DNA of 33,104 nt, from NCBI GenBank assembly GCA_905235045.1, contig CAJOJO010000005.1, positions 1 through 33,104 of the forward strand, in the 5' to 3' direction. A program made the translations under genes and the position numbers. This DNA comes from an uncultured Bacilli bacterium (GTDB lineage: Bacteria; Bacillota_I; Bacilli_A; RF39; UBA660). Below are positions 1 to 33,104 of the stretch, piece by piece. The notes below the pieces were generated by a model. It did no database searches, was not told the origin of the DNA, and saw only the letters and a program-made list of their open reading frames with translations. Positions within the stretch are counted from its first letter, which is position 1; each line of letters opens with the position of its first letter.

Positions 1-111
1 AATGGTGGAGCTGGTAACGGAAGTAGTGGCTGTGGTGTTGGAGGAGCTGGTGGTGATGGTTCTATCACAATTGGTTCTATTAAAACCGGAACATTTGTAA
101 TTAATTCATAA
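1..111 (+). CDS. C-terminal end of a glycine-rich protein (partial)
   Basis: The frame open from base 1 ends at a TAA at 109-111 and encodes the last 36 residues of a protein whose start lies outside the window. About the first 20 residues are Gly/Ala/Ser/Asn-rich (NGGAGNGSSGCGVGGAGGDG) and the tail (SITIGSIKTGTFVINS) is alternating hydrophobic/polar, as in a beta-structured end. Glycine-rich segments of this kind are common near the ends of secreted or surface proteins, but nothing here proves export. A strong terminator directly follows the stop, so this is the last gene of its transcript. Function cannot be assigned. Confidence 0.7.
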   Translation, partial: NGGAGNGSSGCGVGGAGGDGSITIGSIKTGTFVINS

Positions 112-140
112 AGTTATAGTTTATCTATAACTTTTTTCTT
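111..140 (+). terminator. Rho-independent terminator after the glycine-rich gene
   Basis: A 9-bp perfect stem AAGTTATAG / CTATAACTT (111-119 with 125-133) has a 5-base loop and is followed by a long T-rich tract. It separates the upstream gene from sepF. Confidence 0.85.
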
Positions 141-177
141 TTTTTTCTTAAAAACTATTTTATTTTATAAATATATG

Positions 178-186
178 TGTTAAAAT
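178..186 (+). promoter_or_regulatory. Candidate extended -10 promoter for sepF
   Basis: TGTTAAAAT fits the extended -10 pattern (TGn plus hexamer) that recurs before many genes in this window. It lies 34 bases before the sepF start and after the upstream terminator. No convincing -35 is visible. Confidence 0.45.
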
Positions 187-220
187 TAATGTAGTGTGAA
201 TAAAAGGTAGGAGGCATAAA

Positions 221-631
221 ATGGGATTACTAAAGAAAATACTTTCTAATGATGAAGATGTATTAAATGATAATTTAAATGGTGATGAATATTATGATTT
301 AAAACCAGAAGAAGCTTTAGAAGCAAATGATGGTCAAACACAAATGATCTTAATTGAACCAAGAGCTTATTCTGAAGCCCAACAAATAGCTGATCATTTA
401 AAAATGCGTAATACTGTTTTAGTTAATCTAAAAAGAGTAACAAGTGACCAAGCAAAAAGAATTATTGATTTCTTAGCTGGTACTATTTATGCTATTAACG
501 GTGATTTGCAAAAAGTTGGTGGCGGAATATTCTTATGTACACCAAATAACATAAATATTCAAGGTAAAATTACTGAAGAAACAGATGGTAAAGATATTCA
601 TGATAATAATGATTTAAATATTGAATGGTAA
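221..631 (+). CDS. sepF: Cell division protein SepF
   Basis: SepF is a cytoplasmic FtsZ-bundling protein that tethers the Z-ring to the membrane in Gram-positive bacteria. The 136-residue protein has the family layout: an N-terminal amphipathic membrane-anchor helix (MGLLKKIL), an acidic linker to about residue 38, then the conserved globular SepF (DUF552) core containing IEPRAYSEAQQIADHL, VLVNLKRV, AKRIIDFLAGTIYAINGDLQKVG and IFLCTPNNI. Length is normal for the family. The start is supported by an AGGTAGGAGG Shine-Dalgarno. The next gene, 31 bases downstream with no terminator between, encodes a DivIVA-type protein, the usual Bacillota sepF-divIVA order. The family match is clear. Confidence 0.95.
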   Translation: MGLLKKILSNDEDVLNDNLNGDEYYDLKPEEALEANDGQTQMILIEPRAYSEAQQIADHLKMRNTVLVNLKRVTSDQAKRIIDFLAGTIYAINGDLQKVGGGIFLCTPNNINIQGKITEETDGKDIHDNNDLNIEW

Positions 632-662
632 AAAAACGACATAGTCGACGAGGTGAAAAGGT

Positions 663-1121
663 ATGGAAAAATTTAGCCGTACAGTTAGAGGTTATGATCC
701 AGATGAAGTTAATGCTTTCTTAGATAAAGTTATTAATCAAGTTGAAGCAATGGTTAATGAGATTAATGATAAAGATCGTAAGATTAAAGAACTTCAAGAA
801 CAAATAGAAGATAATAACGGCTTAAAAGATAAATTAGAACAATATGAGCGTATGGAAGAAACACTTAATAAAGCTATTTTAATGGCTCAAAAAACAAGTG
901 AACAAATTAAAGTAAATGCTCATAAAGAATCAGAAACAGTTATCGAAGATGCTAAAAGAAATGCTAATCGTATTATAAATGAAGCATTACTAAAAGCTGA
1001 AAAAATCGAAAACGAATCTAATTTATTAAAACGTAATACCACAATATTTAAAAAACGCGTAAGAGAAATTATTGAAGCACAACTAGAAATAGTTGATGAA
1101 TTAAATGAAATAGAAATATAA
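663..1121 (+). CDS. divIVA: DivIVA/GpsB-type coiled-coil cell division protein
   Basis: The 152-residue protein begins with the DivIVA N-terminal membrane-binding and dimerisation domain (FSRTVRGYDPDEVNAFLDKV, residues 4-23). A nearly continuous charged coiled coil follows to the end (KDRKIKELQEQIEDNNGLKDKLEQYERMEE and onward). Proteins of this family localise to curved membrane at septa and poles and recruit division or wall-growth proteins. GAGGTG lies 7 bases before the ATG. The gene follows sepF closely and is closed by a strong terminator, so the two are probably cotranscribed. At 152 residues it is longer than typical GpsB and close to DivIVA; the exact subfamily is not settled here. 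Confidence 0.9.
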   Translation: MEKFSRTVRGYDPDEVNAFLDKVINQVEAMVNEINDKDRKIKELQEQIEDNNGLKDKLEQYERMEETLNKAILMAQKTSEQIKVNAHKESETVIEDAKRNANRIINEALLKAEKIENESNLLKRNTTIFKKRVREIIEAQLEIVDELNEIEI

Positions 1122-1146
1122 AAACTAAGAAATTAGTTTTTTTTTG
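1121..1146 (+). terminator. Terminator of sepF-divIVA
   Basis: A perfect 8-bp stem AAAACTAA / TTAGTTTT with loop GAAA is followed by a run of T, immediately after the divIVA stop. Confidence 0.9.
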
Positions 1147-1195
1147 TAAACATTTGTCAATTTAACAATTATTCTAAATAATTAAAAATAATAAG

Positions 1196-1204
1196 TGTTA
1201 TAAT
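1196..1204 (+). promoter_or_regulatory. Extended -10 promoter of eno
   Basis: TGTTATAAT is a consensus TATAAT with the TGn extension, 18 bases before the eno start. No good -35 at the right spacing is seen, as is common for extended -10 promoters. Confidence 0.65.
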
Positions 1205-1222
1205 AAAATAGAGGTGGTATAG

Positions 1223-2458
1223 ATGAATACAAAAATAAAAGATGTAAAAGCAAGAGAAATATTAGATTCTCGTGGTAATCCAACAGTCGAAGTGGATGTT
1301 ATTTTAGAAAATGGTATTATGGGAAGAGCTAGTGTACCTAGTGGTGCTTCTACAGGTTCTAGAGAAGCATTAGAATTAAGAGATAATAATTCTACTAGAT
1401 ATATGGGTAAAGGTGTCTTAAAAGCAGTTAATAACGTTAATACTGATTTACGTAATTTAGTAATCGGTATGGATGCTTTAAATCAAAAAGAAATTGATTA
1501 TGCAATGATAAATTTAGATGGAACAAAAACAAAAGAAAAATATGGCGCTAATGCGATATTAGGCATTTCAATGGCCGTATTAAAAGCAGCTAGTAAATCT
1601 TTAAATAAACCACTATATGAATACGTTGGAACTGGTAAAACATTACCAATACCAATGATGAATATTATGAATGGTGGAGCTCATGCTGATAATAAACTAG
1701 ATTTTCAAGAATTTATGATTATTCCAAATAGAGATACAGTAAAAGAACGAATTAGAGTTGGTTCAGAAGTATTTCATAATTTAAAAAAAGTTTTAAATGA
1801 AAAAGGTTTATCTACTGGTGTTGGTGATGAAGGTGGTTTTGCTCCTAACTTAGAAAGTAATAGTGAGGCTTTTGAATTAATTGTTGAAGCAATAAAAAGA
1901 GCCGGTTATGTACCAGGTGTTGATGTTAATTTAGGAATTGATGTTGCAGCATCTGAATTTTATCAAGATGATAAATATAATTTAGTAGGAGAAAATAGAA
2001 TATTAACAACTGATGAATTAATTGATTTTTATGTTGAATTAGTTGATAAATATCCAATTATTACGATTGAAGATCCAGTTGATGAAAATGACTGGGGAGG
2101 ATTCCAAAAAATAACAGAAAAATTGGGTAATAAAATTCAATTAGTTGGTGATGATTTATTTGTAACAAATAAAGAATATTTACAAAAGGGAATTGATATG
2201 CATGCTGGTAATGCCATATTAATTAAAGTTAACCAAATAGGAACAATTACCGAAACAATTGAAACAATAGCTCTAGCAAAACAAAACAATTATAAAACAA
2301 TAATTTCCCATCGCTCAGGTGAAACCGAAGATACAACAATTGCTTCTTTAGCTGTTGGTCTTAATCTAGGACAAATAAAAACCGGCTCTATGTCAAGAAC
2401 CGATCGTATTTGTAAATATAATGAATTAATTAGAATTGAAGAAAGCTTACTTAACTAA
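1223..2458 (+). CDS. eno: Enolase (phosphopyruvate hydratase)
   Basis: Enolase catalyses 2-phosphoglycerate to phosphoenolpyruvate plus water in glycolysis and is a cytoplasmic Mg-dependent enzyme. The 411-residue protein matches throughout: N-terminal [19 protein letters not shown], the substrate-loop [32 protein letters not shown], the metal-ligand strand [10 protein letters not shown], the signature [14 protein letters not shown], and [13 protein letters not shown]. It is slightly shorter than the usual ~430 residues because the C-terminus is short. GAGGTGG precedes the ATG. It is monocistronic: it has its own promoter, and its terminator is built into the last codons, shared with a convergent minus-strand gene that overlaps it by 12 bases. 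Confidence 0.98.
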
Positions 2459-2466
2459 GCTTTTTT
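2442..2466 (+). terminator. eno terminator overlapping the coding end
   Basis: Perfect stem AAAGCTTA / TAAGCTTT (2442-2449 with 2456-2463), loop CTTAAC, then a T run. The left arm lies in the last eno codons and also contains the stop codon of the convergent minus-strand gene, so the hairpin may serve both transcripts, though the minus-strand T tract (CTTTCTTC) is poor. Confidence 0.8.
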
Positions 2467-2806
2467 GTGTATTAAATAAGCGGTAGTCATTTAAAAGTTC
2501 ATGAATTAGTTTTGACTCTTCTAGTTCAATCTTATTAAAAACTTCATTGATTTGCTTTGAATTCATAGTTATAAAAATGGAATTATCACTTTTTATATAC
2601 ATTATTTTTTCTTCATGTAGTAAATTAGCTATATCATCAACTAATTGATTAGAAATCTTCTTTTCATTAAAATCATAGTCACTTAATAAAGAACTATATT
2701 TTTCATCTTCTTTAAAATGAATTAAAGCATCGGTAAAATGTTCTAATTGAAGCTCTTTAATTGAATGAAGTGCACAATGAGAACAAATATTTTCTAATAA
2801 TGACAT
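2447..2806 (-). CDS. Small protein of unknown function
   Basis: A 119-residue, soluble-looking, mostly helical acidic protein that I do not recognise. It has no membrane segment or signal peptide. Near the N-terminus is a CxxC pair with adjacent His residues ([11 protein letters not shown], from residue 5), which could bind a metal but is too little to call a zinc finger. The gene is real on sequence grounds: a perfect minus-strand promoter (TTGACA, 17 bases, TATAAT), an AAAGGAAGTGAT Shine-Dalgarno just before the ATG, and a full-length frame. It is the only minus-strand gene in the first 19 kb, convergent with eno (12-base overlap) and divergent from the leuS T-box operon. No function is proposed. 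Confidence 0.75.
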
Positions 2807-2829
2807 ATTATCACTTCCTTTAAGGTGCT

Positions 2830-2858
2830 ATTATAAATTGTTTATCTTATTTTGTCAA
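2830..2858 (-). promoter_or_regulatory. Consensus promoter for the minus-strand small gene
   Basis: On the minus strand TTGACA (2858-2853), a 17-base spacer and TATAAT (2835-2830) form a perfect sigma-A promoter. It is divergent from the leuS leader promoter, with its -35 only 8 bases from the other -35. Confidence 0.85.
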
Positions 2859-2866
2859 CATATGAC

Positions 2867-2895
2867 TTGATTTATTAAGCATTTTATAATATACT
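2867..2895 (+). promoter_or_regulatory. Promoter of the leuS T-box operon
   Basis: TTGATT (2867-2872), a 17-base spacer and TATACT (2890-2895) lie just upstream of the T-box leader. Confidence 0.7.
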
Positions 2896-2904
2896 TATTA
2901 TATA

Positions 2905-3098
2905 AAAACAGTGAAGAAGAGTAGTAATAAAGGATATTTATCTAGAGAGAAAGTGGTTGGTGAAAACTTTTAAATAGAATTTATGAACTTGCTTTGGAGT
3001 TTGAACCGTGTATTCGCGTTAAGAATTAAAGCATAAGGCATTATGGAAATAAGGTGGTACAGCGTTTATGACGCCCTTATAATTGATGCTTTTTTTTT
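2905..3098 (+). ncRNA. T-box leader, leucine specifier (CUU)
   Basis: A tRNA-sensing T-box riboswitch with the elements in the standard order: a stem I start (GTGAAGAAGAGTAGTA), a distal GGTTGGTG, the specifier region GAACTTGCTTTGGAG with CTT (2988-2990) in the specifier position, and the T-box proper AAGGTGGTACAGCG (3051-3064). An intrinsic terminator whose left arm (AGCGTT) overlaps the T-box and pairs with GATGCT before a run of eight T (to 3098) closes it. CUU is a leucine codon and leuS lies in the transcript, so uncharged tRNA-Leu is expected to relieve termination. The next gene's Shine-Dalgarno lies directly after the T run. The family and specifier fit well; exact 5' and stem boundaries are estimated. 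Confidence 0.9.
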
Positions 3099-3108
3099 GG
3101 AGGTAAAT

Positions 3109-3450
3109 ATGAAATATTTTCTTATTTGGTTAATTGTTTTTGTTGCAATTTATTTATTATATTTATTATTTGTTATATTACGAAAAAAGAAATTAGCAAA
3201 ATTTAAAAATAATACTTACGTTAAATATTTAGCAAAAGTATATAAATTAGATATAAAGAAAATAAATACAAAAAAACTAGCGCATTTAATTGCTTTAGCT
3301 AATTCATTTATAATCGCTACAACATTTACGATTATCTTAGGAATTAAAAACTATTTATTAATGGTTTTCTTAACAATAATAATTATCATACCACTTTCTT
3401 TACTGGTATATCATGTAATAGGACAAATTCTAAAAAAAGGAGTGAAATAA
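3109..3450 (+). CDS. Small membrane protein in the leuS T-box operon
   Basis: The ORF track begins at 3043, but that ATG lies inside the T-box/terminator. The ATG at 3109 follows GGAGGT by 4 bases and starts a typical membrane protein, so I use it (113 residues). One hydrophobic helix at the N-terminus (FLIWLIVFVAIYLLYLLFVI) is followed by a very basic stretch (RKKKLAKFKNN), then two further hydrophobic segments (about residues 62-82 and 84-105), giving about three membrane spans. No enzyme motif is visible and I do not recognise the family. It ends one base before leuS and shares its T-box leader, so its expression should follow leucine-tRNA charging. Its role is unknown. Confidence 0.8.
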   Translation: MKYFLIWLIVFVAIYLLYLLFVILRKKKLAKFKNNTYVKYLAKVYKLDIKKINTKKLAHLIALANSFIIATTFTIILGIKNYLLMVFLTIIIIIPLSLLVYHVIGQILKKGVK

Positions 3451-3451
3451 A

Positions 3452-5857
3452 ATGAATCATAAAGAGATAGAAAAAAAATGGCAAGAATATTGGGATAAAA
3501 ATAAGACTTTTGAAGCAAAAAATGGTGAAAATAAAAAAACATTTTATGATTTGGTAGAATTTCCATATCCATCTGGAGCTGGTCTTCATGTTGGCCATGT
3601 TAGAGGTTATACAGCCCAAGATGTAATTGCTCGTATTAAAAGAATGCAAGGGTATAATGTGCTATATCCAATGGGATGGGATGCCTTTGGAGCACCAGCT
3701 GAACAATACGCAATAAAAAATCATATTCATCCTAAAGAAGCTGTTAAAGAAAATATTAAAACATTTAAAGGCCAAATGAAATCACTAGGATTCTCATTTG
3801 ATTGGTCAAGAGAATTTTCAACAACTGATCCAGAATATTATAAATGGACACAATGGCAATTCTTACAATTTTATAAACATGGTATGGCTTATAAAGATAC
3901 TATTCCGGTAAATTGGTGTCCAAACTGTAAAACAGTTCTTTCAAATGAAGATGCTGCTGGTGGTGTTTGTGAAAGATGTGGCGCTCAAGTAGAACAAAAA
4001 GAAAAATCACAATGGATGCTTAGAATGAGTGATTATGCCGAAGATTTACTTAATGGCCTTGAGGATACTAATTTTGCTGATCGAGTAAAATTAGGTCAAA
4101 TTAATTGGATTGGTAAATCTACAGGTGTAGAAGTTGATGTTGATATAGTTGGTGGTGGTAAATTTAGTATTTTTACTACTTGTATTGAAACAATCTACGG
4201 AATCACATTCTTTGTAATTGCACCAGATGGAAAATTAATCAAAGAATTAATGCCAAGAATTGAAAACAAAGAAGAAGTAGAAGCTTATATTAAAGAAACC
4301 GCACTAAAATCTAATATGGATAGAACTGAATTAAATAAAGGTAAAACAGGATGCGAAGTAAAAGGTATTAAAGCAATTAATCCGATTAATAATAAAGAAG
4401 TACCAATTTTTTTAGGTGACTTTGTTTTAGGTGATTATGGTACTGGAGCAGTTATGGCAGTACCAAGTCATGATGAACGTGACTTTGAATATGCTAAAGA
4501 ACACAATTTAGAAATGATTGAAGTAATTAGTGGCGGAGATACTAAAGACCATGCTTTTGAAAAACACGATTATTTAGGAAAAGGATGTAAATTAATTAAC
4601 TCAGAAGAATTTACTGGTTTGACAGTAGAAGAAGCTAAAGAAGCTATAACTGATAAACTAGAAAAAATGGGTATTGCTAGACGTGTAAATAACTATAAAA
4701 TGAGAGATTGGATTTTCTCAAGACAAAGATTCTGGGGTGAACCAATACCAATGGTTAATTGTCCTGAATGTGGTTGGGTTCCGGTACCAGAAAACGAATT
4801 ACCACTATTACTTCCTGATGTAGCAGAATATGAACCAACAGATACAGGTGAATCACCATTAGCAAAAATTGATTCATTCGTTAATTGTAAATGCCCTAAG
4901 TGTGGAAAAGATGCTAAAAGAGAAACTGATACAATGCCTAACTGGGCTGGTTCATCATGGTATTTCTTAAGATATATGGATCCACATAATAATCAAGAAT
5001 TTGCTTCAATGGAAGCAATGAAATACTGGAATAAAGTGGATTGGTATAATGGTGGTATGGAGCACACAGCTCGTCACTTATTATATGCTAGATTCTGGGT
5101 ACAATTCTTATATAATATTGGTTTAGTACCTAATAAAGAAATGATTTGGACTCGTGTATCACATGGTATGATATTAGGCGCAAATAACGAAAAAATGTCT
5201 AAATCAAAAGGTAATGTTGTTAATCCTGATGATATAGTAAATGAATTTGGTGCTGATACATTAAGAGTTTACGAAATGTTTATTGGTGATTATCGTGAAG
5301 ATGCTCCATGGAATACTGATTCTTTAAAAGGTTGCGATCGTTTCTTAAAAAGAATAGAAAGAATTGGTGAAAAATTAAACGATAAACAAGGATATACAGA
5401 CTCTATCTTAGTAAATAAAACAATTAAAAAAGTAACGGAAGATAACTTATCAATGAAATATAATACGGCAATATCAGCTTTAATGATTATGTTAAATGAA
5501 TATGAAAAATATGATTCCATTACTAAAGATGATTATCGTATATTATTAACTTTACTTAATCCAACTGCCCCTCATATTACGGAAGAACTAAATGAAATTT
5601 ATCATTTAGGAAAACCAATATGTGAAAGTAGTTGGCCAATAGTTGATGAATCTAAACTAGTTGATGATACATTTACAATGATTGTTCAAGTTAATGGTAA
5701 AGTAAGAGGTAAAATTGAAGTTAGTAGTAATGCTAGTAAAGAAGAAATGGAACATCTTGCTAGGGAAATAGAAAATGTAAAAGTATTTACAGAAGGAAAA
5801 GAAATAGTTAAAATAATAACTGTTCCTAAAAAACTAGTTAATATAGTTGTTAAATAA
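3452..5857 (+). CDS. leuS: Leucyl-tRNA synthetase
   Basis: Class I aminoacyl-tRNA synthetase charging tRNA-Leu in the cytoplasm. The 801-residue protein has the HIGH motif as HVGH (residues 46-49, in YPSGAGLHVGHVRGYTAQD), a Cys cluster (CPNC...CERC), the CP1 editing domain ending in GDYGTGAVMAVPSHDERDFEYA, the catalytic core (DTMPNWAGSSWYFLRY), KMSKS at 581-585, the anticodon-binding domain and the C-terminal VNGKVRGKIEV domain. The threonine-rich editing motif, usually TTRPDT, reads FTTCIET (241-247); I recall this variant from other Bacillota LeuRS sequences, so it is probably a subfamily trait and not damage. GGAGTG precedes the ATG. Transcription is under the leucine T-box, behind a small membrane protein gene, and is closed by a strong terminator. 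Confidence 0.98.
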   Translation: MNHKEIEKKWQEYWDKNKTFEAKNGENKKTFYDLVEFPYPSGAGLHVGHVRGYTAQDVIARIKRMQGYNVLYPMGWDAFGAPAEQYAIKNHIHPKEAVKENIKTFKGQMKSLGFSFDWSREFSTTDPEYYKWTQWQFLQFYKHGMAYKDTIPVNWCPNCKTVLSNEDAAGGVCERCGAQVEQKEKSQWMLRMSDYAEDLLNGLEDTNFADRVKLGQINWIGKSTGVEVDVDIVGGGKFSIFTTCIETIYGITFFVIAPDGKLIKELMPRIENKEEVEAYIKETALKSNMDRTELNKGKTGCEVKGIKAINPINNKEVPIFLGDFVLGDYGTGAVMAVPSHDERDFEYAKEHNLEMIEVISGGDTKDHAFEKHDYLGKGCKLINSEEFTGLTVEEAKEAITDKLEKMGIARRVNNYKMRDWIFSRQRFWGEPIPMVNCPECGWVPVPENELPLLLPDVAEYEPTDTGESPLAKIDSFVNCKCPKCGKDAKRETDTMPNWAGSSWYFLRYMDPHNNQEFASMEAMKYWNKVDWYNGGMEHTARHLLYARFWVQFLYNIGLVPNKEMIWTRVSHGMILGANNEKMSKSKGNVVNPDDIVNEFGADTLRVYEMFIGDYREDAPWNTDSLKGCDRFLKRIERIGEKLNDKQGYTDSILVNKTIKKVTEDNLSMKYNTAISALMIMLNEYEKYDSITKDDYRILLTLLNPTAPHITEELNEIYHLGKPICESSWPIVDESKLVDDTFTMIVQVNGKVRGKIEVSSNASKEEMEHLAREIENVKVFTEGKEIVKIITVPKKLVNIVVK

Positions 5858-5885
5858 AAGATTTCTTAAAAGAAATCTTTTATTA
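5856..5885 (+). terminator. leuS terminator
   Basis: AAAAGATTTC / GAAATCTTTT, a 10-bp perfect stem around TTAA-type loop bases, starts at the leuS stop codon and runs into T-rich sequence. Confidence 0.85.
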
Positions 5886-5888
5886 TAG

Positions 5889-5917
5889 TTGATTTTTTTT
5901 AAAATAATAAGTATAAT
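5889..5917 (+). promoter_or_regulatory. Promoter of the HD-valS T-box operon
   Basis: TTGATT (5889-5894), a 17-base spacer and a perfect TATAAT (5912-5917) lie just upstream of the T-box leader. Confidence 0.8.
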
Positions 5918-5929
5918 TAAATAAATACA

Positions 5930-6139
5930 AAGAACAAGAGGAGTAATGTTATTTAGTCTTATAGAGAGTTAGTGGAAGGTGTAAACTAATAGATAAATAA
6001 TATGAAGGTAGCTTGGGAGTAGTATATCTGAAATAGTAGTAGGATATAATGTTTGTCGCATTAAGACATTAAGGTAGTTATAACTATAAATTAAGGTGGT
6101 ACCACGTATACTACGTCCTTATATTAAGGACGTTTTTTT
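5930..6139 (+). ncRNA. T-box leader, valine specifier (GUA)
   Basis: A second T-box riboswitch. Stem I starts near AGAACAAGAGGAGTAATG, with GGAAGGTG in the distal part. The specifier region is GAAGGTAGCTTGGGAG; aligned on the 3' GCTTnGGAG shared with the leuS leader, the specifier is GTA (6008-6010), a valine codon. The T-box is TTAAGGTGGTACCACG (6091-6106). A perfect terminator ACGTCCTTA / TAAGGACGT (6113-6132) is followed by seven T. valS in the transcript agrees with a tRNA-Val sensor. A GGT (Gly) reading one base earlier is possible but contradicted by the downstream gene. Confidence 0.9.
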
Positions 6140-6156
6140 ATGAAAGGATTGTTTAT

Positions 6157-6855
6157 ATGTATATCGATGAATTTAATAAATATGCAAAAACATTTGATTT
6201 AACAATAAAACAAATTATATATAAATATCATCATAGTTTTCGAGTAATGGAAATAGCTAAAGAAATTGCTTTAAGTTTAAATCTAAATAAAGAAGAAATT
6301 GAATTAGCTACTATTTGTGGATTATTTCATGATATTGGAAGATTTAGACAATGGACCGAATATGAAACATATAGAGATCAAGATTCAATTGATCATGGTG
6401 ATTTAGGATCTGAAATACTAAAAGATTTTTTAAATAATTATAAAGATAAAGATATTGTTATAAAAGCAACTAAATATCATAATAAATATGGTGTACCTGA
6501 ATTAGATGAAAGAACCACATTATTTTGTAATATCGTTAGAGATGCTGATAAACTAGATATTATGAGAGAACAAACTAATGAAATATATCAAAAAGAAATT
6601 ATTTTAAAACCGGAATTATTAACTGATATTGATAATAAAATAATATGCCAAAATAAAAACATTGAAAATGAAGTAGATACAATTATTCGAGAATTATCTT
6701 GGGTTTTTGATTTAAACTTTAAATATTCATTTAAATTTTTAAAAGATAAAAAAATAATAGAAAATAAATTAAATCTATTAAAAATATATGGTGAAACCGA
6801 AGAAATAAAAAAACTAGAAACAACTATTAATAATGAAATAGAAAAGAGGTTATAA
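6157..6855 (+). CDS. HD-domain hydrolase in the valS T-box operon
   Basis: A 232-residue protein of the HD metal-dependent phosphohydrolase superfamily. The metal-ligand pattern is present in order: His in YKYHHSFRV (25/26), the HD pair in GLFHDIGRF (58-59), His in SIDHGDLG (80), His in KYHNKYG (108) and Asp in RDADKLDI (129/131). The C-terminal ~70 residues are helical and charged. Substrate cannot be told from sequence; nucleotides or phosphorylated metabolites are typical for the superfamily. An AAAGGA Shine-Dalgarno precedes the ATG. The gene directly follows the valine T-box terminator and ends one base before valS, so it is expected to be induced together with valS when tRNA-Val is uncharged. 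Confidence 0.88.
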   Translation: MYIDEFNKYAKTFDLTIKQIIYKYHHSFRVMEIAKEIALSLNLNKEEIELATICGLFHDIGRFRQWTEYETYRDQDSIDHGDLGSEILKDFLNNYKDKDIVIKATKYHNKYGVPELDERTTLFCNIVRDADKLDIMREQTNEIYQKEIILKPELLTDIDNKIICQNKNIENEVDTIIRELSWVFDLNFKYSFKFLKDKKIIENKLNLLKIYGETEEIKKLETTINNEIEKRL

Positions 6856-6856
6856 T

Positions 6857-9385
6857 ATGTTAGATACAAAATATAATCATAAAGAAGTAGAAAAAGATAA
6901 ATATGATAAATGGTTAAAAAAGGATTATTTTAAATGTGATGAAACAAGTAATAAAGAACCATTTTGTATTGTTTTACCACCACCTAATGTAACTGGTGTT
7001 CTGCACTTAGGTCATGCTTGGGATGTAACTTTACAAGATATTATCATTCGTTTTAAAAAAATGGAAGGATATGATACTTTATGGTTACCTGGTATGGACC
7101 ATGCCGCAATCGCAACTGAAGCTAAAGTAGTAAAAAGATTAAAAGAAAAAGGCATTGATAAATACGAATATGGAAGAGATAAATTTTTAGAGGCTTGTTG
7201 GGATTGGACTCATGAACATGGTGATATAATTCGTAAACAATGGGCTAAAATGGGTATTGCTTTAGATTATACTAAAGAAAGATTTACTTTAGATGATGGA
7301 TTAAGCGAAGCTGTAAGAAAAGTTTTTGTTGACTTCTATAATGAAGGTTTAATCTATCGTGGTGAAAAAATAATTAACTGGGATCCAGTCGCAATGACTG
7401 CTTTATCTAATGAAGAAGTAGTTTATTCTGAAGAAAAATCAGCTTTCTATCATTTAAAATATAAATTAGAAGATAGTGAAGACTATTTAGATGTTGCTAC
7501 AACGCGTCCGGAAACTTTATTTGGTGATACTGCCGTAGCGGTTAATGAAAATGATCCAAGATACCAAAAATACATTGGTAAAAAAGTAATTTTACCGCTT
7601 ATGAATAAAGCTATTCCTGTAATTACCGATGAACATGCTGATATGGAAAAAGGAACCGGTGTAGTTAAAATAACACCTGCTCATGATCCAAACGATTTTG
7701 AAGTAGGTAATCGTCATAATCTAGAAAGAATTGTTATTTTAAATGATGATGCTACTTTAAATGAAAATGTTCCTCATAAATATCAAGGTATGTCTCGTGA
7801 ACAAGCAAGAGATGAAGTACTAAAAGATTTAGAAGAACAAGGACTATTATTAGAAGTAGAACCATTAGTTCATGAAGTTGGTCATAGTGAAAGAACTGGT
7901 GTTATGGTCGAACCAATGATTAAAAAACAATGGTTTGTTAAAATGCGTCCTTTAGCTGATCACGTTTTAGAAGTTCAAGAGAAACAAGATGAAAAAGTTA
8001 ACTTTGTTCCAACACGATACGAAAAAACAATGAATCACTGGATGGAAATTACATATGACTGGTGTATTTCTCGTCAATTGTGGTGGGGACATAGAATTCC
8101 TGCTTGGTATAAAAATGATGAAATTTATGTTGGTATGGAAGCTCCTAAAGAAGATGGATGGGTACAAGATAATGATGTTTTAGATACTTGGTTTTCTAGT
8201 GCTTTATGGCCATTCGCAACTTTAGGTTGGCCAAATAATACTAAATTATTAGAAAAATATTATCCTAATAGTGTTTTAGTAACTGGTTATGACATTATTC
8301 CTTTCTGGGTTAATAGAATGACTTTCCAAGGTGAAAAATTATTAGATAAAAGACCATTTAAAGATTGTTTAATTCATGGTTTAATAAGAGATAAACAAGG
8401 CCGTAAATTTAGTAAATCATTAGGTAACGGAATTGATCCATTTGATATGGTTGAATTATATGGTGCAGATGCTTTAAGATATTACTTAGCTACTGATGTT
8501 GCTCCTGGTACTGATATGCGTTTTGATGAAGAAAAAATTAAATCAACTTGGAATTTTATTAATAAAATTTGGAATGCTTCAAGATTTGTTTTAAGTAATA
8601 TAGAAGACTTAAAAGAAATAAAACTTGATAACTTAAAATCAGAAGATAAATGGATTTTAACTAAATATAATAAAGTCGTAGAAGAAGTAACTAAATTTAT
8701 GGATAAATATGAATTTAATAATGCTGGTTCTTCTATTTATGAATTTACTTGGAATTATTTCTGTGATTATTATATTGAAATGGCTAAATATTCTTTAGAT
8801 AATATATCTACAAAAGAAACATTATGTTATGTATTAACTGGTATTTTAAAATTACTACAACCATTTATGCCATATGTAACAGATGAAATATATAGTATGT
8901 TGCCTATTAAAGATAGTGCAGATATTATGATATCTAGTTATCCAAAATATAATAAAAATTTAGTATTTAATGTAGAAGAAAAATTAATTGATCAAAAACT
9001 AGAATTTATTAAAACTTTTAGAAATATTAAAGCGGAAAATAATATAACTAAAGATATGCAAGTAATGTTTAATAGTGAAGGTGATCATAAATTAGAAATA
9101 AATATGTTAAAAATTAATAACATTATTACTGAGCCATTAAATATTAAGTCATACGAAGTATTAGCTGGTGATATTAAAGCAACAATTTATTTTGAAAAGG
9201 AAGTTACGGAAGAAGATAAAGCTTTAAAAGAAATGCAAATTAAAACTTTGCAAGATTCAATTAAAAGAAGAGAAAATTTACTTAATAATCCTAACTATGT
9301 TAATAAAGCACCTAAGAATATTGTTGATATGGATAGGCAAAAATTAAAAGAAGAACAAGAAAAATTAGCTTCTTTACTAAAATAA
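6857..9385 (+). CDS. valS: Valyl-tRNA synthetase
   Basis: Class I synthetase charging tRNA-Val. The 842-residue protein shows PPPNVTGVLHLGHAWD with the HIGH motif HLGH (50-53), LPGMDHAAIATE, an intact editing-domain motif ATTRPETLFGDTAVAV, TPAHDPNDFEVG, WGHRIPAW, DVLDTWFSSALWPF, a KMSKS-loop variant KFSKS (517-521), the anticodon-binding helical domain, and a C-terminal charged coiled-coil arm (IKTLQDSIKRRENLLNN onward) characteristic of bacterial ValRS. AGAGG precedes the ATG; the gene starts one base after the HD gene stop, giving translational coupling. Control is by the upstream valine T-box and a strong terminator follows. Confidence 0.98.
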   Translation: MLDTKYNHKEVEKDKYDKWLKKDYFKCDETSNKEPFCIVLPPPNVTGVLHLGHAWDVTLQDIIIRFKKMEGYDTLWLPGMDHAAIATEAKVVKRLKEKGIDKYEYGRDKFLEACWDWTHEHGDIIRKQWAKMGIALDYTKERFTLDDGLSEAVRKVFVDFYNEGLIYRGEKIINWDPVAMTALSNEEVVYSEEKSAFYHLKYKLEDSEDYLDVATTRPETLFGDTAVAVNENDPRYQKYIGKKVILPLMNKAIPVITDEHADMEKGTGVVKITPAHDPNDFEVGNRHNLERIVILNDDATLNENVPHKYQGMSREQARDEVLKDLEEQGLLLEVEPLVHEVGHSERTGVMVEPMIKKQWFVKMRPLADHVLEVQEKQDEKVNFVPTRYEKTMNHWMEITYDWCISRQLWWGHRIPAWYKNDEIYVGMEAPKEDGWVQDNDVLDTWFSSALWPFATLGWPNNTKLLEKYYPNSVLVTGYDIIPFWVNRMTFQGEKLLDKRPFKDCLIHGLIRDKQGRKFSKSLGNGIDPFDMVELYGADALRYYLATDVAPGTDMRFDEEKIKSTWNFINKIWNASRFVLSNIEDLKEIKLDNLKSEDKWILTKYNKVVEEVTKFMDKYEFNNAGSSIYEFTWNYFCDYYIEMAKYSLDNISTKETLCYVLTGILKLLQPFMPYVTDEIYSMLPIKDSADIMISSYPKYNKNLVFNVEEKLIDQKLEFIKTFRNIKAENNITKDMQVMFNSEGDHKLEINMLKINNIITEPLNIKSYEVLAGDIKATIYFEKEVTEEDKALKEMQIKTLQDSIKRRENLLNNPNYVNKAPKNIVDMDRQKLKEEQEKLASLLK

Positions 9386-9410
9386 AAGTACTTTAAGTAC
9401 TTTTATTGTA
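9384..9410 (+). terminator. valS terminator
   Basis: A perfect 8-bp stem AAAAGTAC / GTACTTTT with a 5-base loop begins at the valS stop codon and is followed by T-rich sequence. Confidence 0.85.
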
Positions 9411-9446
9411 TATTTAAATTAAATTAGGCCATATTAAATAAGGAAA

Positions 9447-9494
9447 AAGTTAACATTTATAAAAAGTGTAAAGTAGATAAAAAAATGTTGACTT
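9447..9494 (+). repeat. 12-bp inverted repeat spanning the pilin -35 region
   Basis: AAGTTAACATTT (9447-9458) is complementary to AAATGTTGACTT (9483-9494) except for one G:T position, with 24 bases between the arms. The right arm contains the TTGACT -35 element of the pilin promoter, so it could be an operator. Confidence 0.5.
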
Positions 9495-9517
9495 AATATT
9501 TCTAAATATGGTATATT
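9488..9517 (+). promoter_or_regulatory. Promoter of the pilin gene
   Basis: TTGACT (9488-9493), an 18-base spacer and TATATT (9512-9517) with a TGG extension lie upstream of AGAGGAGG and the pilin ATG. Confidence 0.75.
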
Positions 9518-9548
9518 ATTATTGTAAAATAATAGAGGAGGAAAGAAA

Positions 9549-10046
9549 ATGAAATCAAACAAAGGTTTTACGCTAATTGAATTATTAGCAGTTATCGTAA
9601 TTTTAGCTATTATCGCATTAATAGCAACACCAATAATCTTAGATGTTATTGACACAGCAAGAAAAGGAGCTAAAGAATCTTCAGCATTAGGATATGTTGA
9701 TGCAGTTGAAAAACAAGTTATGTTAGCTCAAGTTGATACTTCAGCTACTAAAATTCCTGCAGGAACTTACAAAGTAAGTGATTTATCACAAAAACTAGGT
9801 GTTGAAATTAAAGGTGAAGGTCCAAAAGGATATTTAAGTACTGATTCTGAAGATGGCGTTGTAAAAATCGCTACAAATGGTTCAGTAGAAAAAGCTTGGT
9901 TAATATTTGATTCTTATTATGTTACTTATACTGGTAATAATGGTAAAGCTGTAGCTTCTAATGATGCCTTTACTGATGAACCAACAAGTGGATTCTGTAA
10001 TGTTACAGGAACTACTGTAAACTGTGGTACTGGTTCAGGAATTTAA
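9549..10046 (+). CDS. Type IV pilin-like protein (class III signal peptide)
   Basis: The 165-residue protein starts with a prepilin leader: MKSNKG, predicted to be cut after Gly6 by a prepilin peptidase, then FTLIELLAVIVILAIIALIATPIIL, the N-methylation site and hydrophobic assembly helix, with the conserved Glu at mature position 5. The soluble domain (VDAVEKQVMLAQ onward) is typical of major pseudopilins/ComGC-like or type IVa pilins, and two Cys near the end (FCNVTGTTVNCGTG) could form a disulfide loop. AGAGGAGG lies 7 bases before the ATG. The gene stands alone with its own promoter and terminator; no pilus assembly ATPase, peptidase or other pilin is in the window. The pilin class is certain; the specific machine (competence, secretion or adhesion) is not. 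Confidence 0.92.
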   Translation: MKSNKGFTLIELLAVIVILAIIALIATPIILDVIDTARKGAKESSALGYVDAVEKQVMLAQVDTSATKIPAGTYKVSDLSQKLGVEIKGEGPKGYLSTDSEDGVVKIATNGSVEKAWLIFDSYYVTYTGNNGKAVASNDAFTDEPTSGFCNVTGTTVNCGTGSGI

Positions 10047-10080
10047 TTTAAATTACGATAAAAAAACAAGAAATGATTTT

Positions 10081-10110
10081 AAACTGACTTAATAGTCAGT
10101 TTTTTCTTTT
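10081..10110 (+). terminator. Terminator of the pilin gene
   Basis: A perfect 9-bp stem AAACTGACT / AGTCAGTTT with loop TAAT is followed by a T tract. Confidence 0.9.
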
Positions 10111-10112
10111 TA

Positions 10113-10121
10113 TGTTATAAT
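10113..10121 (+). promoter_or_regulatory. Extended -10 promoter of tcdA
   Basis: TGTTATAAT lies 16 bases before the tcdA ATG, leaving a very short leader that contains AGGTGGT. Confidence 0.65.
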
Positions 10122-10136
10122 GAAATAGGTGGTAAT

Positions 10137-10817
10137 ATGCTAGATAGATTAGAACTATTAATTGGAAAAGATAATATTAAATTATTAGAAAGTAAAACTG
10201 TTTTAATAATTGGTTTAGGAGGAGTAGGCGGACATGCTTTAGAAAGTATTGTTAGAAGCGGTATTGGTAATGTTATTATCGTTGATAAAGATATAGTTGA
10301 TATAACTAATTTAAACCGCCAATTAATAAGCACTAAATCTAATATAGGCCAAAATAAAGTTGATGTAGCACAATCCCGTATTAAAGAAATAAGCAATACA
10401 AAAGTTATAAAAATAAAAGAATTTATTGGTACTAATAATATTGATACTTTATTTAATAAAAAACCAGATTACATAATTGATGCTTGTGATACAATCGAAA
10501 CTAAATATTTACTTATAAAAGAAGCAATAAAAAGAAATATTAAAATAATTAGTGTAATGGGAACAGCTAAAAAAATGCACCCAGAATTACTAGAAATAAC
10601 CCGTTTAGATAAAACAAGCTATGATCCAATAGCTAAAATACTAAGAAAAAAACTAAGAGATAATCATATAAATAATAAAATAATGTGTATATGCAGTAAA
10701 GAAAGGCCATTAGTTAAAGAAATGGGTTCTAATAGTTTAGTACCTAGTGTAGCTGGAATTTTAGCTGCTAGCTACGTTATAAACGATATAGTAGGTGATA
10801 AATATGAAAGTAATTGA
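10137..10817 (+). CDS. tcdA: tRNA threonylcarbamoyladenosine dehydratase (TcdA/CsdL), E1-like
   Basis: A ThiF/MoeB-superfamily ATP-dependent enzyme of 226 residues. It has the Rossmann ATP site IGLGGVGGHALE (glycines 26-32), IIVDKDIVDITNLNRQLI (acidic pair 50/52 and the NxNRQ stretch at 58-62 that contacts ATP), and IIDACDTIETKY. It lacks the MoeB-type zinc-binding CxxC pairs and fits the TcdA subgroup, which dehydrates t6A37 in tRNA to the cyclic form ct6A. The start carries AGGTGGT. A gene of unknown function overlaps its last 14 bases. Subfamily assignment rests on length and motif spacing; generic HesA/MoeB/ThiF is the alternative. Confidence 0.85.
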   Translation: MLDRLELLIGKDNIKLLESKTVLIIGLGGVGGHALESIVRSGIGNVIIVDKDIVDITNLNRQLISTKSNIGQNKVDVAQSRIKEISNTKVIKIKEFIGTNNIDTLFNKKPDYIIDACDTIETKYLLIKEAIKRNIKIISVMGTAKKMHPELLEITRLDKTSYDPIAKILRKKLRDNHINNKIMCICSKERPLVKEMGSNSLVPSVAGILAASYVINDIVGDKYESN

Positions 10818-11322
10818 ATACTTAAATAAAAGTTTAAAAACATTAGAAGGTTCTTTAATAGGTATAGGTTTTGAGAGTGAAAAACTAGTAAACACAATTG
10901 AAAAAAACAATAAAATAACTGAGTGCAACTTATTAGATTGTGTATCTACTGACTTAGAAGATGGAAAAATTAGTAAAATAAGAATTGGAAAATTACGTAA
11001 AAAATTTAAAAAGAAAAAACCAGACTATATTATATATAACGTAAAAAACTTAAAAGATTATAAAGATAAATTTGTTTATGATAGTATCTATTTAAGTAAA
11101 AAAGAAGTAGTATTCTATGACTTAGATAAATTAGACACTAATTCAATAGTTAGACGTTATAAAAGATATGGTACTTTAGAAAAAATAGAATGTTCTGATG
11201 GTGTAATATATAAAGTAAATAATTTAAAAAAAATAACTAAATCAAATGAATTTATAAATAAAATTAGAGATAATACTATTAGTATATTTGATTTTATTAG
11301 TAATTTATTATCAGATAGTTAA
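10804..11322 (+). CDS. Protein of unknown function downstream of tcdA
   Basis: The ORF track starts at 10795, but AGGTGATAA places ribosomes at the ATG at 10804 (MKVIEYLNKS), giving 172 residues. It overlaps the tcdA end by 14 bases, indicating translational coupling. The sequence alternates strands and helices (SLIGIGFESEKLVNTIEKN, ITECNLLDC, PDYIIYNVKNL, EVVFYDLDKL) in a way that recalls a small Rossmann-like fold, perhaps a degenerate methyltransferase-like fold, but no SAM motif or catalytic motif is visible. It is very basic in the middle (KLRKKFKKKKPD). I do not recognise the family. A terminator begins just before its stop. Confidence 0.75.
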   Translation: MKVIEYLNKSLKTLEGSLIGIGFESEKLVNTIEKNNKITECNLLDCVSTDLEDGKISKIRIGKLRKKFKKKKPDYIIYNVKNLKDYKDKFVYDSIYLSKKEVVFYDLDKLDTNSIVRRYKRYGTLEKIECSDGVIYKVNNLKKITKSNEFINKIRDNTISIFDFISNLLSDS

Positions 11323-11338
11323 AAACTATCTTTTTTTT
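11313..11338 (+). terminator. Terminator after the tcdA operon
   Basis: A perfect 8-bp stem AGATAGTT / AACTATCT, loop AAA, then eight T. The left arm overlaps the last codons of the upstream gene. Confidence 0.85.
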
Positions 11339-11350
11339 AAACTCAAAAAA

Positions 11351-11359
11351 TGGTAAAAT
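11351..11359 (+). promoter_or_regulatory. Candidate extended -10 promoter of the mutS operon
   Basis: TGGTAAAAT lies 16 bases before the mutS ATG and directly after the preceding terminator. Confidence 0.5.
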
Positions 11360-11374
11360 ATATATGGTGGTTTT

Positions 11375-13909
11375 ATGAATATAAAAGACGTTGATATGAG
11401 TAAAGTTTCGCCAATGATGAAACAATACATCGAAATCAAAAACCAAAATCCAGATATAGTTATTTTTTTTCGTTTAGGTGATTTTTACGAAATGTTTTTT
11501 GAAGATGCAATTAAAGTATCACATGACTTAGAATTAACCTTAACCGGAAAAAATGCTGGTTTAGATGAAAGAATACCAATGTGTGGAATTCCCCATCATG
11601 CCGCAAACTTATACATTGAAAAACTAGTTGATTTAGGTTATAAAATCGGTATTTGTGAACAATTAGAAGATCCCAAAACTACTAAAGGATTAGTTAAAAG
11701 AGACTTAATTCAAGTAATAAGTAAAGGAACAATCATGAATGATGAATCATTAGTAGCTAATGAAAATAATTATATAGGTAGCATTAGTGATTATAATCAT
11801 GCTTATCTTATAACTTATGCGGATATATCTACTGGTGAAATATATGCAAGTATTATAGAACATGATATTTCTAAACTAATATCACAAATAGTATCAATTG
11901 GTATTAAAGAAGTAATCATGAGTAATAAAGTAGATAAAACTATTATGTCTATTTTAAAAACCCAATTTAAAGTAGCGGTTACTATAACCGATGAAATAGA
12001 AGAATTAACCGAATACAATTATATATATAGTGATGTAGAAGATATCCGTTATATTGAATCTATTAAATATCTATTAACTTATATTAATAATACTCAAAAA
12101 AGAAGTTTAACCCATTTACAAAAATTAGTTATAAAAGAAAATAAAAATTATCTAAAAATGGATATTCATACTAAAAGAAACCTAGAATTGACCGAAACAT
12201 TAAGATTAAAACAAAGAAATTATTCTTTAATATGGTTACTTGATAAAACAAAAACCGCTATGGGATCTAGAATGCTTAAAAACTATCTAGAAAACCCAAT
12301 AATTGATGTTAATGAACTAAATAAACGTTATGATATGATTGATATTTTATTAAGAGAATTTTTGCTAAAAGAAGACTTAAATAAACTATTATACGAAGTA
12401 TATGACTTAGAAAGATTAAGCGGAAGAGTAGCTTTTGGAAACTGTAACGCTAAAGATTTACTGCAACTAAAAAACTCATTAAAAGTATTACCAGATATTA
12501 AAAAAATACTAGATAAAATTAAATTTTATAAAAACGTTAAACCATTAAATGACTTATATAATTTATTAGAACAAAGTATTTATGAAAACCCACCAATGGG
12601 CTTAAAAGAAGGCTATTTAATAAAAGATGGATACAATAGTGAATTAGATGAACTTAAAAGCCTAAGAAAAGGCGGTAAAGACTTTGTTGCTAACTTTGAG
12701 CAAGAAGAAAAGGCAAGAACCGGTATCAAAAACTTAAAAGTAGGTTATAACCGAGTATTTGGATACTATATTGAAATATCAAAAGGAAATACTAATTTAA
12801 TAAAACCAGAATATGGATATGAAAGAAGACAAACTTTATCTAACTGTGAAAGATACATAAGTCCTATTCTAAAAGAAAAAGAATCTTTAATATTAAATGC
12901 TGAAGAACGTATTATTGAATTAGAATATAATTTATTTACCGAAATTAGAGAAGAAATAAAAAAATATATTCCAGAATTGCAAGAAATAGCTAAAACAATT
13001 AGTGAAATTGATGTAATTCAGTCTTTATCAACAGTAGCTGAAGAAAATAATTTTGTTAGACCTACTTTAACAGAATTAAGAAAAATAGAACTAATAAACA
13101 ATCGTCATCCTGTTGTTGAAAAAGTAATAAATGCTGAATATGTACCAAATGATATAATTATGGATGAAAATACAAATATTTTACTTATAACTGGTCCTAA
13201 TATGGCTGGTAAATCTACTTATATGCGTCAATTAGCAATAACGGTTATATTAGCCCAAATTGGTTCATTTGTACCAGCTAAAAAAGCAATATTGCCTATA
13301 TTTGATGCAATTTATACAAGAATTGGCGCTAGCGATGACTTAGTAGGTGGTGAATCAACCTTTATGGTCGAAATGAACGAAGCTAATAACGCGATTATGA
13401 ATGCTACTCAAAATAGTTTAATTCTTTTTGATGAATTAGGTAGAGGAACAGCAACCTTTGATGGTATGGCATTAGCGCAATCAATTTTAGAATACATTAG
13501 TAAAAAAATAAAATGTAAAACTTTGTTTTCAACCCATTATCATGAATTAACTGATTTAGATAATACTTTACCTGATCTAAAAAATGTTCATGTTAGTGCA
13601 GTAGAAGAAAATGGAACTTTAACATTCTTACATAAAGTAAATGAAGGAAGTATTGATAAAAGTTATGGTATCCATGTTGCTAAACTAGCTAACTTACCAG
13701 AAAGCGTTACTAAACGTGCTGATGAAATACTAAAAGTATATGAAAACAAAGAAGTTAAAAGAGATAAAATTATCGTTCAAACTTTAAACTTTGAAGAAGA
13801 AAAAGAAACTAGTACATTAGAAAAAGAATTAAAAGAAATTGATGTTTTAAATCTAACACCAATTGATGCGATGAATAAATTATACGAATTAAAGGAGAAA
13901 ATAAAATGA
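11375..13909 (+). CDS. mutS: DNA mismatch repair protein MutS
   Basis: MutS recognises mismatches and starts repair. The 844-residue protein has domain I with the mismatch-intercalating Phe and Glu in GDFYEMF (F37, E39), connector and core/lever domains, the clamp, and the ABC-type ATPase: Walker A GPNMAGKST (607-615), the GGESTFMVEMNE signature, Walker B FDELGRGTATFDG and the STHYHELTDL switch region. The C-terminal helix-turn-helix region with PESVTKRADEIL and a tail are present. Length is normal for MutS1. GGTGG lies before the ATG. It is the first gene of a tightly packed operon in which the next gene overlaps by 4 bases (ATGA). mutL, a frequent neighbour in Bacillota, is not in this window. 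Confidence 0.98.
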   Translation: MNIKDVDMSKVSPMMKQYIEIKNQNPDIVIFFRLGDFYEMFFEDAIKVSHDLELTLTGKNAGLDERIPMCGIPHHAANLYIEKLVDLGYKIGICEQLEDPKTTKGLVKRDLIQVISKGTIMNDESLVANENNYIGSISDYNHAYLITYADISTGEIYASIIEHDISKLISQIVSIGIKEVIMSNKVDKTIMSILKTQFKVAVTITDEIEELTEYNYIYSDVEDIRYIESIKYLLTYINNTQKRSLTHLQKLVIKENKNYLKMDIHTKRNLELTETLRLKQRNYSLIWLLDKTKTAMGSRMLKNYLENPIIDVNELNKRYDMIDILLREFLLKEDLNKLLYEVYDLERLSGRVAFGNCNAKDLLQLKNSLKVLPDIKKILDKIKFYKNVKPLNDLYNLLEQSIYENPPMGLKEGYLIKDGYNSELDELKSLRKGGKDFVANFEQEEKARTGIKNLKVGYNRVFGYYIEISKGNTNLIKPEYGYERRQTLSNCERYISPILKEKESLILNAEERIIELEYNLFTEIREEIKKYIPELQEIAKTISEIDVIQSLSTVAEENNFVRPTLTELRKIELINNRHPVVEKVINAEYVPNDIIMDENTNILLITGPNMAGKSTYMRQLAITVILAQIGSFVPAKKAILPIFDAIYTRIGASDDLVGGESTFMVEMNEANNAIMNATQNSLILFDELGRGTATFDGMALAQSILEYISKKIKCKTLFSTHYHELTDLDNTLPDLKNVHVSAVEENGTLTFLHKVNEGSIDKSYGIHVAKLANLPESVTKRADEILKVYENKEVKRDKIIVQTLNFEEEKETSTLEKELKEIDVLNLTPIDAMNKLYELKEKIK

Positions 13910-14283
13910 CAAGAAAAGAAGCAATAATTTATACTTTACTTAATATTATAACTTTAGGATTTTTTAATCTAATATTAGCCTCTATATTTGATTTATATAA
14001 TGAAAATGCATGGTATAATAAATGGCAATACTGGTTCTTTGGAGCATTATGCTTAATATTTCCAGTATTTGTGATGTTCATTGTTTTTCTAATTCAAATG
14101 ATTACTACAGTAGCCCAACACATAGATGTTCATGGATCTGATTTATATGGAAGTCCATATACTTGGATATTATGTTTAATAATTCCAGTTGTTGGTTGGA
14201 TATGTTTACTTGTTATGCTAATTTATTTATTAGTATTTATTAATGTTAAATTAATAGAAAATAGTGAGGTAAAACATGGTTAG
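13906..14283 (+). CDS. Small membrane protein of unknown function
   Basis: A 125-residue membrane protein with about three hydrophobic segments: residues 8-28 (IYTLLNIITLGFFNLILASIF), 44-68 (FFGALCLIFPVFVMFIVFLIQMI) and 88-112 (WILCLIIPVVGWICLLVMLIYLLVF). Polar, Trp/Tyr-rich loops (YNENAWYNKWQYW) lie between. The start overlaps the mutS stop (ATGA) and AAAGGAG lies upstream, so translation is coupled to mutS. It overlaps the next gene by 8 bases. No family is recognised and no catalytic residues stand out. Confidence 0.8.
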   Translation: MTRKEAIIYTLLNIITLGFFNLILASIFDLYNENAWYNKWQYWFFGALCLIFPVFVMFIVFLIQMITTVAQHIDVHGSDLYGSPYTWILCLIIPVVGWICLLVMLIYLLVFINVKLIENSEVKHG

Positions 14284-15115
14284 TTTAGTTATTATGGCTG
14301 CTGGAATGGGAACTCGTTATCAAGGTGGTATTAAACAATTAACTAGTGTTGGACCAAATGATGAAACCATTATGGAATTATCAGTAAAAAACGCTATTGA
14401 TATTGGTTTTGAAGAAGTAGTATTTATTTTAAGGCCAGAAATATACAAAGAATTTATGGATACAGTAGGTAAGCGTCTTACTCATGAAGTTACTACTCGT
14501 TTTGTTTTTCAAAAAGTAGACGATCTACCTTTAGAATATCGTAACTGTAAAAGAGAAAAACCATGGGGAACAGGTCATGCTATAATGTCACTTAAGCAAA
14601 TGAATAATCCATTTGTCGTTATTAATGCCGATGACTATTACGGATATGATACATTACAAGATGTTTATGATTATTTATCAAAGCAAGACATAAATACTTA
14701 TAATTATTGTATGGCGGGATTTGAACTTAGAAACACATTAAGTTCAACTGGTGGCGTATCAAGAGGTATTTGCCAAGTTGAGAATGGATATTTAAAAGAT
14801 ATAAAAGAAACATTTAATATTACTAAAGATAGTGATATTGATATGAATAGTGTTACTTCAATGAACATGTGGGGATTTACGCCAACTATTTTAAGAGAAG
14901 TAACAAGGCAATTTATGTCATTTATTGTTGAAAATTATCAAACTGATAAAGAATTTATGTTACCAGAAGTAATAAAAAAACTGGTTAAAGATAATAAAGC
15001 TAGTGTTAAAGTTATTCCGACTACTGATAAATGGTATGGATTAACTTATATAGAAGACTTAGATTATGTTAGAAAAAACTTGGGAGGAAAATCATGCTTG
15101 AAGTCAAAAATGTAA
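14276..15115 (+). CDS. Sugar-phosphate nucleotidyltransferase-like protein
   Basis: A 279-residue protein of the NTP_transferase (GT-A-like) superfamily. It begins with the nucleotide-binding motif VIMAAGMGTRYQGGIKQL (GxGTR and the following Lys). It continues with KPWGTGHAIMSL, where the nucleotide base and ribose bind, and NADDYYG, the metal-binding acidic motif. Such enzymes make NDP-sugars or transfer nucleotidyl groups for wall or surface polymers; the substrate cannot be inferred. The C-terminal half (MNMWGFTPTILREV, EFMLPEVI, KWYGLTYIEDL) looks complete. GAGGT precedes the ATG. Overlaps of 8 bases upstream and 22 bases downstream place it firmly in the mutS-ABC operon. Confidence 0.88.
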   Translation: MVSLVIMAAGMGTRYQGGIKQLTSVGPNDETIMELSVKNAIDIGFEEVVFILRPEIYKEFMDTVGKRLTHEVTTRFVFQKVDDLPLEYRNCKREKPWGTGHAIMSLKQMNNPFVVINADDYYGYDTLQDVYDYLSKQDINTYNYCMAGFELRNTLSSTGGVSRGICQVENGYLKDIKETFNITKDSDIDMNSVTSMNMWGFTPTILREVTRQFMSFIVENYQTDKEFMLPEVIKKLVKDNKASVKVIPTTDKWYGLTYIEDLDYVRKNLGGKSCLKSKM

Positions 15116-15993
15116 CAAAATATTATGGTAATTTTAAAGCTGTCGATAATTTGTCCTTTAGTGTTAAAGAAGGCGAAATATTTGGTTTATTAGGTGTTAA
15201 TGGAGCTGGTAAAACAACAACATTTAGAATGATTATTGGTTTATTAGACGTAACTGAAGGAACTATTTTATTAGATGGCAAACCAATTGATTATAGCGTA
15301 ACTGATAAAATTGGTTTTTTAACTGAAGAAAGAAGCTTACTAATTAAAATGACAGTTAGAGAACAAGCCATTTACTATGGAACCCTAAAAGGAATGAAAG
15401 AGAAAAAAATAATCGAAAGATTAGAAGAATTATTAGCTAAATTTGGTATATCAGAATATATTGATAAAAAAATAAAAGAATTATCAAAAGGTAACCAACA
15501 AAAAATTCAATTTATAATGGCTATTATAAACGAACCAAGATTACTTATATTAGATGAACCATTTAGTGGTTTAGATCCATTTAACGTTGAATTATTCAAA
15601 AACGAAATCGTTGAATTATCAAAAAAAGGTTCAATTATAATTTTTTCATCACATCGTATGGAACATGTTGAATTATTTTGTAAAAAACTAGTTATCATTT
15701 TAAAAGGTAAAACAGTTTTAGAAGGATATTTAAAAGATATAAAAGAAAAATATCAAAAGAAAAACATTATGATTAAAGCTGATATTAAAAAAGATGAACT
15801 ATTAAAGATTGATGGAGTAGAAGAAGTAACCGAAAAAGCTGATGAATTAGAAGTTAAAATATCTTCTAGTAAAATAGTTGATAACGTATTTAAAGCAGTA
15901 TCAAAAAAGAAAAATGTTACTAAATTTGTTGTTGAAGAACCATCATTAAACGAAATCTTTGTTTCAAAGGTAGGTGAAGCATATGAAAAGTAA
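15094..15993 (+). CDS. ABC transporter ATP-binding protein, NatA/YhaQ-like
   Basis: The 299-residue ATPase has Walker A GVNGAGKTT (34-42), Q-loop region, the signature as LSKGNQQ (130-136), Walker B LLILDEPFSGLD and the switch His in SSHRMEHVE. The GFLTEERSL stretch and the extra ~80-residue C-terminal domain (DUF4162-like) resemble the NatA/YhaQ class of exporter ATPases. GGGAGG precedes the ATG. It overlaps the preceding gene by 22 bases and the permease gene by 11 bases, so the two ABC subunits are made together. The exported substrate (Na+, a drug or a peptide) cannot be told. Confidence 0.92.
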   Translation: MLEVKNVTKYYGNFKAVDNLSFSVKEGEIFGLLGVNGAGKTTTFRMIIGLLDVTEGTILLDGKPIDYSVTDKIGFLTEERSLLIKMTVREQAIYYGTLKGMKEKKIIERLEELLAKFGISEYIDKKIKELSKGNQQKIQFIMAIINEPRLLILDEPFSGLDPFNVELFKNEIVELSKKGSIIIFSSHRMEHVELFCKKLVIILKGKTVLEGYLKDIKEKYQKKNIMIKADIKKDELLKIDGVEEVTEKADELEVKISSSKIVDNVFKAVSKKKNVTKFVVEEPSLNEIFVSKVGEAYEK

Positions 15994-17302
15994 ACTATGG
16001 TTTTTAACAAAAGTATCATTATCTCGTAAAGTAAAAACTAAAGCTTTTATTATTGTTAATATTATTTTAGCTGTTGGTTTAGTCGCTTTATTTAATATTG
16101 ATAGTATCATTAAAGCCTTTGGTGGTGACTTTGATGAACCATATAAAGTGTATATTATGGATAATACTAATGTTTCATATGATATTCTTAGTAATCAAAT
16201 AACTGAAACGGCAAAAACAGTATATGGTGATGACAATCAAACTTTTGAAGTAACTAAATACGAGAAAAGTAAAAAGGAAGCTTTAAATGAAACTAAAGAA
16301 AATGGTAAAGTAATTTTACTAGAAATTAATAATGATCCTACTAAAGTAATTAAAGTTAGTTTAACAACAGAGGGATATTTAGATACATTACCTTACCAAA
16401 TTTTATATCAAGCAATTAATACATCAAAAACCGCTATTGCGGTTGCTAGTTCAAATATAGATCCAGAAGAATTAAATAAAATATTAAGTAACATTGAAAT
16501 TGAAAGAGTTATTTTGGATGAAACAAAAACAACTGATGATGAAAATATGGAAGCTATTATGTCAACAGTTTTCCCAATATTTATTTTACCTTTCTTTATG
16601 TTAACAATTTTCTTAATTCAAATGATTGGTATGGAAGTAAATGATGAAAAAACAACCAGAGGTATGGAAATTATTATTTCTAATGTTTCACCAAAAACAC
16701 ATTTCTTTTCAAAATTATTAGCTGGTAATATATTTGTTATAGGGCAAGCTATATTATTACTTATTTATGGTGGAATTGGTTTATTAGTTCGTATCTTAAT
16801 TGGTAGTGGTAGTATTATAAATGGCTTAAGTGGTGATTTAGGAAATGTCTTTAATTCACTTTCAACTAGTGGTATTATTGATAAATTAGTATATATTATT
16901 CCACTTACTATAGTGCTTATGTTATTATCATTTATATCATATTCATTATTAGCTGGAATACTTGCTTCAATTACTACTAATGCTGAAGATTTTAGTCAAA
17001 TGCAAACACCAATGATGTTAATGTTATTAGTAGGTTACTATTTTGCTATTATGGCTGGTATGTTTAAAGGATCATTATTTATTCAAATATTATCCTATGT
17101 ACCATTTATTTCGGCAATTTTATCACCGTCATTACTGGTTATTGGTCAAATAGGCGTTATTGATGTTATTATTGCCATAATTGTTAATATAGTAGCTATT
17201 TATTTACTAATTAAATATGGTTTAAGAATCTATAAAGTTGGTATTTTAAATTACTCATCAAAAGATTTATGGAAAAAAATGTTTAAAGCAATGAAAAATT
17301 AA
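15983..17302 (+). CDS. ABC-2 type transporter permease, NatB/YhaP-like
   Basis: The ORF track starts at a GTG at 15974; the ATG at 15983 has AGGTGA at good spacing and begins a normal cytoplasmic N-terminus (MKSKLWFLTKVSLSRKVKTK), so I use it (439 residues). The layout is that of ABC-2 exporters: an N-terminal membrane helix (FIIVNIILAVGLVALF), a large extracellular domain of about 150 residues, then about five membrane helices from about residue 190 (PIFILPFFMLTIFLIQMIGMEV onward). The conserved NDEKTTRGMEIIISNVSP after the second helix is typical of NatB/YhaP. The partner is the adjacent ATPase. A terminator at its stop closes the operon. Confidence 0.9.
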   Translation: MKSKLWFLTKVSLSRKVKTKAFIIVNIILAVGLVALFNIDSIIKAFGGDFDEPYKVYIMDNTNVSYDILSNQITETAKTVYGDDNQTFEVTKYEKSKKEALNETKENGKVILLEINNDPTKVIKVSLTTEGYLDTLPYQILYQAINTSKTAIAVASSNIDPEELNKILSNIEIERVILDETKTTDDENMEAIMSTVFPIFILPFFMLTIFLIQMIGMEVNDEKTTRGMEIIISNVSPKTHFFSKLLAGNIFVIGQAILLLIYGGIGLLVRILIGSGSIINGLSGDLGNVFNSLSTSGIIDKLVYIIPLTIVLMLLSFISYSLLAGILASITTNAEDFSQMQTPMMLMLLVGYYFAIMAGMFKGSLFIQILSYVPFISAILSPSLLVIGQIGVIDVIIAIIVNIVAIYLLIKYGLRIYKVGILNYSSKDLWKKMFKAMKN

Positions 17303-17315
17303 TTCATTGCTTTTA
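17284..17315 (+). terminator. Terminator of the mutS-ABC operon
   Basis: AAAGCAATGAA / TTCATTGCTTT, an 11-bp perfect stem, starts in the last codons of the permease and is followed by a T-rich stretch. Confidence 0.85.
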
Positions 17316-17321
17316 ATTTTA

Positions 17322-17330
17322 TGCTATAAT
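17322..17330 (+). promoter_or_regulatory. Extended -10 promoter of the DUF1846 gene
   Basis: TGCTATAAT, a consensus hexamer with TGn extension, lies 23 bases before the ATG and after the terminator. Confidence 0.65.
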
Positions 17331-17353
17331 TAGTATGTAGAGTAGGTGGTTTT

Positions 17354-18811
17354 ATGAAGAAATGTTTTGATTGTGATAAGTATCTAAAATTACAATCTAA
17401 AAAAATTAAAGAAAGAATTAAGATGTTTGATAAATTATATATCGAATTTGGTGGTAAACTAATTGATGATAATCATGCAGCTCGTGTTTTACCTGGTTTT
17501 GAGCCCGATATTAAAATAAGATTATTACAAGAGTTTAAAGATGATGTCGAAATTATTTTATGTATAAATGCAAATGATATTGAAAAAAATCGAATTAGAT
17601 CAGATCGAGTTATCTCGTATGAAACTGAAACTATTCGTTTAATTGAATTTCTAAGAAGTAAAGGAATAGCAATTAATAATGTTGTTATTACGTTATATGA
17701 TCATCAAAAAGGCGTTGAAAAGTTTATCAATAAATTAGAGGATTATAAAATAAAAGCTTATTTGCACACATTTACTAAAGGTTATCCAACTGATGTAGAT
17801 ACAATAGTTAGTGAAGAAGGATATGGTGCTAACCCATATATTGAAACTACTAAACCACTAGTTGTTGTATCCGCACCAGGAGCTTATAGTGGTAAATTAG
17901 CTACTTCTTTATCGCAACTATATCATGAAAGTAAGAAAGGTATAAAAGTTGGATATGCTAAATTTGAAACATTCCCAGTATGGAATTTACCTTTAAAACA
18001 TCCAGTAAATATTGCTTATGAAGCAGCAACTGCAGATATTAATGATAAAAATATGATTGATTATTTTCATTTAGAAAAATATGGCGTAACAGCTATTAAC
18101 TATAATCGTGATTTGGAAACTTTTCCAGTATTAAAAGAAATTTTATATCGTATTACCAAAAAGAACATTTATTATTCACCAACTGATATGGGTGTTAATG
18201 TTATAAAAGACTGTATTATTGATGATGATTTAGCTCGTGAAGCTGCTAAAGCGGAAATAATTAGAAGATATTATAAAGCCAAAGTCGATTTAAAGAAGGG
18301 GATAGTACCATCAGAAGTACCTGATAGAATTAAATTATTAATGAATGAATTAGATATTAGTGAAGATGATCGTTTAGTTGTTAAAAAGGCTTATGAAAAA
18401 AAAGAAACATCAGGTTATCCTAGTGCAGCAATTATGATTGATAAAAAATTTGTCGTAGGTAGACAAACAGATTTATTATCACCGGTATCAAGTACAATAT
18501 TAAATGCTATTAAAGTAGTTACTAAAATACCTGATGATGTAGATTTATTATCTGAAAATATTTTAAAACCTATTTTAGCTTTAAAAGATAAAACTTTAAA
18601 TTTTAAAGAATCAACTTTAAGTTTAAATGAGGTTTTAATTGCTTTATCAATTTGTTCAGCTACTAATCCAGTAGTAGCAAATGCTATGAATAATTTATCT
18701 AAATTAGTAGGTAGTCAATTACATGCTACTTATATGATACCTGATAATGAAATGATTATATTAAATAACTTAGGAATTAATGCTACTTGCGAAACAGATA
18801 TGATAAATTAA
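17354..18811 (+). CDS. DUF1846 / UPF0371 family protein
   Basis: The 485-residue protein matches the DUF1846 (UPF0371) family known from streptococci and clostridia: the start (KLYIEFGGKLIDDNHAARVLPGFEPDIK), the central SAPGAYSGKLATSLSQLYHE nucleotide-loop-like segment, YAKFETFPVWNLPLKHPVN and AYEAATADI. Length is normal for the family, which is cytoplasmic with structures known and no settled function. AGGTGG precedes the ATG. It is monocistronic, between its own extended -10 promoter and a strong terminator. Confidence 0.9.
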   Translation: MKKCFDCDKYLKLQSKKIKERIKMFDKLYIEFGGKLIDDNHAARVLPGFEPDIKIRLLQEFKDDVEIILCINANDIEKNRIRSDRVISYETETIRLIEFLRSKGIAINNVVITLYDHQKGVEKFINKLEDYKIKAYLHTFTKGYPTDVDTIVSEEGYGANPYIETTKPLVVVSAPGAYSGKLATSLSQLYHESKKGIKVGYAKFETFPVWNLPLKHPVNIAYEAATADINDKNMIDYFHLEKYGVTAINYNRDLETFPVLKEILYRITKKNIYYSPTDMGVNVIKDCIIDDDLAREAAKAEIIRRYYKAKVDLKKGIVPSEVPDRIKLLMNELDISEDDRLVVKKAYEKKETSGYPSAAIMIDKKFVVGRQTDLLSPVSSTILNAIKVVTKIPDDVDLLSENILKPILALKDKTLNFKESTLSLNEVLIALSICSATNPVVANAMNNLSKLVGSQLHATYMIPDNEMIILNNLGINATCETDMIN

Positions 18812-18837
18812 AAAGCGAATATTATTTCGCTTTTTTG
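18811..18837 (+). terminator. Terminator of the DUF1846 gene
   Basis: AAAAGCGAA / TTTCGCTTTT surrounds a short loop and is followed by T. It immediately precedes the toxin promoter. Confidence 0.85.
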
Positions 18838-18866
18838 TTGACTAATAGATATATAACCAGTATAAT
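18838..18866 (+). promoter_or_regulatory. Promoter of the small hydrophobic peptide gene
   Basis: TTGACT (18838-18843), a 17-base spacer and a perfect TATAAT (18861-18866). It predicts a transcript beginning near 18873, about 54 bases before the peptide ATG. Confidence 0.85.
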
Positions 18867-18897
18867 TAATAGTAGGAGTATTTAGTACTGGGTGTCT

Positions 18898-18923
18898 ACC
18901 TTCATCCTATAATGGAAGGAGGT
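18898..18923 (+). promoter_or_regulatory. Hairpin that can hide the toxin Shine-Dalgarno
   Basis: CCTTC (18899-18903) pairs with GAAGG (18915-18919), and the same CCTTC/ACC bases could slide onto the AAGGAGG of the ribosome site. Sequestration of the SD in the full-length mRNA is a usual feature of type I toxin messages. Confidence 0.5.
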
Positions 18924-18926
18924 GAT

Positions 18927-19022
18927 ATGGTGAAAAAACGTGAATACGTTTGTAGAGTTTTACTTTACATAGCCATAATTTTATTCCTTCTATTATTTAT
19001 AATAGTTGAAATAAAAAAATGA
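18927..19022 (+). CDS. 31-residue hydrophobic peptide, probable type I toxin
   Basis: This ORF is too short for the ORF track. It encodes MVKKREYVCRVLLYIAIIL followed by FLLLFIIVEIKK: a short basic N-terminus, one membrane helix of about 18 residues and a lysine-rich end, the plan of type I toxins such as the TxpA/BsrG, Fst and 'putative holin-like toxin' groups. An ideal AAGGAGGTGAT site precedes it; ATG (18927) is 4 bases after GGAGG, and the GTG at 18930 (7 bases) is an equally good start, giving 30 residues. It has a strong promoter, a structured leader, and a convergent antisense RNA gene overlapping its stop. I know no close homologue by sequence; the toxin call is inference from architecture. 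Confidence 0.72.
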   Translation: MVKKREYVCRVLLYIAIILFLLLFIIVEIKK

Positions 19023-19047
19023 CACTTAAGTCAATGACTTAAATGTC
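19012..19047 (-). terminator. Terminator of the antisense RNA, overlapping the toxin stop
   Basis: Arms GACACTTAAGTC (19021-19032) and GACTTAAATGTC (19036-19047) pair at 11 of 12 positions with a 3-base loop. Read on the minus strand the hairpin is followed by ATTTTTTTA, a true rho-independent terminator. On the plus strand the same hairpin has no T tract, so it is oriented for the antisense transcript. Confidence 0.8.
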
Positions 19048-19119
19048 TAGTCCTAAACTTTAGGTAGGCATTCAGTAAACTAAATGCTCCTAATTTATTT
19101 TATGAGAATTAACCCATCT
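19012..19119 (-). ncRNA. Predicted antisense antitoxin RNA
   Basis: A minus-strand promoter (TTTACA, 17 bases, TAATAT) predicts a start near 19119 and the minus-strand terminator ends it near 19012, giving an RNA of about 105 nt complementary to the toxin mRNA stop codon and 3' end. The shared region also contains small plus-strand hairpins (CCTAAA/TTTAGG and GCATT/AATGC) that could form kissing loops. The arrangement matches type I antitoxins that overlap toxin 3' ends (for example SR4 against bsrG). It is a prediction only. Confidence 0.6.
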
Positions 19120-19125
19120 ATATAC

Positions 19126-19154
19126 ATATTAACACATTTGTGTTTAATTGTAAA
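19126..19154 (-). promoter_or_regulatory. Candidate promoter of the antisense RNA
   Basis: On the minus strand TTTACA (19154-19149), a 17-base spacer and TAATAT (19131-19126). The spacer holds a small palindrome, AACACA/TGTGTT. The -10 is only 4/6 matched, so the promoter is less certain than the terminator. Confidence 0.5.
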
Positions 19155-19156
19155 TA

Positions 19157-19675
19157 TTAAGCTATAAATAAGAAATAAGCCATATAACTAGCTATTGATA
19201 AAGTGGCTAATATTTCAAAAAATTTCTTTGCTTTAATATTTTTAATAATAATTGATAAGATATAGAAAATAGACATTAAACATAAAGCACTACTAGTTAA
19301 AATTGTTTCTAATTCTTTCTCTTTAATAATATTGAATATTGCATAAGTACAACTTGATACTAATAATATAATAATAGAAATAGTTAATAGGAAATTTAAG
19401 AATGGATGTTTTTCAGTAGGAATACTAATATTTTCATTTCTCTCGCGTCTTGTTTTTAATTTATTTAATGATTCAGTATCCATTTCTTTAGTTGCTTCCA
19501 TTTTCTTTTCTTCAACTATTTTTGCAAATTCTTTATCTTCTTTATGTTCTAATTTTTTTTCTTTTCTTTTTTCTCTTTTTTTCTCTTTTAAAGCTTTTTT
19601 AGCTATTTTCTTTTCTTCATCAAGTTCTCTTTTGTTTTTTTCTTCTTCAAATAAGTCTATAATATCTTCTTTCAT
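19157..19675 (-). CDS. Charged coiled-coil plus membrane protein, unknown function
   Basis: The ORF track starts at 19852, but that extension runs through the divergent gene and lacks an SD. The ATG at 19675 (MKEDIIDLFEEEKNKREL) follows GGTGATAAT and an extended -10, giving 172 residues. Residues 1 to about 95 are extremely charged, Lys/Glu-rich and probably a long coiled coil (KKALKEKKREKRKEKKLEHKED). Then come three hydrophobic segments: about 96-118 (FLNFLLTISIIILLVSSCTYAIF), 127-147 and 151-171. It is thus a cytoplasmic coil on a membrane anchor. Divergent to the DUF2207 gene with overlapping promoter regions. No family recognised; no clear terminator seen. Confidence 0.75.
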   Translation of the reverse strand: MKEDIIDLFEEEKNKRELDEEKKIAKKALKEKKREKRKEKKLEHKEDKEFAKIVEEKKMEATKEMDTESLNKLKTRRERNENISIPTEKHPFLNFLLTISIIILLVSSCTYAIFNIIKEKELETILTSSALCLMSIFYILSIIIKNIKAKKFFEILATLSIASYMAYFLFIA

Positions 19676-19690
19676 ATTATCACCATCTAT

Positions 19691-19699
19691 ATTATAGCA
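19691..19699 (-). promoter_or_regulatory. Extended -10 promoter of the minus-strand coiled-coil gene
   Basis: On the minus strand TGCTATAAT lies 15 bases before the ATG at 19675. Confidence 0.6.
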
Positions 19700-19741
19700 C
19701 ATTCCCCAAAATAAAAAAATAATTACTTTTAAGTAAAAGTA

Positions 19742-19750
19742 TGTTAAAAT
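19742..19750 (+). promoter_or_regulatory. Candidate extended -10 promoter of the DUF2207 gene
   Basis: TGTTAAAAT lies 19 bases before the ATG, divergent from the minus-strand promoter 43 bases away. Confidence 0.5.
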
Positions 19751-19769
19751 ATAAATAGGAGTTGGTGTA

Positions 19770-21473
19770 ATGAAAAAATTTATATATAGTTTATTAATTA
19801 TTACTAGTTTCTTTATTGTTGGAACGGTAAAAGCGGAAAGTATAAATTCCATTAATATGGATATTTATATTGATAATAATGGTGATGCTTACGTAACAGA
19901 AGTATGGGATACTAATGCAACAGAGAAAACGGAGTATTATCATGCTTATTATAATATTGGTAATTCTAAAATAACAGACTTAAAAGTTAAAGATGAATCG
20001 CAAGAATATACTTATACTGAATGGGATATAAATGGTTCCTTAAGCAGTAAGGCATATCACTATGGGTATAACTATGCTGAAGATGGTGTAGAATTATGTT
20101 TTGGTAAGAGTAGCTATGGACACCATAAATATACTTTAACATATAAAATAAATGGTTTTGTTTATAATACGGATGATGGTAAGCAAGTAATTTATTGGAC
20201 ATTATTAAATAAAATAAATCCAGCCCCAAAAGAATTTGAAATTGTAATTTATGCTGATGAGGATTTTAAAGACACGTTACCTGTCTGGGGATATGGTTTT
20301 TATGGTGGCGAGGCATCAGTAGCTAATGGTAAAATTTATTTATCAAATAAAGCAACAAATGAGACATTCACTAATAGTGATTATATGACATTGTTAGCTG
20401 AATTTGATGAACCAATCTTCACTACGGAATATAATTTTGGTAAATCATTTACAGAAATATCTTCTATGGCTAAAGAAGGAATTACGGCTTATAGTAATGA
20501 ACCTTCTGTCTTTGAAAAAATTTTTATGATAATTCAATTTATTATTTGGTTTAGTATATTTGGCGCTATATTCGCAGCTGCTAAAAAGAATGACAATAAA
20601 TGTGGAAGTAAAATGTTGGATTTTGGAGAACAAGGCAAAAAACTACCAAAAGATGACTTTATGTTTCATGAATTACCATGTGGTAAAGATATTTATCGTG
20701 CTTACTGGTTAGCTACTAATTATAAATTAATAAAAAAACCTACAGATTTTTTAGGAGCTGTTTTACTTAAATGGACAAAAGAAGGTAAAGTAATTGTAGA
20801 AAGTGAGACAAAAGGTAAAGTATTTAAAAAAGAAGAAACAAAAATTCATATGCAAGAAAACATTACTTTAGATAATGAAAATGAAGAATCATTATATAAA
20901 TATATGTATCGCGCTAGTAAAGATGGTATTTTAGAAAGTCATGAATTTGAAAGTTGGTGCAAAACAAATTATTCAACTATTTTAGGTTGGTTTGATAAAG
21001 CTTTAGATTATGAAAGTGATATACTAATTAATGAAGGTAAATTAGTTGAATGTGAAAAGAAAAATATGAAAGTATTTACTTCAACAGTTTATAAAGTAGA
21101 TCCTTCAATGTATGAACAAGCTAATTATTTAAGAGGACTTAAGAATTTCTTTAATGACTTAGGTAATATGAAAGATAAAGAAGTAATTGAAGTACAAATG
21201 TGGGAAGAGTACTTAATGTATGCTCAAATATTTGGTGTTGCTGATAAAGTTGCTAAACAATTTAAAGAAATGTATCCAAATGTAATAACAGATGATTCAT
21301 ATAATAATATGATGTATATTAATACAATCGCGTATACTGGTATGCATAGCGCTAGTGTTGCTAGATCTCGTGCTGAAAGTTATTCATCAGGTGGTGGTGG
21401 TTTCTCTAGTGGCGGCGGAGGATTTGGTTCCTTCGGTGGCGGAGGCGGAGGCTTCGGCGGAGGCTCACGTTAA
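19770..21473 (+). CDS. DUF2207 family membrane protein
   Basis: The 567-residue protein starts with a signal peptide (MKKFIYSLLIITSFFIVGTVKA, probable cut before ESIN). An extracellular beta-rich domain follows (MDIYIDNNGDAYVTEVWD, YHAYYNIGNSKITDLKVKDES, LTYKINGFVYNTDDGKQVIYWTLL), the hallmark of DUF2207. A membrane helix at about 250-272 (IFMIIQFIIWFSIFGAIFAAAKK) leads to a cytoplasmic region with winged-helix-like repeats (AYWLATNYKLIKKPTDFLGAVLLKWTKEGKVIVE). The end is a glycine/serine tail (SSGGGGFSSGGGG...FGGGSR), common in this family; its codons (GGC, GGA) are more GC-rich than elsewhere. The family usually shows further membrane helices, which are not obvious here. Role unknown. A terminator starts at the stop. 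Confidence 0.88.
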   Translation: MKKFIYSLLIITSFFIVGTVKAESINSINMDIYIDNNGDAYVTEVWDTNATEKTEYYHAYYNIGNSKITDLKVKDESQEYTYTEWDINGSLSSKAYHYGYNYAEDGVELCFGKSSYGHHKYTLTYKINGFVYNTDDGKQVIYWTLLNKINPAPKEFEIVIYADEDFKDTLPVWGYGFYGGEASVANGKIYLSNKATNETFTNSDYMTLLAEFDEPIFTTEYNFGKSFTEISSMAKEGITAYSNEPSVFEKIFMIIQFIIWFSIFGAIFAAAKKNDNKCGSKMLDFGEQGKKLPKDDFMFHELPCGKDIYRAYWLATNYKLIKKPTDFLGAVLLKWTKEGKVIVESETKGKVFKKEETKIHMQENITLDNENEESLYKYMYRASKDGILESHEFESWCKTNYSTILGWFDKALDYESDILINEGKLVECEKKNMKVFTSTVYKVDPSMYEQANYLRGLKNFFNDLGNMKDKEVIEVQMWEEYLMYAQIFGVADKVAKQFKEMYPNVITDDSYNNMMYINTIAYTGMHSASVARSRAESYSSGGGGFSSGGGGFGSFGGGGGGFGGGSR

Positions 21474-21497
21474 AAAGACTTTAATTAAGTCTTTTTT
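21473..21497 (+). terminator. Terminator of the DUF2207 gene
   Basis: A perfect 9-bp stem AAAAGACTT / AAGTCTTTT with loop TAATT is followed by T. Confidence 0.9.
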
Positions 21498-21564
21498 GTA
21501 TATAATGCGACATATTTTTTACTTTTCTTATGTTAGGATATAAAACTTAAGAAAGGAGAAGAAT

Positions 21565-22431
21565 ATGCAAAGGGATTTATTAAAAATGGATGTAAAAGGG
21601 AATAAAATAGGAGTTATTAAAATAAATGAAAAGGAATATATATCACTCACTGATTTAGCTAGGTATGCAAATGAAGAAGATCCAAAAGTACCAGTTTATT
21701 CGTGGATGCGAAATAAAAATATTATTCTATATTTAGGTTTATGGGAAAGCATTTATAATAAAGATTTTAAAGGTCACGAATTCGAGACCTTTAAAAATGA
21801 AGCTGGTTCTAATAACTTTTATATGTCACCACAAAAATGGATAAATGCAACTAATGCTATTGGTATAGTATCAAAACGCGGTAGATATAGTAGTGGAACA
21901 TATGCACATTCTGATATAGCTTTTGAATTTGCTAGTTGGTTAAGTCCTGAATTTAAATTATATTTAATCCAAGAATTTCAAAGATTAAAGAAAAGGGAAG
22001 CTATTGAATTAAAACAAGATTGGCAAGCTAATAGAATACTATCTAAAGCAAATTATTTGCTTCATACAGATGCAATTAAAAACTATATAGTTCCTAATTT
22101 AACTGAAAAACAAAAAAGACATGTATATGCTGATGAAGCAGATATATTAAATGTTGCTTTATTTGGTATGACAGCTAAAGAATGGAAAAAGAGTAATCCT
22201 AAACTAAAAGGTAATATAAGAGATAATACTGATTTATTACATTTAATTATCCTAAATAATTTAGAAAATTCTAATACTGAATTTATTAAATTGGGATTAA
22301 GTCAAAAAGAAAGATTAGTTAGATTAAATAAGTCCGCTATAAATCAAATGGAATTATTAAAAAAAGTAAAAGGAATTAAAGAACTAGAAAATTTACAAAA
22401 ACATGTAAATAATAATTTATTAAATCTTTAA
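21565..22431 (+). CDS. KilA-N domain protein
   Basis: The 288-residue protein has an N-terminal KilA-N DNA-binding domain: IKINEKEYISLTDLARYAN, VYSWMRNKNIILYLGLWE, FYMSPQKWINATNAIGI, RGRYSSGTYAHSDIAFEFASWLSPEFKLYLIQEFQRLK (to about residue 145). A helical C-terminal region follows (DWQANRILSKANYLLHTDAIKNYI, EADILNVALFGMTAKEWKK). Such proteins derive from phage and large-virus anti-repressors; solitary chromosomal copies are of unknown function. AAAGGAG lies before the ATG. It stands alone after a terminator, with no phage genes nearby, and no terminator separates it from the SDR gene. The reading frame contains a near-perfect 32-bp palindrome (21765-21796) just before the conserved EAGSNNF segment. 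Confidence 0.9.
   Translation: MQRDLLKMDVKGNKIGVIKINEKEYISLTDLARYANEEDPKVPVYSWMRNKNIILYLGLWESIYNKDFKGHEFETFKNEAGSNNFYMSPQKWINATNAIGIVSKRGRYSSGTYAHSDIAFEFASWLSPEFKLYLIQEFQRLKKREAIELKQDWQANRILSKANYLLHTDAIKNYIVPNLTEKQKRHVYADEADILNVALFGMTAKEWKKSNPKLKGNIRDNTDLLHLIILNNLENSNTEFIKLGLSQKERLVRLNKSAINQMELLKKVKGIKELENLQKHVNNNLLNL
21765..21796 (+). repeat. 32-bp near-perfect palindrome inside the KilA-N gene
   Basis: Arms TTTTAAAGGTC (21765-21775) and GACCTTTAAAA (21786-21796) are exact complements, with the palindromic centre CGAATTCG (21777-21784). Fifteen of sixteen symmetric pairs match; the only mismatch is A21776/A21785. It encodes FKGHEFETFK in frame. Confidence 0.9.
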
Positions 22432-22467
22432 ATTATGATATTATTATATAGAAAAAGAGGTGTCTAT

Positions 22468-23193
22468 ATGGTTTGTTTAGTAACAGGAAGTGCAAAAAAC
22501 TTAGGCAAAGAAATTATATTAGAATTTGCTAAAAACAATTATGATGTTGTAATTAATTATTTAACAAGCGAATTAGAAGCAAGAGAATTAAAAGAATATA
22601 TTGAAAAAACATATAATGTAAAAGCTTTAGCTATAAAATGTGATATTACTAAAGAAAACGAAGTAGAAAATATGATAAAAAAAATAATTACTGAATTAGG
22701 TAGTATTGATGTCTTAGTAAATAATGCAGCTATTGAGTTAAATAGTGAAATTAACACTAAAAATATTGATTCTTTTCATCAAGTCTTAGATGTTAATTTA
22801 GTTGGTTCGTTTTTAGTAAGTAAATATGCGAAAAAAGTAATGAAAAAAGGTCATATTATTAATATAACAAGTAATAATGCAATAAATAAAAATGACCCTA
22901 ATACTTTAGAATATGATGCTTCTAAAGCAGGAATTATTTCATTAACGCATAACCTTGCTAAAGAATTAAGTCCTACTATAAATGTAAATGCAATTGCTCC
23001 AGGTTGGGTTTTAACTGATAGTATTAAAAAATTAGATAATGAATTAAATGGTGAATTTATAAAATCAGAAAGTCAAAATATATTAAAAGAAAGATTTGCT
23101 AATTCGCAAGAAATAGCTTCTTTAGTATATTATCTAACAACAAATGATTATATAAATGATACAGTAATTACCATAGATGGAGGCTCAAGATGA
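22468..23193 (+). CDS. Short-chain dehydrogenase/reductase (FabG-like)
   Basis: The ORF track starts at 22435, but GAGGTG sits before the ATG at 22468 (MVCLVTGSAKNLG), giving 241 residues, normal for a classical SDR. Features are the NAD(P) motif VTGSAKNLGKEI (the usual TGxxxGxG with Asn in place of the middle Gly), CDIT, VLVNNAAIE, the catalytic Ser in INITSNNA, YxxxK in EYDASKAG, and INVNAIAPGWVLTD, ending with VITIDGGSR. It is a cytoplasmic NAD(P)-dependent oxidoreductase; the substrate is open, and FabG (3-oxoacyl-ACP reductase) is the nearest label. Its stop overlaps the next start (ATGA), so the two form an operon. Confidence 0.9.
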   Translation: MVCLVTGSAKNLGKEIILEFAKNNYDVVINYLTSELEARELKEYIEKTYNVKALAIKCDITKENEVENMIKKIITELGSIDVLVNNAAIELNSEINTKNIDSFHQVLDVNLVGSFLVSKYAKKVMKKGHIINITSNNAINKNDPNTLEYDASKAGIISLTHNLAKELSPTINVNAIAPGWVLTDSIKKLDNELNGEFIKSESQNILKERFANSQEIASLVYYLTTNDYINDTVITIDGGSR

Positions 23194-24407
23194 TTGAAGA
23201 AGCAGAATTAAAATTAAGTAAAATATATCAAGAAATAGACCATAAATGCTTTGTAAATAGTGAAAAAGTTATTAATGCATTTCATAAAAATAATTTATCA
23301 GAAATTCATTTTAATAGTACAACTGGCTATGGTTATAATGATATTGGAAGAGATGTGATTGAAAGTATTTATGCCGATATTTTTAAGGCTGAAGATGCTT
23401 TAGTAAGAAGTCAATTTATATCTGGTAGTCATGCTTTAAATGTTACTTTATTTGGACTTTTAAGACCGGGTGATACATTACTTTCAATTACTGGTTTACC
23501 ATATGATACTTTGCACGAAGTAATTGGTATTAAAGAAAATGAAAGCTCTTTAAAATCATTTGGCATTAACTATGAACAAATAGATTTAGTTAATAATGAA
23601 TTTAATTATGAAGAAATTGAAAAAAAATTAAAAGAAAAGAAAATTAAAGTAATAGAAATTCAAAGATCAAGAGGATATGCTTTACGTAAAAGTATAACAA
23701 TTAAAAAACTAAAAGAAGTTATTGAGTTTATTAAACAAATTGATTCGGAAGTTATTATTATGGTTGATAACTGCTACTGTGAGTTTGTTGATACAGTAGA
23801 ACCAATTGAGATAGGAGCAGATATAGCGGTAGGCTCTTTAATCAAAAACTTAGGAGCAGGAATTAGTCCAAATGGTGCTTATGTAGTAGGTAGAAAAGAT
23901 TTAATTAAATTAGTTGGTGAACGTTTAACTTTACCAGGTGAAGGAAAAGATGTAGGACCAACATTGGGAATTAACAAATCAATTATTCAAGGATTATATA
24001 TGGCGCCTAGTGTTGTAGCTGCTTCTTTAAAAACCGCTGTTTTAACAAGTTATATATTAGCTAATATGGGATACCAAGTAGATCCAAAATATGATGAAGA
24101 AAGAGCGGATATTGTTGAAGCTATAACATTTAATAATCCGGAAGATTTAATCCATTATATTGAGGGAATTCAGGCTGGTTCAGCAGTAGATGCTAGTGCC
24201 TTACCAATCCCAACTGATATGCCAGGGTATGATGACCAAATAATAATGGCTAGTGGATCATTTACGCAAGGTTCTTCAATCGAATTATCTTGTGATGGAC
24301 CAATTAGACCTCCATATATAGCTTTTCAACAAGGATCTTTAACTTACGAATATGGTAAAATTGGTTTACAGTTTGCGCTTGACAGAATTCTTGAATATAA
24401 AAAGTAA
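23190..24407 (+). CDS. PLP-dependent 'methionine gamma-lyase family' / aluminium-resistance-type protein
   Basis: The 405-residue fold-type I PLP enzyme matches the YnbB-like family (PF06838): HFNSTTGYGYNDIGRD, SQFISGSHALNVTLFGLLRPGDTLLSITGLPYDTLHEVIG, IIMVDNCYCEFVD (PLP-contacting Asp), and the Schiff-base Lys in VGSLIKNLGAGISPNGAYVVG. LPGEGKDVGPTLG, QAGSAVDASALPIPTDMPGYDDQIIMASGSF and DGPIRPPYIAFQQGSLTYEYGKIGLQFAL follow. Length is typical. The true substrate of this family is not settled, despite the annotation name. The start overlaps the SDR stop by 4 bases, suggesting coupled expression of a reductase and a lyase-like enzyme. Confidence 0.92.
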   Translation: MIEEAELKLSKIYQEIDHKCFVNSEKVINAFHKNNLSEIHFNSTTGYGYNDIGRDVIESIYADIFKAEDALVRSQFISGSHALNVTLFGLLRPGDTLLSITGLPYDTLHEVIGIKENESSLKSFGINYEQIDLVNNEFNYEEIEKKLKEKKIKVIEIQRSRGYALRKSITIKKLKEVIEFIKQIDSEVIIMVDNCYCEFVDTVEPIEIGADIAVGSLIKNLGAGISPNGAYVVGRKDLIKLVGERLTLPGEGKDVGPTLGINKSIIQGLYMAPSVVAASLKTAVLTSYILANMGYQVDPKYDEERADIVEAITFNNPEDLIHYIEGIQAGSAVDASALPIPTDMPGYDDQIIMASGSFTQGSSIELSCDGPIRPPYIAFQQGSLTYEYGKIGLQFALDRILEYKK

Positions 24408-24419
24408 TTATGTTATAAT
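24391..24419 (+). promoter_or_regulatory. Promoter of the membrane-anchored protein gene
   Basis: TTGAAT (24391-24396), a 17-base spacer and TATAAT (24414-24419) with a TGT extension; the -35 lies inside the end of the preceding gene. Confidence 0.75.
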
Positions 24420-24434
24420 AAAATAGGTGATAAT

Positions 24435-25034
24435 ATGAAAGAGAATAAAAATGAAATGATGCTATGGGTTGCGATATTAGCTATTATTGGATTATTTATA
24501 TTTTTTATGCCAGATATAGAAAGATTTATCTTTGGACAAGCAAAAAAAGATAAAGAGGCTGGTAAAACAGAAACGGTAGAAAAAACAGAAGAACCTAAAA
24601 AAGAAGAAGAAACAGTTTATCCTACTAAATATGAATGTTCACTTGATAAAACAGAATCATTCTATAAACAAAATATGGCATATAATTATTCATATGATAA
24701 AAAAGGTAACACTCTAGCAGCTGTAGAAGTAATGACAATGATTGCTGATAATGTAGATGCGTATAATCAATTAAAAGCAAATTACCAAAAAAATGAAGAA
24801 TCAATAAATAATATTGGTGAAGAATTTAAAAAATACTATGTATCAAATACAGAATATGATGATGCTAATAGAACAATTAAATTAACAGTTAATGTTAAAG
24901 ATTATGAAAAAACAGTTGCGGCCTTAAATGAATATAATAAAGCACATGCTGATTCATCATTTGATTTAAATATATATGCTACATATGATGAAACAGAAAT
25001 AAATATGAAATCAGATGGCTATACTTGTAAATAA
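24435..25034 (+). CDS. Membrane-anchored extracytoplasmic protein, unknown function
   Basis: The 199-residue protein has a short cytoplasmic N-terminus, one membrane helix (residues 9-27, LWVAILAIIGLFIFFMPDI), and a Lys/Glu-rich linker (residues 37-62, AKKDKEAGKTETVEKTEEPKKEEET). A compact domain of about 130 residues follows. Its only two Cys lie at the domain start (KYECSLD) and the last-but-one residue (YTCK), suggesting a disulfide closing the domain outside the membrane. No lipobox is present, so it is anchored by the helix. AGGTGATAAT precedes the ATG. I do not recognise the domain. It has its own promoter and is followed by the infC promoter. Confidence 0.78.
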   Translation: MKENKNEMMLWVAILAIIGLFIFFMPDIERFIFGQAKKDKEAGKTETVEKTEEPKKEEETVYPTKYECSLDKTESFYKQNMAYNYSYDKKGNTLAAVEVMTMIADNVDAYNQLKANYQKNEESINNIGEEFKKYYVSNTEYDDANRTIKLTVNVKDYEKTVAALNEYNKAHADSSFDLNIYATYDETEINMKSDGYTCK

Positions 25035-25049
25035 GTTAATAAAAAATAG

Positions 25050-25078
25050 TTGACAAACATATATTATTATTGTATAAT
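25050..25078 (+). promoter_or_regulatory. Promoter of infC-rpmI-rplT
   Basis: A perfect consensus promoter: TTGACA (25050-25055), 17-base spacer, TATAAT (25073-25078). It is the strongest promoter in the window, fitting a ribosomal operon. Confidence 0.92.
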
Positions 25079-25084
25079 CATTAA

Positions 25085-25204
25085 GAAATTGAAAGAGGAA
25101 AGTAGTGTATCCACACTCACCTGAGTACGAAATAGTGCTAGGTAAATGCCAATTAATGAATTATTGATAGGTAAAGTGGATACATTATGTATTCACTTTT
25201 TTTT
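25085..25204 (+). ncRNA. L20-type (infC-rpmI-rplT) leader with terminator and antiterminator
   Basis: The leader ends in a 12-bp terminator stem AAAGTGGATACA / TGTATTCACTTT (25173-25184 with 25188-25199, one G:U) with a 3-base loop and eight T. The upstream segment TGTATCCAC (25106-25114) is exactly complementary to the 9 bases GTGGATACA of the terminator's left arm, giving a mutually exclusive antiterminator. The conserved-looking CACTCACCTGAGTACGAAAT stretch and the position before infC match the Bacillota L20 leader, through which ribosomal protein L20 represses its own operon. The infC Shine-Dalgarno starts right after the T run. Confidence 0.85.
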
Positions 25205-25217
25205 GGAGGTGTCAGGT

Positions 25218-25745
25218 ATCGCAAAGGAAAAAGACTTGTACATTAACGAGCAAATACGTGCAAAAGAAGTAATGGTAATTGGTCCTAAAGGTGAACAATT
25301 AGGAATTAAACCAATTGCTGATGCATTAACTTTAGCGAGTTATGCCGGATTTGATTTAGTTATGATTAATAATAATGGTGATACACCAGTATGTAAAATT
25401 ATGGATTATAATAAATTCAAATATGAAAATAAAAAAAGACAAAAAGAAAATCTTAAAAAACAAAGAGAATCCAACTTAGAAATTAAGGAATATCGTTTAT
25501 CAGTAACAATTGATATTCATGATTTTAATACACGTGTTAAAAACTCGTCAAAGTACTTAGAAAAAGGTCATAAAGTTAAAGTTTCGATTCGTTTTAAAGG
25601 AAGAGAAATGGCCCATCCTGAATTAGGAAAAGAAGTTTTAATGCGTTTTGCTGATTCTGTTAAGGATTTAGCAACTCCAGAAGCTGCTCCTAAATTAGAG
25701 GGTAAATTTATGACTATGATGCTTATACCAAATAATGAAAAATAG
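25218..25745 (+). CDS. infC: Translation initiation factor IF-3, AUC start
   Basis: IF-3 binds the 30S subunit, prevents 50S joining and checks start codons. I place the start at the ATC at 25218: GGAGGT lies 7 bases upstream, and the protein then begins (M)AKEKDLYINEQIRAKEVMVIGPKGEQLGI, 175 residues, the normal IF-3 length. The ATG at 25146 used by the ORF track lies inside the leader, before the terminator, and would add 24 non-homologous residues. Both IF-3 domains are present: N-terminal to about residue 80 (IADALTLASYAGFDLVMIN, CKIMDYNKFKYE) and C-terminal (EYRLSVTIDIHDFNTRVKN, RFKGREMAHPELG). A rare AUU-type start on infC is known to give autoregulation by IF-3; AUC should behave likewise. 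It is followed by rpmI. Confidence 0.95.
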   Translation: MAKEKDLYINEQIRAKEVMVIGPKGEQLGIKPIADALTLASYAGFDLVMINNNGDTPVCKIMDYNKFKYENKKRQKENLKKQRESNLEIKEYRLSVTIDIHDFNTRVKNSSKYLEKGHKVKVSIRFKGREMAHPELGKEVLMRFADSVKDLATPEAAPKLEGKFMTMMLIPNNEK

Positions 25746-25756
25746 GAGGAATTATT

Positions 25757-25945
25757 ATGCCAAAACAAAAAACACATAAAGGTATGTCTAAAGTTTGTAA
25801 GGTAAGACCAGGTGGAACAATTAAAATAGGTAAACCTGGAAGAAACCATATGACAGGAAAGAAAAATTCAACATTTAATCGTGCTGGTAGAAAAGGTAGT
25901 TCTTTAACCCAAGCAGATTACAAAAGAATTAAAGATTTTATATAG
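25757..25945 (+). CDS. rpmI: Ribosomal protein L35
   Basis: A 62-residue basic 50S protein with the L35 pattern: MPKQKTHKGMSKVCKVRPGGTIKIGKPGRNHMTGKKNSTFNRAGRKGSSLTQADYKRIK. TAGGAGG lies before the ATG, 11 bases after infC. It is the middle gene of the conserved infC-rpmI-rplT operon and is therefore expected to be under the L20 leader. Confidence 0.96.
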   Translation: MPKQKTHKGMSKVCKVRPGGTIKIGKPGRNHMTGKKNSTFNRAGRKGSSLTQADYKRIKDFI

Positions 25946-25960
25946 AAAGTAGGGAGAAAT

Positions 25961-26530
25961 ATGCCAAGAGTTAAAGGTGGAACAATACATCGTGCAAGAC
26001 GTACAAAAGTAATGAAGTCAGCTAAAGGTTACTTTGGTAGTAAACATAGATTATATAAAACTGCTAAAGAACAAGTAATGCATTCATTAAAATATTCATA
26101 TAGAGATAGAAGACAAAAGAAAAGAGATTTTCGTAAATTATGGATTACAAGAATTAACGCAGCTTGCCGTATGAATAATATTAGCTATTCAAAATTCATT
26201 AATGGTTTATCAAAAGCAGGTGTTAATGTTAACCGTAAAATGTTATCAGAGATTGCAATTAATGATCCAAAAACATTTACTGAATTAGTTAAAGTTGCTA
26301 ACGATGGTTTAGCTGGCAAAGTAGTAAAAGAAGAAAAACCAGTTAAAAAAGAAACAGTAAAAGCTTCTCCAAAAAAGGTTGAAGCTAAAGAAGTAAAACC
26401 TGCAGCTAAAACTGAAGTTAAAGATTTATCTAAATTAACTGTTGCTGAATTAAAAGAATTAGCTAAAAAGAAAAAAATTGAAGGTTATACTTCAATGAAA
26501 AAAGCTGAATTACTTGACGCTTTAAAATAA
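25961..26530 (+). CDS. rplT: Ribosomal protein L20 with a SAP/Rho_N-like C-terminal extension
   Basis: Residues 1-118 are a normal L20 ([62 protein letters not shown]), an early 50S assembly protein that also represses its own operon. The protein goes on to 189 residues: a Lys/Glu/Pro-rich linker (119-154) and then [16 protein letters not shown] and [19 protein letters not shown] (155-189), which looks like a SAP/Rho_N-type nucleic-acid-binding helical module. GGGAG precedes the ATG. The terminator follows at the stop, with the dinD promoter in it. The L20 identity is certain; the module call is by pattern. Confidence 0.95.
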
Positions 26531-26552
26531 TCAATTATTTGATTATTTTTTT
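26526..26552 (+). terminator. Terminator of infC-rpmI-rplT
   Basis: A perfect 9-bp stem AATAATCAA / TTGATTATT, loop TTAT, followed by T. Its right arm contains the -35 of the next promoter. Confidence 0.85.
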
Positions 26553-26568
26553 TATATTTTTATATAAT
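26539..26568 (+). promoter_or_regulatory. Promoter of dinD
   Basis: TTGATT (26539-26544), an 18-base spacer and a perfect TATAAT (26563-26568). The -35 sits in the terminator stem of rplT. Confidence 0.65.
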
Positions 26569-26631
26569 TTTTTTAAATTTTTAGAAGGATTTTTAAAATT
26601 TTTATCGAATGATATTTATAGAGGTGATAAT

Positions 26632-27450
26632 GTGAATAAATTAAAAGTAAATGAAAGTGTGTTTGAAAGTATCAAACATACTGATGAATATGGTAATGAG
26701 TATTGGATGGCAAGAGAATTAGGAAAAATACTTGAATATAGTGAATATAGAAAATTTTTGCCAGTTATAAATAAGGCAATTATCACATGTAAGACAAGTA
26801 ATCAAAATATAGATAATCATTTCGTCCAAGTGAGCGTAATGATAAAAATTGCAAAGGGTGCGCAAAGAAAAGTGCTTGATTATAAACTATCTCGTTACGC
26901 ATGCTATTTAATTGCCCAAAATGGTGATTCAAGAAAAAAAGTAATAGCTTTAGCCCAAACCTATTTTGCTATTCAAACAAGAAAACAAGAACTAATGGAA
27001 GAAGAATATAAACTACTATCTGAAGATGAAAAAAGACTAAAGATTAGAAAAGAAGTAAAAGAAAATAATTTTGATTTAAATAGAACTGCTATTAAAAGTG
27101 GTGTTAAAGATTTAGCTAGATTCCATAATGCTGGATATAAAGGTTTATATAATGGTGAGACAGCTAATGATATAGCTAAAAGAAAAGGATTAAGATATAG
27201 AGAAGATATTCTAGATAATATGGGGAGTGAAGAGTTAGGCGCAAATCTATTTAGGATAACGCAAACAGATGCTAAATTAAAAAGAGAAAATGTCGATAAT
27301 GAATATAAAGCTGATAGTATTCATTTTGAAGTTGGAAAAAACGTTAGAGAAGCAATAATTAAGAATAAAAGTATTACACCAGAAAACTTACCTACACCAA
27401 TAAGTAGTTTAAAAGAACTTGATAATAAAAAATCATCAATGAAAATTTGA
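26632..27450 (+). CDS. dinD: DinD-like DNA-damage-inducible protein
   Basis: The ORF track starts at a TTG in the rplT terminator; the real start is the GTG at 26632, directly after GAGGTGATAAT, giving 272 residues, close to E. coli DinD (about 274). Similarity to DinD runs along the whole chain: FESIKHTDEYGNEYWMARELGKILEYSEYRKFLPVI, NHFVQVSVMIKIAKGAQR, DYKLSRYACYLIAQNGD, ALAQTYFAIQTRKQEL, DEKRLKIRKEVKENN, FHNAGYKGLYNG, ILDNMGSEELGANLFRITQTDAKL, HFEVGKNVREAI and TPENLPTPISSLKEL. E. coli DinD is SOS-induced and inhibits RecA filaments. The N-terminal half resembles BRO/antirepressor DNA-binding domains. No LexA-type box (GAACnnnnGTTC) is visible upstream. Confidence 0.93.
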   Translation: MNKLKVNESVFESIKHTDEYGNEYWMARELGKILEYSEYRKFLPVINKAIITCKTSNQNIDNHFVQVSVMIKIAKGAQRKVLDYKLSRYACYLIAQNGDSRKKVIALAQTYFAIQTRKQELMEEEYKLLSEDEKRLKIRKEVKENNFDLNRTAIKSGVKDLARFHNAGYKGLYNGETANDIAKRKGLRYREDILDNMGSEELGANLFRITQTDAKLKRENVDNEYKADSIHFEVGKNVREAIIKNKSITPENLPTPISSLKELDNKKSSMKI

Positions 27451-27474
27451 CAAAATTTAAAAAAGCTATATAAT
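27447..27474 (+). promoter_or_regulatory. Promoter of the kinase-like/Fic pair
   Basis: TTGACA (27447-27452), a 16-base spacer and TATAAT (27469-27474), both perfect hexamers. The -35 overlaps the dinD stop codon. No terminator is seen between dinD and this promoter. Confidence 0.8.
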
Positions 27475-27515
27475 AGAACACAATTTGAATAAAAAGGGGA
27501 TTGGTTGGTGATATT

Positions 27516-28406
27516 ATGCTAACAAAAAATATATCATACAAGAAATTTAAAGAATTAAAAAAACTAGAATTAGATAAATCAATAGTTGGTAAAGAAGGTA
27601 CTTTGTTTTTTGTTGATGATAAGGATAAATGGGATAGAAACCAAAAACTAGTAAAAAGATTCTATAATACATCAGGACCGACATTTAGTAATAAATTATA
27701 TACGATAAACTCACTAATCAATCAAAAAGAAAACATTGATATAGATGAACTTGTTATGCCAGAAAAACTAGTTGTTTCTAATAGTGAAATAATTGGTTAT
27801 ACAATGGATTATATTGATGGTACTAATTTAGGTTTATTACTTAAAAATCCTAAATTAGATAGAGAACAAGCTATTAATTATTTAAAACAAATAGGAATTA
27901 TCTTAGAAAAAATAAGTAAATTAAACGAATATGGTATTGTTAATAACTTTTATTTGAATGATGTTCATGAAGGCAATTTTGTTGTTAATAAAGAAGGTAT
28001 AGTACGTGTAGTTGATATGGATAGTTGTCGTATTGATGATAATAATCCATTTATTGCTAAATATTTATGTCCTTTTTCGCAAGTTGACTTATATCCAGAA
28101 AAATATAGTCAAAAAGCTGCTAAAGGTTCAGGTGGTTATATTATGCCAGATAAAAATAGTGATTTATATTGCTATAACATAATGATTCTAAATTATTTAT
28201 ATCAAGATAATATTACTAAATTAGATATTCCAGAATTATATGAATATTTAAACTATCTTATTAGTATAGGTTTTCCATATGAATTAGTAGATTCATTTAA
28301 TAAATTGTTTGAAAATACTGATAATATTAATCCATATGAATTATTAGATTTAATTCCATGTGATAAAGGTAGAGCTATTAAGAAAGTATACGAATTGAGA
28401 AAATAA
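27516..28406 (+). CDS. Protein-kinase/APH-like phosphotransferase
   Basis: I use the ATG at 27516, after GGTGAT, rather than the TTG at 27501; this gives 296 residues. The kinase-like plan is visible: a candidate ATP-binding Lys in QKLVKRFY (44/47), hinge-like TMDYIDG (97-102), the catalytic loop NDVHEGNFVV (D149, H151, N154, as DxHxxN) and the metal-binding VVDMDS (D167/D169, in place of DFG). A glycine loop is not obvious. This suggests an aminoglycoside-phosphotransferase or small-lipid/protein kinase fold with an unknown substrate. It heads a two-gene operon; the Fic gene starts one base after its stop. Confidence 0.8.
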   Translation: MLTKNISYKKFKELKKLELDKSIVGKEGTLFFVDDKDKWDRNQKLVKRFYNTSGPTFSNKLYTINSLINQKENIDIDELVMPEKLVVSNSEIIGYTMDYIDGTNLGLLLKNPKLDREQAINYLKQIGIILEKISKLNEYGIVNNFYLNDVHEGNFVVNKEGIVRVVDMDSCRIDDNNPFIAKYLCPFSQVDLYPEKYSQKAAKGSGGYIMPDKNSDLYCYNIMILNYLYQDNITKLDIPELYEYLNYLISIGFPYELVDSFNKLFENTDNINPYELLDLIPCDKGRAIKKVYELRK

Positions 28407-28407
28407 T

Positions 28408-29367
28408 ATGGATATAGTAAATAATCAAAACCCTAACAAAGTAAAATATTTTGATTTAAGGGATTATGTAAGTAAAATAAAACTTAGTAGTAATGTCTTG
28501 GAACACATGGAAGAAACTAATAAAGACTTTGATACCTATATGAAAAGAATTAATGCTTGTGAAGAAGAAGATGTTATTCATCTATGGCTAATTAGTATGG
28601 CTGAAGAAATAGTTAAATCTAATCAAATTGAAAATCATTATGTTAAAAGACAAGATATTTTAAAAGAAGACTTATTCATTAGAAATATGAATATAAATCA
28701 TGAACGTATTCATGAATTACGTAATTTTGTCTTAAAAGAAGAACCAATCACTGATTATCGTAAAGGGCCTATTAAAGTAAGTGCGGTGTATAAAGATAAA
28801 CCAGAAAAAATATTTTGGTATGGCCCAGAACCTGAAGATGTTCCTAAATTTATGAATGATTTTATTGATATTTATAAATCACAAGAATTATCACTAATTG
28901 ACTCTAACCCATTTTTAAAAAGTGCTTTAATTCATTTATTATTTGTAAGAATTCATCCATATGGTGATGGTAATGGTAGAACTGCTAGATTATTACATAG
29001 TATTAAAGTTACTGAACAAATGAATAAAGCATATAACAAGAATTATCGTTTAAGCCCAATAAATATATCAGGTAGTATTCTAATAAATCAATGTACTTAT
29101 GTAAATATACTTGATAACATATATTTTGATTTGGAACATGATAATAATGAATATATAAATAAATGGTTTAATTTTATTTTAAATATGGTTGATGAACAAT
29201 TATATTATTCTCGCTCTAAATTAGATAGTTTACGTAAAACTTATGATTTATATAAAATTGATGATCAAACATTTAATAAAATATTTAACCGTATTATTAA
29301 TGATATGATGAGCGTTGATGAAATTAGTGAATTAGAGCCAAATAAGGTTTTAACATTACTTAAATAG
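28408..29367 (+). CDS. Fic-domain protein (class II, self-inhibited)
   Basis: Fic enzymes transfer AMP or other phosphate-containing groups to target proteins. The 319-residue protein has an intact active-site motif HPYGDGNGRTAR (183-194; consensus HPFx(D/E)GNGR), the flap-like VYKDKPEKIFWYGP region and the Fic helical core. Upstream, SNQIEN (71-76) fits the inhibitory motif (S/T)xxxE(G/N), placing it in class II, where the N-terminal helix blocks ATP binding within the same chain. A C-terminal helical region follows. It starts one base after the kinase-like gene, in the same operon, and ends at a strong terminator. The target is unknown; the catalytic residues look functional. Confidence 0.93.
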   Translation: MDIVNNQNPNKVKYFDLRDYVSKIKLSSNVLEHMEETNKDFDTYMKRINACEEEDVIHLWLISMAEEIVKSNQIENHYVKRQDILKEDLFIRNMNINHERIHELRNFVLKEEPITDYRKGPIKVSAVYKDKPEKIFWYGPEPEDVPKFMNDFIDIYKSQELSLIDSNPFLKSALIHLLFVRIHPYGDGNGRTARLLHSIKVTEQMNKAYNKNYRLSPINISGSILINQCTYVNILDNIYFDLEHDNNEYINKWFNFILNMVDEQLYYSRSKLDSLRKTYDLYKIDDQTFNKIFNRIINDMMSVDEISELEPNKVLTLLK

Positions 29368-29370
29368 TGA

Positions 29371-29393
29371 AAACTAGTGTAAACTAGTTTTTA
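29371..29393 (+). terminator. Terminator of the kinase-like/Fic operon
   Basis: A perfect 8-bp stem AAACTAGT / ACTAGTTT with loop GTAA is followed by TT and an AT-rich tail. Confidence 0.8.
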
Positions 29394-29418
29394 TTATGCT
29401 TTTTATTTATTTAAATTG

Positions 29419-29427
29419 TGTTATAAT
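29419..29427 (+). promoter_or_regulatory. Extended -10 promoter of the 71-residue membrane protein gene
   Basis: TGTTATAAT lies 15 bases before the ATG. Confidence 0.6.
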
Positions 29428-29442
29428 TGATATGGTGATAAT

Positions 29443-29658
29443 ATGTTTAGTTTTTTAGGATTATTTTTAGGTGATAGTGCCGCTTATTTAATATGGTTTA
29501 TTGTTTTAGCTATTGGTTTTTATTTTGGTTTAAAATTCTTAGACAAAATAACTAATCGATATATATATAATATTGTTAATTTTTTGTGTTATGCTATTTT
29601 AGGTTTTTTATTAGTAATGTTTTTTATAAAATTAGTTATGAGAGTTTTTTCTATTTAA
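29443..29658 (+). CDS. Small membrane protein, two membrane helices
   Basis: A 71-residue hydrophobic protein with two predicted membrane spans: about residues 13-31 (AAYLIWFIVLAIGFYFGL) and 43-66 (NIVNFLCYAILGFLLVMFFIKLV), with a charged loop between (KFLDKITNRY). TATGGTGATAAT precedes the ATG. It has its own extended -10 promoter and a weak following hairpin (AAGG/CCTT with a T run, 29656-29680). I do not recognise the family and see no signature. Confidence 0.75.
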   Translation: MFSFLGLFLGDSAAYLIWFIVLAIGFYFGLKFLDKITNRYIYNIVNFLCYAILGFLLVMFFIKLVMRVFSI

Positions 29659-29680
29659 GGAAAAACCTTTTTTTTTATCA
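29656..29680 (+). terminator. Weak terminator before parE
   Basis: AAGG-AAAAA-CCTT, only a 4-bp stem, but followed by nine T in a row just after the stop codon. Confidence 0.5.
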
Positions 29681-29687
29681 TTTTTTT

Positions 29688-29696
29688 TGGTATAAT
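29688..29696 (+). promoter_or_regulatory. Extended -10 promoter of parE
   Basis: TGGTATAAT lies 16 bases before the GTG start. Confidence 0.6.
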
Positions 29697-29712
29697 TTAA
29701 AAGGTGATAGAC

Positions 29713-31620
29713 GTGAAAAACTACGACGAAAGTTCAATTAAAATATTAGAAGGTTTAGAAGCAGTTCGTAAAAGACCAGGTATGTATATTGGTTCAACTG
29801 ATAAAAGAGGATTACACCATTTAGTATGGGAAATTGTTGATAATGGTGTTGATGAAGTAATTAATGGCTATGGTAAAAAAATCAAAATTACCATTAATAA
29901 AGATGAATCAATAACGGTAGAAGATGAAGGTAGAGGTGTACCGGTAGGAATGCATTCTAGTGGTAAATCTACTCCAGAAGTTATTTATACAATGTTACAT
30001 GCTGGTGGTAAATTTGAAACTGGTGGATATAAAGTATCAGGTGGTTTACACGGAGTTGGTGCATCAGTAGTTAACGCTTTGTCTAGTTGGATGGAAGTAA
30101 CCATTAAAAGAGATGGTTATGAACACTTTATTAGATTTAAAGATGGTGGTAAAGTAGATATACCTTTAAAACAACTTGATAAAACAAATAGAACAGGTAC
30201 GAAAGTTACTTTTATGCCAGATAGTAGTATATTTTCAGCAACCAAGTTTTCTTTTGCGACTATTTGTGAAAGAATGCAAGAATGTGCTTTTTTACTTAAA
30301 GGTTTAACAATTGAAGTAATAGATTTAAGAGAAGATAAAAAAGAAACATATTATTATGAAAACGGACTAGAAGCTTTTGTTGAATACTTAGACGATGATA
30401 AAACACCATTACACAATGTTGTAATGTTTGAAGGTACAAAAGACAAAATAAATGTTGAATTAGCTTTTCAATATACTGATTCATATTCAGAAAACATAAT
30501 ATCATTTGTTAATAACGTTAAAACAAATGATGGTGGTACACATGAAGTAGGATTTAAAACGGCAATAACCAGAGTATTTAATGATTATGCTAAAAATCAT
30601 GGATTTTTAAAAGCGAAAGATAAAACTTTTGAAGGTGCGGATACAAGAGAAGGTTTAACAGCTGTTTTAAGTTTACAAGTACCAGAAAGTTTATTACAAT
30701 TTGAAGGCCAAACTAAAGGAAAATTAGGAACTCCTAGTGCTCGTACAGTAGTAGATAGTATTGTTGCGGAAAAACTACAATTTTATCTAGAAGAAAATAA
30801 AGAAGTAGCGACTAATATCTTAGAAAAAATGGTAAAAAGTAAAAATGTTAGAGAAGCTGCTCGTAAAGCTCGTGATGAAGCAAGAAATGGTAAAGCTAAG
30901 AATAAAAAAGAACAAGCTTTATCTGGTAAACTTGCTCCAGCCCAATCAAAAGATAAAAATAAAAATGAGTTATTCTTAGTCGAAGGTGATTCAGCTGGTG
31001 GATCAGCTAAATTAGGTAGAGATAAAAAATATCAAGCTATTTTACCTTTAAGAGGTAAAGTTTTGAATACCGAAAAAGTTAAAATGGAAGAAATATTTAA
31101 AAACGAAGAAATAAATACCATGATTCATACCATTGGTGCGGGAGTTGGAAGTGACTTTGATATAAATGATTCAAATTACGATAAAGTTATTATTATGACC
31201 GATGCCGATGATGATGGAGCACATATTCAAATATTACTTATTACTTTCTTCTATCGTTATATGAAGCCTTTAATTGAAGCAGGTAAGCTTTATATTGCTA
31301 TGCCACCACTTTATAAGATTGAATCAGGAAAAGAATCTTATTATGCTTGGACTGAAGAAGATAGAAAAGAAATATTAGAAAAATTTAAAAATAAAACTTC
31401 TACTACCCAAAGATATAAAGGTTTAGGAGAAATGGATGCAATGCAACTTAGAGAAACAACAATGGATCCAGAAAAAAGAAGTTTAATTAGAGTTAATATT
31501 ATGGATGCTGCATTAGCGGAAAAAAGAGTATCTGTTCTAATGGGTGATAAAGTAGAACCACGTAAAGAATGGATTGAAGAAAATGTTGATTTTACTCTAG
31601 CAGATAATTATGTAAAATAG
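29713..31620 (+). CDS. parE: DNA topoisomerase IV subunit B (ParE)
   Basis: ParE is the ATPase subunit of topoisomerase IV, which unlinks daughter chromosomes. The ORF track start (GTG 29704) is part of the AAAGGTGAT ribosome site; the GTG at 29713 is properly spaced, giving 635 residues starting MKNYDESSIKILEGLEAVRKRPGMYIG. The GHKL ATPase is intact (EIVDNGVDE, EGRGVPVGMH, GGLHGVGASVVNALS), as are the transducer Lys region (QTKGKLGTPSAR) and the TOPRIM metal site (LFLVEGDSAGGSAKLGRDKKYQAILPLRGKVLN, MTDADDDGAHIQ). The sequence LNTEKVKMEEIFKNEEINTMIHTIGAGVG favours ParE over GyrB, and parC lies 1 kb downstream. An ORF6N gene separates the two subunits. Confidence 0.95.
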   Translation: MKNYDESSIKILEGLEAVRKRPGMYIGSTDKRGLHHLVWEIVDNGVDEVINGYGKKIKITINKDESITVEDEGRGVPVGMHSSGKSTPEVIYTMLHAGGKFETGGYKVSGGLHGVGASVVNALSSWMEVTIKRDGYEHFIRFKDGGKVDIPLKQLDKTNRTGTKVTFMPDSSIFSATKFSFATICERMQECAFLLKGLTIEVIDLREDKKETYYYENGLEAFVEYLDDDKTPLHNVVMFEGTKDKINVELAFQYTDSYSENIISFVNNVKTNDGGTHEVGFKTAITRVFNDYAKNHGFLKAKDKTFEGADTREGLTAVLSLQVPESLLQFEGQTKGKLGTPSARTVVDSIVAEKLQFYLEENKEVATNILEKMVKSKNVREAARKARDEARNGKAKNKKEQALSGKLAPAQSKDKNKNELFLVEGDSAGGSAKLGRDKKYQAILPLRGKVLNTEKVKMEEIFKNEEINTMIHTIGAGVGSDFDINDSNYDKVIIMTDADDDGAHIQILLITFFYRYMKPLIEAGKLYIAMPPLYKIESGKESYYAWTEEDRKEILEKFKNKTSTTQRYKGLGEMDAMQLRETTMDPEKRSLIRVNIMDAALAEKRVSVLMGDKVEPRKEWIEENVDFTLADNYVK

Positions 31621-31647
31621 AACTTTTTAAAAAAAGTTCTTTTTTTG
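31619..31647 (+). terminator. parE terminator
   Basis: AGAACTTT / AAAGTTCT (with inner TT/AA able to extend the stem) is followed by seven T; it starts at the parE stop. Confidence 0.85.
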
Positions 31648-31668
31648 ACATATTTTTTAATATTAATT

Positions 31669-31677
31669 TGTTATTAT
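31669..31677 (+). promoter_or_regulatory. Candidate promoter of the ORF6N gene
   Basis: TGTTATTAT is a fair extended -10. A TTGACA (31645-31650) lies in the parE terminator T-tract, but the spacing to this -10 is 21 bases, so the -35 contribution is doubtful. Confidence 0.45.
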
Positions 31678-31699
31678 ATACAACTTAAGGAGGTTTTTT

Positions 31700-32617
31700 A
31701 TGAATGATTTAGCATTAAAAGAAGATATTAAAAGTATGATTTATGAGGTGCGCGGTAAACAAGTAATGTTAGATAGTGATTTAGCTAGGTTATATGAATG
31801 CAAGAATGGAACTAAATCTATAAACTTAGCTGTGACTAGAAATATTGAAAGATTTCCAGAAGAATTTTATTTTCAATTAACTGATGAAGAGTACAATTCT
31901 TTGAGGTTTCAGATTGAAACCTCAAATATAACTAATTATTCAAGGTTTCAGATTGAAACCTTAAAAAGTAACAGTGGCGGTAGAAGATATAATCCATATG
32001 TATTTACAGAACAGGGTGTAGCTATGCTATCAAGTGTATTACATACTGAAAAAGCAGTTAGCGTAAGCATCAATATAATGAATGCTTTTGTATCAATGAG
32101 AAAATATATTTCGTCTAATTTAATTGACCAAAAAAATATAAATAATTTAGTTTTAGAAGACCATTCTCATATTTTAAAAATGGATGATGATATAAAATTA
32201 CTACAAGAATGTTTTGATAAATTTGAGGAAAAAGAAATACTACTAGATAAAACATATGATGCCTATTCTATATTACTAGATATATTTAAAAGTACTAAAA
32301 AAGAATTAATAATTATTGATAGATATACTGATAAGAGTCTATTAGATATTATAAAAGAATTAAGATGTAAAGTTATTCTAATAACAAGTAATAAAACTAA
32401 ATTAGATATCAAAAAATATAATGAAAGTTATAATAATTTAAAAGTAATATATAATGATACTTATCATGATAGATATTTTATAATTGATAGAGATAAAATA
32501 TATCACTCAGGTAATTCAATAAATCATATAGGATATAGAAAATCAAATATAAATTTATTAGAAGATGAAAAAGTAAAAGATTTAATCTTAAAAGATATAG
32601 AAAAGATTATTAAATAA
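31700..32617 (+). CDS. ORF6N (KilA-N-like) protein with HKD-like C-terminal domain
   Basis: The 305-residue protein has an N-terminal ORF6N domain: [51 protein letters not shown], then [42 protein letters not shown], the signature of phage-derived antirepressor-type regulators. After a coiled linker comes a domain with [13 protein letters not shown] and [17 protein letters not shown], resembling a single phospholipase-D-like HxKx4D motif with Arg for Lys. Between the two ORF6N halves the unit RFQIET occurs twice, each encoded by a perfect DNA palindrome. AAGGAGG precedes the ATG. The gene sits between parE and parC with its own terminator. Function unknown. Confidence 0.9.
31903..31962 (+). 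repeat. Two tandem 21-bp palindromes inside the ORF6N gene
   Basis: Copy 1 (31903-31923) is GAGGTTTCA-gat-TGAAACCTC and copy 2 (31942-31962) is AAGGTTTCA-gat-TGAAACCTT. Each is a perfect 9-bp inverted repeat, 39 bases apart, in the same frame, both encoding RFQIET. The outermost pair differs (G:C against A:T) in both arms at once, so pairing is kept. Confidence 0.92.
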
Positions 32618-32647
32618 AGAAAATCCTTTATGTTTTTTTATTTTTTT
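32614..32647 (+). terminator. Terminator of the ORF6N gene
   Basis: A 6-bp stem ATAAAG / CTTTAT starts at the stop codon and is followed by G and a long T-rich tract. Confidence 0.6.
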
Positions 32648-32655
32648 GTTATAAT
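32647..32655 (+). promoter_or_regulatory. Extended -10 promoter of parC
   Basis: TGTTATAAT lies 15 bases before the parC ATG, so parC can be transcribed independently of parE. Confidence 0.65.
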
Positions 32656-32670
32656 TATATAGGTGGTATT

Positions 32671-33104
32671 ATGGAAATATCAAATAAAATATATGAATAT
32701 GCCTTAGAAGAAGTCATGGGTGAAAGATTTGGAAGATATTCTAAATCAATTATTCAAGATCGTGCCTTACCAGATATTAGAGATGGTTTAAAACCAGTTC
32801 AAAGAAGAATCTTGTACGCAATGTATCGTGACCATAATACAAGCGATAAAGCATATAAAAAATCAGCTACAGCTGTTGGTAATATCATGGGACATTATCA
32901 CCCACATGGTGATTCATCTATTTATGACGCCATGGTAAGACTTAGTCAATGGTGGAAACAAAATACTCCATATATAGATATGCATGGTAATAATGGTTCT
33001 ATCGATGGTGATGGTGCAGCTGCTATGCGTTACACAGAATCAAGACTAGCCAAAATATCAATGGAACTTTTAAAAGATATTGATAAAGATACTGTTGATA
33101 TGAT
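32671..33104 (+). CDS. parC: DNA topoisomerase IV subunit A (ParC), N-terminal part
   Basis: Not in the ORF track because the frame runs off the window. The first 144 residues start [51 protein letters not shown] and include the winged-helix region. [23 protein letters not shown] holds the quinolone-resistance positions as Ser and Asp, the unmutated form seen for example in pneumococcal ParC. The catalytic Tyr lies in [16 protein letters not shown]. ParC is the DNA-cutting subunit partnering ParE. AGGTGG lies before the ATG. GyrA is the alternative, but the parE neighbour supports ParC. Confidence 0.93.

Follow-up and report, generated by a model that had tools for sequence, protein, structure and literature searches.

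A palindrome inside KilA-N genes coevolves with a helix of the encoded protein, suggesting a built-in binding site

Which described systems keep a DNA element within the gene whose own protein responds to it? Autogenous operators inside coding sequences are one such class, in which a DNA-binding protein has a site in its own gene, and HK022 Roi is reportedly a precedent. Palindromes within reading frames are also known as Rickettsia palindromic elements, which are longer, mobile insertions found in some orthologues and missing from others. BstA, from the Salmonella prophage BTP1 and its relatives, contains a region (residues 32–147) described as KilA-N(-like), and its gene sits downstream of cI (PMC8585504). 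The protein is turned off by aba, its cognate element, which lies in the bstA gene and acts as DNA; aba covers 63 bp over the start codon and bears direct CCCGCC repeats at either end instead of forming a palindrome, and each BstA variant has its own cognate element (PMC8585504).

The window analyzed here, a stretch of 33,104 nucleotides from an uncultured Bacilli bacterium (GCA_905235045.1, contig CAJOJO010000005.1), contains a KilA-N domain gene of 288 aa on the + strand (21565–22431; Pfam PF04383, E 1.5e-17). The original prediction of a 32-bp palindrome with 15 of 16 pairs in the frame of this gene was confirmed at 21765–21796 (no strand assigned; TTTTAAAGGTCACGAATTCGAGACCTTTAAAA), and its claim that such a structure is very unlikely by chance held as well, as 150 first-order Markov simulations of the window yielded zero 15/16 palindromes. 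The dyad center lies between 21780 and 21781, and the sole mismatch is A21776/A21785. With positions k counted from the center outward, the conserved element is 30 bp (21766–21795) plus an outer T/A pair without covariation, and pairs beyond k15 have no Watson–Crick excess. The left half-site TTTAAAGGTCACGAA (21766–21780, + strand), whose variable arm is k3–k8, and the right half-site TTTAAAGGTCTCGAA (21781–21795, – strand) differ from one another only at k4. The only other 15/16 palindrome of the window, at 5853–5884, is terminator-like and lies at the end of leuS.

How does this locus compare with the known systems? Like BstA, the protein has a KilA-N(-like) N-terminal domain (PF04383 match to residues 13–143), and its gene holds a short DNA element, here a palindrome conserved as DNA; a cognate pairing of protein and element is likewise suggested here by coevolution. 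The position downstream of a phage repressor recurs in the satellite phage Javan279, where a KilA-N-family gene directly follows the repressor. The element differs from aba, however, in being an inverted repeat of 30–32 bp that lacks CCCGCC and lies 200 bp into the gene, in codons 67–78, and abortive infection is a feature of BstA, whereas for the KilA-N family immunity is proposed by analogy. The autogenous operators share with this locus a site that would be recognized by the protein of the same gene, as coevolution indicates here. They differ in that a whole family, spread across phyla, has the KilA-N site within the coding sequence, that its arms diversify with the proposed recognition helix, and that copies occur in viruses without the gene. 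With the Rickettsia palindromic elements it has in common a palindrome inside a reading frame, but the one here is short and is a constant feature of the entire subfamily.

A PADLOC scan of the KilA-N protein at E ≤ 0.1 returned a candidate defense family, PDC-S22, as its sole match (E 4.9e-119). In an AlphaFold2 model (88 sequences, mean pLDDT 88), helix 28–35 is followed by helix 41–48 in a helix-turn-helix arrangement, with 41–48 as the second helix. Codons 41–49 (KVPVYSWMR; 21685–21711, + strand) encode the proposed recognition helix, identified by the coupling described below. The palindrome is in frame, and the codons under it (67–78; 21763–21798, + strand), which contain FKGHEFETFK, encode a loop (66–69) and the start of a short helix (70–79) in the model. 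The top fold match was the DNA-binding dimer DdrC of Deinococcus (E 3e-3), a weak match that would be only supportive, and an APSES-type fungal complex, PCG2–DNA (4ux5), appeared further down the list.

How is the palindrome kept among relatives? Homologues came from related genomes, GTDB contigs, virus contigs and the phylum; many originate from metagenome assemblies, and the source genome alone gave eight matches, some of them fragments. Nearly all subfamily members, in Bacilli, Bacteroidota, Proteobacteria and candidate phyla, have the palindrome at the same codons, with the shared frame TTTAA-N7-GAATTC-N7-TTAAA; a betaproteobacterial MAG (L118, 62% GC by its name) has TTTAAACCCCTCGAATTCGAGGGGTTTAAA. 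KilA-N proteins without the palindrome (L194 and L195) are distant and are missing the peptide segment. Because the palindrome is at the same codons in nearly all members and there is no presence/absence polymorphism, an in-frame insertion of the Rickettsia kind, one of four readings offered by the original prediction, finds no support. In KilA-N genes of another subtype, a palindrome centered on GAATTC is found at a similar place in another reading frame (L316, 1744–1773; L295, 332–361).

The arms vary among members yet remain complementary, and the encoded residues vary with them (FNYGEFAIIK, FNLVEFDQIK, FNSAEFRRIK and FKPLEFEGFK). Across 155 distinct sequences, positions k3 to k9 form Watson–Crick pairs in 143, 135, 131, 117, 147, 132 and 136 cases, compared with 106, 92, 59, 48, 49, 51 and 72 expected from column composition. 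There are 91 arm combinations in this set, 26 of which are perfect. Among 83 disjoint pairs of relatives, a design that takes out most shared ancestry, compensated double changes numbered 100 and one-sided changes 88. The DNA-level alignment of relatives thus shows a palindrome kept by compensating changes, the reverse of the same residues recurring without a palindrome: the residues differ and the palindrome stays. A conserved peptide whose codon choice happened to create the palindrome would fit the coding nature of the segment and its conserved F, E-F and K residues. We nevertheless consider such an accident almost inconceivable, and it is refuted by the data: reverse-complement codon pairs change jointly and alter residues as they do so (YG..AI, LV..DQ, SA..RR, PL..EG), the ORF6N palindrome described below occurs in different frames, and sites are found outside genes.

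Is the selected form DNA or RNA? An RNA stem is expected to favor G-U. Among the 144 departures from pairing at k3–k9 in the 155 sequences, 27 were G-U and 31 A-C; the 83 disjoint pairs gave 27 and 35, and ORF6N gave 9 and 20. Because G-U mismatches are no commoner than A-C, the form under selection is double-stranded DNA and not an RNA hairpin, and it is in double-stranded-DNA form that the palindrome is conserved. A hairpin in the KilA-N mRNA, conserved for RNA stability or regulation, could draw on the ability of the strand to fold with an AAUU loop and on the fact that covarying stems are usual for RNA. It is nonetheless highly improbable, since, besides the lack of G-U preference in both KilA-N and ORF6N, the bases couple to a protein helix, sites also lie in untranscribed or unrelated contexts, and Rfam gave no family and no match of weight.

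What constrains the sequence of the arms? With overall similarity removed, the half-site couples to residues 41, 42, 45, 46 and 49, which have the spacing of one face of a helix. The two arms analyzed separately gave the same colinear map, with couplings of 0.72/0.74 for k3 and residue 49, 0.81/0.66 for k4 and 46, 0.35/0.32 for k5 and 42, 0.30/0.22 for k6 and 45, and 0.37/0.34 for k7 and 41, values to be read with the caveat that single control columns with few changes also give high partial correlations. In the 83 disjoint pairs, helix residues rank first of 238 for every base from k3 to k8 (p about 9e-6 to 3e-9). The chemistry of the coupling pairs Arg, Lys or His with G, Asn with A and Asp with C: Arg49 goes with C (G on the other strand) in 143 of 154 cases, Asn46 with T (A opposite) in 121 of 124, Asp46 with G (C opposite) in 15 of 18, Lys/His46 with C in 18 of 23, Lys/Arg41 with G in 44 of 45, and Ala41 with T in 30 of 30. 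Partners that match in the helix but are less than 60% identical overall have 87% of half-site bases in common, compared with 46% for the most similar partner overall. In the protein of the window residue 46 is Ser, and the sole A/A mismatch lies at k4, the base predicted for this residue; A/T differences between arms at k4 are confined to sequences that have Ser, Ala or Thr as residue 46, and none was seen in 124 Asn46 sequences. Only ~20 codons separate the helix from the palindrome, and local gene conversion could therefore contribute to the coupling, although by itself it would not select the spacing of one helical face.

These patterns lead us to conclude that the KilA-N protein very probably binds the palindrome inside its own gene, a reading that is strongly supported by computation on evolutionary evidence. 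Two copies of the protein, which we infer to act as a dimer, would each read one half-site through helix 41–49, with residue 49 reading k3, residue 46 reading k4, residues 42 and 45 reading k5–k6, and residue 41 reading k7–k8. As the site is part of the gene's own DNA, it would evolve together with the helix, and each paralogue would have its own address.

Could the palindrome instead serve another factor? Candidates would be a recombinase, a host DNA-binding protein or a mobile palindromic element. Integrases and resolvases are often found next to these genes, and some contigs (in genomes G052 and G023) end at the palindrome, but a perfect 30-bp palindrome alone can break an assembly, coevolution with the KilA-N helix itself would go unexplained, and no homologue has an insertion or inversion at the palindrome, whose position and frame are fixed across phyla. 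We regard another factor as very improbable. Two contigs of G052 (C58, 10334–10363, and C79, 3–32) end at the same perfect palindrome, which splits the KilA-N gene; this reflects either an assembly break at the palindrome or recombination there. No positive evidence was found for a recombination site, another of the four original readings; the RNA hairpin among them is not supported, for want of a G-U preference, and the self-binding operator is supported, through coevolution, as a site that the protein's own recognition helix would read.

Where else do such sites occur on chromosomes? In 98 related genomes, nearly all motif sites lie within KilA-N genes or their remains, and own half-sites elsewhere within 1.5 kb were found at 2 of 72 loci, which is background given 1 of 72 for the control. 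On these counts a regulon and a promoter operator for the KilA-N protein were both rejected. The two exceptions have extra own half-sites at –489, –264 and –252 (L175) and at about +703 to +715 (L188). Since there is almost no other site in these genomes, and none near the gene above background, the main chromosomal target appears to be the gene itself. Such a distribution would also suit an intragenic operator that is autoregulatory only, the protein limiting its own transcription as a roadblock with no role in telling self from non-self: the site lies in the gene about 200 bp past the start codon and almost nowhere else, a built-in operator suits a gene that moves alone between loci, and the same coevolutionary evidence of binding serves. 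We consider autoregulation alone rather unlikely, as it accounts neither for the clusters of sites of two families nor for the sites that stand free, as hybrids or in tandem in viruses lacking the gene.

Does the pattern extend beyond KilA-N? Two further genes of the window carry intragenic palindromes. The Bro-N/DinD-type gene (26626–27450, with the ORF listed from 26539, + strand; PADLOC PDC-S13) has a degenerate palindrome ATCATTTCGTCCAAGTGAGCGTAATGAT at 26816–26843 (no strand assigned), the fixed position of the family, and some relatives, among them L551 and L030, have the palindrome in perfect form. In 38 of 40 homologues it occupies this one position. Base k5 is coupled to residue 42, being G with Arg and C with Glu or Asp. 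E. coli K-12 DinD, annotated as DNA damage-inducible, belongs to the Bro-N family and not to KilA-N; its gene has TGACCATTTCGAGGAGATCCTCGATATGGTCA in codons 58–69, the palindrome position of the Bro-N family. The ORF6N gene (31700–32617, + strand; PADLOC PDC-S05), of the third family, has at 31900–31926 (likewise unstranded) a palindrome TTTGAGGTTTCAGATTGAAACCTCAAA with 12-bp arms in which every position is paired. The core of this palindrome (31904–31922) recurs as a second, direct copy, AGGTTTCAGATTGAAACCT, at 31943–31961 (unstranded); each copy encodes RFQIET, which suggests a duplication of the site within the gene. In 51 ORF6N homologues an odd palindrome is found at the corresponding position, with coupling of base 3 to residue 47 (r 0.98) and of base 4 to residue 43 (r 0.85). 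Examples are TTTGAGGTCACAAATTGTGACCTCAAA and GGTCGAAATTTTCGACC, of which the second is encoded in two frames. By their sequences, ORF6N and Bro-N/DinD are thus independent repeats of the KilA-N pattern with different palindromes. In the open-licence literature we found nothing that links KilA-N, ORF6N or DinD to such an own-gene site, and the reports found on dinD give no role for its palindrome.

What do viruses carry? In virus contigs, 28 of 50 frame-matching sites outside KilA-N genes were palindromic, whereas a control motif centered on GATATC gave 1 of 61 (Fisher p 1e-11), and 40 of 100 half-sites of the free-standing sites belong to the intragenic repertoire (control, 1 of 122). Several join two different known half-sites, and some are in tandem. 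The KilA-N gene was missing from 36 of 37 records checked (33 virus contigs and 4 named phages), many of which are fragments. In Proteus phage Pm34, a DinD-type and a KilA-N-type site lie within ~220 bp of mostly non-coding DNA, with one small hypothetical ORF annotated over the first of them, and in the Flyfo siphovirus Tbat2_3 sites of both types adjoin upstream of holin. A search for Bro-N genes in these two phages found none; the check for a KilA-N gene among phages with both site types covered Pm34. For the other two families, no free-standing Bro-N site with ACC flanks in virus contigs was palindromic, and two fully palindromic ORF6N-type sites, too small a number to weigh, lay outside recognized ORF6N genes. 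DinD-type sites are rare in coliphages; two Campylobacter phage records have 100% DinD-type matches, which may stem from E. coli contamination.

How might sites in genes and in viruses be connected? In a self-recognition scheme like that of aba in BstA, DNA with the cognate site would be treated as self and spared by a phage-defense activity, and phages would gain the same protection by carrying free copies of the site. Integrases, S24 repressors, R-M, CRISPR, AbiE and similar genes are neighbors of the gene family. The scarcity of other chromosomal sites, these neighbors, the free-standing and clustered sites in viruses, the position in Javan279 and the BstA element together favor, by analogy, self-recognition with viral counter-copies over plain autoregulation. 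A self-immunity element would then be the most likely function of the palindrome, one that we give about an equal chance of being right or wrong. Own-site binding and self-recognition together, weighted to binding, are likely to be the best explanation overall. That KilA-N, ORF6N and Bro-N/DinD share one design, in which an address palindrome in the coding sequence marks gene-bearing DNA as self and phages evade through free-standing, hybrid and clustered copies, is a more tentative proposal, to which we give slightly less than an even chance.

All three families are candidate defense genes in PADLOC. If these readings are true, genes of three large and mostly uncharacterized families of phage-type DNA-binding proteins contain, in their coding sequences, the binding sites of the proteins they encode, and the target of each protein could be read from its gene, providing a protein–DNA recognition code for KilA-N helices and a code of immune recognition for which the sequence would suffice. 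Self-immunity like that of BstA would become testable broadly, including in E. coli K-12 through dinD, and the viral copies suggest a counter-defense in which phages collect short palindromes.

Two further observations concern DinD-type sites in phage records. Fusobacterium phage FNU_1P (L606, MZ503612.1) has a perfect 24-bp DinD-type palindrome at 35311–35334, just upstream of N6-methylase and HsdS genes, and no Bro-N gene. A third palindrome type, AACTATCCGGTAATTCCGGATGGTT, stands beside a DinD-type site in L371 (KY420199.1, 3924–3948) and L607 (OL617042.1, about 15905–15933); 201 phage records and about half of E. coli genomes have this third type, mainly within phage genes of the DUF551 type.
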